This document shows, piece after piece, positions 1 through 64,000 of a stretch of 64,000 nucleotides of DNA. Source of the DNA: Chiayiivirga flava (lineage in GTDB: Bacteria > Pseudomonadota > Gammaproteobacteria > Xanthomonadales > Xanthomonadaceae). The notes beneath the pieces are model-generated. The model saw nothing but the letters and a program-made list of their open reading frames with translations. It was not told the origin of the DNA and made no database searches. Position 1 is the stretch's first letter. Each line of letters opens with the position of its first letter. Where the stretch lies: assembly GCF_014202825.1 (NCBI RefSeq), contig NZ_JACHHP010000002.1, positions 186,001 through 250,000 on the forward strand. The letters are read 5' to 3'. The position numbers and the translations under genes are program-made.

Positions 1-1351
1 CTTCCTGCATCTTCAACGCGATGTAGCCGTCGATGAAGTCGTCGCTGAAGACGCCGCCGGCCTTGAGGAAGTCGCGGTCCTTGTCGAGCGCGTCGAGCGC
101 CTGGTCGAGCGAGTGGCACACGGTCGGGATGTTCTTTTCCTCTTCCGGCGGCAGGTCGTACAGATCCTTGTCCGACGGTGCACCCGGGTCGATCTTGTTC
201 TTGATGCCGTCGAGGCCCGCCATCAGCAGTGCGGTGAAGGCGAGGTAGCCGGTGTTCATCGGATCCGGGAAGCGGATCTCGATGCGCCGCGCCTTCGGGT
301 TGCTCACCCACGGAATGCGGCACGAGGCCGAACGGTTGCGCGCCGAGTACGCCAGCATCACCGGCGCTTCGAAGCCCGGCACGAGGCGCTTGTACGAGTT
401 CGTGGTGGAGTTGGTGAAGGCGTTGATCGCACGCGCGTGCTTGAAGATGCCGCCGATGTACCACAGCGCCAGCTGCGACAGGCCGCCGTAGCCTTCGCCG
501 GCGAACAGGTTCTGGCCGCCCTTCGACAGCGACTGGTGCACGTGCATGCCCGAACCGTTGTCGCCCACCAGCGGCTTCGGCATGAAGGTCGCCGTCTTGC
601 CGTTGCGGTGCGCGACGTTCTTGATGATGTACTTCATGGTGAGAAGCTCGTCGGCCTTCTTCACCAGCGTGTTGAACTTGGTGCCGATCTCGCACTGGCC
701 CGCGTTCGCCACTTCGTGGTGGTGCACTTCCACCTCGATGCCGGCCGCTTCGATGGCCTTCACCATCTCGGCGCGCACGTCGTGCAGGGTGTCGGCCGGC
801 GCCACGGGGAAGTAGCCGCCCTTGATGCCGGGGCGGTAGCCGCTGTTGCCGCCTTCGTAGGCCTTGGCCGAGTTCCAGTGCGCTTCTTCCGAGTCGATCT
901 CGAAGAAGGTGTGGCCCATGTCATTGCCGTAACGCACGGAATCGAAGATGAAGAATTCGGGTTCGGGGCCGAAGAAGGCAAGGTCGGCGGCGCCGCTCGA
1001 CTTCACGTAGGCCTCGGCGCGCTTGGCGACCGAGCGCGGGCAGCGCGAGTAGGCCTGCATCGTGGCCGGTTCGAGCACGTCGCAGATCAGGATCAGGGTC
1101 GGGTCGGCGGTGAACGGATCGAGCACGGCGGTGTCGGGATCCGGCAGCAGCACCATGTCGGACTCGTTGATGCCCTTCCAGCCGGCGATCGAGGAGCCGT
1201 CGAACATCTTGCCTTCCTCGAACAGCGTCTCGTCGACCACGCGGATCGGGAAGGTGACGTGGTGCTGTTTGCCGAGGATGTCGGCAAAACGCAGGTCCAC
1301 GAATTCGACGTTGTTGTCCTTGATCAGTTTCTGCACGCTCTCGTACGACAT
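1..1351 (-). CDS. glnA: Glutamine synthetase type I, partial (C-terminus off left edge)
   Basis: ATP-dependent condensation of glutamate and ammonium to glutamine, a cytoplasmic dodecamer. The reverse frame is open from an ATG at 1351 to the edge, about 450 of the usual 469 residues. It starts [11 protein letters not shown] and contains the GSGMHVHQS active-site segment and the NRSASCRIP region. The adenylylation motif [10 protein letters not shown] is present, with the target Tyr at residue 398 (codon 158-160), so GlnE-type regulation is expected. Upstream lie a sigma-54 promoter and an NtrC palindrome, consistent with nitrogen control. It is divergent from the acyltransferase at 1594. Confidence 0.97.
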
Positions 1352-1385
1352 CGACACACGCTCCAGACAGGTTGTGCATGGAGTT

Positions 1386-1402
1386 AGCAATCGGCATGCC
1401 AG
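1386..1402 (-). promoter_or_regulatory. Sigma-54 (RpoN) promoter of glnA
   Basis: On the minus strand the sequence reads CTGGCATGCCGATTGCT, matching the -24/-12 consensus YTGGCACGRNNNTTGCW at nearly all fixed positions: TGGCA at 1397-1401 and TTGC at 1387-1390. It lies 35 bases upstream of the glnA start, leaving room for a short leader. Function is inferred from the match and the position before glnA. Confidence 0.85.
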
Positions 1403-1463
1403 GCTAAATGGCGGCTAAACCATTGATCGCATGACCCACGCTGCGTCAGCAGGGATTCTGGAC

Positions 1464-1478
1464 GCACCAATCTGGTGC
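1464..1478. promoter_or_regulatory. NtrC (GlnG) enhancer site
   Basis: GCACCAATCTGGTGC is a perfect inverted repeat matching the NtrC core GCACC-N5-GGTGC. It is centred roughly 75 bases upstream of the sigma-54 promoter elements. A further GCACCA half-site lies at 1494-1499. Together they fit an enhancer pair for RpoN-dependent glnA transcription, though the distance is shorter than in enteric glnA. Confidence 0.78.
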
Positions 1479-1593
1479 GCTCGTTTGTGCGTTGCACCAT
1501 GGGCGATCGATCCGTCGCAGGCAGCCTTGCGACGTTCCACCGGCCGCGCCACCATCGCGCGCCGCTGCATGCGCAGCCTCCGAACCGACCGCC

Positions 1594-2730
1594 ATGACCG
1601 CAGGCCCGAGCGCCCTGCAGCCGCGCAACGCCGGCATCGATCTGCTGCGCGGACTCTCCATCGTGCTGGTGGTGCTGCACCACCTAGGCCTGCGTTTTCC
1701 GTTGAAGGACGGCGTGCTGGCCGACTGGCTGCCGCGCGGCGTGCTGAATGCGCTGATCTACAACGGCTACGAGGCCGTATTCGTGTTCTTCGTGATTTCG
1801 GGCTTCCTCATCACCACGCACGTGCTGCGACGCGACGGCGGGCTCGCGCGACTGGACGCGCGCGGTTTCTATGTGCGTCGCGCCACGCGCATCCTGCCCA
1901 CGCTGACGCTCATCGTCGCGCTGCTCGCCGCGCTGCATCTGCTCGGGGTGCCCCACCACGTGATCGACACCGAGCGGCAGTCGCTGGGGCGCGCCGTGCT
2001 CGCGGTGTTCGGCTTGCACCTGAACTGGTACGAAGGCCAGACCGGTTATCTGCCGGGCGGCTGGGACGTGTTGTGGTCGCTGTCGATCGAGGAGGCGTTC
2101 TATGTCGCCTTCCCGCTGCTGTGCCTGGCGGTGCGACGCGAGCGCTGGCTGATGCTGCTGCTGGCGGTCTTCGCGCTCAGTCTGCCGCTCACGCGCGCGG
2201 CGCTGGCGGACAACGCCATCTGGCAGGAGAAGGCGTACCTGCCGGGCATGGCGGCGATCGCGGCCGGCGTGTTCGGCGCACTGCTCGCCGCACGCTGGCG
2301 GGCGCCGCCGCGGGCGGTGGTGTGGCTGCTTGCAACACTCTCGACGGCGATGCTCGCGAGCACGTTGCTGTTCGGCGTGCTGTGGTGGCGGTGGATCGGC
2401 AACGGTTACGTGCTGGTGCTGACGCTGTCGACGATGGCGCTGCTCGTGGCGCTGCAGTTCGACGAGCGTCGCAACGGCGCGGTGCCGGTGCCGCGCGGGC
2501 TGCGATGGCTGGCGTCGATGGGCCGGCTCAGTTACGAGATGTACCTCACGCACATGTTCGTGGTGTTCGTGACAGTGGGCATAGTCGGCGCGGTGCAGGG
2601 CGACATGCGCTGGGCGGTCCTGTGGTACCTGCCGGCGGTGCTCGCGTCCTGGGCCCTCGGCGCTGCGCTGGCGCACGGGTTTTCGATGCCGGTGGAACGT
2701 GCGCTGCGGCGGCGCTGGCTGGCGCGGTAA
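1594..2730 (+). CDS. Acyltransferase family 3 (OafA/YrhL-like) membrane protein
   Basis: Predicted integral-membrane O-acyltransferase of 378 residues, of the family that acetylates or acylates surface glycans. The N-terminus NAGIDLLRGLSIVLVVLHH carries the family RG and paired-His signature, followed by about ten hydrophobic segments and the SLSIEEAFYVAFPLL motif. An in-frame ATG at 1492 would add 34 Arg/Pro-rich residues that overlap the glnA control region, so 1594 was chosen. The substrate cannot be told: no lipopolysaccharide or glycan cluster is adjacent. A second distant family member is at 42141. Confidence 0.85.
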   Translation: MTAGPSALQPRNAGIDLLRGLSIVLVVLHHLGLRFPLKDGVLADWLPRGVLNALIYNGYEAVFVFFVISGFLITTHVLRRDGGLARLDARGFYVRRATRILPTLTLIVALLAALHLLGVPHHVIDTERQSLGRAVLAVFGLHLNWYEGQTGYLPGGWDVLWSLSIEEAFYVAFPLLCLAVRRERWLMLLLAVFALSLPLTRAALADNAIWQEKAYLPGMAAIAAGVFGALLAARWRAPPRAVVWLLATLSTAMLASTLLFGVLWWRWIGNGYVLVLTLSTMALLVALQFDERRNGAVPVPRGLRWLASMGRLSYEMYLTHMFVVFVTVGIVGAVQGDMRWAVLWYLPAVLASWALGAALAHGFSMPVERALRRRWLAR

Positions 2731-3138
2731 TCCGTCACGGATGGGATACGACGCGGTAACACAGCGGGCGTGGCCCTGGCTCTGGACCACGCGCGCACGG
2801 TTTCCTCAACCGACGTTTCGTCGATTCGACTCGGCGAAAGTGTTCCGACCCCGTCGTCCCGGCGAACGCCGGGACCCAGCGGCGTTGCTCGGGATGCTTG
2901 AACCACCGCAAATGCCGGGAACGTCACTGGGTCCCGGCGTTCGCCGGGACGACGGGGTGGGAACACGTGTGTGTTCCCCGACGACAATGGCCTGCGCCCG
3001 GACGGCAGCGCGCAAAGGCCGGAATGACGGCGACCGTGGAGGCATGCGGCCGATGCGTCGCCGCGCACGGCTGCTGCGACATGCCGCAGCGCGTGCCCGC
3101 TTGCTAGCATCCGTGCCTTCCCATCCACGGAGCAGACC
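2731..3138. other. Intergenic region holding a palindromic repeat pair
   Basis: No convincing gene. It contains the inverted-pair element at 2840-2966 and then unstructured GC-rich sequence leading into the patatin gene. Short open frames here are non-homologous and repeat-derived. Confidence 0.7.
2840..2966. repeat. Interspersed palindromic repeat, family A, inverted pair
   Basis: Each arm is an imperfect hairpin of the type CCGTCGTCCCGGCGAACGCC followed by GGGACCCAG. The right arm is the reverse complement of the left, and the match extends outward through GTGTTCC and GAACAC. Related pairs lie at 47929-48048 and 59474-59584, all intergenic. REP/RAYT-like or attenuator function is inference only. 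Confidence 0.85.
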
Positions 3139-5316
3139 ATGCGTCTGATCCTTGCCCGTCTCGCGCTGCCGCTGGCACTGCTCGCGTGCACCGCGACACA
3201 GGCCAAGACCTGTCTCGTGCTGTCCGGCGGCGGCGCGCGCGGCATCGCGCATGTCGGCGTGATCCGCGCGCTCGAAGCCGAGCATGTGCCGGTCGACTGC
3301 ATCGTCGGCACCAGCATGGGCGCGGTCATCGGCAGCCTGTACGCGAGCGGGCTGGACGCGCACGAAATCGAGGAAGCCGTCGCCGCGGTGGACTGGAACG
3401 GCGTGTTCCGCGATGCATCCGACCGCACCGACCGCCCGCTGCGCTCGCGCCTGCAGGACCGCACCTTTCTCGTCAACGCCGCCATCGGCTACCGCGACGG
3501 GCGCTTCGGTATTCCGCGCTCGCTGGTGCAGGGCCAGCGCCTGGGACTGGTGTTGCGCGGCTTTCTGTTGCCGGCCGCGGGCATCGAGGAGTTCGACCGG
3601 CTCGCGACCCCGTTCCGCGCGGTCGCCACCGATCTGGAAAGCGGCGGCACCGTCGTGCTGTCGCGCGGCGATCTCGCCACCGCGGTGCGCGCCAGCATGG
3701 CGGTGCCGGCCTTCCTGCCGCCGGTGGAAATCGACGGCCGCCTGCTCAGCGACGGCGGCACCGCGAGCAATCTGCCGGTCAGCATCGCGCGCGAGCTCGG
3801 CGCCACGCGTATCATCGCGGTCGACATCAGCGCGCCGCTGCGCGGACGCGAGAAGCTCACCTCGCCGGTCACCATCACCGACCAGATGCTCACCGCGCTG
3901 ATGCGGCGCCAGACCGACGCCGAGATCGCGCTGCTCGGACCCGGCGACGTGCTGATCGTGCCTGCGCTGGGCGACATCGGCTCGACCGACTTCGCCCGCG
4001 CGGCGACCGAGGCGATGGCACCGGGCGAAGCGGCCACGGTGGCGCAACGCGACCGCCTCGCCGCGTTCCGCGCCGCGCCGGAGGTCTACGCAACCTGGAA
4101 GGACACGCGCCGCCGTGCCGTGCGCAGCCTGGGCACGGTCGCGAGCATCGACTTCGCCGACGACACGCCGGCGTCCGCCGTGCTGCGTGCCTACCTGCGC
4201 GAGCATCCGGGCGACGCCTTCGACCGCGCCGAACTCGAACGCGACATCGCACGCCTGTATGGACGCGGCGAATTCGAGAGCGTCGACTACCGCGTGGTGC
4301 CCGGTCCGGACGGCGACGCGGTGCGGATCTCGCTGCGCGACAAGCAGTGGGGCGACGGCACGCTGCGCTTCGGCCTGCGACTGGAGGACAACTTCGACGG
4401 CAGCAGCAATTTCGACCTCGGCGGCCGCCTGCGCGCTACCAACGTCAACGACGCCGGCGCGGAATGGCTGGCCGACGCGCAGATCGGCAAGACCACGCAC
4501 CTGGGCTACGAGTGGCTGCAGCCGTTCGATGCTCGGCGTGCGCTGTGGTGGTCGCCGCATGCCTCGTACACGGCGCGCAACCAGCCGCTGTACATCGACC
4601 GCCGGCGTTCGGTTGAGCTGCGCCGGCAGAGCCTCGAGGTCGGCATCGACGCCGGCCGCTGGCTCGGCGACTGGGGCGCGCTGAGCGTGGGCGCGTTCCT
4701 GCGCAGCAGCGAATTCTCCGCGCGCACCACGCTGATCGCGATCGACACCGACAGCGAACGCAGTGCCGGCCTGCGCGCGGACTTCGTGCGCGACACGCAG
4801 GACGACGCGCAGTTCCCGCGTCGCGGCAACTTCACCGATCTCTCGCTGCGGCATTACGTGCAGGCCGTCGGCGGCGAGGGCAACGCGACGCTGTTCGAAT
4901 GGCGCGTGAGCCAGGCGCTGCCGGTGGCGACGGACGATCGCCTGCTGCTGCAGTTCCGCGGGCAGTACGCGGGGGCGGACGACCTGCCGTCGGACGAGAC
5001 CGGGTTCCTCGGCGGCTTCCTGGATCTTTCCGGCTTCGAGGAAGATGCCTTGTTCGGACGGCATCTCGCGCTCGGCCAGGCGGTGTACTACCGCAGCCTC
5101 GGCGCGGTGTTCGACCGCTACCGGCTGTTCGCCGGCGGCTCGCTGGAGGTGGGCAACGCGTGGGAAGTGAAGGACGACATCTCGATCGATTCGCTGCTGT
5201 GGGGCGGCAGCGTGTTCGTCGCGGCCGAGTCGCCGCTCGGCGCGCTGCACCTGGGCTACGGGCAGGGCGAGGGCGGCGAGAATTCGCTGTACCTGTTCAT
5301 CGGACGGCCGTACTGA
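3139..5316 (+). CDS. Patatin-like phospholipase with POTRA and beta-barrel (PlpD/type Vd-like)
   Basis: Predicted secreted lipolytic protein fused to its own outer-membrane translocator, 725 residues, close to PlpD of Pseudomonas. A signal peptide covers residues 1-22. The patatin domain follows with the oxyanion loop GGGARG (30-35), nucleophile elbow GTSMG (Ser59) and the catalytic dyad Asp in SDGG (Asp205). Residues about 330-400 look like a POTRA segment, and the rest is alternating, aromatic-bounded strands ending LYLFIGRPY, as in a BamA/surface-antigen barrel. Hydrolase activity and surface exposure are inferred from the family. It is monocistronic, preceded by a repeat pair and followed convergently by the DUF2383 gene. 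Confidence 0.9.
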   Translation: MRLILARLALPLALLACTATQAKTCLVLSGGGARGIAHVGVIRALEAEHVPVDCIVGTSMGAVIGSLYASGLDAHEIEEAVAAVDWNGVFRDASDRTDRPLRSRLQDRTFLVNAAIGYRDGRFGIPRSLVQGQRLGLVLRGFLLPAAGIEEFDRLATPFRAVATDLESGGTVVLSRGDLATAVRASMAVPAFLPPVEIDGRLLSDGGTASNLPVSIARELGATRIIAVDISAPLRGREKLTSPVTITDQMLTALMRRQTDAEIALLGPGDVLIVPALGDIGSTDFARAATEAMAPGEAATVAQRDRLAAFRAAPEVYATWKDTRRRAVRSLGTVASIDFADDTPASAVLRAYLREHPGDAFDRAELERDIARLYGRGEFESVDYRVVPGPDGDAVRISLRDKQWGDGTLRFGLRLEDNFDGSSNFDLGGRLRATNVNDAGAEWLADAQIGKTTHLGYEWLQPFDARRALWWSPHASYTARNQPLYIDRRRSVELRRQSLEVGIDAGRWLGDWGALSVGAFLRSSEFSARTTLIAIDTDSERSAGLRADFVRDTQDDAQFPRRGNFTDLSLRHYVQAVGGEGNATLFEWRVSQALPVATDDRLLLQFRGQYAGADDLPSDETGFLGGFLDLSGFEEDALFGRHLALGQAVYYRSLGAVFDRYRLFAGGSLEVGNAWEVKDDISIDSLLWGGSVFVAAESPLGALHLGYGQGEGGENSLYLFIGRPY

Positions 5317-5345
5317 TGCCCGTCCAACAAACGGCATGCACGAAA

Positions 5346-5375
5346 AAGCCCGGCGGACGTGGGTCCGCCGGGCTT
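5346..5375 (-). terminator. Rho-independent terminator of the DUF2383 gene
   Basis: Perfect 12-bp stem AAGCCCGGCGGA / TCCGCCGGGCTT with a 6-base loop. On the minus strand the stem is followed by TTT after the terminal TT of the arm, giving a T-run. It ends transcription from 5850; as a hairpin it may also slow readthrough from the patatin gene. Confidence 0.85.
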
Positions 5376-5406
5376 GGCGCATCGACTGTGGGGCGACGGC
5401 GCGCGC

Positions 5407-5850
5407 TTATGCGGCTTTCACCTGCTGCTTGAGCGCGCGCATCTCGTCGTGCATGCGACGCACGTCCGGCAGGTAGTTCTGCGCGATCTGGCGCACCTCG
5501 GCGCGGTCGGACGAGGTCAGCGCGTCCTGGAACGCGTGCAGGATGCGATCCTCGGTTTCTTCGAGCTGCGCGATGTAGGTTTCGTCGCCGTGCTTGCTCA
5601 TGCTCGCGCGCAGGTCGGTGTAGCCCTTGCGCAGCGTACCGGCGAAGGTGCCGCCGTCGGCCGGCTTCTCGCCGTGCAGCGCGACCTGCGCCTTCAGATC
5701 CGCGGAAATCGAGCGCTTGGTGCTCGCCATACGCGAGAACAGGGTCTTGTAGGACGGGTTGTCGACGCTCTTGCTCGCGTCTTCGTAGAAGGACACGCCG
5801 TCGTTGAGGACTTCGATCAGTTCGTTGAGGTTGCTGGTGGTCTTGCTCAT
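5407..5850 (-). CDS. PA2169 family four-helix-bundle protein (DUF2383)
   Basis: Small, highly charged, all-helical protein of 147 residues beginning MSKTTSNLNELIEVLNDGVSFYEDA, as in the PA2169/DUF2383 family, which adopts a ferritin-like fold. Its role is unknown; members are often stress-associated. The start at 5850 was chosen over a longer frame to 5916 because AGGAG lies about eight bases upstream of this ATG. It is a single gene with its own terminator at 5346-5375. No iron-binding E-xx-H pattern was verified. Confidence 0.85.
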   Translation of the reverse strand: MSKTTSNLNELIEVLNDGVSFYEDASKSVDNPSYKTLFSRMASTKRSISADLKAQVALHGEKPADGGTFAGTLRKGYTDLRASMSKHGDETYIAQLEETEDRILHAFQDALTSSDRAEVRQIAQNYLPDVRRMHDEMRALKQQVKAA

Positions 5851-6064
5851 GGGGCACTCCTTGCGTGAGGGGAAGGTCAGGTTGACGACCGATCGCAGCG
5901 CGCGTCGAAGCGCCATGGTTGCGAAGCCGATCGAACCGACCCCCCGTCACTGCAGATCGCGTGCCACGCAGGGAGCGACGCTCTGACGCGGTTTCCGGCA
6001 CGCCGTCGCGTGGCCCGGCTTGCAACATGCGCCGCGCGCCGGCCCGCGCCGTGCGTGTCGCACG

Positions 6065-6919
6065 TCAGCCGCGCAGCAGGAACCAGCCCAGCACGAACAC
6101 GCCCAGTGCGATGCGGTAGAGCACGAACGGACCCACGCCCACGCGCCGGATCACCCCCAGGAACAGGTGGATCACGCCGAGCCCCGCCACGGCCGAAATC
6201 GCCGCGCCGATGGCCATGTCGCCCCATGCCACGGCCGCCGCACCGTGGCGCAGCTCCCACAGCGAATGCACCACGGCCAGGATCATCACCGGCACCGACA
6301 GCAGGAACGAATACCGTGCCGCAGCCGCGCGCGTGAGCCCGAGGAACAGTCCGGCCGTCATCGTGATGCCCGAACGCGAGGTGCCCGGCACCAGCGCCAG
6401 CGCCTGCGCGCAGCCGATCAGCAACGCCTGCCTGAGTGTCATGCGCGAGAACACCGCCTGCGCATCCTCGACGAAGTCGGCACTCGCGGTGGCCTGCTGG
6501 AAGCGCGTGTCGCGCGTCTTGCGGTCGGCGATCCACAGCAGCACGCCGAACACGATCAGGTTGGCGGCGATCACCACCGGGTGCCGCAGCAGCAACGCAC
6601 CGGCGTCGCCCATCAGCAGGCCCACGATCACCGCCGGCACCGTCGCAAGGCCCAGGCCGAGGCCGAGCTTCTGCATCGGATTCATCGCCCGCCCCGGCCG
6701 CCAGCGCAGCACTTCGCGCGCGAGCGCGAACAGGTCGTCGCGGAAGTAGCCGACCACGGCCAGCAGCGTGCCGAAATGCAGCGCGAGATCGAACGCGATG
6801 CCCTGGTAGTCCCAGCCGAATAGCTGGCTCGCAAGCGCCAGATGGCCGGAGCTCGAGATCGGGAGGAATTCGGTCAGCGCCTGGATCAGGGCCAGGATGA
6901 CGATGTGCAGCAGTTCCAT
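6065..6919 (-). CDS. uppP: Undecaprenyl-diphosphatase UppP/BacA
   Basis: Integral-membrane phosphatase recycling undecaprenyl pyrophosphate to undecaprenyl phosphate for peptidoglycan and other surface polymers; overexpression gives bacitracin resistance in known systems. It has 284 residues, with the family motif LTEFLPISSSGHL at 15-27 and the second motif PGTSRSG at 178-184, plus about eight hydrophobic segments. The start at 6919 gives the canonical MELLHIVILALIQ; an upstream in-frame extension is Cys/Arg-rich and lies within the neighbour. It is the last gene of a probable operon, 13 bases after the YcxB-like gene. Confidence 0.97.
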   Translation of the reverse strand: MELLHIVILALIQALTEFLPISSSGHLALASQLFGWDYQGIAFDLALHFGTLLAVVGYFRDDLFALAREVLRWRPGRAMNPMQKLGLGLGLATVPAVIVGLLMGDAGALLLRHPVVIAANLIVFGVLLWIADRKTRDTRFQQATASADFVEDAQAVFSRMTLRQALLIGCAQALALVPGTSRSGITMTAGLFLGLTRAAAARYSFLLSVPVMILAVVHSLWELRHGAAAVAWGDMAIGAAISAVAGLGVIHLFLGVIRRVGVGPFVLYRIALGVFVLGWFLLRG

Positions 6920-6932
6920 GCGGGGGCTGCGC

Positions 6933-7448
6933 TCAGGCGGGTTGGCGGTGGGCGGCGAGTGCGGCGAGGAAGGCGTCGCGCGCGCCGGCATCGGGGAAGG
7001 CATGGCGCGGGATCGGCAAACACACGCCCTGCGCGAACTGCAGCAGCACATGGTCAGGCAGCGACTGCACGTCGATCACGCGCGACCACGGCACATGCGT
7101 GCTGCCGGTGACCGACGACATGGCGAGGCCGTCGGTGTCGATGCGTACGTGATGTGCCTGCGGGAACGGGCCGGCGCCGGCGCGCAGGCGCGTCTTCAGG
7201 CGATGGTGCTGCAGCAGCAGCGTGGCCCAAAACGTGGCCAGCATCGCGACGCCGAGACCGAGCAGCAGCCATTGCCGGTCCGGCGGCACCTGGTCGAGCA
7301 CGCACACCACGAAGGCGCCGACGCACATCCAGTGCAGCACGCCGGTGGCCGTGATGCTCCAGTGCCCGGCGAGGCGCTGCCACGTTCTTGACGCGGCACG
7401 CTGCGCGACGCGGACGTCGTCGTCGCGCAGGTCGAAGTGCAATTCCAT
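6933..7448 (-). CDS. YcxB-like membrane protein
   Basis: Protein of 171 residues with two hydrophobic segments (about 33-52 and 61-80) followed by a soluble domain containing IDTDGL, a VPWSRVIDV strand and LPIPRHAF. This is the arrangement of the YcxB-like family, a PH-like domain behind a membrane hairpin. Function is unknown. It starts two bases after the PEBP stop codon and ends 13 bases before uppP, so it is probably cotranscribed. Confidence 0.72.
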   Translation of the reverse strand: MELHFDLRDDDVRVAQRAASRTWQRLAGHWSITATGVLHWMCVGAFVVCVLDQVPPDRQWLLLGLGVAMLATFWATLLLQHHRLKTRLRAGAGPFPQAHHVRIDTDGLAMSSVTGSTHVPWSRVIDVQSLPDHVLLQFAQGVCLPIPRHAFPDAGARDAFLAALAAHRQPA

Positions 7449-7450
7449 CG

Positions 7451-8086
7451 TTATGACTGCGCGAGCCGCGGGTTCAGCGTGTAGGTGCCCTGCAGCAGGG
7501 CCTCGCCGAGCACGTGGCCGCGCATCGCGGCGAAGACGTCGGCGGCGGTGAAGCGCGGCGGCACGTCGAGCCGTTCCACGTCCAGCGCGAATAGGCGGAA
7601 GAAGTAGCGGTGTTCGCGCGCGTCGTTGAACGGCGGGCACGGACCGTCGTAGCCCAGATACTCGCCCTGCATCGCGGCGTCGCCGGAGAACCAGCCGGTG
7701 TAGTCGTTCTCGCCCTGACGCGCGCCGGCGGGGCCGGCGGGTTCGCGCTTGCCGTGCGCGATGACGCCGTCCGACGCCGAGCCCGCGGCGATCTCGCGCA
7801 GCGTCGCCGGCAGATCGACCATCGCCCAGTGCACGAAATCCACGCGCGGCAGGTCCGCGGGAACCTCGCGTCCGGGCCGGTTGACGTCGTCGGGTTTCGA
7901 CGGTGCATCGGTGTCGATGCACAGCAGCGCGAACGAGCGCGTGCCGTCGGGCACCTCGTCCCACGCAAGATGCGGGTTGCGGTTGTGCGACAGCACGCAC
8001 GGTTCGCCGGCATCGCCCGGACGGCCGAACGCGAACTGCGCCGGAATGCGGCCGCGGTGCGGAAAGCTGTTGCTGTGCAGTTTCAT
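7451..8086 (-). CDS. YbhB/YbcL-type phosphatidylethanolamine-binding (PEBP) family protein
   Basis: Soluble protein of 211 residues, beginning MKLHSNSFPHRGRIPAQFAFG. It has the PEBP core: NPHLAWDEVPDGTRSFALL, the acidic ligand site DTDAP, HWAMVDLP, YLGYDGPCPP and HRYFFRLFALD. Bacterial homologues (YbhB, YbcL) are 150-185 residues; the extra length is a loop around residues 60-80. The ligand and role are unknown. The ATG overlaps the stop of the upstream lipoprotein gene by four bases. Confidence 0.9.
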   Translation of the reverse strand: MKLHSNSFPHRGRIPAQFAFGRPGDAGEPCVLSHNRNPHLAWDEVPDGTRSFALLCIDTDAPSKPDDVNRPGREVPADLPRVDFVHWAMVDLPATLREIAAGSASDGVIAHGKREPAGPAGARQGENDYTGWFSGDAAMQGEYLGYDGPCPPFNDAREHRYFFRLFALDVERLDVPPRFTAADVFAAMRGHVLGEALLQGTYTLNPRLAQS

Positions 8087-8697
8087 CGGACGGGAGCCTC
8101 GTTCGGTGTCGAAGGAGAGGACGGTGGCGCGGCATCGCCCTGCGCGACGGGAATGCTGACGCGGTCGAGCAGGGTGAACGCCTGCTGGTCGGCGGCGAGC
8201 GCCAGCCGCACCGTGGCGCGCAGCGTGTCGTGGCCGGCGAGCGCACCGGCGTCGGTAAAGCCGAATTTCACGCTGAACGTGGCGCCGGAGTAGTCGGCGT
8301 CCATGTCGCGCGTGAACCGCGGCACCGCTTCGCGCAGCATCGCCGCGCTGTGTTCGGTGAGGCGGAAGATCTGCCAGTCGGCGGCGTCGCCGGGAACCAG
8401 GTCGTCGTTCGCCACCGAGGCCTCGCGCAGCTGCATGGCGTAGACCTCGTCGGGACCGCCGGCACGCGGTGCGAGCGCAAGCACCAGTTGCGCCTTCGCC
8501 GGATCCAGGCGCAGCGCCGCGGGCTCCATCCGCGTCGCCACGCGCAATGCCGTCGGATCGATCGCGGCAAGTTCGGCCGCGCCGAAGTTGCGCATGCGCC
8601 ACATCGTCGACAGCGGGATGCTGGCGCAGGCACCCAGCAGGAGCAGCAGGGCGGCCATCCCGAGACGACGGCCATCGGCGGCGCGCGGCGGGATCAT
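8083..8697 (-). CDS. Putative lipoprotein of unknown function
   Basis: Protein of 204 residues with a lipoprotein signal: MIPPRAADGRRLGMAALLLLLGAC, lipidation Cys24 and a lipobox LLGAC. The mature part has no family I recognise; it contains LRLDPAKAQLVLALAPR and a C-terminal Pro/Ser-rich tail. The start at 8697 is one base from the stop of the TPR gene; an internal ATG at 8658 is an alternative and also retains the lipobox. Translational coupling with its neighbours suggests a shared envelope task. Confidence 0.7.
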   Translation of the reverse strand: MIPPRAADGRRLGMAALLLLLGACASIPLSTMWRMRNFGAAELAAIDPTALRVATRMEPAALRLDPAKAQLVLALAPRAGGPDEVYAMQLREASVANDDLVPGDAADWQIFRLTEHSAAMLREAVPRFTRDMDADYSGATFSVKFGFTDAGALAGHDTLRATVRLALAADQQAFTLLDRVSIPVAQGDAAPPSSPSTPNEAPVR

Positions 8698-8698
8698 C

Positions 8699-10810
8699 TC
8701 AGGCGGCGGGATAACCCAGGCGCTGCGCGACCGCGCCCAGCGGCGCGAACGCGTCGGCGAGCGCGGCCGCATAGTGGCGCCAGTGTCCGTCGGCGAACGC
8801 GGTAGGCAGCGCCAGCGGACCGTCGCGCAGACGCTGCGCCGCGGCGACGTGCGGCGCGGCCGGCAGGGCGAGGAAGTCGGCCAGGGTGTCCGCCGTCGTC
8901 GCGAGGTCGCCCTCGGCCACACCGTGGCCGAGTTCGAGCAGCGGCAGCAGCGCGCGTTCGCGCAGCGTGACCAGCGCATCGAGCGCACCGGCCAGCCAGC
9001 GCGCGGCCGCCACCAGATCGCCGCAGTCGTAGCGCTGCGGCGAACCGAACGCGAGCCAGTTCAGCAGCAGGTCGCGCGGGTCGCGCAGGATCGCGACGAT
9101 GCGCGTGCCGGACGCGGCGGCGCGCAGCATCGGCAGCACACGCGCGTCCAGATGCGGCAGCCAGTCCACGCTCGTCTCCGGCGCGTGGCCGAGCGCGGTG
9201 AGGCCGGCGCGCCATGCGGTGACGAATTCGTCGGCCGCGCCTTCGAGCGTGGCGGGATACAGATCGATGCCGTCGGGCAGGGTGAAGCCGTCGCGCCGCG
9301 GCGTTGCGGAAAACCGGTCGGCGACGAGCTGCAGCGTGTCGGCACCGCGCAGCAGTGCGGCGGCCAGTTCCGGACTGCTGCCGGGCGGCGCCCACAGCAG
9401 GATCGGCGCGGGCGTCGCGGCGGGCGCGAGGCCGTCGGCGCGCGCCAGCGCGGCCTCCACGAGCGCGGGCCGGGCCGCGTGCGCGGGCAATGCCACGGGC
9501 GACGGGGTCAGGCGCTGCGCCTCGCGCCACGCGGCGGCGGCGCCGGCGTGATCGCCGCTGCGGTCGAGCGCGTGTCCGAGCCAGCCGAGCAGCGCACGCC
9601 GGTGCTGCGGATCGCGCACGTGCGCGACGATCGCCTGCAGCCGCGTCACCGCACCGGCGGCGTCGCCCGTGCGCAGCGCGGCGCGCGCCAGCACGATGTG
9701 CGAGGCAACACGCGCCGGGTCGCGCGCGACCGCGCTCTGCGCGAGCTCCGCCGCACGACCGTGGTCGCCGCGCGCCTCGCACACCTGGGCGAGCAACTCG
9801 GTCGCCGCCGGCGTCGGCGATGCGGTGTACCAGCGATCGGCGATCGTGGCGGACCAGGCGCCGTCGCCGCGCGCAAGCTCGAGCAGCGCGACCCACGCCG
9901 GATCGAACGCCGGATGCCGCGCGAGCACCTGTTCGAGCACGGCGGCCAGGTCGTGCGGTGCGCCCAGTTCCTGCAGCACACCCTGCAGCGCGCGCAGCAC
10001 GCCCGGATGCGGTCGCGCCTGCAGCGAACGCTCGAAGCGTTCGCGCGCCTGCAGCAGGTCGCCGCGCGTGCGCGCAAGCTGTCCCTGCAACGCGAGCGCG
10101 GCGGCATCGTCGGGGGTTTCGTTCAGCAGCACGCCGAGTTCGACGTCGGCCTCGTCGTGGCGATTCTGCGCCAGCAGCGCGCGCAGCAGCGCATGCCGCA
10201 ACGCGGTCGCATCGGGCTGCAGCGCGAGCGCATTGCGCAGCGCCTGTTCGGCGAAGGCGTGGCGACCGAGCGCGAGCAGCGTCATCCCGAGCACGCCCTG
10301 CACGAGGCTGTCGTCCGGCGCCAGTTGCGCCGCCTGGGTGAGCACCGACAGCGCCGCCTCGCCTTGTCCGCGGGCGAGCAGCAGTTGGCCGTGCAGCGCG
10401 AGCAGGTGCGGGTGCTCGGCGTTGATGCGCTCGGCCACGCGCAGCTGGCGTTCGGCCTCGGGCAGGTCGCCGCGCGCCAGCGCGAGCTGCGCCAGGCTGA
10501 GGTAGGCGATGAGCTGGTTCGGATCCTGCGCCACGGCGCGGTCGAGCGCGGCACGCGCGGCCGCCGGGTCGCGCCGGTGTGCGGCCAGCAGCGCGCGGGC
10601 GATGTGGGTCTCGGCACGCTCGGGCGCCAGGGCCAGGGCCCGTCCGAACGCGGCATCGGCGGCGTCGAGCTGCCCGCGCGCCTGCAGGCTCACGCCGAGC
10701 AGGTGCTCGGCCTGCGGTTCGTCGGGACGGTCGGCAAGCCACGCGCGGGCGGCGGTTTCGGCGGCGGCATAGTCGCCGCCGCGCAGGGCGGAAAGCACGG
10801 TATCGAGCAT
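8699..10810 (-). CDS. TPR-repeat protein with degenerate sulfotransferase-like C-terminus
   Basis: Protein of 703 residues. Residues about 1-440 are a run of tetratricopeptide repeats (for example AAETAARAWLADRPDEPQAE, ADAAFGRALALAPERAETHI). The C-terminal third resembles TPR-linked sulfotransferases: a phosphosulfate-loop position around 468-485 reads WAPPGSSPELAA instead of the usual P-R-SGTT, and a LRDPRDLLLNWL segment at about 571-582 matches the 3'-phosphate-binding motif. Activity is therefore doubtful. No Shine-Dalgarno is seen before ATG 10810; a longer frame to 10897 would overlap the yheT-like gene. Confidence 0.75.
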   Translation of the reverse strand: MLDTVLSALRGGDYAAAETAARAWLADRPDEPQAEHLLGVSLQARGQLDAADAAFGRALALAPERAETHIARALLAAHRRDPAAARAALDRAVAQDPNQLIAYLSLAQLALARGDLPEAERQLRVAERINAEHPHLLALHGQLLLARGQGEAALSVLTQAAQLAPDDSLVQGVLGMTLLALGRHAFAEQALRNALALQPDATALRHALLRALLAQNRHDEADVELGVLLNETPDDAAALALQGQLARTRGDLLQARERFERSLQARPHPGVLRALQGVLQELGAPHDLAAVLEQVLARHPAFDPAWVALLELARGDGAWSATIADRWYTASPTPAATELLAQVCEARGDHGRAAELAQSAVARDPARVASHIVLARAALRTGDAAGAVTRLQAIVAHVRDPQHRRALLGWLGHALDRSGDHAGAAAAWREAQRLTPSPVALPAHAARPALVEAALARADGLAPAATPAPILLWAPPGSSPELAAALLRGADTLQLVADRFSATPRRDGFTLPDGIDLYPATLEGAADEFVTAWRAGLTALGHAPETSVDWLPHLDARVLPMLRAAASGTRIVAILRDPRDLLLNWLAFGSPQRYDCGDLVAAARWLAGALDALVTLRERALLPLLELGHGVAEGDLATTADTLADFLALPAAPHVAAAQRLRDGPLALPTAFADGHWRHYAAALADAFAPLGAVAQRLGYPAA

Positions 10811-10832
10811 GGAAAACAACGCAGTCTGCGAA

Positions 10833-11879
10833 TCAGACCGCCATTGTAGCCGCTGTCTCCGGCGTCGACGTGGCGCGTTCGCGCACCTCTTCCGCACCGA
10901 GCACGCGCGCGGTGACGTACTCCTCGGCGAAGCTGCGCAGGCGGAAGTCCTGGATGAAGCCGCAGTGGCCGCCGAATGGCGCGATGTCGAGCCGTGCGCT
11001 GGGCGGCAGATCCAGTTCGCGGAAATCGTCCACCGGAATGATCGGATCGTCGGCCGACGTGAGAATGCTGACCGGCACCTGCAGCGCGGCGAGGCGCCGA
11101 CCGGCCACGGAATAGCCTTCGAGGTAATTGTCGAGCGTGCCGAACTCGGTGTGGCGTTCGACCAGCAGCTGGGTCAGACCGCGCAGGCTGGCGCGCAGGT
11201 CGCGGGGCGTGAACGCGAAGCGCCCCGGATACAGCGCCTGCTTGCGCCGGAGCGAGCCGCCCCACTTGATGAGGAAGTAGCGCTCGTAGAACCACGGCGC
11301 GGCCTCGATGGCCGACAGGCCGGCGCGCGGGCTGATCACCGGGCACACCGCCACGGCGTGGGTCAGCGCGATGCCTGCGCCCGGCGCGCGCAGCGCCACG
11401 CGCAACGCGAAGTTCCCGCCCAGCGAATACCCGGCCACATGCAGCGAGGGCGTGGGGAAGCGCCGTGCGATGTCCGCCACCGCGCCGACCACCTCGTCGA
11501 TCATGCACGAGTGGAACAGGCCTTCGTTGAGATGGTGCGTGGCGCCGTGGTCGCGGAAATGCAGGCGGAAGACGTCGAAGCCTTCCTCCAGCAGGCGCGC
11601 ACCGGTGTGCAGCAGGTAACTGGACTCGACGCTGCCTTCCCAGCCGTGCAGCAACACCACAAGTCCGCGTGCGGAGCCACGGACGCGCTGCGCGGTGTGG
11701 AAGCCCTGCAGGCGCACGCCGTTGCCGCAGTCGAGCATCACTTCCTGCGCATGCGTTTCGATATGGCTGGTGCGGCCGCGCGCGGCAAGGCGGCGAAGTC
11801 GGCTCGACGCCAGCACCGACTGCACGTGCCGGTTGCGCAGCAGGCGCGGCGGGCGGAATTCGCCGGGCTCCCGGTTCAT
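10833..11879 (-). CDS. YheT-family alpha/beta-hydrolase
   Basis: Predicted cytoplasmic hydrolase of 348 residues of the YheT/EMB8 family. It has the conserved N-terminus FRPPRLLRNRHVQSVLAS, oxyanion motif LLHGWEG (77-82), nucleophile elbow GYSLGG (Ser152), acid region SADDPIIP and the catalytic His in FGGHCGFI. The substrate is unknown; homologues act on small esters. The start at 11879 gives the family's usual N-terminus. It lies 10 bases after plsC and 22 bases before the TPR gene, the probable second gene of the envelope operon. Confidence 0.9.
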   Translation of the reverse strand: MNREPGEFRPPRLLRNRHVQSVLASSRLRRLAARGRTSHIETHAQEVMLDCGNGVRLQGFHTAQRVRGSARGLVVLLHGWEGSVESSYLLHTGARLLEEGFDVFRLHFRDHGATHHLNEGLFHSCMIDEVVGAVADIARRFPTPSLHVAGYSLGGNFALRVALRAPGAGIALTHAVAVCPVISPRAGLSAIEAAPWFYERYFLIKWGGSLRRKQALYPGRFAFTPRDLRASLRGLTQLLVERHTEFGTLDNYLEGYSVAGRRLAALQVPVSILTSADDPIIPVDDFRELDLPPSARLDIAPFGGHCGFIQDFRLRSFAEEYVTARVLGAEEVRERATSTPETAATMAV

Positions 11880-11889
11880 GCGACGGTGC

Positions 11890-12690
11890 TCACGACTGCA
11901 TCGCCGCGAGGATGCGCTCGCGGCTGCCCTCCGCGAGCTTGCGCCGGCCTTCGACCTCCGGCGGCAGCGGATCGAGGAAATACACCTCGGCCACACGCGC
12001 CGGTTCGCCCAGCACGCGCCAGAAATTCTGCAGGAAATTCTCGTTCTCGCCGAACGCGACGAGGGTCTGCGCACTGCCGCCCGCGCCGTAGCGCAGCGCG
12101 ACCGGCTGCACCGGCACCTGCGCGGCGACCGCTGCCTGGAAGATGCGCGCGTGGAAGGTCTTCACCGTATCGCCGGCGTTGGCGCCGCCTTCGGGAAACA
12201 CGCCGACGGCCTGGCCGGACTGCAGCCGTTCGACCATCAGGTGCAGCACGCCGGCCAGCGATTCGGTGTTGCCGCGGCGGTGGTAGATGGTTCCGCCGCG
12301 GCGCGCCAGCCAGCCGATCAGCGGCCAGCGGCTGATTTCGCTCTTGGCGACGAAGCCGACCACGCGCTGGCTGTGCATCAGTTCGATATCCAGCCACGAG
12401 ACATGATTGGCCACGAACAGCGCCGCGCCCGGCAACGGTGTGCCGATGCGCCGCGTGCGCCAGCCGAAGATACGCATGAGCCCGGCCGACCACACCCGGA
12501 TCACGCGGTGATCGACGCGCTCGCCGCGCACCTGCCAGCGCTGCGTGAGCGGATTGATCATCAGCAGCGTGATCGGCAGACCGATCGCCAGATGCAGCAG
12601 CAGCAGCGGCAACCGCACCGCGTAGCGCGCCGGCCGCAGCGGGTCGCGTGCGACCGCCATCACGTCGCGGGTCTCCGGCATCGAATTCAT
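11890..12690 (-). CDS. plsC: 1-acyl-sn-glycerol-3-phosphate acyltransferase
   Basis: Membrane-bound acyltransferase of 266 residues making phosphatidic acid from lysophosphatidic acid. It has an N-terminal hydrophobic segment (about 28-46), the catalytic NHVSWLD (His96, Asp101) and the FPEGG glycerophosphate-binding motif (165-169). These are all the hallmark PlsC elements, though some homologues acylate other lysolipids. It is the first gene of a tightly packed minus-strand run (plsC to uppP, gaps from -4 to 22 bases). A 194-base gap precedes it. Confidence 0.9.
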   Translation of the reverse strand: MNSMPETRDVMAVARDPLRPARYAVRLPLLLLHLAIGLPITLLMINPLTQRWQVRGERVDHRVIRVWSAGLMRIFGWRTRRIGTPLPGAALFVANHVSWLDIELMHSQRVVGFVAKSEISRWPLIGWLARRGGTIYHRRGNTESLAGVLHLMVERLQSGQAVGVFPEGGANAGDTVKTFHARIFQAAVAAQVPVQPVALRYGAGGSAQTLVAFGENENFLQNFWRVLGEPARVAEVYFLDPLPPEVEGRRKLAEGSRERILAAMQS

Positions 12691-12884
12691 CCGTACACGA
12701 TACCGATTGCGTTAGAGCAATTCACCCAACGCCGCGGTATGGCGCAGCGACCGGCGCCGCGGCGCGTGTCGACGCACCGGTGCGATGGCCGGACGCACAC
12801 GCCGACCACCGTGATTGCGCGGACTGCAACGCCGGGGTCGGGGCTCGGCGCGGCATGCCGCACCGTATCTGCTTCTGCGCGCCG

Positions 12885-13499
12885 TCAGAATCCGAGCCAG
12901 GCCGTGGCTGCCGTCTGCGTGAGAAGCGCGCGCTGCTCACGCACGAGCTCGGCGTTGCGCGCTATCGCGCTGCCCTGCAGCGGCGTCGGCGTGGCGTCGG
13001 CGTCGGCGCCGGCCAGGCCCAGCGCGGCGTACGCCTGCGCGCGGACCCAGCGGTATTCCTCCAGCGACATGCCCTGCGCATTGAGTGCATCCACCTGCGC
13101 CAGCTTCGCGTCACGGATCAGCCCGAAGAGATCGCCGTACGCGCCCAGCAGGTCCGTCAGGCCCGGCTCGCTGCCGTTGCCCGTGCGTGCCTCGATCTCC
13201 TTGTACTTGGCTTCCAGCACGGCGAGCGTGTCGCCCACATCGACCTGCAACGCGCGCTGCACCGCGACGAAGCGCTGCCATGTCTCCGGCGGGATGGTCC
13301 CGTCGGCCGGTGCGGAATACGGCGTGCGGTTGCTGACCTTGGCCTCGATCTGTGCGATCTCCGCGAACTGCGTGGCCGCCCCCATGAACTCGCTCCCGGC
13401 ATGCCATGCCGGCTTCAGCACGAACCACCACAATGCGCCGCCGCCGATCACCAGCACCAGCAGACCCACCACCAGACAACCCCCCAGGGCTTTTTTCAT
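12885..13499 (-). CDS. Hypothetical single-span membrane protein
   Basis: Protein of 204 residues: MKKALGGCLVVGLLVLVIGGG forms one N-terminal membrane anchor, followed by a helical, probably periplasmic domain (LAVLEAKYKEIEARTG, LEEYRWVRAQAY). I do not recognise the family. The start at 13499 is supported by GGGAG about eight bases upstream. It lies 94 bases downstream of the Ser/Thr kinase on the same strand and may be cotranscribed with it. Confidence 0.75.
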   Translation of the reverse strand: MKKALGGCLVVGLLVLVIGGGALWWFVLKPAWHAGSEFMGAATQFAEIAQIEAKVSNRTPYSAPADGTIPPETWQRFVAVQRALQVDVGDTLAVLEAKYKEIEARTGNGSEPGLTDLLGAYGDLFGLIRDAKLAQVDALNAQGMSLEEYRWVRAQAYAALGLAGADADATPTPLQGSAIARNAELVREQRALLTQTAATAWLGF

Positions 13500-13593
13500 G
13501 GACGCACTCCCGCAATGACTCGATGAAAGGGCAGGACCACGCCTGCCGTGCATACAGTGACGGTGCAGACCGTCCGCGCCGGACACGGGGCCC

Positions 13594-16260
13594 TCAGCGC
13601 GGCATCCACGCGGCCGCCTCGATGACGCGCGGGCTGCGTTCGCCGAGCGCGTCGCGCAACACCCCCATCGCCTGCGCGGCATCGCGTTCGCCGTCCGCGT
13701 TGTCGGGATCGAGGCTTGCGACCAGCAGTGCCGCCTGCGCCGTCTCCCAGTGCGTTTCGCCGTTGCGCGCACGCCGCAGGGACAGGCATTCGCGGGCGTC
13801 ACGCAGCGCGTCTTCGGGCGACGTCGTGCGCTGCGCGATCGCGCTCTGGCAGAGCGCAGCTGCCAGATAGCTGGCACCGCTGGCGCCGCTCTCGCGCAGC
13901 CCGGCGATGGCGGCCTGCAACCGCGCGAGCGATGTCGCGTCGCCGCGTCGCCACTGGATCTCGGCCAGTTGCGCGGCGGCCCGCAGGCTGGCCGGATGTC
14001 CGGCACCGAGTTTGGCGACGAGCGTGTCGCGGCTGCGTGCGGCGGTGCGTTCGGCACCGCCGTAGGCGCGTTGTGTGGTCTGGTAGTCCGCCAGCGCAAG
14101 GCCGGCGCTGGCGCTGTCGATGCTGTCGGCGCCGGTGTAGCGCTCCAGCAGGACGATCGCCTCGTCCAGCTGCGGCGCGGCCTCGTCGAAGCGACCGAGC
14201 AGCGTCAGGGCGCGACCGTAGTTGACCAGCAGCGCGCCGAGCGCGGCCGACTCGCCGCTCGCGGCGCGGCGCACCTCGAGCGCGCGCTGCAGCCACGCCT
14301 GCGCCTGCACCATGCGGCCGGACAGCATCGCGGCCACGGCCAGGTTGTTGAGCGTGTTCGCGGCATCGACGCTGGCGCCGCGGCCGGTGGCCTCGAACAC
14401 GGCAAGCGCGGCTTCCAGTTCGGTCCGTGCCGCGTCGAGCGCGCCGGCCTGGAGGTAGCCGGCGGCCAGGCTGTTGTGCGCCGCGGCGGTTTCGCGTGCG
14501 GTCGCGCCGCGCGCCTGACGCTGCAGCGACACCGCCTCGCGCAGATCGGCGAGCGCCGCGTCGAGCGCGCCCGACATGCGCCGGCATTGCCCGCGCAGCG
14601 ACAGCGCGGTACCGACGGCGCTGCGCTGGTCGCCGGGTTCCGCGCGCAGCAGCGACAGCGCGGTTTCGATCTCGGCGCAGGCCTCCACCGGATTGCCGCG
14701 GCGCAGTTGCACGTCGGCAAGGTCGCTGTGCACCTGGGCGCGCAGCGCACCGGGCGCGCGGCCGTCGTCGAGCTGCAGGAAGCGCGACAGCAACGCCTCC
14801 GCCGCGACGAAATCGCCGAGGTAGATGTAGATCTCCGCCAGCGATGCCAGCACCTGCTGGCGCGCATCGGGGTCGTCGGCGAATTCGCGCTCGATCCCTG
14901 CGGCCGCCTGTTCGAGCACCGTCTTGGCGCTGAGCGCCTGCGCATCGCCGGCCTGGGCACCGGCGTCGCGGAACATCAGCAGCAGGTAATCGCGCACCGC
15001 CTGCGAACGGCGCGCCTCGAGCTGCGCGGCGTCGCGCTCGGCGGCGGTGTAGCGCGCCTGCCAGACGATGCCCGACACGCCCGCCACCAACGCGAGCGTC
15101 ACCGCCCCCGCCGCCGCGGCCAGGCCCCAGCGGCGCCGCAGCCATTTGCGCGCGCGGTAGCCGAGCGTGGGCGGATGCGCGTGCACGGGCCGGCCGTCGA
15201 GAAAGCGCCGCACGTCGGCGGCGAAGGCATCGACGTTGGGATAGCGCTGCACGGGCTCGCGCCGCAACGCCTGCGCGACGATGGCGTCGAGATCGCCGCG
15301 CAAGGTGGCCGGCGCAAGTGCAAGCGTCGCGTCCGGCGTCGCCGCACTGCTGACGGGGCGCGCATCGTCCTCGGTGATGCGCTGGACGAACCCGGCCCAG
15401 TTGCCGTCGAAGGCCGGATGCGGCGCGCGCCCGCTGAGCAGCAGGAACAACAGCGCGCCGAGTGCGTAGACGTCGGTCCGCGTGCTGATCACGCCGCCCT
15501 GCAGCTGTTCGGGCGCGGCGAAATCGGGCGTGAGCGCAAGGTGCTGGGTGTTGCCGCGCTCGGCGTCCGGTGCCAGCAGCTTGGCGATACCGAAATCCAG
15601 CAGCTTCACGCTGCCGTCGGCGGCCACGCGGATGTTCGACGGCTTCAGGTCGCGATGCACGACGAGCACGCCGTGCGCGTACGCCACCGCCTCGCAGATC
15701 GCGAGGAACACCTGCAGCCGCGCTTCCAGCGACGGACGCGCGCGCGCGAGCCAGTCGTCCAGATCCTCGCCGTCGGCCAGCTCCATCACGAGATAGGGCT
15801 GCCCGTCCGGCAGCACACCGCCATCGAGCAGGCGTGCGATGTGCGGATGATCGAGCCTGGCGAGCACGCGCCGTTCGCGCTCGAGCTGGTCCTTGAATCG
15901 CAGATCGTGACCGCGCAGCAGCTTGACCGCAGCGCGTTTGTCGAACGCGCCGTCGGCGCGCTCGGCCAGATACACCGTGCCCATGCCGCCGCGCCCGAGC
16001 TTCTCGAGCAGGCGCCACGCGCCGGCACGCAGGCCGCGGCGATCGGTCGGACGCTCGCGCGTCACTTCCGCGGCCAGACCACCTAGCGCAGGCAGCACCG
16101 CATCGTCCGGCGCAAGCGCGCGGCGCAGATCGGCGATCAGGTCCGGATGCACCTCGGCGCACATCGCGAGGAACTGCTCGCGGGCATCGTCGTCGAGTTC
16201 GAGCGCCCGGTCGATCAGCGGCTCGAGACGCAGGAAGCGCTGGTTCAGAGGTTCGGACAC
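13594..16260 (-). CDS. Serine/threonine protein kinase with TPR sensor domain
   Basis: Protein of 888 residues. The order is a short helical N-terminus (1-80), a Hanks-type kinase domain with P-loop GRGGMG (89-94), Lys113, HRDLKPSN (catalytic Asp204) and DFG (222-224), then a transmembrane segment (about 379-401) and a large helical tetratricopeptide region to the C-terminus. This is the PknB-like layout with an extracytoplasmic TPR domain common in xanthomonads, often beside an ECF sigma factor; none is seen here. All kinase catalytic residues are intact. Substrate and signal are unknown. Confidence 0.92.
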   Translation of the reverse strand: MSEPLNQRFLRLEPLIDRALELDDDAREQFLAMCAEVHPDLIADLRRALAPDDAVLPALGGLAAEVTRERPTDRRGLRAGAWRLLEKLGRGGMGTVYLAERADGAFDKRAAVKLLRGHDLRFKDQLERERRVLARLDHPHIARLLDGGVLPDGQPYLVMELADGEDLDDWLARARPSLEARLQVFLAICEAVAYAHGVLVVHRDLKPSNIRVAADGSVKLLDFGIAKLLAPDAERGNTQHLALTPDFAAPEQLQGGVISTRTDVYALGALLFLLLSGRAPHPAFDGNWAGFVQRITEDDARPVSSAATPDATLALAPATLRGDLDAIVAQALRREPVQRYPNVDAFAADVRRFLDGRPVHAHPPTLGYRARKWLRRRWGLAAAAGAVTLALVAGVSGIVWQARYTAAERDAAQLEARRSQAVRDYLLLMFRDAGAQAGDAQALSAKTVLEQAAAGIEREFADDPDARQQVLASLAEIYIYLGDFVAAEALLSRFLQLDDGRAPGALRAQVHSDLADVQLRRGNPVEACAEIETALSLLRAEPGDQRSAVGTALSLRGQCRRMSGALDAALADLREAVSLQRQARGATARETAAAHNSLAAGYLQAGALDAARTELEAALAVFEATGRGASVDAANTLNNLAVAAMLSGRMVQAQAWLQRALEVRRAASGESAALGALLVNYGRALTLLGRFDEAAPQLDEAIVLLERYTGADSIDSASAGLALADYQTTQRAYGGAERTAARSRDTLVAKLGAGHPASLRAAAQLAEIQWRRGDATSLARLQAAIAGLRESGASGASYLAAALCQSAIAQRTTSPEDALRDARECLSLRRARNGETHWETAQAALLVASLDPDNADGERDAAQAMGVLRDALGERSPRVIEAAAWMPR

Positions 16261-16604
16261 GGCAACACGGCAGCCAGGCGCACCGGGTGCGGGACAGGCG
16301 TCAATTCTGGCGCAAAGACGCGGCGGACGCGCGCGATCGTGTTGGTTCGCGATGGGTATATGCGAACCGCGCGCCTGCGTTCGAGATGGTTCGGACCTTC
16401 AAACTGTTGCGCGGCGGCAGCGTAGATTGGTGTGGCAGCGCGCCACTGCGCAGCGGAGGGTCGCCACGCAGCATCAGTCCGGATTTCGACTCCATGAGGA
16501 TCGGATTTTCTCGATTATTCAGCCGAAGCCCTCGCTTTCCTGGAATGCCTCAGCGCAGGCTGCGCCGTTGAATTTATCGTGCGCAAATTATCGTCCGCAC
16601 AGAC
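16261..16604. other. Intergenic region between the kinase and rrn operon
   Basis: No gene seen. It must contain the promoter of the kinase gene reading leftward. An inverted repeat GGTTCGC / GCGAACC (16344-16350 and 16362-16368) is the only obvious structure. The A+T content rises towards the rrn terminator. Confidence 0.5.
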
Positions 16605-16634
16605 AAACGCCCCGATCGTGGGATCGGGGCGTTT
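16605..16634 (-). terminator. rrn operon terminator
   Basis: 13-bp perfect stem AAACGCCCCGATC / GATCGGGGCGTTT with a four-base loop, immediately after the 5S gene on the minus strand. The arm ends in TTT before GTCTG. Position and shape fit the rRNA operon terminator. Confidence 0.85.
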
Positions 16635-16643
16635 GGGGAGAAG

Positions 16644-16759
16644 ACCCTGGCGATGACCTACTCTTGCATGCGCATGCACACTACCATCGGCGCAGCTGCG
16701 TTTCACTTCCGAGTTCGGGATGGGATCGGGTGGTGCCACAGCGCTATGTTCACCAGGGA
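16644..16759 (-). rRNA. rrf: 5S ribosomal RNA
   Basis: On the minus strand the sequence starts TCCCTGGTGAACATAGCGC, contains CCGAACTCGGAAGTGAAACG and GCCGATGGTAGTGTG, and closes with GCCAGGGTC pairing with the 5' end. Length is about 116 bases; ends are placed by alignment to the E. coli gene and may be off by a few bases. Confidence 0.95.
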
Positions 16760-16930
16760 GAGGGTGGAGGGTCGCGTCGTGTGTGGGATCGATGCCATCG
16801 GAGACGCCGGATGGTCGATCGCATGCACGCACTCGCGCTCACGCTCTCATGGGGTTGGGACGTAACAAGGTATTGTCTGAGGTTTACTGTCTCGATGTGC
16901 CATCGAGGACAAGACAACTTGAGGTTATAT

Positions 16931-19808
<2,878 letters not shown>

Positions 19809-19910
19809 ATATAACCCCAAGTTGCCTCGGGATCACGTCAAACAACAAGTTTGCTTACTTGCCTCAACGACACATTCAAGACAGTTGTCTCAAACGCTTG
19901 TTACGTCCCA

Positions 19911-19925
19911 AATTTTCAAAGAACT
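19911..19925 (-). promoter_or_regulatory. boxA-like antitermination signal before 23S
   Basis: Minus strand GTTCTTTGAAAATTT resembles the boxA core TGCTCTTTAACA that loads the NusB/NusE antitermination complex ahead of 23S rRNA. It sits in the spacer between tRNA-Ile and 23S. The call rests on similarity and position. Confidence 0.6.
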
Positions 19926-20013
19926 CGAGCCAGGCCTCAACGCCTGTCCGATTCAAAATCGTGTGTGTGCGCAGCATCCAGAACGCTCTTCGTCGCTCTT
20001 GCATTCCGCAAGA

Positions 20014-20090
<77 letters not shown>

Positions 20091-20151
20091 AATGTGTTGA
20101 TCGCTTCGACAGGCAACCGTGTACACGGTTGTCTTGAAGGGATTCGCACAG

Positions 20152-20227
20152 TGGTGGAGCCAGTCGGGATCGAACCGACGACCCCCTGCTTGCAAAGCAG
20201 GTGCTCTCCCAGCTGAGCTATGGCCCC
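20152..20227 (-). tRNA. tRNA-Ala (UGC)
   Basis: 76 bases; begins GGGGCCATAGCTCAGCTGGG, anticodon TGC at 20194-20192, T-loop GGTTCGATCCC, encoded CCA. It precedes tRNA-Ile in the transcript, the reverse of the E. coli order and as found in xanthomonads. Confidence 0.98.
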
Positions 20228-20326
20228 GTCAAACGAGGCGGCCACGACGCGCAGCGTCGCAGCCTGTTTCTGGATGCAGGTAACTTGTGAGGACGCCCGT
20301 GACGAACGGCCAAGCCTTCATGCTCT

Positions 20327-21865
<1,539 letters not shown>

Positions 21866-22006
21866 AAATTGCAGAAGGCCGAAACCTTCAATCTTCTGAG
21901 CGAGTCGTTCCGATCCCAAGCTTCATTGCTGACTCTTGGTTCGTGAACTCTCTGCAATGGACTCGTCGTCGCATCACAGGCGTCCACACAAATTACCTGC
22001 GCACAC

Positions 22007-22017
22007 TGTCAAAGATC
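22007..22017 (-). promoter_or_regulatory. boxA antitermination site in the rrn leader
   Basis: Minus strand GATCTTTGACA resembles boxA, and 20-30 bases downstream lies TTTGTGTGG, resembling boxC of E. coli leaders. This is the expected site of antitermination complex assembly before 16S. Confidence 0.65.
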
Positions 22018-22086
22018 TTCGAACGGTGCGGAGAGGCCTTCGCCTCCATCCGCGACAGCCGGACGTTTCGTCCAACCGAGCCGCAC

Positions 22087-22114
22087 ATCTTACATCGAAT
22101 TTCACGTCCGTCAA
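22087..22114 (-). promoter_or_regulatory. rrn promoter (sigma-70), proximal
   Basis: Minus strand -35 TTGACG (22109-22114), a 16-base spacer and -10 TAAGAT (22087-22092), followed by a GC-rich discriminator GTGCGGC as in stringently controlled rRNA promoters. It lies about 220 bases upstream of 16S. Confidence 0.75.
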
Positions 22115-22194
22115 CACCTCGGCACGGACTTTCTTTCGGTCCCCTCCCAACAGCGGTCGGGCATTTCGCCTCAACCCCGTCGCGGGGGCCGACC

Positions 22195-22223
22195 ATTATG
22201 CATGGGCCGGGAGGCACGTACAA
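22195..22223 (-). promoter_or_regulatory. Possible second rrn promoter, distal
   Basis: Minus strand TTGTAC (22218-22223), a 17-base spacer and CATAAT (22195-22200). The -10 is good and the -35 weak. Tandem promoters are usual for rrn operons, so this is plausible but unproven. Confidence 0.45.
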
Positions 22224-22357
22224 GAGGGCCGGACGTGCACGGTTGCGCCGATGCCCGTGGCCGACAACGCGGCCCGCAGCCTGGCGCAAGCGCAAGACAG
22301 CCCGGAGAGGTTCGGCTATCGTCGGGCTGCAGTCAGCGTGGCGACAGCGGGGTGTGC

Positions 22358-22840
22358 ATGAGCGTGCGGGGCAAGAGTGGGTGGATGGCGCTGATCGCGC
22401 TGGCGATGACGGCACTCGGCGGCTGCGCGGGTGCGACGGGGCCGTGGGTCGAGCTCGGGGGCCAGCGGTTTTTCGTGGAGATCGCGGACAGCGACGAGGA
22501 GCGCGCGCGCGGCCTGATGTTCCGCGACACGATGGCGCGGGATCGCGGAATGCTGTTCCTGTTCGAGCGACAGGAACCGCAGGCGTTCTGGATGCGCAAT
22601 ACGCGCATTCCGCTCGACATCTTCTACTTCGACGCACAACGCCGGCTGGTGTCGGTCGCGGCCGGCGTGCCGCCGTGCACCACGCCGCGCTGTCCGTCGT
22701 ATCCGAGCGCGGGGCCGGCGCAGTATGTGCTGGAGCTCAATGCGGGATTGTCGCGCGAGTTGAAGACCGTCGCGGGCGATGCCATCACGTTTTCGCCCGA
22801 CATCGACGCGCAGCTCGCCGGTTCCCTTGATTCACGCTAG
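22358..22840 (+). CDS. DUF192 family lipoprotein
   Basis: Protein of 160 residues with a lipoprotein signal (MALIALAMTALGGC) and a DUF192 core: EIADSDEERARGLMFRD, GMLFLFERQEPQAFWMRNT, IPLDIFYFDAQRRLV and the C-terminal YVLELNAGLS. The family is small, beta-rich and usually periplasmic or extracellular, with no established enzymatic activity. The start at 22358 is preferred to an upstream ATG that lies inside the rrn promoter region. It is followed after 12 bases by the SirB1-like gene. Confidence 0.9.
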   Translation: MSVRGKSGWMALIALAMTALGGCAGATGPWVELGGQRFFVEIADSDEERARGLMFRDTMARDRGMLFLFERQEPQAFWMRNTRIPLDIFYFDAQRRLVSVAAGVPPCTTPRCPSYPSAGPAQYVLELNAGLSRELKTVAGDAITFSPDIDAQLAGSLDSR

Positions 22841-22852
22841 GACGCAACCCAC

Positions 22853-23707
22853 GTGAACGCCATGGATCTCCGCCGCCAGACCGCCGAATGGGACGCGTTG
22901 TGCACGCTGCCCGACGACGACATTCCGTTGCTGCGCGCGACGCTGCTGATCGCCAGCGACGAGTACCCGGACCTGGACGTGGCGGCGTACGAATCGATCT
23001 GCTCGGGTTACGAGCGCGAACTTGCGCCGACCGTCGAGGCGCTCGACGAGCCGCAGGCCAAGCTTGCGCGGATCAATCGCTACCTGTTCGACGAGCTCGG
23101 CTTCACCGGCAACCAGAACGACTACTACGATCCGCGCAACAGCTACCTCAACGATGTGCTCGATCGCAAGCTCGGCATCCCGATCAGCCTGGGCGTGGTG
23201 CAGATGGAGCTGGCGCGGCGCATGGGCGTACCGCTGGAAGGCGTCTCGTTTCCCGGGCATTTCCTCGTGCGGTTGCCGGTGGACGGCGGGCTGCTGGTGC
23301 TCGATCCGTACCACAAGGGCCGGTCGATCGATGCGCAGGAGCTGAAGCTGCGCGCGCGCCCGCACCTGGGCGGCAACGACATCGACGACCAGCAATTGCT
23401 GCAGATCCTCTCGCCGGCGAGTCACCGCGCGATCCTCACGCGCATGCTGCGCAATCTCAAGGGGCTCTACGCCGAGCGCGAAACCTGGGACAAGGCGCTG
23501 CGCTGCGCGGACCGGCTGGTGCGGCTGGATCCGAACGGCGCGGACGAGGTCCGCGATCGCGGTCAGCTGTACGCGCGGCTCGGACACGGCAGCGCGGCGA
23601 GCCGGGATCTGTCGCGCTACCTGCAACTGCGACCGGAGGCCGACGACGTGGATGCCGTCCGCACGGCGCTGATCGACGCGGGCGCGGCGACGCCGCGGTT
23701 GAACTGA
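22853..23707 (+). CDS. SirB1-family transglutaminase-like protein with TPR tail
   Basis: Protein of 284 residues. The N-terminal two thirds match the SirB1/transglutaminase-like family: LFDELGFTGNQNDYYDPRNS, RKLGIPISLGVVQMELARRMG, and GVSFPGHFLVRL. The C-terminus is a TPR pair (ETWDKALRCADRLVRLDP, GSAASRDLSRYLQLRP). The protease Cys is replaced by Ser/Leu in this family, so catalysis is unlikely; the role is unknown. A GTG at 22853 has TAGGA about ten bases upstream; an ATG at 22862 is an equally possible start. Confidence 0.88.
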   Translation: MNAMDLRRQTAEWDALCTLPDDDIPLLRATLLIASDEYPDLDVAAYESICSGYERELAPTVEALDEPQAKLARINRYLFDELGFTGNQNDYYDPRNSYLNDVLDRKLGIPISLGVVQMELARRMGVPLEGVSFPGHFLVRLPVDGGLLVLDPYHKGRSIDAQELKLRARPHLGGNDIDDQQLLQILSPASHRAILTRMLRNLKGLYAERETWDKALRCADRLVRLDPNGADEVRDRGQLYARLGHGSAASRDLSRYLQLRPEADDVDAVRTALIDAGAATPRLN

Positions 23708-23725
23708 TGCGGCGCGGCGCCGGGC

Positions 23726-23905
23726 TCAGTCGATCTCGACCATCTCGAAGTCGTCCTTGGTGACGCCGCAATCCGGGCAGGTCCACGTGGCGGGTACGTC
23801 GGCCCAGCGCGTTCCCGGCGCGATGCCCTCGTCGGGCACGCCCCTGGCCTCGTCGTAGATGTATCCGCAGACCACGCACATCCACGTGCGATACGCCTCC
23901 GCCAT
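23726..23905 (-). CDS. Rubredoxin
   Basis: Small iron electron carrier of 59 residues. Four ligand cysteines in two knuckles: CVVCGY (Cys10, Cys13) and CPDCG (Cys43, Cys46), with the conserved [16 protein letters not shown] loop. In aerobic gammaproteobacteria it often serves alkane hydroxylase or oxidative stress; no partner reductase is nearby. Divergent from thiE with 72 bases between. Confidence 0.97.
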
Positions 23906-23977
23906 GTTCGATCCTTGTTCGCGCCCGGTGGCGCCGTTGCCGGCATTGTCGCATCCGGGGCGGCGGGACGAAAACCG

Positions 23978-24591
23978 ATGACGGCGCGCGGTCTCTATCT
24001 GCTGACGCCCGACGAGGACGACACGGCGCGCCTGCTGCGCCGCGTCGCATCGGCGTTGCACGGTGGCGTCGCGTGGCTGCAGTACCGCAACAAGGCGGCC
24101 GATGCGGCGCTGCGCGCGCAGCAGGCGCATGCGCTGGCGGCGTTGTGCGCGCGCTTCGACGTGCCGCTGCTGATCAACGACGATGTCGCGCTGGCACTGC
24201 AGCTGCGTGCCGGCGTGCACCTGGGCGAACACGACGGCGACATCGCCGCGGCGCGGAGCGCACTGGGCCCGGACGCGTTGATCGGCGCCTCGTGTTACGA
24301 CGACGCGGCGCTCGCCACGCGCGCGGTGGAGGCCGGCGCGAGCTACGTGGCCTTCGGTGCGTTTTTCGCCTCGTCCACCAAGCCGCACGCGCGCCGCGCA
24401 TCGCTGTCGCTGCTGCGCGGTGCCGCGACGCTGGGCGTGCCGCGGGTGGCGATCGGCGGGATAACGCCCGACAATGGACGATCCCTCGTCGACGCCGGCG
24501 CGGATCTGCTCGCCGTCATCTCGGGCGTGTTCGACGCACCCGATCCCGCCGCGGCCGTCGCCGCCTACAACGCCTGCTTCAGGAATCCCGC

Positions 24592-24595
<4 letters not shown>
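23978..24595 (+). CDS. thiE: Thiamine-phosphate synthase
   Basis: Joins hydroxymethylpyrimidine pyrophosphate and thiazole phosphate to thiamine phosphate; cytoplasmic TIM barrel of 205 residues. Family landmarks: [50 protein letters not shown] and VAIGGIT near the phosphate site. The stop overlaps the hemL start (ATGA), so the two are translationally coupled. Confidence 0.95.
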
Positions 24596-25874
<1,279 letters not shown>

Positions 25875-25878
<4 letters not shown>

Positions 25879-26759
25879 ACGCGGACGCGCCGGACCGCGA
25901 CGTGCGCGCCGGCGTGTTCGAACGCGAGTTCCTCGCGGCCAGCGACACCGGTGCGCGCAATCGATGGTATCGGTGGATCTTCCATCACGACAGCGCCGGC
26001 GAACGCAACTTCGATCTGCTGCTGATCGTGGCCATCCTCGCCAGCGTGGCGGTGGTGATGCTCGACAGCGTGCCGCGCATCCGGGCCGACTGGCACCGCT
26101 GGCTGTATGCCGCCGAATGGGCGTTCACGCTGCTTTTCACCGTCGAGTACGCGATGCGCCTGTGGGTGGTGCGGCGGCCGTGGCGTTACGCGACGAGTTT
26201 CTTCGGCATCATCGATCTGCTCGCGATCCTGCCCACCTATCTGTCGTTGCTGTTCCTGGGCAGCAACACGCTGATCGTGGTGCGCGTGCTGCGCCTGCTG
26301 CGCATCTTCCGCGTGCTCAAGCTGGTCGAATATTCGAGCGAGGCCGGCGTGCTGATGACGGCGCTGCTCGGCAGCAGGCGCAAGATCTTCGTGTTCGTGT
26401 GCACCGTGCTGACCATCGTGGTGATCTTCGGCGCATTGATGTACGTGATCGAAGGGCCGGCACACGGCTTCACCAGCATTCCGACCGGCATGTACTGGGC
26501 CGTGGTAACGATGGCCACGGTGGGATTCGGCGACATCGCGCCGGGCACGCCGCTGGGGCGGTTCGTGACCTCGATCCTGATCCTGATCGGCTACAGCATC
26601 ATCGCCGTGCCGACCGGCATCTACACCGCGGAGCTCGCCAACACGCTGCGGCCGAAGCGCCGCGCAAGCGCCTGCGCGCAGTGCCGGCTCGCCGACCACG
26701 AGAGCGACGCGCAGCATTGCCGGCGGTGCGGCGCGGCGCTGCCGGCCGACGGCACCTGA
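25875..26759 (+). CDS. Voltage-gated-type potassium channel with C-terminal zinc ribbon
   Basis: Six-transmembrane ion transport protein of 294 residues. The S4 segment has regularly spaced arginines ([15 protein letters not shown], 135-149); the pore loop carries TVGFGD (215-220), a K+ selectivity filter variant with Phe for the common Tyr. The C-terminus holds CAQC (267-270) and CRRC (282-285), a CxxC-x11-CxxC zinc ribbon. K+ selectivity and voltage gating are inferred from motifs. Start overlaps the hemL stop. Confidence 0.9.
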
Positions 26760-26835
26760 GCTGCGCCGCGACGCGCCACTGTCGCATACTGACCTGCATT
26801 CGGCGCCAGTGGGGGCGCCGTCGACGGAGCCGACG

Positions 26836-27951
26836 ATGCGCCTTGAAACCCTTGCCGTCCACGCCGGCGGCGCACCGGATGCCGCCACCGGCGCGGTGAC
26901 GCCGCCGCTGCATTTCGCGACCACGTTCCGGCACGGGCCGGCGGGCGAACGCGTGGACGGGTACGAGTACCAGCGCGAGGGCAATCCCACCAACGACCGC
27001 CTGCGCGAAGCCATCGCCACGCTCGAAGGCGGCGCGGCGGCGCTGACGTTCGCGTCCGGCATGGCGGCGATGTCCGCCCTGCTCGAATCGCTGCCCGCCG
27101 GTGCCCGCGTGCTGTTCCCGGACGACTGCTACACCGGCACGCGCGTGCTGTGTGGCGAGTTCCTGCCGCAGCGCGGGGTCATGTCCGCGGCGGTCGACAT
27201 GGCCGACGCCGACGCGGTGCGCGCGGCGTGCGCCGACGGCGTTGCGGTGCTCTGGGCGGAGACACCGTCCAATCCGCGCCTGAAACTGTGCGACATCGCC
27301 GCGCTCGCCGACATCGCGCATGCGCACGGGGCGCTGCTGGCCTGCGACAACACGTTCGCCACGCCCGTGCTGCAGCGCCCGCTCGCGCTCGGCGCCGACG
27401 TGGTGATGCATTCGACGACGAAGTATTTCGGCGGCCACAGCGACGTGCTCGGCGGCGCGCTCGTCTTCGCGCGCGAGGACGCGCTGTTCGAACGCGTCGC
27501 GCACCGCCTGCACGTGACCGGCGCGACGATGGCACCGTTCAGTGCGTGGCTGACGTTGCGCGGCTGCCGCTCGCTGCCGGCGCGCATGGCGATGCACTGC
27601 TCGAACGCGCGGCGCGTGGCGGACTTTCTTGCCGGCCGCGGCGAAATCGAGCGGGTCAACTACCCCGGCCTGGCGTCGCATCCGGGGCACGCCATCGCCG
27701 CACGCCAGATGCGCGATTTCGGCGGCATGCTGTCGCTGGAATTTCGCGGCGGGCGTGAGGCCGCGTTGCGCTTCGCGGGACGGCTGAACCTGTTCACCAA
27801 CGCGACATCGCTGGGCGGCTGCGAATCGCTCGTCGAGCACCGCGCGTCGGTGGAAGGCGCAGCACCGGTGTCGCCGCAGAACCTGCTGCGGATGTCGGTG
27901 GGCCTGGAGCACATCGACGATCTGATCGACGATCTGCAACGGGCCTTCTGA
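26836..27951 (+). CDS. Cys/Met metabolism PLP enzyme (cystathionine gamma-synthase or lyase family)
   Basis: Trans-sulfuration family PLP enzyme of 371 residues. Motifs: YEYQREGNPT phosphate-binding region, SGMAAMSA, DNTFATPVLQRPLALGADVVMHS and the PLP Lys196 in HSTTKYFGGHSD, plus RMSVGLEHIDDL at the C-terminus. Sequence features alone do not separate synthase (metB) from gamma- or beta-lyase. ATG at 26836 has GGAG upstream; a start at 26809 would add nine residues. Monocistronic and convergent with argD. Confidence 0.9.
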   Translation: MRLETLAVHAGGAPDAATGAVTPPLHFATTFRHGPAGERVDGYEYQREGNPTNDRLREAIATLEGGAAALTFASGMAAMSALLESLPAGARVLFPDDCYTGTRVLCGEFLPQRGVMSAAVDMADADAVRAACADGVAVLWAETPSNPRLKLCDIAALADIAHAHGALLACDNTFATPVLQRPLALGADVVMHSTTKYFGGHSDVLGGALVFAREDALFERVAHRLHVTGATMAPFSAWLTLRGCRSLPARMAMHCSNARRVADFLAGRGEIERVNYPGLASHPGHAIAARQMRDFGGMLSLEFRGGREAALRFAGRLNLFTNATSLGGCESLVEHRASVEGAAPVSPQNLLRMSVGLEHIDDLIDDLQRAF

Positions 27952-27966
27952 GCCCACGCGGCCGAT

Positions 27967-29193
27967 TCAGGCGACGACGAAGGCCGTCAACGCCGCACGC
28001 AGGCGGAGCAAGCCGTCGGCGATGTCCTCGTCGCGGATGTTCAGCGCCGGCACGAAACGCAGCACGTCCGGTCCGGCCTGCAGCAGCAGCAGGCCTTCGC
28101 GCGCAGCGTAGTCGAGGATGTCGCTGGCGCGGCCGGCGTAGCGCGGCCTGAGCACGGCGCCGAGCATCAAGCCGCGGCCGCGCAGTTCGCCGAAGAGATC
28201 GAACTCCCGGCCGAGCGCGCCGAGACCATCGCGCAGCGCCTGCGACTGCCGCGCGACGTTGGCGAGCAGCGCCGGCGACGACAGCTTGCGCAGTGCCACG
28301 CGCGCGACGGACGCCGCCAGCGGATTGCCGCCGAACGTGGTGCCGTGCGCGCCGAATTGCAGGGTGGTGGCGGCGCGTTCGCCGACCAGCATCGCGCCGA
28401 TCGGAAAGCCGCAGCCCAGGCCCTTCGCAAGCGTCATCACGTCCGGCGCGATGCCGTCCCACTGGTGCGCCCACAGCGTGCCGGTGCGGCCGACGCCGCT
28501 CTGGATTTCGTCGAGCACGAGCAGTGCGCCGCGCGCGTCGCAGCGCGCGCGCAGGTGCCGGAGGAAACCGTCGGCCGCGGGCACCACGCCGCCCTCGCCC
28601 TGGATCGGTTCGACCAGCACCGCGGCCACGCTGTCGTCGAAGGCGGCGTCGAAGGCGTCGATGTCGTTGAAATCGCAGTAGCGGAATCCGCCCGGCAGCG
28701 GTTCGAAGCCATCGTGGTATTTCGGTTGCGCGGTGGCCGTGACAGCCGCGAGCGTGCGGCCGTGGAACGAGCCGCGGAACGTCAGGATGGTGCGACGCGA
28801 CGGATCACGGCCTTGGGCCGTGGCCCAGCGCCGCACCAGCTTGATCGCCGCCTCGTTGGCCTCGGTGCCGGAGTTGCAGAAGAACACGCGTTGCGCGAAG
28901 CCGCTCGCCTGCACCAGTTCTTCGGCCAGGCGCAGCGGCGGTTCGCTGTGGAAGACGTTGCTCGTGTGCCAGAGCCGGCCGGCCTGCGCGACGAGCGCGG
29001 CAACGATGTCCGGATCGCCGTGACCGAGCGCGCTGACCGCGATGCCGGCGGTGAAGTCGACGTACTCGCGTCCGTCCATGTCCCACACGCGCGAGCCCGC
29101 GCCGCGGTCGAGCACGAGTTCGCGCTGGCGGTAGACCGGTACGAGATAGTCGCGGCCACGGGCGAGCAATTGTGCGGTGTCGAGTGTGGTCAT
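27967..29193 (-). CDS. argD: Acetylornithine/succinylornithine aminotransferase
   Basis: Class III PLP transaminase of 408 residues, in arginine synthesis or catabolism. Landmarks: SNVFHSEPPLRLAEEL, FCNSGTEANEAAIKL, FRGSFHGRTLAA, LDEIQSGVGRTGTLWAHQ and PLP Lys257 in TLAKGLGCGFPIGA. No other arg gene is nearby, so a biosynthetic versus catabolic role cannot be decided. It is the last gene of a four-gene minus-strand run with gaps of 10, 10 and 27 bases. Confidence 0.9.
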   Translation of the reverse strand: MTTLDTAQLLARGRDYLVPVYRQRELVLDRGAGSRVWDMDGREYVDFTAGIAVSALGHGDPDIVAALVAQAGRLWHTSNVFHSEPPLRLAEELVQASGFAQRVFFCNSGTEANEAAIKLVRRWATAQGRDPSRRTILTFRGSFHGRTLAAVTATAQPKYHDGFEPLPGGFRYCDFNDIDAFDAAFDDSVAAVLVEPIQGEGGVVPAADGFLRHLRARCDARGALLVLDEIQSGVGRTGTLWAHQWDGIAPDVMTLAKGLGCGFPIGAMLVGERAATTLQFGAHGTTFGGNPLAASVARVALRKLSSPALLANVARQSQALRDGLGALGREFDLFGELRGRGLMLGAVLRPRYAGRASDILDYAAREGLLLLQAGPDVLRFVPALNIRDEDIADGLLRLRAALTAFVVA

Positions 29194-29220
29194 CGGGGAG
29201 GATACGGTCCGGAGGTGGGA

Positions 29221-30027
29221 TCAGATCGCTTGCGCGGCGTTGCTGTCGTGGCAGGCGACGAGGCATTGGGTGAAGGCGTCGTCGACGGCGAATGCGATGT
29301 CGTCGATCGCGACGACCGGATGGCCGACACCGCCGGCATTGCAGACGAACGCGCCGTCGAACGTCGCCAGCAGCGTGCGGGGGACGCTGCATCGCTGCGC
29401 CGCGATGCCGGCGCGCGCGAGGCCATCGCTCAGCAGGCGCATCGCGACACCGTCGAGCTGCGGCGCGTCCGGCCACACGATGCGGTCGTCGGCGCGGAAG
29501 CCGATGTTCCAGACCGTGCCTTCGGATATGCAATCGTGGCGATCGACGAACAGCGCATCGTCGAAACCGTCGCGCCGCGCCTGCGCGCGCAGCTGGATCG
29601 ACGCGAACGTGCCGACGTGCTTGATCTGCGGCAGGAAGCGTTCGTGTTCGACGGTGCACAGGCGCAGCGGCCGCAGGCTGCGTTGCGTCGGCGGCGACAC
29701 GCCGACGAGCACCGCGACGCGCGCCGGCGACGGCATCGCGTCGAGGCGCCAGTCGGACGGAAACACGGTGATGCGGACCGCCGCATCGCGCGTGCCGCCG
29801 AGCGCGTCGCGCAGCAGCATCCGCACATGCTGCGGGTCCAGATCCGTCGCGTACAGCGCGCGCGTGGCGTCGCGCAGCCGCGCCAGGTGCAGGTCGAGTC
29901 CGCGCACCGCGCCGCCACGCACCTGGAAGCTGGTGAAATGGCCGTGGTTGAGGCGCGCGACGTGCGCGAGCTGCGCCGCGGTTGCGTCGCCGCCGTCGAG
30001 ACGAAAACGCGGCGCGAACGTGCTCAC
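29221..30027 (-). CDS. Class IV aminotransferase-fold protein (PabC/IlvE-like)
   Basis: Protein of 268 residues of the fold-type IV PLP family. A Lys in QIKHVGTFASI (Lys136) is in the position of the PLP lysine, and ISEGTVWNIGF (Glu169) matches the E-G-x-x-x-N signature. The pyridine-binding residues suggest an aminodeoxychorismate lyase or D-amino acid transaminase rather than a branched-chain enzyme, but this is uncertain. It begins with a GTG (30027), 10 bases after the gloA stop; no alternative ATG is nearby. Confidence 0.8.
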   Translation of the reverse strand: MSTFAPRFRLDGGDATAAQLAHVARLNHGHFTSFQVRGGAVRGLDLHLARLRDATRALYATDLDPQHVRMLLRDALGGTRDAAVRITVFPSDWRLDAMPSPARVAVLVGVSPPTQRSLRPLRLCTVEHERFLPQIKHVGTFASIQLRAQARRDGFDDALFVDRHDCISEGTVWNIGFRADDRIVWPDAPQLDGVAMRLLSDGLARAGIAAQRCSVPRTLLATFDGAFVCNAGGVGHPVVAIDDIAFAVDDAFTQCLVACHDSNAAQAI

Positions 30028-30037
30028 GCGACGCCGT

Positions 30038-30457
30038 TCACCAGCTGCCGGTGTTGGGCATCGACAGCCACGGCTCCTGCGGCGGCAGGGCCTGGCCACG
30101 CTGCAGCAATTCGATCGAGATCCGGTCCGGCGAGCGCACGAAGGCCATGCGGCCGTCGCGCGGCGGACGGTTGATCTCGATGCCCATCGCCTGCAGGTGC
30201 GCGCAGGTAGCATGGATGTCGTCCACCTCGAAGGCGAGGTGACCGAAGTTGCGCGCGCCGCCGTAGTCCTCGACGTCGTAGTTATGCGTGAGCTCGATTT
30301 CGGCCTCGGGGTTGGCCGGCGCGCCAAGGTACACCAGCGTGAAGCGGCCGGCCGGGTAGTCGCGCCGGCGCGTTTCGACCAGGCCCAGGCCGTCGCGGAA
30401 GAACCGCAGCGAGGCCTCGAGGTCGGACACGCGGACCATGGCGTGGAGGTACTTCAT
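30038..30457 (-). CDS. gloA: Lactoylglutathione lyase (glyoxalase I)
   Basis: Metal-dependent isomerase of the methylglyoxal-glutathione hemithioacetal, 139 residues. Beta-alpha-beta-beta-beta repeats are visible: [27 protein letters not shown] and [19 protein letters not shown]. The metal-site His5, the Glu/His in ELTHN and the Glu in IELLQ fit. The C-terminal [10 protein letters not shown] tail resembles xanthomonad orthologues I recall. Between SDR and class IV aminotransferase with 10-base gaps each side. Confidence 0.93.
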
Positions 30458-30467
30458 CGGGCGGCCC

Positions 30468-31286
30468 TCAGTCGAGGAACAGGTCGGGGAGCGGCGTCTG
30501 CGACGGATCGACGGCGTAGCGGTCGAAGCTGTCGACGCCGGCCTCGCGCAGCACCTCCTCGTCGATCAGGAAGCGTCCGGTGAAGCCCGCCGCGGGGCGC
30601 GTCAGCACCGCGTGCGCCGCGTCGGCGACGATCGCGGGCGTGCGGCAACGGGCGAGATCGATGCCCGGGATCATGTTGAGCGCGTCGGTGGCGATGATGG
30701 TGCGCGGCCACAGCGCATTGATCGCGATGCCGCTGTCGCGCAACTCGGCGGCAAGCCCCAGCGTGACCAGGCTCATGCCCATCTTGGCCAGGGTGTAGCC
30801 GGTGTGCGGTCCCCACCATTTCGGATCGAGCGACGGCGGCGGCGCCAGCGTGAGGATGTGCGGATTCGCCGCGCGCCGCAGGTGCGGCAGGCAGATCTGC
30901 GAACACAGGAAGGTGCCGCGCGCGTTGACCTGCTGCATGAGGTCGAAGCGCTTCATCGGCGTGTTGTCCACGCCGTGCAGCCAGATGGCGCTGGCGTTGT
31001 TGACCAGGATGTCGATGCCGCCGAAACGCGCCACCGCGGCCTCCACGGCGGCGCGGATCTGGTCTTCCTCGCGGATGTCGCACTGCACGGCCAGGCCCTG
31101 TCCGCCGGCGGCATCGACCGCGGCCGCGGCCGAATGGATGGTGCCGGGCAATTTCGGATTGGGCACGGCGGATTTTGCCGCGATCACCACGTTGGCGCCG
31201 TCGCGCGCGGCGCGCTGCGCGATGGCAAGGCCGATGCCGCGCGAGGCGCCGGTGATGAAGAGGGTCTTGCCGTGCAGATCGGGCAT
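30468..31286 (-). CDS. Short-chain dehydrogenase/reductase (HSDL2-like)
   Basis: NAD(P)-dependent oxidoreductase of 272 residues. Cofactor motif TGASRGIG (12-19), NNAS (96-99), catalytic Tyr164 and Lys168 in YTLAK, and a Ser at 152 in the expected place. The stretch [18 protein letters not shown] is characteristic of the HSDL2-type SDRs, associated with fatty-acid metabolism. Substrate unknown. It is the promoter-proximal gene of the gloA-argD run, starting 98 bases from the divergent DedA gene. Confidence 0.9.
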
Positions 31287-31384
31287 GCGGTGTCCTCGAA
31301 GCGGTGAACGCGGCGGGAACATGCCGCGCCGTGGCCGCACAGTGTAAGCCGGAGTGGCGGTCCGCCCACCTATACTCCGCGCCC

Positions 31385-33397
31385 ATGGATTCGAGCACGC
31401 TGGACGCCCTGGTCGCCTGGATCGGCCAACACCCGATCGCCGCGGGCCTGGTGATCTTCCTCGTCGTGTTCTGCGATGCGGTGGTGATCCTGGGTGTGGT
31501 GGTGCCGGCGGTACCGATCATCTTCGCGGTCGGCACGCTGGTGGGCCTGGGCATCGTCGACGGTCCGTACGCCATCGTCTGCGCCGCGCTCGGCGCGTTC
31601 TGCGGCGACGGCATCAGCTACGTGATCGGGCACAGGTACGGCGACCGCCTGAAGCGCGTGTGGCCGTTCTCCAGGCACCCGGACTGGCTGCAGCAGGGCG
31701 AGGTGTTCTTCCGCCGGCACGGGCTCAAGGGCATCTTCATCGCGCGCTACGTGGGTGCGGTGCGGCCGTTCGTGCCGGCCATCGCGGGCATGCTGCGCAT
31801 GCCGGCGCGCCAGTACGTGCCGGCGAGCCTGGCTGCCGGCGTGAGCTGGGCCATCGTGTTCCTCGTGCCGGGCTGGATCTTCGGTGCATCGATCGATCTG
31901 TTCTCGGCCATCGCCGGCCGGCTCGCGCTGGTGCTGGGCCTGCTGCTGGCGTCGCTGGCGCTGATCTACTTCACCGTCGACCAGATCTACCGCTGGTTCG
32001 CGCCACGCACCACGCTGATGCTCGAACGCGCGCTGGCGTGGTCGCACCGGCATCCCGTGCTGGGTCGGTTCTCCGGCGCGCTGATCGACCCGAACCGGCG
32101 CGAGTCGGCTTCGCTGCTGCTGCTGGCCATTGCGCTGATCTTTGCCGGCTGGGCCTTCTTCTCGCTGCTGCTGATGCTCGCCGGCAGCGGCGATCCGCTC
32201 GGCGTGGACCTGGCCGTGCACCACGGCCTGTTCGGCCTGCGCACGCCGCTCGCCGATCACCTGATGGCGATGCTCGCCGCGCTCGGCGACTGGCAGGTGC
32301 TGGCGCCGGCCGCGCTGCTGGTGTTCGGCTGGCTGGTGTGGCGACGACGGCACACGGCCGCGTGGCATTGGCTGGCGGCGATCGCGTTCGGCCTCGCACT
32401 GGTGAGCACGCTCGGGTTCCTGCTCGACATGCCGAAGCCGCCCACCAACACCGCCGTCGCGGGCTTCAGCTTTCCGTCGGGCCCGGTGACGATGGCCACC
32501 GTGGTCTACGGCTTTTTCGCCGTGCTCGTGGCGCGCGAGTTGCCGGGGCGGCGACGCGCATGGCCCTACGCGCTGGCGGGCCTGCTGGTGACGATGATCG
32601 GCTTCTCGCGCCTGTACCTGGGCGCGCACTGGCTCTCGGACGTGCTCGGCGGCGTGCTGCTCGGCCTGCTGTGGATCGCGGCGCTCGGCATCGCCTACCG
32701 CCGCCGCGTGACGCGCTCGTTCTGGGTGCGACCGATTTCGCTCCTGTTTTTCGGCGCGGTGGCGGTGATCGGCGTGTGGCACGGCAACCGCAGTGCGGAG
32801 GCGACGCTGCAACGCTTCGATCCGCCGCAACTGCGTGATCCCGTCGCCACCGCCGACTGGTGGAACCGCGACTGGCAACGCCTGCCCGTGCGCCGCAACG
32901 AATTCCGCAACGAACGCGCCTGGCCGCTGAACGTGCAATACGCCGGATCGCTGAAATCGCTGCAGCGCCGGCTCGAACGCGCGCACTGGGAGACCGCACC
33001 CCCGGCCAGCTGGCAGGGCCTGCTGCGCACGCTCGACAAGAGCGCCACGCCGCAGACGCTGCCGGTGCTGCCGGCTTCGCACAACGGCCACGGCGACGCG
33101 CTGCTGATGACGCACGCCGGCCCGACGCCGGACACCCTGCTCGTGCTGCACCTGTGGCCGGCGCCGCTGCGGCTCGAACCCTCGCAGGCGCCGGTGTGGC
33201 AGGGCACGGTCGCCACGCTGCGGTTCGAGGAGCAGCTGCGCGTGTTCAACCTGTGGCGCCTTCAGCCGGACACCGGCGATGCCCTCGCCACGCTCGCGCG
33301 CGGTGTTCCGGGACTGCAGCAGCGCCGCGTGGAACGCGCGGGCGACGATGGCGCGGTGTTGCTGCTGCACCAGGGCAAGCCGCCGCGGGCGGACTGA
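31385..33397 (+). CDS. DedA-PAP2-LssY fusion membrane protein
   Basis: 670 residues. Residues about 1-210 are a DedA (VTT) domain with GDGISYVIGHRYG and FFRRHGLKGIFIARYVGAVRP; 230-460 form a PAP2 phosphatase-like domain with transmembrane helices; 480-670 correspond to the LssY C-terminal domain. PAP2 motif 3 SRLYLGAHWLSD (Ser408, His415, Asp419) is intact, but motif 1 is only PKPP (about 350-353, no RP) and motif 2 reads FPSGP where family members have PSGH (Pro367 for His). Phosphatase activity is therefore in doubt. It probably acts in lipid or undecaprenyl-phosphate transport. Confidence 0.88.
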   Translation: MDSSTLDALVAWIGQHPIAAGLVIFLVVFCDAVVILGVVVPAVPIIFAVGTLVGLGIVDGPYAIVCAALGAFCGDGISYVIGHRYGDRLKRVWPFSRHPDWLQQGEVFFRRHGLKGIFIARYVGAVRPFVPAIAGMLRMPARQYVPASLAAGVSWAIVFLVPGWIFGASIDLFSAIAGRLALVLGLLLASLALIYFTVDQIYRWFAPRTTLMLERALAWSHRHPVLGRFSGALIDPNRRESASLLLLAIALIFAGWAFFSLLLMLAGSGDPLGVDLAVHHGLFGLRTPLADHLMAMLAALGDWQVLAPAALLVFGWLVWRRRHTAAWHWLAAIAFGLALVSTLGFLLDMPKPPTNTAVAGFSFPSGPVTMATVVYGFFAVLVARELPGRRRAWPYALAGLLVTMIGFSRLYLGAHWLSDVLGGVLLGLLWIAALGIAYRRRVTRSFWVRPISLLFFGAVAVIGVWHGNRSAEATLQRFDPPQLRDPVATADWWNRDWQRLPVRRNEFRNERAWPLNVQYAGSLKSLQRRLERAHWETAPPASWQGLLRTLDKSATPQTLPVLPASHNGHGDALLMTHAGPTPDTLLVLHLWPAPLRLEPSQAPVWQGTVATLRFEEQLRVFNLWRLQPDTGDALATLARGVPGLQQRRVERAGDDGAVLLLHQGKPPRAD

Positions 33398-33403
33398 GCG
33401 CGG

Positions 33404-33991
33404 CTACGCCTCCTGCAGCTGCGGCAATCGCTGCACGATGCGGTCCAGTCGCGCGTTCGGGTCTTCGCACTGCAGCAGTTCCTGCCGGTCCGGGCCCGAG
33501 AACGGCAGCAGTTCCGCGAGGCGAAAACCGACCCACGCCGCGTCGTCGAACAGGCGCTGCTCGGCCTGGGCCACGGGGCCGCCGAAGCGCTGCACCAGTC
33601 GCTGCAGCAGGATGCCGAGCAGGCCGTGCTCCGGCCGCAGGCGTTGCGGCGGCGGCTCGACCAGCCAGTCGACATCGGCGACGATGAGGCCGTTGTCGCG
33701 CACGCGCGTGCGGCGCACGCGAAACCGCTGCCCGCCGCGCACCACGAGTCCGAGCAGGCCGTCGGCATCGGCATGGAAGTCGACGATCTCCGCGAGCGTG
33801 CCCACCGCGGCGGGCGTTTCCGGAGTGGCGACCTCGTCGCCATCGAGGATCATGCAGATGCCGAAGCCGCTGCCCTGGCGGCCGCACTGGCGCAGCATGT
33901 CCAGGTAGCGCGCCTCGAACACGCGCAGGCGCAGCTCGCCGCCGGGAAACAGTACGCTGCGCAGGGGGAAGAGGGGGAGCTCCGTGGGCAC
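33404..33991 (-). CDS. Lon N-terminal substrate-binding domain protein
   Basis: Protein of 195 residues starting MPTELPLFPLRSVLFPGGELRLRVFEARYLDM, the start of Lon N-terminal (LAN) domains; no ATPase or protease part is present. Stand-alone members occur in many proteobacteria, of unknown function. It is convergent with the DedA gene, only six bases apart. An SD is not obvious. Confidence 0.9.
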   Translation of the reverse strand: MPTELPLFPLRSVLFPGGELRLRVFEARYLDMLRQCGRQGSGFGICMILDGDEVATPETPAAVGTLAEIVDFHADADGLLGLVVRGGQRFRVRRTRVRDNGLIVADVDWLVEPPPQRLRPEHGLLGILLQRLVQRFGGPVAQAEQRLFDDAAWVGFRLAELLPFSGPDRQELLQCEDPNARLDRIVQRLPQLQEA

Positions 33992-34081
33992 CTTGCGAGT
34001 CTAGCGTGCGTTGCGTTGCCGTGAGACTGATTTGGCTTGGTCAACTGAAGCGCTTTGATAGAACGAAGCACGATGGATGCC

Positions 34082-34106
34082 GTCCTTCTCCCGCCGGGAG
34101 AAGGAC
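34082..34106. repeat. CTTCTCCC-type palindrome (family D)
   Basis: GTCCTTCTCCCGCCGGGAGAAGGAC, near-perfect hairpin in the gap between the Lon-domain gene and mpl. Related to the elements at 54883-54905 and 56326-56493. It could also terminate mpl transcription, but no T-run follows. Confidence 0.7.
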
Positions 34107-34170
34107 TCCAGCGCCGAGAGGCGCGGCGCGGCAGCGGCAGCATCGGTGCAGGTGCAACCGATACGCGCGA

Positions 34171-35532
34171 TCAACCCTGCGACAGCATTGCCGCAAACCG
34201 CAGCGGGGCACCCTCGAAGCCGCCGTTGGACATGAAAACGACCTGGTCGCCCGCACGCACGTGTAGCCGCAACGCAGCGAGCAGCGCATCGACGTTCGCC
34301 GCGGCGACACCTTCGCCACGCAACGCGCCGATGACGCCCTCCGCGTCCCACGGCAGGTCCGGCCGACGCAGGAACACCACCACGTCCGCCGCATCGAGCG
34401 ACGGCGCCAGCTCGACCGCGTGCGCGCCCAGGCGCATCGAATTGCTGCGCGGTTCGATGGCGACGATCACGCGGCCCGCGCCCGCTCGCGCGCGCAGGCC
34501 GGCAAGCGTGGTGCGGATCGCGGTGGGGTGGTGGGCGAAATCGTCGTAGACGCGGACGCCGCCGGCATCGGCGAGCAGCTCCATGCGGCGCCTGACGCTG
34601 CGGAACCCCGCCAGCGTCGGCAGTGCGACACGCGCGTCGATGCCGGCGGCCTGCGCGGCCGCAAGCGCAGCCAGCGCGTTCATCACGTTGTGCCGACCGA
34701 GCAGCGGCCAATGCACAGTGCCGATGTGCTCGCCGTGGCGATGCACCTCGAACGCGGAGCCGTCGGCGGCGAGCAGGCGCGCGCGCCAGTGCGCGTCGGC
34801 GTCGATCCCGAAGGTGTCGACCGGCGTCCAGCAGCCCATCGCCAGCACCTGCGCAAGCGCGGCGTCCTCGCCGTTGACGATGAGCCGGCCGTTGCCGGGC
34901 ACGGTTCGGACGAGATGATGGAACTGGCGCTTGATCGCGTCGAGGTCGGGAAAGATGTCGGCGTGGTCGTATTCGAGATTGTTGAGCACCGCAATGCGCG
35001 GCCGGTAGTGCACGAACTTGCTGCGCTTGTCGAAGAACGCGGTGTCGTACTCGTCCGCTTCCACGACGAAGCAGGCGCCGGCGCCGCGCCGTGCGGACAC
35101 CTCGAAGTTGCCCGGCACCCCGCCGATGAGAAAGCCGGGCTGCGCGCCCTGCGATTCGAGGATCCACGCCAGCAGCGAAGACGTGGTGGTCTTGCCGTGC
35201 GTGCCGGCCACCGCCAGCACCGTGCGCCCCGGCAGCACGCGCTCGGCCAGCCACTGCGCGCCGGAGGTGTAGCGCATCCCCGCATCGAGCACATGCTCGA
35301 CCGCGGCATTGCCGCGCGACAGCGCATTGCCGACGATCACCTCGTCCACGTCGCCGGAAATGTGCTCGGCGCGGTAACCCGATGCCAGCGCGATGCCCAG
35401 CGCTTCGAGCTGCGTGCTCATCGGCGGGTAGACGTTCTGGTCGGAACCCTCGACCGCATCGCCGTGCTCGCGCGCGAGCGCCGCGAGCCCGCCCATGAAG
35501 GTGCCGCAGATGCCGAGGATGTGGAATTTCAT
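34171..35532 (-). CDS. mpl: UDP-N-acetylmuramate:L-alanyl-gamma-D-glutamyl-meso-diaminopimelate ligase
   Basis: Murein recycling ligase that attaches the recovered tripeptide to UDP-MurNAc; 453 residues. N-terminus MKFHILGICGTFMGGLAALA and ATP loop GTHGKTTTSS (110-119) with the DEYDTAFFDKRSKF and ENLEYDHADIF-type Mur-ligase segments are diagnostic. It closes an adk - membrane protein - mpl run on the minus strand (gaps 29 and 31 bases). Confidence 0.95.
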   Translation of the reverse strand: MKFHILGICGTFMGGLAALAREHGDAVEGSDQNVYPPMSTQLEALGIALASGYRAEHISGDVDEVIVGNALSRGNAAVEHVLDAGMRYTSGAQWLAERVLPGRTVLAVAGTHGKTTTSSLLAWILESQGAQPGFLIGGVPGNFEVSARRGAGACFVVEADEYDTAFFDKRSKFVHYRPRIAVLNNLEYDHADIFPDLDAIKRQFHHLVRTVPGNGRLIVNGEDAALAQVLAMGCWTPVDTFGIDADAHWRARLLAADGSAFEVHRHGEHIGTVHWPLLGRHNVMNALAALAAAQAAGIDARVALPTLAGFRSVRRRMELLADAGGVRVYDDFAHHPTAIRTTLAGLRARAGAGRVIVAIEPRSNSMRLGAHAVELAPSLDAADVVVFLRRPDLPWDAEGVIGALRGEGVAAANVDALLAALRLHVRAGDQVVFMSNGGFEGAPLRFAAMLSQG

Positions 35533-35563
35533 GCGGACGCTCCGGATGTGCGCGGACCTGGCG

Positions 35564-36097
35564 TCACTGCAACGCCACGGGGAACAGCACCTGCTCGATG
35601 CCCAGCTCCAGCAGGAACAGGCCCAGCGCCAGCAGCACGCCGCCGGCCAGCGGCCAGCCGAGCGCGTGGCGCCAGATGTGGCCGTCGACGGCGATCTTCC
35701 ATGCCACGAGGCAGATCGCGGCGATGCTGACGAATGCTTGCCGCGGCGTCGGCGGCGTGCCTTCCGACGGCGGTGGCATGTCCACGCTCAGCCACAGCAG
35801 CGGCGCCATCGCGATGGCGAACAGGATGCCGGTACCGACCAGCGCGGTCAGCGTCTGCACGTAACGCGCGCGGCGTTGCCGCCACTGCAGCACCAGCCAC
35901 GGCAGACCGAGCGTGAGCACGACGCCGAGCAGCAGTCGGTGCACCGCCACCTCGCCGCGCAGCAGCAGCGAGAACAGCACCTGCAGCCCGACGGCGACCA
36001 GCACCAGACCGCGCAGCAACGGGATGGAATACGGCAGATCCTGCGGGCCGAGGCGGCGCAGGCAGATGCCGACGAGGAGGCGGAGCAGCTGGTTCAT
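35564..36097 (-). CDS. Conserved hypothetical inner-membrane protein
   Basis: Protein of 177 residues with about four hydrophobic helices (for example LVLVAVGLQVLFSLLL, LLLGVVLTLGLPWLVL). No domain recognised. It sits between adk and mpl with short gaps, so cotranscription is likely. The ATG at 36097 gives a hydrophobic N-terminus. Confidence 0.75.
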   Translation of the reverse strand: MNQLLRLLVGICLRRLGPQDLPYSIPLLRGLVLVAVGLQVLFSLLLRGEVAVHRLLLGVVLTLGLPWLVLQWRQRRARYVQTLTALVGTGILFAIAMAPLLWLSVDMPPPSEGTPPTPRQAFVSIAAICLVAWKIAVDGHIWRHALGWPLAGGVLLALGLFLLELGIEQVLFPVALQ

Positions 36098-36126
36098 GCG
36101 CAGGCGATGCCGGCGCGAACACCCGG

Positions 36127-36702
36127 TCAGGCGTTCGCGGTCTGCCCGGTGGCGGCGAGCACGCGCTGCAGCACGTCTTCGACGCTGCCCACGCCGAACA
36201 CGCACACGAGCTTGCCGGCGGCGCGGTAGAAATCGATCACCGGCGCGGTCTGATCGGTGTAGACGCGCAGGCGGTGACGGACCGCATCCGGACTGTCGTC
36301 GGCGCGGCCTTCGGCACTGGCGCGACCGGCCAGGCGCTGCACCAGCAGCTCGGTGCCGACATCGAGCTGCACCGCAGCGTCGACCGGCTGGCCCAGGCGC
36401 GCGAGCAGGGCGTCGAGCGCGTGGGCCTGCGCGAGGTTGCGCGGATAGCCGTCGAGGATGAAGCCCTTGGCGGTGTCGCCCTGGCCCAGGCGTTCTTCGA
36501 GCATGCCGAGCACGATGTCGTCGGAGACCAGATCGCCGCGGTCCATCACGGTCTTGGCCTGCAGGCCGAGCGGCGTGCCCGCCTTCACCGCGGCACGCAG
36601 CAGATCGCCGGTGGAGATGTGCGGGACGTCGAGCGCGTCCTTCAGGCGCGTCGCCTGCGTGCCCTTGCCCGAACCGGGTGCTCCGAGTAGTACCAGTCGC
36701 AT
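36127..36702 (-). CDS. adk: Adenylate kinase
   Basis: Interconverts ATP+AMP and 2 ADP; 191 residues. P-loop GAPGSGKGT (7-15), AMP-binding ISTGDLLR, DGYPRN, and GRASAEGRADDSPDAVRHRL as a short lid. The start at 36702 gives the canonical MRLVLLGAPGSGKGTQ; five codons upstream are not needed. Short-lid form is normal for several gammaproteobacteria. Divergent from pfp with 234 bases between. Confidence 0.97.
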   Translation of the reverse strand: MRLVLLGAPGSGKGTQATRLKDALDVPHISTGDLLRAAVKAGTPLGLQAKTVMDRGDLVSDDIVLGMLEERLGQGDTAKGFILDGYPRNLAQAHALDALLARLGQPVDAAVQLDVGTELLVQRLAGRASAEGRADDSPDAVRHRLRVYTDQTAPVIDFYRAAGKLVCVFGVGSVEDVLQRVLAATGQTANA

Positions 36703-36936
36703 ACGCGTGATGCCCAAAGACGAAGAAGCACCGCGCGGTGCACCGGACGGTTCCGGGACCTTTCCGTTAGACTCGTCGTCGTCCGGACGCAGTGCGATGC
36801 AGCAACGCTAACCGCAGTCCGCAGGCAAGTCAAACCGCGGCCCGGCGCGCTTCGCGGCGCGTGCGCAGGCCTTTGTCGCGTGCGCTCGCAGCAGGTGCGC
36901 GGCCCGTGTCCCACCTCCACACCAAGGTCAGCACCG

Positions 36937-38199
36937 ATGAGCAAAGGCACCCTGTTGTACGCGCAGTCCGGCGGCGTCACCGCCGTCATCAACACCACGG
37001 CCGCGGGCGTGATCGCCACCGCGCGCGCCAACGGGCTGAAGGTGCTGGCGGGGCGCAACGGCATCATCGGCGTGCTGCGCGAGGAGCTGATCGATACCTC
37101 GAAGGAATCGCCTGCGGCCATCCGCGCACTGCGCCACACGCCGGGCGGCGCGTTCGGCTCGTGCCGCTACAAGCTCAAGTCGCTGGAGGAGAACCGCGCC
37201 CAGTACGAGCGCCTGATCGACGTGCTGCGCGCGCACGATGTGCGCTATTTCCTCTACAACGGCGGCAACGATTCGGCCGACACCGCCAACAAGGTGTCGC
37301 AGATCGCCGCGGCGTTCGGGTATCCGCTGATCTGCATCGGCGTGCCGAAGACGGTGGACAACGATCTGGCCGTGACCGACACCTGCCCGGGCTTCGGTTC
37401 GGCGGCCAAGTACACGGCGGTGTCGATGCTCGAAGCGAGCCTCGACGTGGCCTCGATGAGCGAGTCGTCGACCAAGGTGTTCGTGATGGAAGTGATGGGC
37501 CGGCACGCGGGCTGGCTCGCCGCCGCCGCGGGCCTCGCGGCCAAGTCGCCGGATGAGGCACCGCACATCATCCTGTTCCCGGAAATTCCGTTCGAGGAAG
37601 AAAAATTCCTCGCGGCCGTGGACAAGGTGGTGAAGCGTGTGGGCTGGTGTTCGGTGGCGGTGTCCGAAGGCCTGCGCACGCCGGACGGGAAGTTCCTTGC
37701 CGAAGCCGGTGGCAAGGATGCGTTCGGGCATGTGCAGCTCGGTGGCGTGGGGCCGCAGATTGCGCAGCTGGTGAAATCGAAGCTCGGGTACAAGCAGCAT
37801 TGGGCGGTGCCGGATTACCTGCAGCGCTCGGCGCGGCATCTGGCGTCGAAGACCGATGCGGATCAGGCCTGGGCCGTCGGCGAGGCGGCGGTGAAGTACG
37901 CGCTGAAGGGCATGAACGCGGTGATGCCGGTGATCAAGCGCGTCTCCGATGCGCCGTTCCGCTGGAAGATCGAGCCGGCGCCGCTGTCGAAGGTGGCCAA
38001 CCACGAGAAGACCCTGCCGAAGAACTTCATCCGCAAGGACGGCTACGGCATCACCGACAAGGCACGGGCGTATCTGGAGCCGTTGATTCGCGGCGAGGAT
38101 GTGCCGCCGTACGGGAAGGATGGCTTGCCGGTGTATGTGCGGTTGAAGAATGTGCCGGTGAAGAAGAAGCTCGCCGACTACGCCATCGCGGATCGCTAG
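36937..38199 (+). CDS. pfp: Pyrophosphate-dependent 6-phosphofructokinase
   Basis: Reversible phosphorylation of fructose-6-phosphate using PPi instead of ATP; 420 residues. The signature GGND (109-112) places Asp112 where ATP enzymes have Gly, and PKTVDND (137-143) has Lys138 where ATP enzymes have Gly; both changes exclude ATP. GRHAGW follows. The reaction is reversible, serving glycolysis and gluconeogenesis. An AAGG lies eight bases upstream of the ATG. It is monocistronic. Confidence 0.95.
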   Translation: MSKGTLLYAQSGGVTAVINTTAAGVIATARANGLKVLAGRNGIIGVLREELIDTSKESPAAIRALRHTPGGAFGSCRYKLKSLEENRAQYERLIDVLRAHDVRYFLYNGGNDSADTANKVSQIAAAFGYPLICIGVPKTVDNDLAVTDTCPGFGSAAKYTAVSMLEASLDVASMSESSTKVFVMEVMGRHAGWLAAAAGLAAKSPDEAPHIILFPEIPFEEEKFLAAVDKVVKRVGWCSVAVSEGLRTPDGKFLAEAGGKDAFGHVQLGGVGPQIAQLVKSKLGYKQHWAVPDYLQRSARHLASKTDADQAWAVGEAAVKYALKGMNAVMPVIKRVSDAPFRWKIEPAPLSKVANHEKTLPKNFIRKDGYGITDKARAYLEPLIRGEDVPPYGKDGLPVYVRLKNVPVKKKLADYAIADR

Positions 38200-38209
38200 G
38201 CGATCCGCG
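38187..38209 (+). terminator. Hairpin overlapping pfp stop codon
   Basis: Perfect 10-bp stem CGCGGATCGC / GCGATCCGCG with a loop of TAG, which is the pfp stop codon (38197-38199). No T-run follows, so it may be a mRNA-end stabiliser or Rho-related structure rather than an intrinsic terminator. Confidence 0.5.
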
Positions 38210-38345
38210 GCCGGCCGCCGTCCACGACGACGCGCGGCTCGGCGCAGACCCCGGACTGAACGCCGGCGTGACACCGCGTGCGCCTGCCGCCTCCGGGCAC
38301 GACGCGGGCGCGTATGCTTGTGGGCTCGCGATGCGGAGACCGATC

Positions 38346-38741
38346 ATGCACAAGATCCTGCCGTTGTTGTCCTGCCTGCTGCTGGCCGGCGCCTGCGCGG
38401 CGCAGGCCGCGGAGCCGGCACCCGTGCCGCCCCCGCCGCCGATCGATCGCGATGCGCCTCCGCGCGAGGCGGCCGCGGCGCCGCCGGACGGCACCCTGCC
38501 GGACAAGATCGTGCTGCCCCCGTCCGACGAGGCCGCGCCGCAGGTCACCATCCGCAGCGAGGACAACGGCGACACGGTGGAGGAGTACCGCATCAACGGG
38601 CAGATCACGATGGTGAAGGTGCGGCCCAAGCGCGGCATTCCGTACACCATGATGGACACCAACGGCGACGGCCGCCTCGATCGCAGCGACAGCAACGCGC
38701 CCGTCGGCCCGGTGTACTACACGATCTACGAGTGGGACTGA
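38346..38741 (+). CDS. DUF2782 domain periplasmic protein
   Basis: Protein of 131 residues: signal peptide (MHKILPLLSCLLLAGACAAQA), a Pro/Ala-rich linker, and a DUF2782 core EDNGDTVEEYRINGQITMVKVRPKRGIPYTMMDTNGDG. This small family is typical of xanthomonads, where I recall it next to polA; polA is not seen here. Cys17 could be a lipidation site (AGAC), so a lipoprotein is possible. Function unknown. Confidence 0.85.
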   Translation: MHKILPLLSCLLLAGACAAQAAEPAPVPPPPPIDRDAPPREAAAAPPDGTLPDKIVLPPSDEAAPQVTIRSEDNGDTVEEYRINGQITMVKVRPKRGIPYTMMDTNGDGRLDRSDSNAPVGPVYYTIYEWD

Positions 38742-38757
38742 TGTGCGCGCGGCGCCC

Positions 38758-39867
38758 TCAGCGCCGCGCCTTCGAATATGCGTCGTCCGACAGCGCCGCC
38801 CACGCCATCGCCTGGCGACGGAACGCGGTGTACGAATCGAACACGCGCTGCGCGAACGGATCGTCCGCCACCAGGTCGTCCAGCACCGCTTCGCTGGCGC
38901 GCCGCAACGCCGCCAGCACATCGCGCGGCAGTTCGCGTACCACCACGCCGTGCTCGTCGCGCAACTGCGCGAGCGCCTGCTGGTTGCGTGCGGCGTAGCC
39001 TGCGAGCATCGATTCGTTGACCGCCCGGCAACAGGTGTCGACGATGGCCTTCAGATCGTCGGCCAGCGCGTTCCAGGCCGTGGCGTTGACCGTGCACTCG
39101 AGGATGGTGCCCGGCTCCTGCCAGGCCGGCACGTAGCAGAATTTCGCGGCGCGGTGCAGGCCGAAGGCGAGGTCGTCGTAGGGGCCGACCCATTCGCTGG
39201 CGTCGAGCTCGCCGGACTTGAGCGCATCGAACAGCTCCGCGCCCGGCACGTTCACCGGAGCGGCGCCCAGGCGCGCCATCACCTCGCCGCCGAGGCCGGG
39301 GATGCGCATCTTCAGCCCGCGCAGATCGGCCGGGCGGCGGATCTCGCGGTTGAACCAGCCGGCGGTCTGCGCGCCGGTGCTGCCGCACGGAAACGGCACC
39401 AGACCGAACCCGGCATAGAGCTCGCGCCACAGCGCGAGGCCGCCGCCGTCGTACAGCCAGGCACTCATCTCCAGCGCGGTCATGCCGAACGGCACGGTGC
39501 AGAAGAACGGCGCCGCCGGGCTGCGGGTGCGCCAGTAGTAGGCGGCCGAGTGCCCCATCTGGGCAGTGCCGTCGGCCACGGCATCGAAGACATCGAACGG
39601 CGCGACCTTCTCTCCCGCACCGAACACGTCCACCGTGAGCCGTCCGCCGCTGGCGCGGCCGACGAGCTGTGCCAGTTCCTTCGCGGCGGTGCCCATGCCG
39701 GGAAAATCCGACGGCCACGAGGTCACCATCGTCCAGCGCAGTGGCGGTGCCTGCGCCGCGGCCGGTGCGCTCGGCGGCGGGCCGCAGCCGGCCAGACCGG
39801 CCCCGAGCGCGGCGCCGCCGAGGGTGCCGAGGACTGCGCGGCGGTGCATCGGACGCGGCGTCGACAT
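38758..39867 (-). CDS. TRAP transporter substrate-binding protein (DctP type)
   Basis: Periplasmic solute receptor of 369 residues. A twin-arginine signal (MHRRAVLGTLGG, Arg9-Arg10) is followed by a lipobox LAGC (Cys28). The mature part fits DctP family: WPSDFPGMGTAAKELAQLV, GHSAAYYWRTRSPAAPFF, ADLRGLKMRIPGLGGEVM. No DctQ/M permease genes are within the window, so it is an orphan receptor; the ligand is unknown. ATG at 39867; the Met six codons later is also possible. Confidence 0.9.
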   Translation of the reverse strand: MSTPRPMHRRAVLGTLGGAALGAGLAGCGPPPSAPAAAQAPPLRWTMVTSWPSDFPGMGTAAKELAQLVGRASGGRLTVDVFGAGEKVAPFDVFDAVADGTAQMGHSAAYYWRTRSPAAPFFCTVPFGMTALEMSAWLYDGGGLALWRELYAGFGLVPFPCGSTGAQTAGWFNREIRRPADLRGLKMRIPGLGGEVMARLGAAPVNVPGAELFDALKSGELDASEWVGPYDDLAFGLHRAAKFCYVPAWQEPGTILECTVNATAWNALADDLKAIVDTCCRAVNESMLAGYAARNQQALAQLRDEHGVVVRELPRDVLAALRRASEAVLDDLVADDPFAQRVFDSYTAFRRQAMAWAALSDDAYSKARR

Positions 39868-40087
39868 GCGCGAGGGACCCGAGGCGAACAGACCCGGAGT
39901 GTACCCGCAGCCCGAATCCCCGATCACCCGCCCAACCGCGCCTGAACGCCGGCGCGCGCGCTTGGCCGATCCGGCGGCGGGGCGTCGTTACCCACTCCAC
40001 GAACGCCGCATCCCGCGGCGCCCTGCGGCCGCTGGTGCTACGATGAATTCTCCGACTTCTTCCACCCCGTCTTCGCGGGAGAGCACG

Positions 40088-42055
40088 ATGAAAACCCACC
40101 TGGGTCACTACGAGATCGTCGCCGAACTCGGGCGCGGCGGCATGGGCGTGGTCTACAAGGGCTTCGAGCCGGCGCTGAACCGCCACGTCGCCATCAAGGA
40201 GCTCTCGCCGTCGCTGGCGCACGATCCGAACCTGGTCGAGCGCTTCCTGCGCGAGGCGCGCTCGATGGCGGCGCTCTCCGATCCGCACATCATCCAGGTC
40301 TATTTCATCGGCACCGACGAGGCCACGCAGCAGCCGTTCTTCGCGATGGAATTCGTCGACGGCGACTCGCTCTCGGGCCTGCTCAAGCGCGAAGGCAAGC
40401 TCAGCGTCGAGAACACGCTCAAGATTCTGCACCAGACCGCGCAGGGCCTGGCCACCGCGCACGACAAGGGCGTGATCCATCGCGACATCAAGCCCGGCAA
40501 CCTCATGCTCACCACGCGCGGGCAGGTGAAGATCGCCGACTTCGGCATCGCGCTCGCGACGCAGGACATCTCGAAGAAACTCACCTCCACCGGCGAGTTC
40601 GTCGGCACGCCCGGCTATCTCTCGCCGGAAGTGTGCCTGGGCAAGATCGTCGACCAGCGCTCGGACATCTTCTCGCTCGGCATCGTCATGTTCGAGATGC
40701 TCAGCGGCAAGACGCCGTTCTCCGACGAGAGCCCGCTCGGACTCATGCTGGAAGTGGTCAAGGCCGAGATTCCCGACATCCGCGGCATCAACGCCGAAGT
40801 CGATCCGCAGACGGCCGCGATCCTCACGCGCATGGTCGCGAAGGAGCCGGCCGACCGCTTCCAGAGCTGCCACGACCTCGCTGCGGCACTGGAAGCGCAT
40901 CCGCTCGTGGCCAAGGGCGGTACGGTCAAGTTCGCCGTGGCGAAAGCCGCGCCGAGCGATGCCACCGTCGTCGGCGCGCCGACGCCCGCCTCGCTGCAGC
41001 AGCGTGCGCCCACGCCGCCGCCGGTGGTGCGTGCCGCAACACCGGTGCCGGTGGCGCCGCCCGCGCCGCCCGCGGGGCCGCCCACCGGGCGCAGCGCGCA
41101 ACGTCCGTCGGTGCTTGCGCGCGACAAGAAATCGAGCCCGGTGCTGCCGCTGGCGATCGCGGCGGCCCTGGTGCTGGTGCTGGCCGGTGGCGCGTACGCG
41201 TTCCGCGGTCCGCTCGGCGACTTCGCGCGCGGCTTCGGCGAGGGCTTCACCGGCAGCACGGCGGCGTACGACTCGGGCAAGGCCACCGGCAAGGCGACCA
41301 ATCCGGTCGGCACCAGCGTGGCGGCCAATCCGGCCACCGATCCGGCCGCGACGGCGAGCACCGCGCTCACCGCCAGCAACGGCAGCAGCACCGCGACGGT
41401 ACCGCAGACGCCCGATGCCTCCGAAACACCCGTGGAACGGCCGGCCAGCATCCCGGTGGCACCGGTTCCGGGCGGCGACGCGAGCATGGCCGCGGCAACG
41501 CCCGCCAGCCAGGCACCGGCTGCGGTCGCGCCGCCGGCCACGCCGGCCGTGGCGGTCGACGCGCCCGCCAAGCAGGTTGCCAGCGCGCAGAAGCCACGCG
41601 AAGTGATTCCGCCGCCGCCGCCGCGCGTGGCGGTGGTGGCGCTCGGCGATTCGGCCATCACTGGCCCGGCGCGCCAGCGCATCGAGGAGCGTCTTGCCGA
41701 CGCCGGTTTCGACATCTTCGACGCCGAGGTGAGCGGCGCGACCAATCGCGGCGACCTCGCCGGCGTGCTGTCCGCGTTGCGCCGCGACGCGGCGGTGGTC
41801 ATCGTGGTGAAGGCCGAACCCGTCGGTTCGGAGTTCATCACCTACTACGGCCAGTCTTCCGAGCTGTTCACCGCCAACCTCAACGTGCGCGCCTACACCG
41901 TGCAGGACAAGCGCCCGGTCGGTGTCGGGTTCCGCGAGAAGGTGCAGTTCACCACCCTCAACGCCGACACCAAGGCCGAAGAAGCGGTGAGTCCGCGCCT
42001 GGATCGCCTGCTCGGCGAGCTGTCGGCCTACCGTCCGCGCGGCAGTCGCGGCTGA
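40088..42055 (+). CDS. Serine/threonine protein kinase with C-terminal extracytoplasmic domain
   Basis: Protein of 655 residues. Kinase domain at 7-265: P-loop GRGGMG (15-20), Lys37, HRDIKPGN (His131-Asp133) and DFG (151-153), all intact. Then a Pro/Ala/Thr linker, a transmembrane helix (about 350-372), an Ala/Thr/Pro-rich stalk, and a 155-residue C-terminal domain beginning PPPPPRVAVVALGDSAITGPARQ (about 500-655), with RLADAGFDIFDAE, resembling CsgG/LpoB-like folds only by pattern. Start chosen with GGGAG upstream; an earlier in-frame ATG at 40043 exists. Confidence 0.9.
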   Translation: MKTHLGHYEIVAELGRGGMGVVYKGFEPALNRHVAIKELSPSLAHDPNLVERFLREARSMAALSDPHIIQVYFIGTDEATQQPFFAMEFVDGDSLSGLLKREGKLSVENTLKILHQTAQGLATAHDKGVIHRDIKPGNLMLTTRGQVKIADFGIALATQDISKKLTSTGEFVGTPGYLSPEVCLGKIVDQRSDIFSLGIVMFEMLSGKTPFSDESPLGLMLEVVKAEIPDIRGINAEVDPQTAAILTRMVAKEPADRFQSCHDLAAALEAHPLVAKGGTVKFAVAKAAPSDATVVGAPTPASLQQRAPTPPPVVRAATPVPVAPPAPPAGPPTGRSAQRPSVLARDKKSSPVLPLAIAAALVLVLAGGAYAFRGPLGDFARGFGEGFTGSTAAYDSGKATGKATNPVGTSVAANPATDPAATASTALTASNGSSTATVPQTPDASETPVERPASIPVAPVPGGDASMAAATPASQAPAAVAPPATPAVAVDAPAKQVASAQKPREVIPPPPPRVAVVALGDSAITGPARQRIEERLADAGFDIFDAEVSGATNRGDLAGVLSALRRDAAVVIVVKAEPVGSEFITYYGQSSELFTANLNVRAYTVQDKRPVGVGFREKVQFTTLNADTKAEEAVSPRLDRLLGELSAYRPRGSRG

Positions 42056-42099
42056 CGGTGCGCCTATCGTCCGACGGCGTCCCTGCGGCGCTGTGCCCC

Positions 42100-42136
42100 C
42101 GCCGGCCGTCGCCCCTGCGACGGCCGGCGTCGTTTT
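42100..42136 (+). terminator. Rho-independent terminator of the kinase gene
   Basis: Perfect 13-bp stem CGCCGGCCGTCGC / GCGACGGCCGGCG, loop CCCT, then TCGTTTT. It ends the kinase transcript, and means the following acyltransferase must be expressed from its own promoter or by readthrough. It also argues against a start of that gene at GTG 42093. Confidence 0.8.
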
Positions 42137-42140
42137 CGCC

Positions 42141-43244
42141 GTGAGCGCCGCGCCGCCCGCATTGCCTGCCACCGGGGACGACGCGGCCACGCGTGGCACG
42201 CCGACGACGCTTGCGCACGGCCTTGCCCGGCGCGACAACAACTTCAACCTGATCCGCCTGATCGCGGCGTGGCTGGTGATCTATGGCCACTCCTACGCGA
42301 TCACGGCCGATCCGGGCCGGGATCTGATCCTGCGCTACGTGCAGATCAAGTTCGCCGGCGGGGTGGCGGTGGACGTGTTCTTCTTCGTGTCCGGGGTGCT
42401 GATCGCCGCGAGCCTGGCGCGGCACTCGTTGCGCGAATACCTGGTCGCGCGCGTGCTGCGCATCTACCCGGCGCTGCTGGTGTGCGTGGCGCTGACGGTG
42501 TTCGTGCTCGGGCCGCTGGCGACGGTCGACGCCGGCTACTGGCGCGACCCGCAGACCTGGCGCTATCTGTGGGTGAACGCCACGCTGTGGAGCACCGAGC
42601 ACATGCTGCCGGGCGTGTTCGCGGGGCTGCCGAACCAGGGCGTCAACGGTTCGCTGTGGTCGCTGCCGATCGAGGTGCGGCTGTACCTGGTGCTCGCGCT
42701 CGTGTCCCTGGTGGGCCTGTTCCGGCCCGAGCGCTTCAACGCGTGCTTCGTCGTCGCGATGGCGGTCGGCTTCCTCGTGCTCGGCACCGGCACGCTGAAA
42801 CCCGCCGACAGCAACAGCGCGTGGTGCACGGCCTATTTCCTCACCGGCGCGTTCTGCTGGCACAACCGCGAGCGCATCCCGCTGTCGTGGCCGCTGCTGT
42901 TCGCGGTGCTCTGCGTGGCCGCGGCCACGTTCGGCGGGCCGCGCTACCACGTCGGCTATTTCCTCGCGGTGTGTTACGGCGTGCTGATGCTGGCCTTCGT
43001 GCCGCGGCTGCCGGTGATCCGGCACACCGATCTTTCCTACGGGCTCTATCTTTACGGCTGGCCGACCCAGCAGCTGGTGCAACTGGCGTGGCCCACGGCC
43101 GGCTGGGGCGGCAACACGGCCGTCGCGACCGTGCTTGCGCTGTTGCTGGCGTGGGCCTCGTGGACGTGGATCGAGGCACCTGCGCTGCGCCTGAAACACC
43201 GCCTCGTCGGCGCGCGCCCGGCGGCGCGCGCCGCGATGCCGTGA
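42141..43244 (+). CDS. Acyltransferase family 3 membrane protein
   Basis: Predicted O-acyltransferase of 367 residues with about ten membrane helices; N-terminus NNFNLIRLIAAWLVIYGHSYAI, then FFFVSGVLIA and SLWSLPIEVRLYL, the family active region. Start: GTG at 42141, just after the terminator hairpin; a GTG at 42093 would place the hairpin inside the coding region. Neither has an SD, so the start is uncertain. Substrate unknown; no LPS genes adjacent. Confidence 0.82.
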   Translation: MSAAPPALPATGDDAATRGTPTTLAHGLARRDNNFNLIRLIAAWLVIYGHSYAITADPGRDLILRYVQIKFAGGVAVDVFFFVSGVLIAASLARHSLREYLVARVLRIYPALLVCVALTVFVLGPLATVDAGYWRDPQTWRYLWVNATLWSTEHMLPGVFAGLPNQGVNGSLWSLPIEVRLYLVLALVSLVGLFRPERFNACFVVAMAVGFLVLGTGTLKPADSNSAWCTAYFLTGAFCWHNRERIPLSWPLLFAVLCVAAATFGGPRYHVGYFLAVCYGVLMLAFVPRLPVIRHTDLSYGLYLYGWPTQQLVQLAWPTAGWGGNTAVATVLALLLAWASWTWIEAPALRLKHRLVGARPAARAAMP

Positions 43245-43245
43245 C

Positions 43246-44115
43246 TCAGAACCGTCCGGCGCGAACGTCCTCGAAGGCCTGGCGGATCTCGTCCGGCGTG
43301 TTCATCACGAACGGGCCGTAACGCGCCACCGGCTCGTTCAGCGGCCGGCCCGCCACCAACAGAAAACGCGCCTCGCCCTCGCCCGCGGCCACGTGCACCT
43401 CGCCGCCGTCGCCGAGCACGCCGAGCTGGCCGCGCCGCAGCGTGGCAGCGCGCTGGGTACCGTCGACGGCCACATCGCCGACGAACGGATACACGAAGCC
43501 GTGATGGCCGTCGGGCAGCCGCGCCTCGAAGCGCGCACCGGCCGGCAAGGTCACGTCGAGGTAGAGCGGTTCCGTGCCGGGCGCCTGCACCGGGCCGCGC
43601 GTGCCGTCGTGTTCGCCCGCAATCACGCGCACGCGACCGCCGTCCGGCAGGTCGCGCTCGGGAATGTCCTGCGGCGGGATGTCCTGGTAGCGCGGCGCGG
43701 TCATCTTGTCCTTCGCCGGCAGGTTCACCCACAGCTGGAATCCCCACATCAGGCCGTTTTCCTGTTCCGGCATCTCCGAATGCTGCAGACCGCGGCCGGC
43801 CGTCATCCACTGCACCGAACCGGGCTGCAGCAGGCCTTCGTTGCCGGCCGTATCACGATGCCGCATGCGGCCGGCCAGCATGTAGGTGACGGTCTCGAAG
43901 CCGCGGTGCGGATGCGTCGGGAAGCCGGCGATGTAGTCGCCCGGGTCGTCGGAACGGAATTCGTCGAGCAGCAGGAACGGATCGAGCCGGTCGAGCGCCG
44001 GCTGGCCGATGAGCCGTGTGAGCTTCACGCCCGCGCCGTCGCTGGCGGGCAGGCCGGGCAGCACGCGCGCGACGCTGCGGCGGATCGGGACAGGTGTGGC
44101 GGGGCTGGCAGACAT
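43246..44115 (-). CDS. Pirin family protein (quercetinase-like cupin)
   Basis: Cupin protein of 289 residues. Metal-site and pirin motifs: FPTHPHRGFETVTYMLAG, HRDTAGNEG, LQHSEMP and a C-terminal pirin domain ending RYGPFVMNTPDEIRQAF. Some bacterial pirins have quercetin 2,3-dioxygenase activity, others bind partners; activity here is unproven. It is convergent with the acyltransferase (stop 43244), separated by one base. Confidence 0.92.
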   Translation of the reverse strand: MSASPATPVPIRRSVARVLPGLPASDGAGVKLTRLIGQPALDRLDPFLLLDEFRSDDPGDYIAGFPTHPHRGFETVTYMLAGRMRHRDTAGNEGLLQPGSVQWMTAGRGLQHSEMPEQENGLMWGFQLWVNLPAKDKMTAPRYQDIPPQDIPERDLPDGGRVRVIAGEHDGTRGPVQAPGTEPLYLDVTLPAGARFEARLPDGHHGFVYPFVGDVAVDGTQRAATLRRGQLGVLGDGGEVHVAAGEGEARFLLVAGRPLNEPVARYGPFVMNTPDEIRQAFEDVRAGRF

Positions 44116-44361
44116 GCTGGACTCCACGAAGGACAGGTTCCCTTTGTAGGGCCACGACCTCGCCGGGGGAATGCGCCGGAGGCGGAACGCATCGTTCACC
44201 GTGGCAGAACGCCGGCGGTCGTGGCGGTGCGTCGATTCGTCGCGCCGGCCCGATGCCGCGACGGCACGCGGCGCCGCGCGTGGTCTAATCGGCGCTCGCA
44301 CGGCGACGTGCTCGGCTTGGATCGGCGTCGGCACGACGCTTCGGGGAGAGAGGGGCACACG

Positions 44362-45243
44362 ATGGGCGGCAACCAGCTGCTGACGATTTTCCTGCCGATC
44401 GCGCTCGCGATCGTGATGGCGGGCCTCGGCCTGCACCTGACGCTGGCCGATTTCCGCCGCGTCGCCAAGCAACCGCGCGCGGTGATCGTGGCGCTGGCCG
44501 TGCAGACGCTGCTGCTGCCGCCGGTGGCGTTCGGCATCGCATACGTCCTGAACCTGCCGCCGGAATTCGCGGTCGGCATGGTGCTGCTCTCGGCCTCGCC
44601 CGGCGGCGTCACAGCCAACATCTTCAGCCACCTCGCCCGCGGCGACGTGGCGCTCAACGTCACGCTCACGGCGGTCAACAGCCTGCTCGCGCTGGTGACG
44701 CTGCCGCTGTGGACCGGGCTCGCGCTCAACGTGTTCCTCGGCAGCGAGAATGCCGTGCCGCCGCCGCTGCGCAAGCTGGTGGAAGTGGCGGTGATCGCGC
44801 TGGTGCCGGTGGCGCTGGGCATGGCGCTGCGTGCGTGGAAGCCGAAGATGGCCGATGCGGCGGAAAAGCCGGTGCGGCTTCTGTCGACGGTGGTGCTGGC
44901 GCTGCTCATCGTGCTGGCCATCGCGAGCGAGTTCTCCACCTTGCTCGAACACGTGGCCGCCATCGGCATCGCCTGCCTCGCGTTCAACCTCATCAGCCTG
45001 TTCTCGGGCTACCTCTCGGGCCTGGTGATGAAGCTTGGCCGGCCGCAGGCGATCGCGATCGGCTTCGAGATCAGCATCCACAACAGCACGCTGGCGATCC
45101 TGCTGGCGCTGCAGGTGCTGGGCAGCGAACTGGTGGCGATTCCGCCGGCGGTGTATGCGGTGCTGATGTATCCGGTGGCGGCGGCGTTTGCGTTCTGGTT
45201 GTTGCGGCGGCAGCGGAAGGAGGCGGTGACGCCGGTGGTGTAG
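44362..45243 (+). CDS. Bile acid:sodium symporter family (BASS) transporter
   Basis: Integral membrane protein of 293 residues with nine to ten helices. Family features: VLLSASPGGVTANIFSHLARGD with the crossed-helix Asn region, and IGFEISIHNSTLAILLAL. The substrate may be an organic anion; annotation as bile-acid transporter is only by family. GGGAG/AGGGG precedes the ATG. Single gene, divergent from pirin with 246 bases between. Confidence 0.92.
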   Translation: MGGNQLLTIFLPIALAIVMAGLGLHLTLADFRRVAKQPRAVIVALAVQTLLLPPVAFGIAYVLNLPPEFAVGMVLLSASPGGVTANIFSHLARGDVALNVTLTAVNSLLALVTLPLWTGLALNVFLGSENAVPPPLRKLVEVAVIALVPVALGMALRAWKPKMADAAEKPVRLLSTVVLALLIVLAIASEFSTLLEHVAAIGIACLAFNLISLFSGYLSGLVMKLGRPQAIAIGFEISIHNSTLAILLALQVLGSELVAIPPAVYAVLMYPVAAAFAFWLLRRQRKEAVTPVV

Positions 45244-45601
45244 GCGGCCAGTGCTGGTGCCACGTCGGCACCGCATCGGCACCCACCGCATCGACACTGC
45301 GACGGCACCGATATCGACATCGGCAGCGCGACCAAGGCGAAGCGGCGCGTGACGCCGCGACCTGCACAACCGTCGCACCCTTCCCAATCGTCATTCCCGC
45401 GAACGCGGGAATCCAGTGCCCCTTCTTGGTTTTGCTCTGCCTGCCTTGTCGTTGAATCTCCAAGAGCCAACGCCAAGAAAGGGCACTGGATTCCCGCATT
45501 CGCGAGAATGACGTCGGGTGGGGTGATCGGAACGGCGAAAGCCGCGGTTTCGACTGCGTTCTGGGTTTCGACGGGGTTCGCGGTGTCGACGACGTCCGCG
45601 C
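45244..45601. other. Intergenic region with inverted-repeat pair
   Basis: No gene supported. It holds the family B inverted pair at 45389-45513, plus a GC-rich stretch of short CGGCACC/CATCGAC near-repeats at 45250-45350. It lies between two convergent stops. Confidence 0.7.
45389..45513. repeat. Interspersed palindromic repeat, family B, inverted pair
   Basis: Left arm CGTCATTCCCGCGAACGCGG plus GAATCCAGTGCCC; the right arm is its reverse complement with a few changes. It resembles the family A elements in layout (CGTC, hairpin, CCAGTG) but differs in stem sequence. ATTCCCGC(N)GCGGGAAT cores of this type occur in many proteobacteria. Confidence 0.8.
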
Positions 45602-47767
45602 CTAGGCCGCCTCGAGTTTCGCGAACGCAAGCACCAGCCATTTTGGCCCCGCGTCCTCGAAGTTCACATGCACGCGTGCGTGCGCGCCCGAACCTTCGGC
45701 GTCCATGATCGTGCCCTCGCCGAAGTGCGCGTGCCGCACGCGCTGGCCCAGCTTCCATGCCGCCGGCATTTCCTGCTCGATGGAACGGGCACGGGACGTG
45801 CCCATCGTCGACGGATAACTCACCTGCACCCGCGGCCGCACCTCGTGCAGCACCTCGTTCGGAATCTCGCGCAGGAAGCGTGAGGGCATCCCGTACGTGT
45901 CCATGCCGTGGATGCGACGCGATTCGGCGTAGGTGAGCACCAGTTTCTGCCGCGCACGCGTGATGCCGACGTAGGCGAGGCGGCGCTCTTCCTCCAGCCG
46001 CCCGGCTTCGTCGAGCGAGCGCTGGCTCGGGAACAGGCCTTCCTCCAGCCCGCCGAGGAACACGAGCGGAAACTCGAGACCCTTGGCCGAATGCAGCGTC
46101 ATCAGCTGCACGCCGTCTTCCCACGACTGTGCCTGGCCTTCGCCGGCTTCGAGCGAGGCATAGGCGAGGAAGCTCACCAGCTCCGGCAATTCTTCTTCCG
46201 CTTCGATGCGCACGAAACGGCTCGCCACGGTGACGAGTTCGTCGAGGTTGTCGGTGCGCGAATCGAGCAGGCCTTTCGACTCGGCCGCGTAGTGCGCACG
46301 CAGGCCGGACTTCGCCAGCACGTGGTCGATCTGTTCGGCGAGGTCGAGATCGGCGATGTCCTTCGCGAGCTGTTCGATCAGTTCGACGAAGGCACGCAGC
46401 GCGTTCTTCGCACGGCCGGCCAGCGTGCCGTCGGTGAGCTCCAGCAGCACCGATTCCCACAGCGGCGCCGCGCTGTCGCGCGCGCGCGAACGCACCTGCT
46501 CCAGCGTGCGGCCGCCGATGCCGCGCGTCGGCGTGTTGACCGCACGCTCGAACGCCGCGTCGTCGGCGCGATTCGTGATCAGGCGAAGGTAGGCCAACGT
46601 GTCCTTGATTTCGGCGCGCTCGAAGAAGCGCAGGCCGCCGTAGACGCGGTACGGCAGCGAGGCCTGGATCAGCGCCTCTTCGAATGCACGCGACTGCGCG
46701 TTCGAGCGGTACAGGATGGCGCAGTCGAGCGCGGTGCCGCCGTCGCGGATCCATTGCTGGATGCGTTCGATGACGAAGCGCGCTTCGTCGATTTCGTTGT
46801 AGGCGGCGTAGAGATCGATCGGTTCGCCGTCGGCGTCTTCGGTCCACAGTTTCTTGCCGAGGCGCGACGGATTGTTCGCGATCACCGCGTTCGCCGCCGC
46901 CAGCACGTTCGCGGTGGAACGGTAGTTCTGCTCCAGCTTGATCGTGGTGGCGCCGGGGAAATCGCGCAGGAATTGCTGCACGTTCTCGACCTTGGCGCCG
47001 CGCCAGCCGTAGATCGACTGGTCGTCGTCGCCCACCACCAGCACCTTGCCGGTGTCGCCGGCGAGCACGCGCACGAAGGCGTACTGGATGGTGTTGGTGT
47101 CCTGGAATTCGTCGACGAGGATCTGGCCGAAGCGCTGGCGGTAGTGTGCGAGCAGGCCGGCGTTCTGCAGCAGCAGTTCGTGCGCGCGCAGCAGCAGTTC
47201 GGCGAAGTCGACGAGGCCGGAGCGGCGGCACAGGGCGTCGTAGGCGGTGTAGATCTGCAGCAGGGTGTCGGTGGCGTGGTGGCCGTCCTGGATGTGCTGC
47301 GGGCGCTTGCCTTCGTCCTTCTGGTTGTTGATGAACCACGCGGCCTGTCGTGGCGGCCAGCGGCTGTCGTCGATGCCGAGGTCGGCGATGACGCGCTTGA
47401 TCAGGCGCAGCTGGTCGTCGCTGTCGAGCACCTGGAAGCTTTCCGGCAGGCCGGCTTCCTGCCAGTGCAGGCGCAGCAGGCGGTGCGCGAGCGAGTGGAA
47501 GGTGCCGATCCACATGCCGCGCGTGCCGTCGGGCATCAGTGTGTCGCAGCGGTGGCGCATCTCGCGCGCGGCCTTGTTGGTGAAGGTGACGGCGAGCACG
47601 CCCCACGCGGGCACGCGCTCCACCTGCAGCAGCCACGCAATGCGGTGCACGAGGACGCGGGTCTTGCCGGAGCCGGCGCCGGCGAGGATCAGGCTGTGGC
47701 CGGGGGGCGCGGAGACGGCGTCGCGCTGGGCGGCGTTGAGGCCGTCGAGAAGGTGGGAAACATCCAT
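45602..47767 (-). CDS. uvrD: ATP-dependent DNA helicase UvrD/Rep family
   Basis: SF1 helicase of 721 residues for nucleotide excision and mismatch repair. Walker A AGAGSGKT (29-36), TFTNKAAREM, VDEFQDTN, GDDDQSIYGWRGA and QNYRSTANVL, then TLHSAKGLEFPLVFLGGLEEGLFP and VGITRARQKLVL, all in order; C-terminal UvrD-type tail. Start at 47767 (MDVSHLLDGLNAAQ) fits UvrD N-termini; upstream frame has Arg/Gln-rich non-homologous residues. Convergent with BASS. Confidence 0.96.
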   Translation of the reverse strand: MDVSHLLDGLNAAQRDAVSAPPGHSLILAGAGSGKTRVLVHRIAWLLQVERVPAWGVLAVTFTNKAAREMRHRCDTLMPDGTRGMWIGTFHSLAHRLLRLHWQEAGLPESFQVLDSDDQLRLIKRVIADLGIDDSRWPPRQAAWFINNQKDEGKRPQHIQDGHHATDTLLQIYTAYDALCRRSGLVDFAELLLRAHELLLQNAGLLAHYRQRFGQILVDEFQDTNTIQYAFVRVLAGDTGKVLVVGDDDQSIYGWRGAKVENVQQFLRDFPGATTIKLEQNYRSTANVLAAANAVIANNPSRLGKKLWTEDADGEPIDLYAAYNEIDEARFVIERIQQWIRDGGTALDCAILYRSNAQSRAFEEALIQASLPYRVYGGLRFFERAEIKDTLAYLRLITNRADDAAFERAVNTPTRGIGGRTLEQVRSRARDSAAPLWESVLLELTDGTLAGRAKNALRAFVELIEQLAKDIADLDLAEQIDHVLAKSGLRAHYAAESKGLLDSRTDNLDELVTVASRFVRIEAEEELPELVSFLAYASLEAGEGQAQSWEDGVQLMTLHSAKGLEFPLVFLGGLEEGLFPSQRSLDEAGRLEEERRLAYVGITRARQKLVLTYAESRRIHGMDTYGMPSRFLREIPNEVLHEVRPRVQVSYPSTMGTSRARSIEQEMPAAWKLGQRVRHAHFGEGTIMDAEGSGAHARVHVNFEDAGPKWLVLAFAKLEAA

Positions 47768-48141
47768 CGGGGAATTGTAGCGGGGGTGGTGCGTGCGGGT
47801 TCGGGGTTGCTGCTGGATGCGTGATCGTTGATGCGCGGCAGATGCAACGAGTGTCGCGAGGGTGCGCGTCGAGACGCGCTGCCGCATCGCTTCCGACGAA
47901 GCCTGGGCGCGCACGACTGCGAACTCCTCCACCCCGTCGTCCCGGCGAAAGCCGGGACCCAGTGGCGTTTCCTGGTTTTGATCCGACGCGAGGAAGCAAA
48001 CCGAGCAACGCCGCTGGGCCCCGGCTTTCGCCGGGACGACGGGTTGGGTTGAGGCCGGGCGAGAGGGGCGACATTTCGACTTCGATCAACGGATATGCCT
48101 TCGAGCAATCGCGTTCGCAGCCGCAGTCGCCCACGATTCCG
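47768..48141. other. Intergenic region with a repeat pair
   Basis: No gene. It contains the family A pair (47929-48048). The upstream sequence of uvrD (promoter region, minus strand) and the 3' end of the TetR gene face into it. Confidence 0.6.
47929..48048. repeat. Interspersed palindromic repeat, family A, inverted pair
   Basis: CACCCCGTCGTCCCGGCGAA followed by AGCCGGGACCCAGTGGCG at the left, with GCAACGCCGCTGGGCCCCGG and CTTTCGCCGGGACGACGGG at the right. The pair encloses a roughly 40-base core. Second copy of the family at 2840-2966. Confidence 0.85.
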
Positions 48142-48759
48142 TCAGCGCTTCCGAATCCCGTCGATCAACAGATCCAGCGCCTGCATCACCATCCCATACA
48201 ACGAAAAACTCCCCGTATTCCGCAACCACAACCGCATCAACCCATGGATCGCCCCGTGCAGCGTGAACGCCGCCGCCTGCAGATCCAGATCCCCACGCAC
48301 CTGCCCCGCCTCCCGCGCCAGTTCCAGCATGCGCCGCGTGCAGCCGACGAAGAATTCCGTGCGCGTGTGCTCCAGCGCCCGCAACGGCTCCATCTCGTCC
48401 GTGAGCTCGCAGCGGTTGATCAGGATGTCGCAGGCGTTCTGCTGGTGCCCGTTCTGCTCGATCTTGTGCATGGAATCGAGCAGATGCCCGCGCCACGCGC
48501 CGAGCGGATCGGCATGCGGGGTGCGCAGCAGCAATTCGAAACTATCGTAGAGCGGCAGGATGATGCGGTCGCTCATCGCCAGCAGCACGTCGGTCTTGTT
48601 CTTGAAATGCCAGTACACGGCACCGCGCGTGTGCCCGGCGCGCTGGGCGATGTCTTCCAGCCGCGTGCGCGCCACGCCCTTTTCGCGGAACACCACTTCG
48701 GCCGCGTCGAGGATGGCGTCGCGGGTGAGCTGGGCTTCTTCCTTGGTTTTCCTGGCCAT
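48142..48759 (-). CDS. acrR: TetR/AcrR family repressor of the acr efflux operon
   Basis: DNA-binding repressor of 205 residues. The N-terminal HTH, LEDIAQRAGHTRGAVYWHFKNKTDV, matches AcrR/TtgR closely. It is divergent from acrA, and a 24-bp AcrR-type palindrome lies between them. The ligand-binding domain follows and would release the repressor on binding drugs. Start MARKTKEEAQLTRDAILDAA at 48759 is chosen over an upstream extension. The symbol rests on position and HTH. Confidence 0.9.
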   Translation of the reverse strand: MARKTKEEAQLTRDAILDAAEVVFREKGVARTRLEDIAQRAGHTRGAVYWHFKNKTDVLLAMSDRIILPLYDSFELLLRTPHADPLGAWRGHLLDSMHKIEQNGHQQNACDILINRCELTDEMEPLRALEHTRTEFFVGCTRRMLELAREAGQVRGDLDLQAAAFTLHGAIHGLMRLWLRNTGSFSLYGMVMQALDLLIDGIRKR

Positions 48760-48855
48760 GGGCTGCGGGGAACCGGATGAGGGAGGGAGGTCGGCGGATG
48801 CGCAGTGTGGCGCCAATCTGAACGCAAACCACGCCGAGCCGAACTGGTCTCACTT

Positions 48856-48879
48856 TACATACGTTCGTGGATGTATGTA
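48856..48879. promoter_or_regulatory. AcrR-type operator between acrR and acrA
   Basis: 24-bp inverted repeat with arms TACATAC (48856-48862) and GTATGTA (48873-48879), extending by TT/AA to a total arm of ten. E. coli AcrR binds TACATAC...GTATGTA of the same length and spacing. It lies 97 bases from the acrR start and 111 from acrA. TTTACA -35-like boxes overlap both arms, suggesting that repressor binding blocks divergent promoters. Confidence 0.88.
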
Positions 48880-48989
48880 AAGTTCGCATCCTCGCTCGTG
48901 CTGCACTGCGTCACGGCCGGTTCACCCGGTCCCGACGCCCCGATGCGGCCGCGCGATTCCCGATTTCCTGCTTGCGCGAGACCCTTCCC

Positions 48990-50210
48990 ATGCCTGCGAC
49001 TCCCACGCTGCGCCGCCTCTCCCTCCTCCCCGTCGGCGCACTTGCCGCGCTGGTCCTCGCCGGTTGCGGCAAGGACGAAGCCCCGCCCGCCCCGCTGCCG
49101 CCGCAGGTGGTGGTCGAACAGGTGGCCGTGCGCGACCTGCCGCTCACCCTCGCCTACCCGGCGCGCGTGTCCGGCTCGCGCGTGGTGGAAGTGCGCGCCC
49201 GCGTCACCGGCGTCGTCACCGAGCGCGCTTACACCGAAGGCCAGCCGGTGAAGGCCGGCGATCTGCTGTTCCGCATCGAGCCGGACACCTACCAGGCCCA
49301 GCTCGACCAGGCCCGCGCCCAGACCGCGCTGCAGCAGGCCACGATCACCAACGCGCAGGCCGAGTACGACCGCCTCAAGGCGCTGGTGGAAGAAGGCGCC
49401 GTCAGCCGGCGCGAGTTCGACGCCGCCGATGCCGCGCTGCGCCAGGCCAAGGCCGGCACTGCCGCCGCCAGCGCCGCGCAGAAGACCGCACAACTGAGCC
49501 TCGGCTACACCGAAGTGCGCGCGCCCGTGGCCGGCATCGCATCGAAGGAAGCGGTGACCGCCGGCAACGTGGTCAACGGCAGCGCCACCAGCGGCGGCGA
49601 CCTGCTCACCACCATCGTGCAGGCCGATCCGGCCTACGTCGAATTCTCCGTCACCGAACCCGAATTCCTGCGCCTGCGCGAGCTCTCGCAGGGCGACGAC
49701 AGCAAGCTCGCGGTGAGGGTCACCTCCGGTTCCACCTGCGCCACCGACGGCCGCGTCGACTTCACCGACACCTTCGTCAACGCCCAGTCCGGCACCGTGC
49801 GCGCGCGCGCCATCTTCGACAACAAGGACGGCTGCCTCGTCTCCGGCCAGTTCCTCGCCGTGCAGGTGACGGGCCTGTCGATCCCGCAGGCCATCGCCGT
49901 GCCGAAAACCGGCGTGCTGTTCGGCCAGGCCGGCGCGATGCTGTGGGTGGTGGGCGCGGACAACACCGTGCAGCCGCGCCCGGTGAAGATTCGCGAAACC
50001 TGGGAAACGAGCTGGATCCTCGACGAAGGCGTGCAGGCCGGCGAAACCATCGTCGTCGACGGCATCATGAAGGTGCGCCCGGGCGCGCCGGTGGTGCCGC
50101 TCACGCGCGAACAGGACGCCGCGCAGAAGGCCGAAGCCGCGGCCAAGAAGCAGCAGGCGCAGCAGCAGCCTTCCGAACAGCAGGCCGAACAGCCCGCGCA
50201 GGAGGGCTGA
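48990..50210 (+). CDS. acrA: RND efflux periplasmic adaptor (AcrA/MexA-like lipoprotein)
   Basis: Membrane fusion protein of 406 residues linking the RND pump to the outer-membrane channel. Lipoprotein signal LAALVLAGC, then VRARVTGVVTERAYTEGQPVKAGDLLFRIEP (lipoyl), a coiled-coil hairpin (YQAQLDQARAQTALQQ...YDRLKALVEEGAVSRREFD), and the beta-barrel and proximal domains. Gln-rich C-terminus. ATG at 48990. Five bases before acrB. Confidence 0.95.
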   Translation: MPATPTLRRLSLLPVGALAALVLAGCGKDEAPPAPLPPQVVVEQVAVRDLPLTLAYPARVSGSRVVEVRARVTGVVTERAYTEGQPVKAGDLLFRIEPDTYQAQLDQARAQTALQQATITNAQAEYDRLKALVEEGAVSRREFDAADAALRQAKAGTAAASAAQKTAQLSLGYTEVRAPVAGIASKEAVTAGNVVNGSATSGGDLLTTIVQADPAYVEFSVTEPEFLRLRELSQGDDSKLAVRVTSGSTCATDGRVDFTDTFVNAQSGTVRARAIFDNKDGCLVSGQFLAVQVTGLSIPQAIAVPKTGVLFGQAGAMLWVVGADNTVQPRPVKIRETWETSWILDEGVQAGETIVVDGIMKVRPGAPVVPLTREQDAAQKAEAAAKKQQAQQQPSEQQAEQPAQEG

Positions 50211-50214
50211 GCCC

Positions 50215-53200
50215 ATGTTTTCCGCCTTCTTCATCCGCAGGCCCATCTTCGCGACCGTGCTCTCGCTGATCATCGTGATCATGGGCCTGGGCGCGATGAT
50301 CGGCCTGCCGATCTCGCAATACCCCGAAATCCTGCCGCCGCAGATTAGCGTCGACGCGCAGTACTCGGGCGCCTCGGCCGAAGTGGTGGCCGACACCATC
50401 GCCGCGCCGATCGAGAACCAGGTCAACGGCGCCACCGACATGATCTACATGAACTCGTCGAGCAATTCCGACGGGCGCATGTCGCTGACGGTGACCTTCG
50501 CCACCGGCACCGATCCCGACGACGCCCTCGTCGAAGTGAACAACCGCATCGCCGCCGCACTGCCGATGCTGCCCGAAGAAGTCCGCCGCCTCGGCGTCAC
50601 CGCGCGCAAGTCGATGTCGAGCATCCTCGGCGTGGCCGTGCTCACGGCGCCGGACGGCCGCTACGACGAAGTATTCCTGTCGAACTACGCGCTGGTGAAC
50701 ATCGTCGATGAATTGAAGCGCATCCCCGGCGTCGGCGACGCGCGCCTGTTCGGCCTCAAGTACTACTCGATGCGCATCTGGATGGAACCGCAGCGCATGC
50801 AGGCGCTCGGCATCACGCCGTCGGAAGTGGCCGCCGCGCTGCGCGACCAGAACAACCAGCTGCCGGCCGGCAAGATCGGCCAGGAACCGCTGGACGAGGC
50901 CGTCGACTTCACCTACTCGATGACCACCAAGGGCCGCCTCGAAACACCCGAAGAATTCGAACAGGTGATCGTGCGCCGCGACAGCCACGGCGGCATCGTC
51001 CGACTCAAGGACGTGGCGCGCGTGGAGCTCGGCGGCCAGAGCTACTCGTTCTCGTCGCAGTACAACGGCAACAAGGCGGTGCCGATGGGCATCTTCCTGC
51101 AGCCGGGCGCCAACGCGCTGGCCACGATGGACATGGTGAAGGAGCGCATGGACGCGCTGTCCGCGCAGTTCCCGGACGGCCTGCAGTACAACCTGCCGTA
51201 CGACACCACCAAGTTCGTGCGCATCTCGATCAACGAGGTGGTGAAGACGCTGTTCGAGGCGATGCTGCTGGTGTTCGCCGTGGTGTATCTCTTCCTCGGC
51301 AACTGGCGCGCGACGCTGATTCCCTCGCTCGCCGTGCCGGTGTCGCTGATCGGCACGTTTGCCGGCATGTACCTGCTCGGCTTCTCGATCAACACGCTGA
51401 CCTTGTTCGGCATGGTGCTGGCGATCGGCATCGTGGTCGATGACGCGATCGTGGTGCTGGAGAACGTCGAACGCATCATGCACGAGGAGCATCTGTCGCC
51501 CGTGGACGCCACGCTGAAGGCGATGCAGCAGGTCACCGGCCCCGTGGTCGCGATCGTGCTGGTGCTGTGCGCGGTGTTCGTGCCGGTGGCTTTCGTCGGC
51601 GGCATGACGGGCGTGATGTACCAGCAGTTCGCCATCACCATCGCGGTGTCGGTGGCCATCTCCGGCATCGTCGCGCTGACGCTGACGCCGGCGCTCTGCG
51701 CGCTGCTGCTGAAGTCGGACGACAAGGCGCAGTTCCGGTGGCTGCAGGCCTTCAACCGCTGGTTCGGCCGCATGACCGGGCGCTACACAACGGGCGTCAC
51801 CTACCTGCTGCGCCACGGCGTGCTGACGCTGCTGCTGTTCGGTGCCGTCATCATCGCTGCCGGCGGCCTGTTCACGCGCGTGCCGGGCTCGCTGGTGCCG
51901 AACGAGGACCAGGGCACGGTGCTGGCGCTGGCGATGCTGCCGGATGCGGCCTCGATGTCGCGCACCACCGCCGTCGTGGAGCAACTCACCGAGTTCCAGA
52001 AGGACCACCCGCTCGTTGAAGGCGCGACCACGCTGATCGGCTTCGACATGCTCTCGTCGTCGCTGAAAACCAACGTCGCCACGCAGTTCATCGCGCTGAA
52101 GGACTGGAGCGAGCGCACCGAGGAAGGCCAGGACTCGACCGCGTTTGCCGGTCAGCTGATGGGCTTCGGCATGACGCAGGTGCGCGACGCCTTCGTGCTC
52201 GGCATCACGCCGCCGCCGATCATCGGCCTCTCGACCACGGGCGGCTTCGAGTTCTACATCGAAAGCCGTGCGAATGCCGACTACCGCGCGCTGGCGCAGG
52301 TGACGACGGACTTCATCGCCGCGGCCAACAACGATCCCGATCTCACCGGCGTCTCGACCCAGTTCAGCGCCAACGCGCCGCAGATCGAGCTGGAGATCAA
52401 CCGCGACAAGGCGGCGGAGATGGGCGTGAGCCTGACGCAGCTGTTCGAGGCCACGCAATCGACGTTCGGCACGCTCTACGTCAACGACTTCAACCGCGAC
52501 GGCCGCACCTACCAGGTGCAGCTGCAGGCCGACGGCGAAGCACGTTCCAGCATCGAGGATCTGCGCAACGTCTCGGTGCGTTCGGACACCGGCGAGCTGG
52601 TGCCGCTGAACACGCTGGTGACGCCGGTGCAGAAGACCGGCCCGGAGCTGGTGGAACGCTTCAACAGCTTCCCGGCGATCAAGGTGATGGGCAATCCGAA
52701 CGCGGGCGTGTCGTCCGGTGCGGCGATCGCGGCGATCGAGCGGCTGGCGGGCGAACATCTGCCGGAAGGCTATTCGGTGGCGTGGATCGGCTCGGCGTTC
52801 CAGGAGAAGCAGGTCGCGAGCACGTCCTACATCACGATGATCGGCGGCCTGCTGTTCGTGTTCCTCATCCTCGCGGCGCAATACGAGCGCTGGTCGCTGC
52901 CGTTCGCCGTCATCCTGTCGATTCCGTTCGCCCTGCTCGGCGCCGTGGTCGCGGTGCTGCTGCGCGGGCTGAGCAACGACATCTACTTCCAGGTGGGCCT
53001 GATCACGCTCATCGGCCTGTCGGCGAAGAATGCGATCCTGATCGTGGAATTCGCCGCGGAAAACGTGCGCGACGGCATGAAGGTGGTGGATGCGGCGATC
53101 CTGGCCGCGAAGCAGCGCTTCCGCCCCATCGTCATGACCTCGCTCGCCTTCATCCTCGGCGTGTTGCCGCTGGCGATCAGCTCGGGCGCGGGCGCGAACG

Positions 53201-53370
53201 CACGCCACTCGATCGGCACCGGCGTCATCGGCGGCATGATTGCCTCCACGCTGATCGCCGTGTTCTTCATCCCGTCGCTGTTCCGCTGGGTCTCGCGTCG
53301 CGAAGAGAAACGCGAAGGCAAGGCGGCGGCGACGTCCGACAACGTGATCGCACCGGAGCACAAGGCATGA
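50215..53370 (+). CDS. acrB: RND efflux pump inner-membrane transporter (AcrB/MexB-like)
   Basis: Proton-driven drug exporter of 1051 residues in the HAE1 family. Start MFSAFFIRRPIFATVLSLIIV; the proton relay in GIVVDDAIVVLENVERI (Asp409, Asp410) and GLSAKNAILIVEFA (Lys) are intact. Twelve transmembrane helices with two large periplasmic loops. It begins five bases after acrA stop and overlaps oprM by four bases, making an operon. Confidence 0.97.
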   Translation: MFSAFFIRRPIFATVLSLIIVIMGLGAMIGLPISQYPEILPPQISVDAQYSGASAEVVADTIAAPIENQVNGATDMIYMNSSSNSDGRMSLTVTFATGTDPDDALVEVNNRIAAALPMLPEEVRRLGVTARKSMSSILGVAVLTAPDGRYDEVFLSNYALVNIVDELKRIPGVGDARLFGLKYYSMRIWMEPQRMQALGITPSEVAAALRDQNNQLPAGKIGQEPLDEAVDFTYSMTTKGRLETPEEFEQVIVRRDSHGGIVRLKDVARVELGGQSYSFSSQYNGNKAVPMGIFLQPGANALATMDMVKERMDALSAQFPDGLQYNLPYDTTKFVRISINEVVKTLFEAMLLVFAVVYLFLGNWRATLIPSLAVPVSLIGTFAGMYLLGFSINTLTLFGMVLAIGIVVDDAIVVLENVERIMHEEHLSPVDATLKAMQQVTGPVVAIVLVLCAVFVPVAFVGGMTGVMYQQFAITIAVSVAISGIVALTLTPALCALLLKSDDKAQFRWLQAFNRWFGRMTGRYTTGVTYLLRHGVLTLLLFGAVIIAAGGLFTRVPGSLVPNEDQGTVLALAMLPDAASMSRTTAVVEQLTEFQKDHPLVEGATTLIGFDMLSSSLKTNVATQFIALKDWSERTEEGQDSTAFAGQLMGFGMTQVRDAFVLGITPPPIIGLSTTGGFEFYIESRANADYRALAQVTTDFIAAANNDPDLTGVSTQFSANAPQIELEINRDKAAEMGVSLTQLFEATQSTFGTLYVNDFNRDGRTYQVQLQADGEARSSIEDLRNVSVRSDTGELVPLNTLVTPVQKTGPELVERFNSFPAIKVMGNPNAGVSSGAAIAAIERLAGEHLPEGYSVAWIGSAFQEKQVASTSYITMIGGLLFVFLILAAQYERWSLPFAVILSIPFALLGAVVAVLLRGLSNDIYFQVGLITLIGLSAKNAILIVEFAAENVRDGMKVVDAAILAAKQRFRPIVMTSLAFILGVLPLAISSGAGANARHSIGTGVIGGMIASTLIAVFFIPSLFRWVSRREEKREGKAAATSDNVIAPEHKA

Positions 53371-54833
53371 CTTCGATGACCAGCAAGCGCACGCTGCAGC
53401 GCCTCGTGCTGGCCGCCTGCATGGCGAGCCTCGCTGCCTGCGCCGGCCTGCCCGAGCGCAACGTGCCCGAGGACGTGGCGGCGGAATTGCCGGCGCGCTT
53501 CGACGACGTGTTGCCGACGAACGAAGCCGAGGTCTCGGCCACGTGGTGGCGCGCGTTCGACGACCCGGTGCTCGACGCGCTGGTGACGCGTGGGCTCGAA
53601 CACAACAGCGACCTGATCATCGGCGCCGCACGCCTGCGCGAGGCACGTGCGGTGCTGCGCCAGACGCGCGCCGACCAGATTCCGGATGTCGGCGTGTTCG
53701 TCGGCGGCAATCGCGGGCGCTCCGCATCGCCGCTGGTGCCCGGGCAAACCGCCGTCGGCGAAAGCGGCAGCTACGGCATGCAGGCCGCGTTCGAGGTCGA
53801 CCTGTGGGGTCGACTCGCGGCGCAGACCGATGCGGCGCGGCAGCGTTACCTCGCGCAGGGCTACACGCAGGCGGCGCTGCGGCTGACCATCGCCGCGGAG
53901 CTGGTGCGCGGTTACCTGCAGGCGCAATCGCTCGCGGTGAGCCAGACGATCCTGGCCGACAACGTGGTGGTGCTGGAGGATGCGCTGCGCCTGAGCAACC
54001 GCCGCTTCGAACTCGGTGCGATCTCGGAGCTCGACCTGCAGAGCTTCAACTCGCAGGTGGAGGACTCGCGTGCGCAGCTTGCGTCGACGCGGCAGCAGTA
54101 CAACGCCACGCGCCGCGCGCTGCTCGTGCTCGCGGGCGAGATGCCGACGCAGGAGGCATTGGCGGCGCTGGAAGTGCGCGACGAAGCCGTCGAACCGGCG
54201 TCCTTGCCGGCCGTGCCGCTCGGCCTGCCGAGTACGCTGCTGGAACGTCGCCCGGACATCCGTGCGGCGGAAGCCGATCTTGCCGCGGCGAATGCCGATC
54301 TCGCCGTCGCGCGCCGCGCGCTGCTGCCGTCGCTGAGCCTTACCGGCTCGGCAGGCGAAGCCAGCGCGGACCTGTCGGACCTGTTCGACAACAGTTTCAG
54401 CGTGTGGTCGATCGGCGCGGAGCTGCTGGCGACGATCTTCGACGGCGGCCGCCGCCGCGGCGCGATCGAGGCGGCGGATGCGCGCCGCGAGGCGGTGGTG
54501 GAAACCTACCGCGACACGGTGCGTGAATCCTTCCGCGAGGTGCTCGATGCGCTCGATGCGCGCACGGCGGCGGTGGAGGTGCACCGTGCGCGAGCGGCGC
54601 AGGCGGCGGCGCTGGACAAGGCCGTGAACCTGTCGCAGCGGCGCTACGACGAGGGGTATTCGGATTATCTCGGCGTGCTCGAAGCGCGGCGCACCTTGCT
54701 GCAGGCGCGGCTTGCGGTGGCGGATGCGGAGCGTGCGGCGGGTGCGGCGTATGTGGACCTTGCGCTGGCGCTGGGCGGTGGCTGGGACGGTGTGGCGGCC
54801 GACGCATCGACCGAGGTCGCGGCAACGCCCTGA
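53367..54833 (+). CDS. oprM: Outer-membrane efflux lipoprotein (OprM/NodT family)
   Basis: Outer-membrane channel of 488 residues. Lipoprotein signal LVLAACMASLAAC (Cys25), then the OEP repeats: DPVLDALVTRGLEHNSDL, ARLREARAVL, FEVDLWGRL, a mid-protein ISELDLQSF, and the second copy ERRPDIRAAEADLAAANADL. ATGA overlap with acrB. Completes a tripartite pump. Confidence 0.94.
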   Translation: MTSMTSKRTLQRLVLAACMASLAACAGLPERNVPEDVAAELPARFDDVLPTNEAEVSATWWRAFDDPVLDALVTRGLEHNSDLIIGAARLREARAVLRQTRADQIPDVGVFVGGNRGRSASPLVPGQTAVGESGSYGMQAAFEVDLWGRLAAQTDAARQRYLAQGYTQAALRLTIAAELVRGYLQAQSLAVSQTILADNVVVLEDALRLSNRRFELGAISELDLQSFNSQVEDSRAQLASTRQQYNATRRALLVLAGEMPTQEALAALEVRDEAVEPASLPAVPLGLPSTLLERRPDIRAAEADLAAANADLAVARRALLPSLSLTGSAGEASADLSDLFDNSFSVWSIGAELLATIFDGGRRRGAIEAADARREAVVETYRDTVRESFREVLDALDARTAAVEVHRARAAQAAALDKAVNLSQRRYDEGYSDYLGVLEARRTLLQARLAVADAERAAGAAYVDLALALGGGWDGVAADASTEVAATP

Positions 54834-54882
54834 TCGATCGCCACGCGGTCGGACGACACCATCCGTCCCCGACCGCGACTAG

Positions 54883-54905
54883 CCCCTCTCCCGCCGGGAG
54901 AGGGG
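54883..54905. repeat. CTCTCCC-type palindrome (family D)
   Basis: CCCCTCTCCCGCCGGGAGAGGGG, a perfect hairpin immediately after the oprM gene. It is followed by a degraded partner at 55021-55060 (CCCTCATCCCAACCC, TCTAGGGAGAAGGG). No T-run, but it might aid termination. Confidence 0.7.
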
Positions 54906-55074
54906 TTGGGGAGAGGGTCCGGCGGAGTTGGCGGAAAGGAACACGCCCCACCCGACATACACGCCTTGTCTACCGGGCATGATGCTGCGCAAGAACAGCA
55001 ACAGCAGCAGAATCAAGGGCCACCCTCATCCCAACCCTTTTCCCCTCTAGGGAGAAGGGCTCAGTAGCAAAGGC

Positions 55075-55575
55075 TCAAGGCTGCAACGCAGCGCCCGGCT
55101 GGCGATCCATCACCACCACCCCATCCGCATCGGCGCACAACCACTGCCCGGGCGCGATCGCCACACCCCCGATCTCGACCACGACATCCCGCCGCCCGTC
55201 GCCGAGTTTCTCGGTCTTGCGCGGACACACCCCCAGCGCCTTCACGCCCAGAGCCAGCCCCGCGATTACGCCGCTGTCGCGAATCACGCCGTCGATGACG
55301 ATGCCTTCCCAGCCGTTCTCCACCGCCTTGGCCGCCAGCAGATCGCCGAGCATCGCGCGCCGCAGCGAACCGCCGCCGGCCACCAGGAGCACACGCCCGT
55401 GCCCGGGCTCCGCCACCGCCTCGCGCACCCGCGAGTTGTCCTCGAAAGCACGCACCGTGCTCACCGTGCCGGAAAACGCCATGCGCCCACCGAGGTCACG
55501 CCACGGCAACGCGATCACGCGCACCGCATCCCCGTGCGCATCGCACAGATCCGTGGTCGCGTGCGCAGCGCTCAC
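55075..55575 (-). CDS. rraA: Ribonuclease E activity regulator RraA family
   Basis: Protein of 166 residues, [21 protein letters not shown] with the RraA core [43 protein letters not shown]. RraA binds RNase E and inhibits it; family members can also be aldolases acting on 4-hydroxy-4-methyl-2-oxoglutarate. GTG start at 55575 overlaps the rpe stop (GTGA). Confidence 0.88.
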
Positions 55576-56255
55576 GCGCGCAACCCGCGCGCATCCGCCA
55601 CGGCGCGGCGCATCCGCGCAATCACATCCGCATAGTCCGGCGCATTGAAGATCGCCGACCCGGCCACGAACGTATCCGCCCCCGCCGCCGCGATCTCGCC
55701 GATGTTCTCGGCCTTCACCCCACCATCGATCTCCAGCCGGATATCCCGCCCACTGCGATCGATCCGCTCGCGCACCCGCCGCAGCTTCTCCAGCGCCGAC
55801 GGAATGAAGGCCTGCCCGCCAAACCCCGGATTCACGCTCATCAGCAGCACCAGGTCGAGCTCGTCGAGCACCCAGTCCAGCACCTCGATCGGCGTCGCCG
55901 GATTCAGCACCACGCCGGCCTTGCAGCCGTGCGACTTGATCAGCTGCACCGTGCGATGCACATGCGCGCTCGCCTCGGGATGGAAGCTGATGTACGTCGC
56001 GCCGGCTTTGGCGAAATCCGGCACGATGCGATCCACCGGCTCCACCATCAGGTGTACGTCGATCGGCGCGGTGACGCCATGCTTGCGCAGCGCCTCGCAC
56101 ACCAGCGGACCGATGGTGAGATTGGGCACGTAATGGTTGTCCATCACGTCGAAATGCACCCAGTCCGCGCCTGCGGCGAGCACGTTGTCGACCTCCTCGC
56201 CGAGCTTCGCGAAATTCGCCGAAAGAATGGACGGGGCGATCAGGCAGTCGGACAT
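55572..56255 (-). CDS. rpe: Ribulose-phosphate 3-epimerase
   Basis: Pentose-phosphate enzyme of 227 residues. [42 protein letters not shown] (metal ligands), IDVHLMVEP and [14 protein letters not shown] are invariant family segments. ATG at 56255. Coupled with rraA by a 4-base overlap. Confidence 0.96.
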
Positions 56256-56325
56256 GGCGGACTCGCGGAGTGGAAACCGGTGCATATTGTCGCAGGCTTG
56301 CCGCGGTTTTCGGGCAGCAGCGTTT

Positions 56326-56493
56326 CCTTCTCCCCTCGGGAGAAGGTGCTCGGCAGGGCGGATGAGGGCGCCACGTTTGAGGCTTGCGAGGCTTGCGGCA
56401 AGAAAGGCAAATTGCTCCGATCAAGCGCCTTCTCCAGCACGAACCGGCTCGCCCTCATCCGCCTGCCGGCACCTTCTCCCGAGGGGAGAAGGA
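56326..56493. repeat. CTTCTCCC-type inverted pair (family D)
   Basis: Arms of about 44 bases: left CCTTCTCCCCTCGGGAGAAG, then GTGCTCGGCAGGGCGGATGA; right is the reverse complement (CGCCCTCATCCGCCTGCCGG, CACCTTCTCCCGAGGGGAGA). Core of about 80 bases. Lies between rpe and the J protein. Confidence 0.85.
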
Positions 56494-56543
56494 ATGTACC
56501 GATCACCGTTGCCGAGTTTCCCGCACCCCAAAGCACATCAGGA

Positions 56544-56891
56544 TCACTCGCCCAGCTTGCGTCGCAAGTCGCGGATACGGTCGTAGGCGGCGTTGAGCGC
56601 ACGCGCGCGTTCCTCGGCCAGCGCGCGGATCTCGTCGGCCGCACCGGCCACCTTGTCCGGGTGGTACTTGCTCATCTGCTGGCGGTAGGCGCGGTCGATG
56701 GCCTCGTCGCTCGCATCCGGCGCGACACCGAGCACGGCGTAGGCATCGTCCACCTGCGAGCGCGGTTTCGGTTTCGACAGCCAGCCGGCATCGAAGGCGT
56801 GCCCGAGCAGGCCGCCGATGAGGATGCCGATGGGATGCCGCATCAGCGCGAAGCCGAGGATGGCACCGAGGACCTTGCCGTAATAGCGCAT
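56544..56891 (-). CDS. DjlA-like membrane J-domain protein lacking TerB
   Basis: Protein of 115 residues: N-terminal membrane segment (about 6-33, [34 protein letters not shown]) with the Gly-zipper of DjlA, then a J domain with [21 protein letters not shown] and HPDK (77-80). DjlA is near 270 residues with a TerB domain between these parts; here it is absent. It should stimulate DnaK at the membrane, but by inference. Divergent from purC by 60 bases. Confidence 0.85.
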
Positions 56892-56951
56892 CGGCGCATT
56901 GTAGCCCCACGCCCGGCGCTACAATGGCGCTTTGCGCGAGGCCGCTGCGCC

Positions 56952-57845
56952 GTGACGACCACGCTCCACACCTCCGATCTCCCCGGCCTGCCCCTGCTCC
57001 ATCGCGGCAAGGTGCGCGACGTGTACGGCCTGCCGGGCGACGAACTGCTGATCGTCGCCACCGACCGCCTCTCGGCCTTCGACGTGGTGCTGCCCGATCC
57101 GATCCCAGGCAAGGGCGAGATGCTGACGCAGATGTCGAACGCGTGGTTCGCGCGCACGGCGCACCTGGTGCCGAACCATCTCTCCGCAACGCCGCTGGCC
57201 GACGTGTTGCCTGCCGGCACCGACTACGCGCTGTACGCGAAGCGCAGCGTGGTGGCGAAGCGGTTGAAGGCGCTGCCGGTGGAAGCCATCGCGCGTGGTT
57301 ACATCATCGGTTCGGGCTGGAAGGATTATCAGAAGACGGGCGCCATCTCCGGCGTCACGCTGCCGCCCGGCCTGCAGCAGGCGCAGCAACTGCCAGAACC
57401 GATCTTCACGCCGTCGAGCAAGGCCGCCGTCGGCGACCACGACGAAAACATCAGCTTCGAGCGCGTCGTCGACCTGATTGGCGCCGACCTCGCCGCGCAG
57501 GTGCGCGAGGCCACGCTCACGCTGTACACATTCGCATCCGAGTTCGCCGCGCAACGCGGCATCCTCATCGCCGACACCAAGTTCGAATTCGGTCTGGACG
57601 AACGCGGCAACCTGCTCGTCATGGACGAAGTGCTCACGCCCGATTCCTCGCGCTACTGGCCCGCGGACGAATACCGCGTTGGCATCAGCCCGCCGAGTTA
57701 CGACAAGCAGTTCGTGCGCGACTACCTGGAAACGCTGGACTGGAACAAGACCGCGCCCGGGCCCAGAATACCGGCGGACGTGCTGGCCGGCACCGCCGCC
57801 CGCTACGCCGAAGCGCTGCGCCGCCTGAGCGACGACGCGGTCTGA
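56952..57845 (+). CDS. purC: Phosphoribosylaminoimidazole-succinocarboxamide synthase
   Basis: SAICAR synthase of purine synthesis, 297 residues, long (yeast-like) form. Motifs [84 protein letters not shown] at 56952 gives a homologous N-terminus. Followed after 33 bases by the DUF962 gene. Confidence 0.96.
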
Positions 57846-57878
57846 TCGCGACCCAGCACGCGCCACCGGAGCCAAGCC

Positions 57879-58373
57879 ATGAACAGCACCGCCACCTACG
57901 CCGATCCGCGCCGCCCCGTCGACCGCTTCCTCGGCAACTACAGCGAAGACCACCGCAACCCCACCAACCGCATTGTGCACTGGTTCTGCGTGCCGGTGAT
58001 CGTGTGGACGGTGGTGGCGCTGCTGTGGGTGATCCCGGTGCCGACGATGCTGGCCAAGCCGGGCATGTGGGCGGCGATGGCGCTGTTCTTCGCCACGATC
58101 TTCTACCTGCGCCTCTCGCGTCGGCTCGCGGTGGCGCTGCTGGTGTTCTTCGCAGCGCTGATGGTGATCACGCACTTCGTCTACGAGGCCATCGGCGGCA
58201 CGGCGCTGATGTGGACGGCGATCGGCGTGTTCGTGGCGGCGTGGATCGCGCAGTTCATCGGGCACCAGATCGAGGGCAAGCGGCCGTCGTTCCTGACCGA
58301 TCTGGTGTATCTGCTGATCGGGCCGATGTGGCTGATGAGCAAGCTGTTCCGCCGCGCCGGGATTTCGTACTGA
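57879..58373 (+). CDS. DUF962 / Mpo1-like membrane protein
   Basis: Membrane protein of 164 residues with the DUF962 pattern YSEDHRNPTNRIVHW near the N-terminus and AQFIGHQIEGKRPSF near the C-terminus, flanking three to four helices. The yeast homologue Mpo1 is an Fe-dependent dioxygenase for 2-hydroxy fatty acids; conserved histidines are present here, so a similar activity is possible. Likely cotranscribed with purC. Confidence 0.88.
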   Translation: MNSTATYADPRRPVDRFLGNYSEDHRNPTNRIVHWFCVPVIVWTVVALLWVIPVPTMLAKPGMWAAMALFFATIFYLRLSRRLAVALLVFFAALMVITHFVYEAIGGTALMWTAIGVFVAAWIAQFIGHQIEGKRPSFLTDLVYLLIGPMWLMSKLFRRAGISY

Positions 58374-58380
58374 CCGTGAC

Positions 58381-58523
58381 GGCCGCTGCGCGGCCTGTGA
58401 GTGCGCTCGCTGCGCGAGCAGCGTGACGTCGCTGCGCTGCCAGAAGAGCAAGACCCCACACGCTGCATCGACGCTGCGCTGCCGCTCGCGCAGCGAGCTG
58501 CACTTACAGGCCGCGCAGCGGCC
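58381..58523. repeat. Long inverted repeat, GCTGCGCGGCC type (family E)
   Basis: Left arm GGCCGCTGCGCGGCCTGTGA ... GCTCGCTGCGCGAGC; right arm is its reverse complement (GCTCGCGCAGCGAGC ... TTACAGGCCGCGCAGCGGCC). Arms about 43 bases, core about 55 bases with direct GCTGCGCTGCC repeats. It ends 36 bases before the EamA start. Confidence 0.85.
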
Positions 58524-58559
58524 GCTCACGCCGCACCGCGGCCGCCCACCGGACACGCA

Positions 58560-59447
58560 ATGCCGCTTCGCCACCTACTGCTCGTCTTCGCCGTCTGCGT
58601 CATGTGGGCGATCAACTTCCTCACCTCCGCGATCGCGCTGAAGGAATTTCCGCCGCTGCTGTTCACTGCGTTGCGCTTCGCGCCGCTCGCGTTGCTGCTG
58701 ATTCCGTGGATGAAGCCGCCGGCACGGGGCCAGTGGCCACGCCTGATCGCCGTGGCGCTGTGCATCGGAGTGCTGCATTTCGGCCTGAGTTTCTGGGCGC
58801 TGCAGCTTGCCGGCAACCTCTCGTCGCCGGCGATCCTGATGCAGAGCTACATCCCGATGTCGGCGGTGCTGGCGGTGATCGTGCTCGGCGAGCGCGTCGG
58901 CTGGCGCACGTGGAGCGGTATCGGCGTGAGCTTCCTTGGCGTGCTGGTGCTGGGTTTCGATCCGATCGTGCTGCAGGCGCCGATGTCGATGGCGCTGATG
59001 CTGGTGTCGGCGTTTTTCCTCGCGCTCGGTACGGTGCTGATGCGGCGGTTATCCGGCGTGAATGCATTCGCGATGCAGGGCTGGACGGCGGTGTTTGCGT
59101 TCGCGCCGTTGCTGCTGTGGAGCGCCGTCGTCGAACACGGGCAGATGGAGGCGCTGCGCACGGCGTCGTGGGCGGCGTGGGGCGGCGTGGTGTATGCCGC
59201 GCTGCTGTCGTCGCTGTTTGGGCACGGACTGTTCTACTGGCTGGTGCAGCGGCACCCGGTGTCGACGCTGACGCCGTACCTGTTGCTGACGCCGGTGATC
59301 GCGATCGGACTCGGCATCATGTTCTGGGGCGATGAGCCCGGGCCGCGCTTGTATCTGGGCGGTGCGATGGTGCTTGCCGGTGTGCTGGTGATTTCGGTGC
59401 GGGCGAAGCAGAAGGCGCGGCCGGTGCCGGAGCCTGCGGACGTCTGA
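58560..59447 (+). CDS. EamA (DMT) family transporter
   Basis: Ten-helix permease of 295 residues: two EamA repeats, VMWAINFLTSAIALKEFPPLLFTALRF and AFFLALGTVLMRRLSGVNAF. Such permeases often export amino acids or metabolites; substrate unknown. ATG at 58560 gives MPLRHLLLVFAVC. A large inverted repeat lies directly upstream and may include its regulatory region. Confidence 0.92.
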   Translation: MPLRHLLLVFAVCVMWAINFLTSAIALKEFPPLLFTALRFAPLALLLIPWMKPPARGQWPRLIAVALCIGVLHFGLSFWALQLAGNLSSPAILMQSYIPMSAVLAVIVLGERVGWRTWSGIGVSFLGVLVLGFDPIVLQAPMSMALMLVSAFFLALGTVLMRRLSGVNAFAMQGWTAVFAFAPLLLWSAVVEHGQMEALRTASWAAWGGVVYAALLSSLFGHGLFYWLVQRHPVSTLTPYLLLTPVIAIGLGIMFWGDEPGPRLYLGGAMVLAGVLVISVRAKQKARPVPEPADV

Positions 59448-59473
59448 TCGGAGCGGGCCGTCAAGCCCCGCCC

Positions 59474-59584
59474 TCCGTCGTCCCGGCGAAAGCCGGGACC
59501 CAGCGGCGTTGCTCTTGCCCTTCGCCCGGCCATCGGAGCAAAACCGAGCAACGTCACTGGGTCCCGGCGTCCGCCGGGACGACG
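59474..59584. repeat. Interspersed palindromic repeat, family A, inverted pair
   Basis: TCCGTCGTCCCGGCGAAAGC plus CGGGACCCAGCGGCGTTGCT at the left; GAGCAACGTCACTGGGTCCC and GGCGTCCGCCGGGACGACGA at the right. Convergent 3' ends on both sides. Third copy of the family. Confidence 0.85.
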
Positions 59585-59701
59585 ATGAAAGGTTGATGCG
59601 CGCCGGCGCCCCGGTCCCGCGTCGCACGCCAGCTCGCTACCCGCTTCACGTGTGCGTGCGACGCGTGCGTGCAGCGCGATGCGCTGCACGCACGCGAGGA
59701 C

Positions 59702-62197
59702 TCACACGTGCGGCACGAACGTATCCTTCTCGCGCGGCCGCAGCAGCACGCGGCACAGCGCCGGCAGGAAGATGATCGCCGCGATCATGTTGACGATGAA
59801 CATGAAGGTCAGCATCACGCCCATGTCGGCCTGGAATTTCAGCTCCGAAAACACCCACATGAAGACGCCGACCGCGAGCGTCAGCGCGGTGTAGAAGATC
59901 GCGATGCCGGTGGTCTTCAGCGCGACGAAGTAGGACTCGCTCACCGTGCGTCCGGCCTGCATCGATTCGCGCATGCGCGCGAAGATGTAGATGCCGTAGT
60001 CGACGCCGATGCCCACACCCAGCGCCACCACGGTCAGCGTGTTGACCTTCATGCCGATATCCAGGTGCACCATCAGCGAGTGGCCGAGTTCGGTCACCAG
60101 CACCAGCGGCAGCACGATGCACAGTGCGGCGAGCGGGTTGCGGAAGCTGATCAGGCACATCAGAAAGACCGCGCCGTAGAGATACCAGAGCATGTGGTGT
60201 TCGACCGCGCGCACGGTGTCGTTGGTGGCCGCCATCACGCCGATATTGCCGGTGGCAAGGCGCAGGTTCACCGCGTCGCTCTGCAGTTCCTCGCCGTTGG
60301 CCTGCGCGGCCTGCGCCTGCTCGGCGAGCGTTTCGCGCAGGTTCTCGCCCGGATGCCAGGCATCGTTGGCCTCGCGGAAGTCCTTCACCGCGTCGACCAC
60401 GCGGTCGATGGTTTCGGCGCGGTGGTCGGACAGGAAGGCCATGATCGGCATTGCCGAGCAGTCGGCGTTGAGCAGGCCCGAGTCGGTTTCGAAGCCCTGG
60501 GTGGCAAGACGCAGCGAATCCGAGTCGCGCGGCAGCACGCGCCACTTGATCGAGCCGTCGTTCCAGCCGGCATTGACGATCTTCGCGGCCATCGGCAACG
60601 TCATCACCTGCTGCACGCCGGGCACGTTGGCAAGGTGCCAGGCGAAGCGGTCGACCAGTTCCATCATCGGGTAGCTCAGCGTGCATGCGTCGGGACGGCC
60701 CTCGGCGATCACGTTGAGGATGTCGACGCCGAGCGCGAACTTGCCGGTGATGGCGCGCGCATCCTGGTTGTAGCGTGCGTCGGGGCGCAGTTCGGCGACA
60801 CCTTCCTGCGCGTCGCCGATCATCACCTTGTCGCCCTGGCGCTCGGCCACGAACCACACTGCGACGCCGATGACCAGCACCACCACCGCGGCGACGGGTT
60901 TGCTGAGCTTGGACAGCACCGCCCAGACCTTATCGAAGCGGGTCAGCTGGCGCAGGCGGAATTCGCGCTTGCGCTCCATGTTGCGCAGCCGGGTGTAGCT
61001 CAGCAGCACCGGCAGCAGCACGAGGTCGGTGAGGATCGTGATCGCCACACCGACCGTGGCCGTGATCGCGAGTTCGAAGATGATCCGGATCGGGATCATC
61101 AGGATGGTGGCGAAACCGATGCAGCCCGCGATCAGCGCCACCGCACCCGGCACCAGCAGCATGCGGAACGCGAGCCGCGCGGCAGTCAGTGAGTCCACGC
61201 CCTGGCGCGCGCGCAGTTCGTCCGCGGTGCCGTCTTCGAGCCCGCCGAAAAAGAGTTCGCCGCGAAAACGGTTGATCATCTGCTCGCCGTGGCTGACCGC
61301 GATGGCGAAGATCAGGAACGGCGTCAGCATGTTCATCGGATCGATGCCGAAGCCCATCAGGCGCAGCGCACCGAGCATCCACACCACCGACACCAGCGCA
61401 GCCACCACGGTGAGGCTGGCGAGCTTCACGGACGTGGAATACAGGAACAGCAGCAGCCACGTGAACGCGATCGTGAGCGCGAAGAATTTGATGACCGAAC
61501 GCGCGCCGTCGGAGATGTCGCCCACCATCTTGGCGAAGCCGATGATGTGGACGCGGAGCCCGTCCTTCTCGTACTTGGTGCGCAAGGCCTCGAACTGGTT
61601 GGCGATGGCCTGGTAGTCGAGCTTGTTGTCCTCGGTTTCGGGGACGAGATCGGCCCAGATCATCGCGCCGGAAAAATCCTTCGCGACCAGCCGACCGACG
61701 ATGCCGGCCTTCACGATGTTGGCGCGGACGGTGGCGAAATCCTCCGGCGTGGCGCTGTCGGCGTTGAAGTCCGGCGGGATGACGTTGCCGCCGGCGAAGC
61801 CGTCCTCCACCACCTCGACGAAACGCGTGTTCGGCGTGAACAGCGAGCGAGCGCGGGCGTTGTCCGCGGCCTGGATGCCGAGCACGTCGGCGTTGAGGTT
61901 TTCGAAGGCGCGGAAGAACGCCGGATCGAACATGTCGCCGTCGTCGGCGACGAGCGCAACGAGGACGCGATTGGCGCCACCGAACTCGACTTCGTAGTCG
62001 AGGAAGGTCTGCATGTATTCGTGGTCGAGCGGAATCTGCTTCTTGAAGCCGGCGTCCACGCGCAGCTGGCTGGCGAAGAAGATCATCACCACCGTGACGA
62101 TGGCGAACAGCGCCAACACCACGGGCCGCGCGCCGAAGATCGCGTTTTCGAGGAAGCGGGTGATCGGTCCCGCGTTGACGTTGCCACCGTGCGCCAT
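59702..62197 (-). CDS. RND/MMPL superfamily exporter
   Basis: Integral membrane protein of 831 residues with about 12 helices: N-terminal helix ARPVVLALFAIVTVVMIFFA, large periplasmic loop, five-helix block with GFGIDPMNMLTPFLIFAIAVSHGEQM, a second loop and VVALGVGIGVDYGIYIFARM. This is the two-fold RND/MMPL type and not AcrB-like in length. The next upstream genes are YCF48-like and DUF1329, an arrangement seen in several proteobacteria. Likely lipid or hydrophobic compound transport; substrate unknown. Confidence 0.9.
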   Translation of the reverse strand: MAHGGNVNAGPITRFLENAIFGARPVVLALFAIVTVVMIFFASQLRVDAGFKKQIPLDHEYMQTFLDYEVEFGGANRVLVALVADDGDMFDPAFFRAFENLNADVLGIQAADNARARSLFTPNTRFVEVVEDGFAGGNVIPPDFNADSATPEDFATVRANIVKAGIVGRLVAKDFSGAMIWADLVPETEDNKLDYQAIANQFEALRTKYEKDGLRVHIIGFAKMVGDISDGARSVIKFFALTIAFTWLLLFLYSTSVKLASLTVVAALVSVVWMLGALRLMGFGIDPMNMLTPFLIFAIAVSHGEQMINRFRGELFFGGLEDGTADELRARQGVDSLTAARLAFRMLLVPGAVALIAGCIGFATILMIPIRIIFELAITATVGVAITILTDLVLLPVLLSYTRLRNMERKREFRLRQLTRFDKVWAVLSKLSKPVAAVVVLVIGVAVWFVAERQGDKVMIGDAQEGVAELRPDARYNQDARAITGKFALGVDILNVIAEGRPDACTLSYPMMELVDRFAWHLANVPGVQQVMTLPMAAKIVNAGWNDGSIKWRVLPRDSDSLRLATQGFETDSGLLNADCSAMPIMAFLSDHRAETIDRVVDAVKDFREANDAWHPGENLRETLAEQAQAAQANGEELQSDAVNLRLATGNIGVMAATNDTVRAVEHHMLWYLYGAVFLMCLISFRNPLAALCIVLPLVLVTELGHSLMVHLDIGMKVNTLTVVALGVGIGVDYGIYIFARMRESMQAGRTVSESYFVALKTTGIAIFYTALTLAVGVFMWVFSELKFQADMGVMLTFMFIVNMIAAIIFLPALCRVLLRPREKDTFVPHV

Positions 62198-62224
62198 GTC
62201 GAATGCCCTGTCAGTCGTGCCGGA

Positions 62225-63532
62225 TCACTGTTGCGTCAGGCGGGTGGTGCCCAGGCCCTTTTCGCCCGAGACGATGAGGTCCGCACCGCCGCGCGGGAGC
62301 ACGCTCGCGAGCACCGGCGTGCCGCTGGCTTCGGTGGAGTAGACCTGCGTTGCCGGGGCGGCATCGGCGGAGGCGCGATGCACGACGATGCCGTTGGCAC
62401 CCACGAGCACGACACCGCCGCCCGGCAACGGCGCGCCGCCCATGAGGCTGAGGTCGGTGCCGGTGTCCAGCGTGTTCCAGGTGTCGCCGAGATCTCTGGT
62501 CTCGAACGCGTTGCCGCGCATGCCGAAGGCGATCAGGTGGTCGCCCTCGTAGGCGATGGCGCCGAACATCGAACCCGGATACGGAAGCTGCAGCCGCTCC
62601 CAGGTGGCGCCGTCGTCGCGCGAACGGAATGCCGCACCGCGCTCGGCGACGATGAAGAGCGCGCCGCTGCCGGTGCGCACGATGCCGTTGAAGTGCGGAT
62701 CGGATTCCTCGTCCAGCACGAGTTCGTCGCTGGAGATCGTCCAGCTTTCCTCGTCGTAGGCGTCGCCTTCGTCGGTGTCGGTGTCGGTGTCAGTGTCGGC
62801 GTCGGCATCGGCGTCGGCGGCATCCGGCGCGGCATCGGCGACGGCGCCGGTGACGTCGACGCGACGCCACGTGGCCCCGCCGTCGTCGGTGCGCAGCATC
62901 AGGCTGTAGGCGCCGACGGCGATGGCGCGCTGCGCGTCCAACATCAGCACGTCGAGCAGCGGCACGCCCTGGCGCGGATCGAACTCTTCGTCGTCGGCCG
63001 GCGGGCGCTGCACGTCGATGCGCTGCACCGTCCAGGCAAGACCACCGTCCGCGCTGTGCAGGATGACGCCGTCGTGCCCGACCGCCCACGCGGTCTTGCC
63101 GCCCGCGGCCACGGCCGTCAGGGTGGCGCGCGTCGGCACGTCGGCCACCTGGCGCCAGTCGCTGCGCGACTCGGACACGAGGATCTGGCCGCGTTCGCCG
63201 ACGGCGATGGCGCGCGAGTCGCTTTCGGCGATGTCGAGGATGAGGGCCTGCGTGGCGGCGTTGGGCATGAGTTCGCTGCGCAGCGCGGCCACCGGATCGG
63301 TGGTGGCCGCCGGTGCGGCGGGCGGCGGCGCGGTGTCCGCGGCGGGCGGTGTGGCATCGACCGCCGGATCGGGTGTGGCCTCTGGCGCGGCGTCGACGGC
63401 CGGATCGGACGCGACCTTCGATGGGTCGGCCGGATCGGGCGAGGGCGACGGCTGCTGCGCGCCGACGGCCACGGTTGCACCGCACAGCGCGATGGCGACG
63501 AGCCAGCCTGCGGTCGACTGCTTCACATTCAT
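62225..63532 (-). CDS. YCF48/BNR-repeat periplasmic protein
   Basis: Protein of 435 residues with a signal peptide (MNVKQSTAGWLVAIALCGATVAVGA) and a Pro/Ala/Asp-rich linker, followed by beta-propeller blades with BNR-like motifs (ILVSESRSDWRQV, LHSADGGLAWTV, LRTDDGGATWRRV, FRSRDDGATWERL, FETRDLGDTWNTL), as in YCF48 family. An Asp-rich insert of alternating Ala/Thr-Asp (about residues 237-260) is encoded by a hexanucleotide repeat. GGAGG precedes ATG 63532. It begins 324 bases after the DUF1329 gene and ends 27 bases before the exporter gene. Confidence 0.88.
   Translation of the reverse strand: MNVKQSTAGWLVAIALCGATVAVGAQQPSPSPDPADPSKVASDPAVDAAPEATPDPAVDATPPAADTAPPPAAPAATTDPVAALRSELMPNAATQALILDIAESDSRAIAVGERGQILVSESRSDWRQVADVPTRATLTAVAAGGKTAWAVGHDGVILHSADGGLAWTVQRIDVQRPPADDEEFDPRQGVPLLDVLMLDAQRAIAVGAYSLMLRTDDGGATWRRVDVTGAVADAAPDAADADADADTDTDTDTDEGDAYDEESWTISSDELVLDEESDPHFNGIVRTGSGALFIVAERGAAFRSRDDGATWERLQLPYPGSMFGAIAYEGDHLIAFGMRGNAFETRDLGDTWNTLDTGTDLSLMGGAPLPGGGVVLVGANGIVVHRASADAAPATQVYSTEASGTPVLASVLPRGGADLIVSGEKGLGTTRLTQQ
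62771..62818. repeat. Hexanucleotide tandem repeat coding for Asp-rich insert
   Basis: Repeats of GTCGGT/GTCGGC/ATCGGC type (for example gtcggtgtcggtgtcagtgt, then cggcgtcggcatcggcgtcg) on the plus strand encode alternating Asp with Ala/Thr on the coding strand. Slippage would change length by two residues per unit without a frameshift. Confidence 0.8.
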
Positions 63533-63856
63533 GTCCCCCTCCGTCCGACGCGGTGCCGGATGCGTGCCCGGACCGATGTTCCAGTGTGTATCGAGACTAG
63601 CAGTATTCGCGACACCTGCGCCGCGCTGCTGCGCACCACGGGTGCAACATGGCGGTTCGTCAGGCCCCGAAACGCCGCCAGCCGCGCCTTTCGGCCGCGG
63701 CTGGCGGGGTGTCACGGTTCCATCGGTGCGGTCGCGTCGCGGCACCGGTTTGGTGTGCGACATGTCTCTCGTGCTGCACGTCCTCCGCCCGGCACGTGAC
63801 ACGTGTCGCATGTCCTGCGGTCGATGCGCACGCCGCGCGTGCTTCACACCCTCCGA
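63533..63856. other. Intergenic region between DUF1329 and YCF48-like genes
   Basis: Nothing coding. It contains a GC-rich hairpin at 63676-63706 and the promoter region of the YCF48-like gene, without a clear consensus promoter. Confidence 0.6.
63676..63706 (-). terminator. Possible terminator after the DUF1329 gene
   Basis: 11-bp stem CGCCAGCCGCG / CGCGGCTGGCG with a nine-base loop; on the minus strand the arm is followed by GCGTTTCGG, only a short T-run. Weak but well-placed for termination of the DUF1329 transcript, possibly as an attenuator ahead of the downstream genes. Confidence 0.5.
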
Positions 63857-64000
63857 TCAGCGCACGCCGCGCGTGCGCAGGGCCTGCGGAGTGAAGTTCT
63901 CCAGCGACGACTGGTACGAGAAGTCCGGCGCCTGATCCTGATTGTCGACACCGGTCGCGAGGTAGCGACCGCTCAACAGGTCGTGGTGGTTTTCCATCGT
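63857..64000 (-). CDS. DUF1329 domain protein, partial (N-terminus off right edge)
   Basis: 47 C-terminal codons then TGA. They read MENHHDLLSGRYLATGVDNQ..., ending NFTPQALRTRGVR, the characteristic C-terminal pattern of DUF1329 (GRYLATG and FTPxxLR). The family is periplasmic, associated with RND exporters and DUF1302 outer membrane proteins in proteobacteria. Same strand as the YCF48-like and exporter genes. Confidence 0.85.
   Translation of the reverse strand, partial: TMENHHDLLSGRYLATGVDNQDQAPDFSYQSSLENFTPQALRTRGVR

What the first reader, a model, noticed from the sequence alone, without database searches (positions are those of the whole stretch)
59702..64000. RND/MMPL exporter - YCF48-like protein - DUF1329 cassette
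Three genes in order on one strand: DUF1329 (partial), YCF48-like propeller protein and two-fold RND exporter. From general knowledge this association recurs in proteobacteria, often with a DUF1302 outer-membrane protein, but its cargo is not settled. The set looks like a trans-envelope system for a hydrophobic substrate. DUF1302 would be expected just beyond 64000.
Basis: partly seen in the sequence, partly recalled or inferred. Interest (0 to 1): 0.6.

Follow-up and report, generated by a model that had tools for sequence, protein, structure and literature searches.

The report
Lipase-linked trans-envelope lipid transport operon
The window's edge cuts a five-gene operon: a VolA-type surface lipase followed by a known but little-understood four-part transporter (DUF1302, DUF1329, YCF48-like, RND), and in this bacterial order the operon appears to stand in for FadL, the textbook fatty-acid channel, which gives the transporter a concrete, testable cargo.

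Summary
It also shows a fifth gene at the head of the operon: a VolA/Pla-1-family lipoprotein phospholipase.

The four-gene core in this order is a known system, AmeABCD of Castellaniella. The association is therefore not new.

What is new here concerns cargo. (1) In the host order the lipase sits directly upstream of DUF1302 in 69 of 76 genomes. (2) Outside the order, and in one genome inside it, the same lipase family is instead next to FadL. (3) In 121 genomes of the order, canonical FadL (36) and high-scoring DUF1302 (79) almost exclude each other: 2 have both, about 23 expected. Nearly all keep fatty-acid beta-oxidation. (4) In other lineages the immediate neighbours are sometimes acyl-CoA synthetase, thiolase, FadE-type dehydrogenase or another hydrolase. 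(5) DUF1329 folds like LolA and DUF1302 as a beta-barrel.

Best reading: a trans-envelope transporter for lipase-released acyl chains that functionally replaces FadL here. Cargo is moderately supported. Import direction is inferred; published work on AmeABCD favours export on weak evidence. It is a new variant of a known kind.

The parts
59702..62197 (-). HAE3-type RND/MMPL transporter, 831 aa (AmeD-like); Ser302-His303 in TM4, Asp733-Tyr734 in TM10
62225..63532 (-). YCF48-like exported propeller protein, 435 aa with signal peptide and an Asp-rich insert at residues ~240-260 (AmeC-like)
63533..63856 (-). 324-base gap between the DUF1329 and YCF48 genes, the only long gap inside the operon
63857..64000 (-). 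3' end of the DUF1329 gene (AmeB-like, LolA fold, 452 aa); the gene continues to 65215 in the same numbering. The rest of the operon lies beyond the window: DUF1302 beta-barrel at 65236-67197 (L005:7236-9197) and VolA/Pla-1 lipoprotein phospholipase at 67222-69366 (L005:9222-11366), all on the minus strand

Best explanation
This is a five-gene operon for acquiring acyl chains from external lipids. A surface lipoprotein lipase (VolA family) cleaves phospholipids or other esters outside the cell. The freed long-chain acyl products pass the outer membrane through the DUF1302 barrel and are taken up by the periplasmic LolA-fold carrier DUF1329. They are then handed to, or drawn across the periplasm by, the proton-driven RND protein with its YCF48-like propeller partner, for activation and beta-oxidation. 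In most of this order the operon replaces the single channel FadL. Shown: gene content, order and conservation; lipase linkage; partner exchange with FadL; near-exclusion of FadL; folds of DUF1302 and DUF1329 as models. Inferred: that the cargo is fatty acid or lysophospholipid, that the direction is inward, and that RND and YCF48 act on the same cargo.
For: Lipase directly upstream and same-strand with DUF1302 in 69 of 76 genomes of the order; three of the seven exceptions have the DUF1302 gene on another contig. The same lipase family is adjacent to FadL in 9 of 15 genomes outside the order and in G053 inside it. The lipase tree puts the FadL-linked G053 lipase inside the DUF1302-linked clade and DUF1302-linked L070/L071/L077 beside FadL-linked ones, so partners were exchanged more than once. 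FadL and DUF1302 near-exclusion: 2 both, 34 FadL only, 77 DUF1302 only, 8 neither at 500 bits; perfect within the host family, 15 versus 4 genomes. FadE-type dehydrogenase in 120 of 121 genomes, so fatty-acid catabolism is not what differs. Some neighbours elsewhere are acyl-CoA synthetase (L096, L097), thiolase (L098), FadE (L094) and a lipase-like hydrolase (L080). P. putida PP_0765/0766/2018/2019 are reported essential for growth on Tween 20, a lauric ester (PMC10866462). V. cholerae VolA frees fatty acids that FadL imports (PMC12208996, PMC9496633). DUF1329 model matches LolA carriers, E 5e-17.
Against: No biochemical evidence from this organism. RND pumps normally move cargo outward, and the only direct study (AmeABCD) concluded export, though the effect was slight, seen with protonophore, and real-time efflux did not differ (PMC6394551). 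The exclusion statistic is inflated by shared ancestry; within-family contrasts are few. Exclusion does not hold outside the order, where several lineages carry both. The genome keeps a distant FadL-family protein (62 bits). Three genomes of the same family and Arenimonas carry the transporter without the lipase. Many immediate neighbours are unrelated housekeeping genes. The DUF1302 model resembles generic porins and AlgE, not FadL.
Confidence: 0.58

Rival explanations
1. AmeABCD-like efflux: the RND protein extrudes toxic hydrophobic compounds, including free fatty acids set free by the lipase, through DUF1329 and DUF1302 to the outside.
For: RND family membership; authors of the AmeABCD study infer efflux (PMC6394551); the lipase would generate toxic fatty acids beside the cell.
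Against: Does not explain partner exchange with FadL or the absence of FadL where the operon is present; P. putida homologues are needed for growth on Tween 20; AmeABCD efflux evidence is slight.
Confidence: 0.2
2. Lipid trafficking for envelope upkeep: the system moves endogenous lipids between inner and outer membrane, and the lipase remodels outer-membrane phospholipid.
For: LolA fold; weak sequence matches to HpnN and BstA, which handle hopanoids and sterols (PMC10942540).
Against: Patchy presence inside the host family, where most genera have FadL instead; some neighbours are catabolic genes; related genes matter for growth on Tween 20 or monoterpenes.
Confidence: 0.14
3. The lipase is a neighbour by history only; the transporter handles some other hydrophobic cargo and FadL absence is lineage inheritance.
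For: Core cassette occurs without lipase in several phyla; DUF1302 or DUF1329 genes elsewhere are tied to monoterpene, phenanthrene or benzene degraders; the exclusion test is not phylogeny-corrected.
Against: Linkage conserved across about ten families and paired with a second channel (FadL) in separate clades.
Confidence: 0.08

Closest known systems
AmeABCD of Castellaniella defragrans (PMC6394551)
   Same: Same four families in the same order: DUF1302, DUF1329/LolA, YCF48-like (COG4447), HAE3 RND.
   Different: No lipase; sits in a monoterpene-degradation island; interpreted as efflux. Sequences could not be compared directly here.
PP_0765/PP_0766 and PP_2018/PP_2019 of Pseudomonas putida (PMC10866462)
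   Same: DUF1302, DUF1329, a periplasmic protein and an RND protein, all needed for growth on Tween 20 and predicted to interact.
   Different: Split into two loci. In the Pseudomonas, Marinobacter and Oleiphilaceae loci examined here the RND homologues also lie elsewhere in the genome.
VolA-FadL pair of Vibrio cholerae (PMC12208996, PMC9496633)
   Same: A surface lipase of the same family encoded next to an outer-membrane channel; supplies exogenous fatty acids.
   Different: The channel is FadL, a single protein not homologous to DUF1302, with no LolA-like, propeller or RND partner.
HpnN and BstABC lipid transporters
   Same: HpnN and BstA are MMPL-type RND proteins that handle lipids in the envelope.
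   Different: Weak sequence similarity only (HpnN 68 bits, BstA 23 bits, both far below cut-off); different partners and cargo.

Membership tests
AmeABCD-type four-part RND system | DUF1302, DUF1329, YCF48-like and HAE3-like RND genes adjacent, same strand, in that order | tested here: met
AmeABCD-type four-part RND system | RND falls in the AmeD branch of HAE3 by phylogeny | tested here: inconclusive
   AmeD sequence not available; best NCBIfam model is HAE3 but below cut-off (131 of 352 bits). The Ser-His motif in TM4 is invariant in 57 of 57 cassette RNDs
AmeABCD-type four-part RND system | exports apolar compounds | not testable with these tools
   needs transport assays
VolA/Pla-1 phospholipase | score above curated cut-off of TIGR03502 | tested here: met
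   428 bits against 384
VolA/Pla-1 phospholipase | lipoprotein signal and GxSxG nucleophile | tested here: met
   lipobox LLAAC followed by Gly; GQSLG with Ser523 invariant in 36 of 36 aligned; His672 also invariant
VolA/Pla-1 phospholipase | surface exposure and lysophospholipase activity | not testable with these tools
   needs protease shaving and enzyme assay
LolA-type periplasmic lipid carrier | DUF1329 adopts the LolA fold | tested here: met
   AlphaFold2 model pLDDT 91.6; Foldseek hits LolA3 (E 5e-17, TM 0.85 by target length) and LolA-family structures
FadL channel | homology of DUF1302 to FadL (PF03349) | tested here: not met
   No PF03349 hit; the 50 structure hits listed are porins, Occ channels and AlgE, none of them FadL. 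The claim is functional replacement, not membership

The most novel reading that the evidence does not exclude
A proton-driven RND protein works in an import path: with a LolA-fold shuttle and a DUF1302 barrel it forms an energised, envelope-spanning uptake route for lipase-released acyl lipids that has replaced FadL across an order of bacteria. The RND carries a distinctive relay in which the Asp-Tyr pair expected in TM4 is Ser-His (invariant in 57 of 57) while TM10 keeps Asp-Tyr.
Probability: 0.33. Interest if true: 0.82.

Novelty: new variant of a known kind. Interest (0 to 1): 0.6.

Why it matters
DUF1302 and DUF1329 are widespread outer-membrane and periplasmic families with no settled function, and RND proteins are treated as exporters. 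FadL is described as the only known long-chain fatty-acid uptake protein of Gram-negative bacteria (PMC9496633). If this operon replaces FadL, there is a second, non-homologous, multi-protein route, and the function of two unknown families and the direction of an RND branch become testable with one deletion strain and labelled oleate.

Tried and rejected
Shared regulatory palindrome upstream of the lipase genes: no 5-base-arm inverted repeat was present in more than 7 of 41 upstream regions, and close relatives share sequence, so no regulator is proposed. FadL homology of DUF1302: rejected. General FadL/DUF1302 exclusion in the phylum: rejected, since Pseudomonas-like and other genomes carry both. 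DUF1302 genes of G039, G046, G085, G090 and G095, which co-occur with FadL, have no cassette around them and were treated as stand-alone paralogues. Direct comparison with AmeD, PP_2019 or Delftia proteins was not possible because those sequences were not in reach. Sequence search of solved structures for DUF1302, DUF1329 and the lipase gave nothing significant. Literature searches for VolA with FadL and for the Pseudomonas genes returned mostly irrelevant papers.

Full report
What is there. The window ends inside an operon on the minus strand. Inside the window are an RND/MMPL transporter (59702-62197), a YCF48-like protein (62225-63532) and the 3' end of a DUF1329 gene. The contig continues past the edge. 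The extension holds the rest of DUF1329 (to 65215), DUF1302 (65236-67197) and, first in the operon, a VolA/Pla-1-family phospholipase (67222-69366). Gaps between genes are 20-27 bases except for 324 bases between DUF1329 and YCF48. The one sigma-70-like match in the stretch (TTGCCA-18-TATGAT, L005:11436-11407) lies about 40 bases before the lipase, but the scan finds no more matches than shuffles do. DUF1302 occurs once in the genome.

Anatomy. The lipase has a lipoprotein signal (LLAAC, then Gly) and a GQSLG motif whose Ser523 is invariant in the aligned relatives. The DUF1302 model (pLDDT 90) is a beta-barrel whose nearest solved structures are porins, Occ channels and AlgE, at low TM-scores. 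The DUF1329 model (pLDDT 91.6) matches LolA3 of Porphyromonas and other LolA-family structures. The YCF48-like and DUF1329 proteins start with hydrophobic signal segments. The RND protein has two halves. Where the TM10 half has Asp733-Tyr734, the TM4 half has Ser302-His303, invariant in 57 of 57 cassette RNDs. That MmpL and HpnN proteins carry Asp-Tyr in both halves is from general knowledge and was not tested here.

Conservation. A named-genome scan with a DUF1302 alignment gave 80 loci. DUF1302-DUF1329-YCF48-RND is the gene order in almost every locus long enough to show it, including Desulfobacteraceae and Acidobacteriota records. In the Marinobacter, Oleiphilaceae and Pseudomonas loci only DUF1302-DUF1329 are adjacent, and the RND homologue lies elsewhere in the genome. 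This matches the split P. putida genes PP_0765/0766 and PP_2018/2019.

The lipase. In 121 genomes of the host order, 76 have a listed VolA/Pla-1 lipase and 69 of these have DUF1302 directly downstream on the same strand. Three of the seven exceptions have DUF1302 on another contig. The organism belongs with Lysobacteraceae: the nearest named locus is a Lysobacteraceae MAG at 77% identity over DUF1302. Outside the order, in a phylum-wide sample, the lipase is never next to DUF1302, but in 9 of 15 genomes it is next to FadL. In G053, inside the order, a lipase-FadL pair also occurs. In the lipase tree the G053 lipase sits within the DUF1302-linked clade, while three DUF1302-linked lipases from other Gammaproteobacteria sit with the FadL-linked ones; the FADL label needs at least four changes. 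The same enzyme family has thus been paired with two unrelated outer-membrane channels, one of which is the known fatty-acid importer.

FadL near-exclusion. With FadL above 150 bits and DUF1302 above 500 bits, 34 genomes have FadL only, 77 DUF1302 only, 2 both and 8 neither; 23.5 with both would be expected. Within the host family, 15 genomes have FadL only and four (the host and three of another genus) have DUF1302 only. The Fisher p-value of 5e-20 treats genomes as independent and so is too small. At genus level the host family alone gives 1 in 36. G055 may be a false contrast because its lipase lies at a contig end. FadE-type acyl-CoA dehydrogenase is present in 120 of 121 genomes, so genomes lacking FadL still appear able to degrade fatty acids. 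The host keeps a distant FadL-family protein (62 bits). Outside the order several lineages carry both.

Other neighbours. Next to cassettes without the lipase lie, among others, an alpha/beta hydrolase with lipase-like matches (L080), AMP-binding acyl-CoA synthetases (L096, L097), a thiolase (L098) and a FadE-type dehydrogenase (L094). Others are unrelated, such as GatB, NhaA and fumarase. This was a look at chosen loci, not a test against background.

Interpretation. Together these favour a transporter for lipase-released acyl chains that does FadL's job here. Import is inferred from the link to FadL and from the reported requirement of the P. putida homologues for growth on Tween 20 (PMC10866462). 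Export remains possible. The AmeABCD study (PMC6394551) inferred it from slightly higher Nile Red accumulation in protonophore-treated mutant cells, while real-time efflux was almost identical in both strains.

Novelty. The four-gene set is known. The lipase-led five-gene form, the exchange of partners with FadL and the near-exclusion of FadL in this order were not found in the papers searched, which are open-licence papers only.

Noticed in passing
L045, L046, L050, L053: Four loci (three recorded as Wenzhouxiangella, one as Gammaproteobacteria) carry two DUF1329 genes in tandem between DUF1302 and YCF48.
   Followed up: no
window 62760-62830 (YCF48 residues ~240-260): Asp-rich low-complexity insert (DADADADTDTDTDTDEGD) in the propeller protein; several relatives have other acidic stretches, up to 18 acidic residues in 30.
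   Followed up: partly
L111-L115 (G085, G090, G095, G039, G046): DUF1302 paralogues scoring 351-486 bits with no DUF1329, YCF48 or RND nearby, in one family that also has FadL.
   Followed up: partly
L040: In Arenimonas daejeonensis KACC 14631 the DUF1302, DUF1329 and RND frames are each broken into pieces; sequencing error or decay was not resolved.
   Followed up: no
G019 (L134): The only genome of 121 without a FadE-type acyl-CoA dehydrogenase match; it has FadL but neither DUF1302 nor a lipase match.
   Followed up: no
L129 1230-2954: A VolA-family lipase in family f14, linked to neither FadL nor DUF1302, lies downstream of an acyl-CoA synthetase (AMP-binding) gene.
   Followed up: partly
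window 63533-63856: 324-base gap between DUF1329 and YCF48, unlike the 20-27 base gaps elsewhere in the operon; a second promoter is possible but no match was found.
   Followed up: partly
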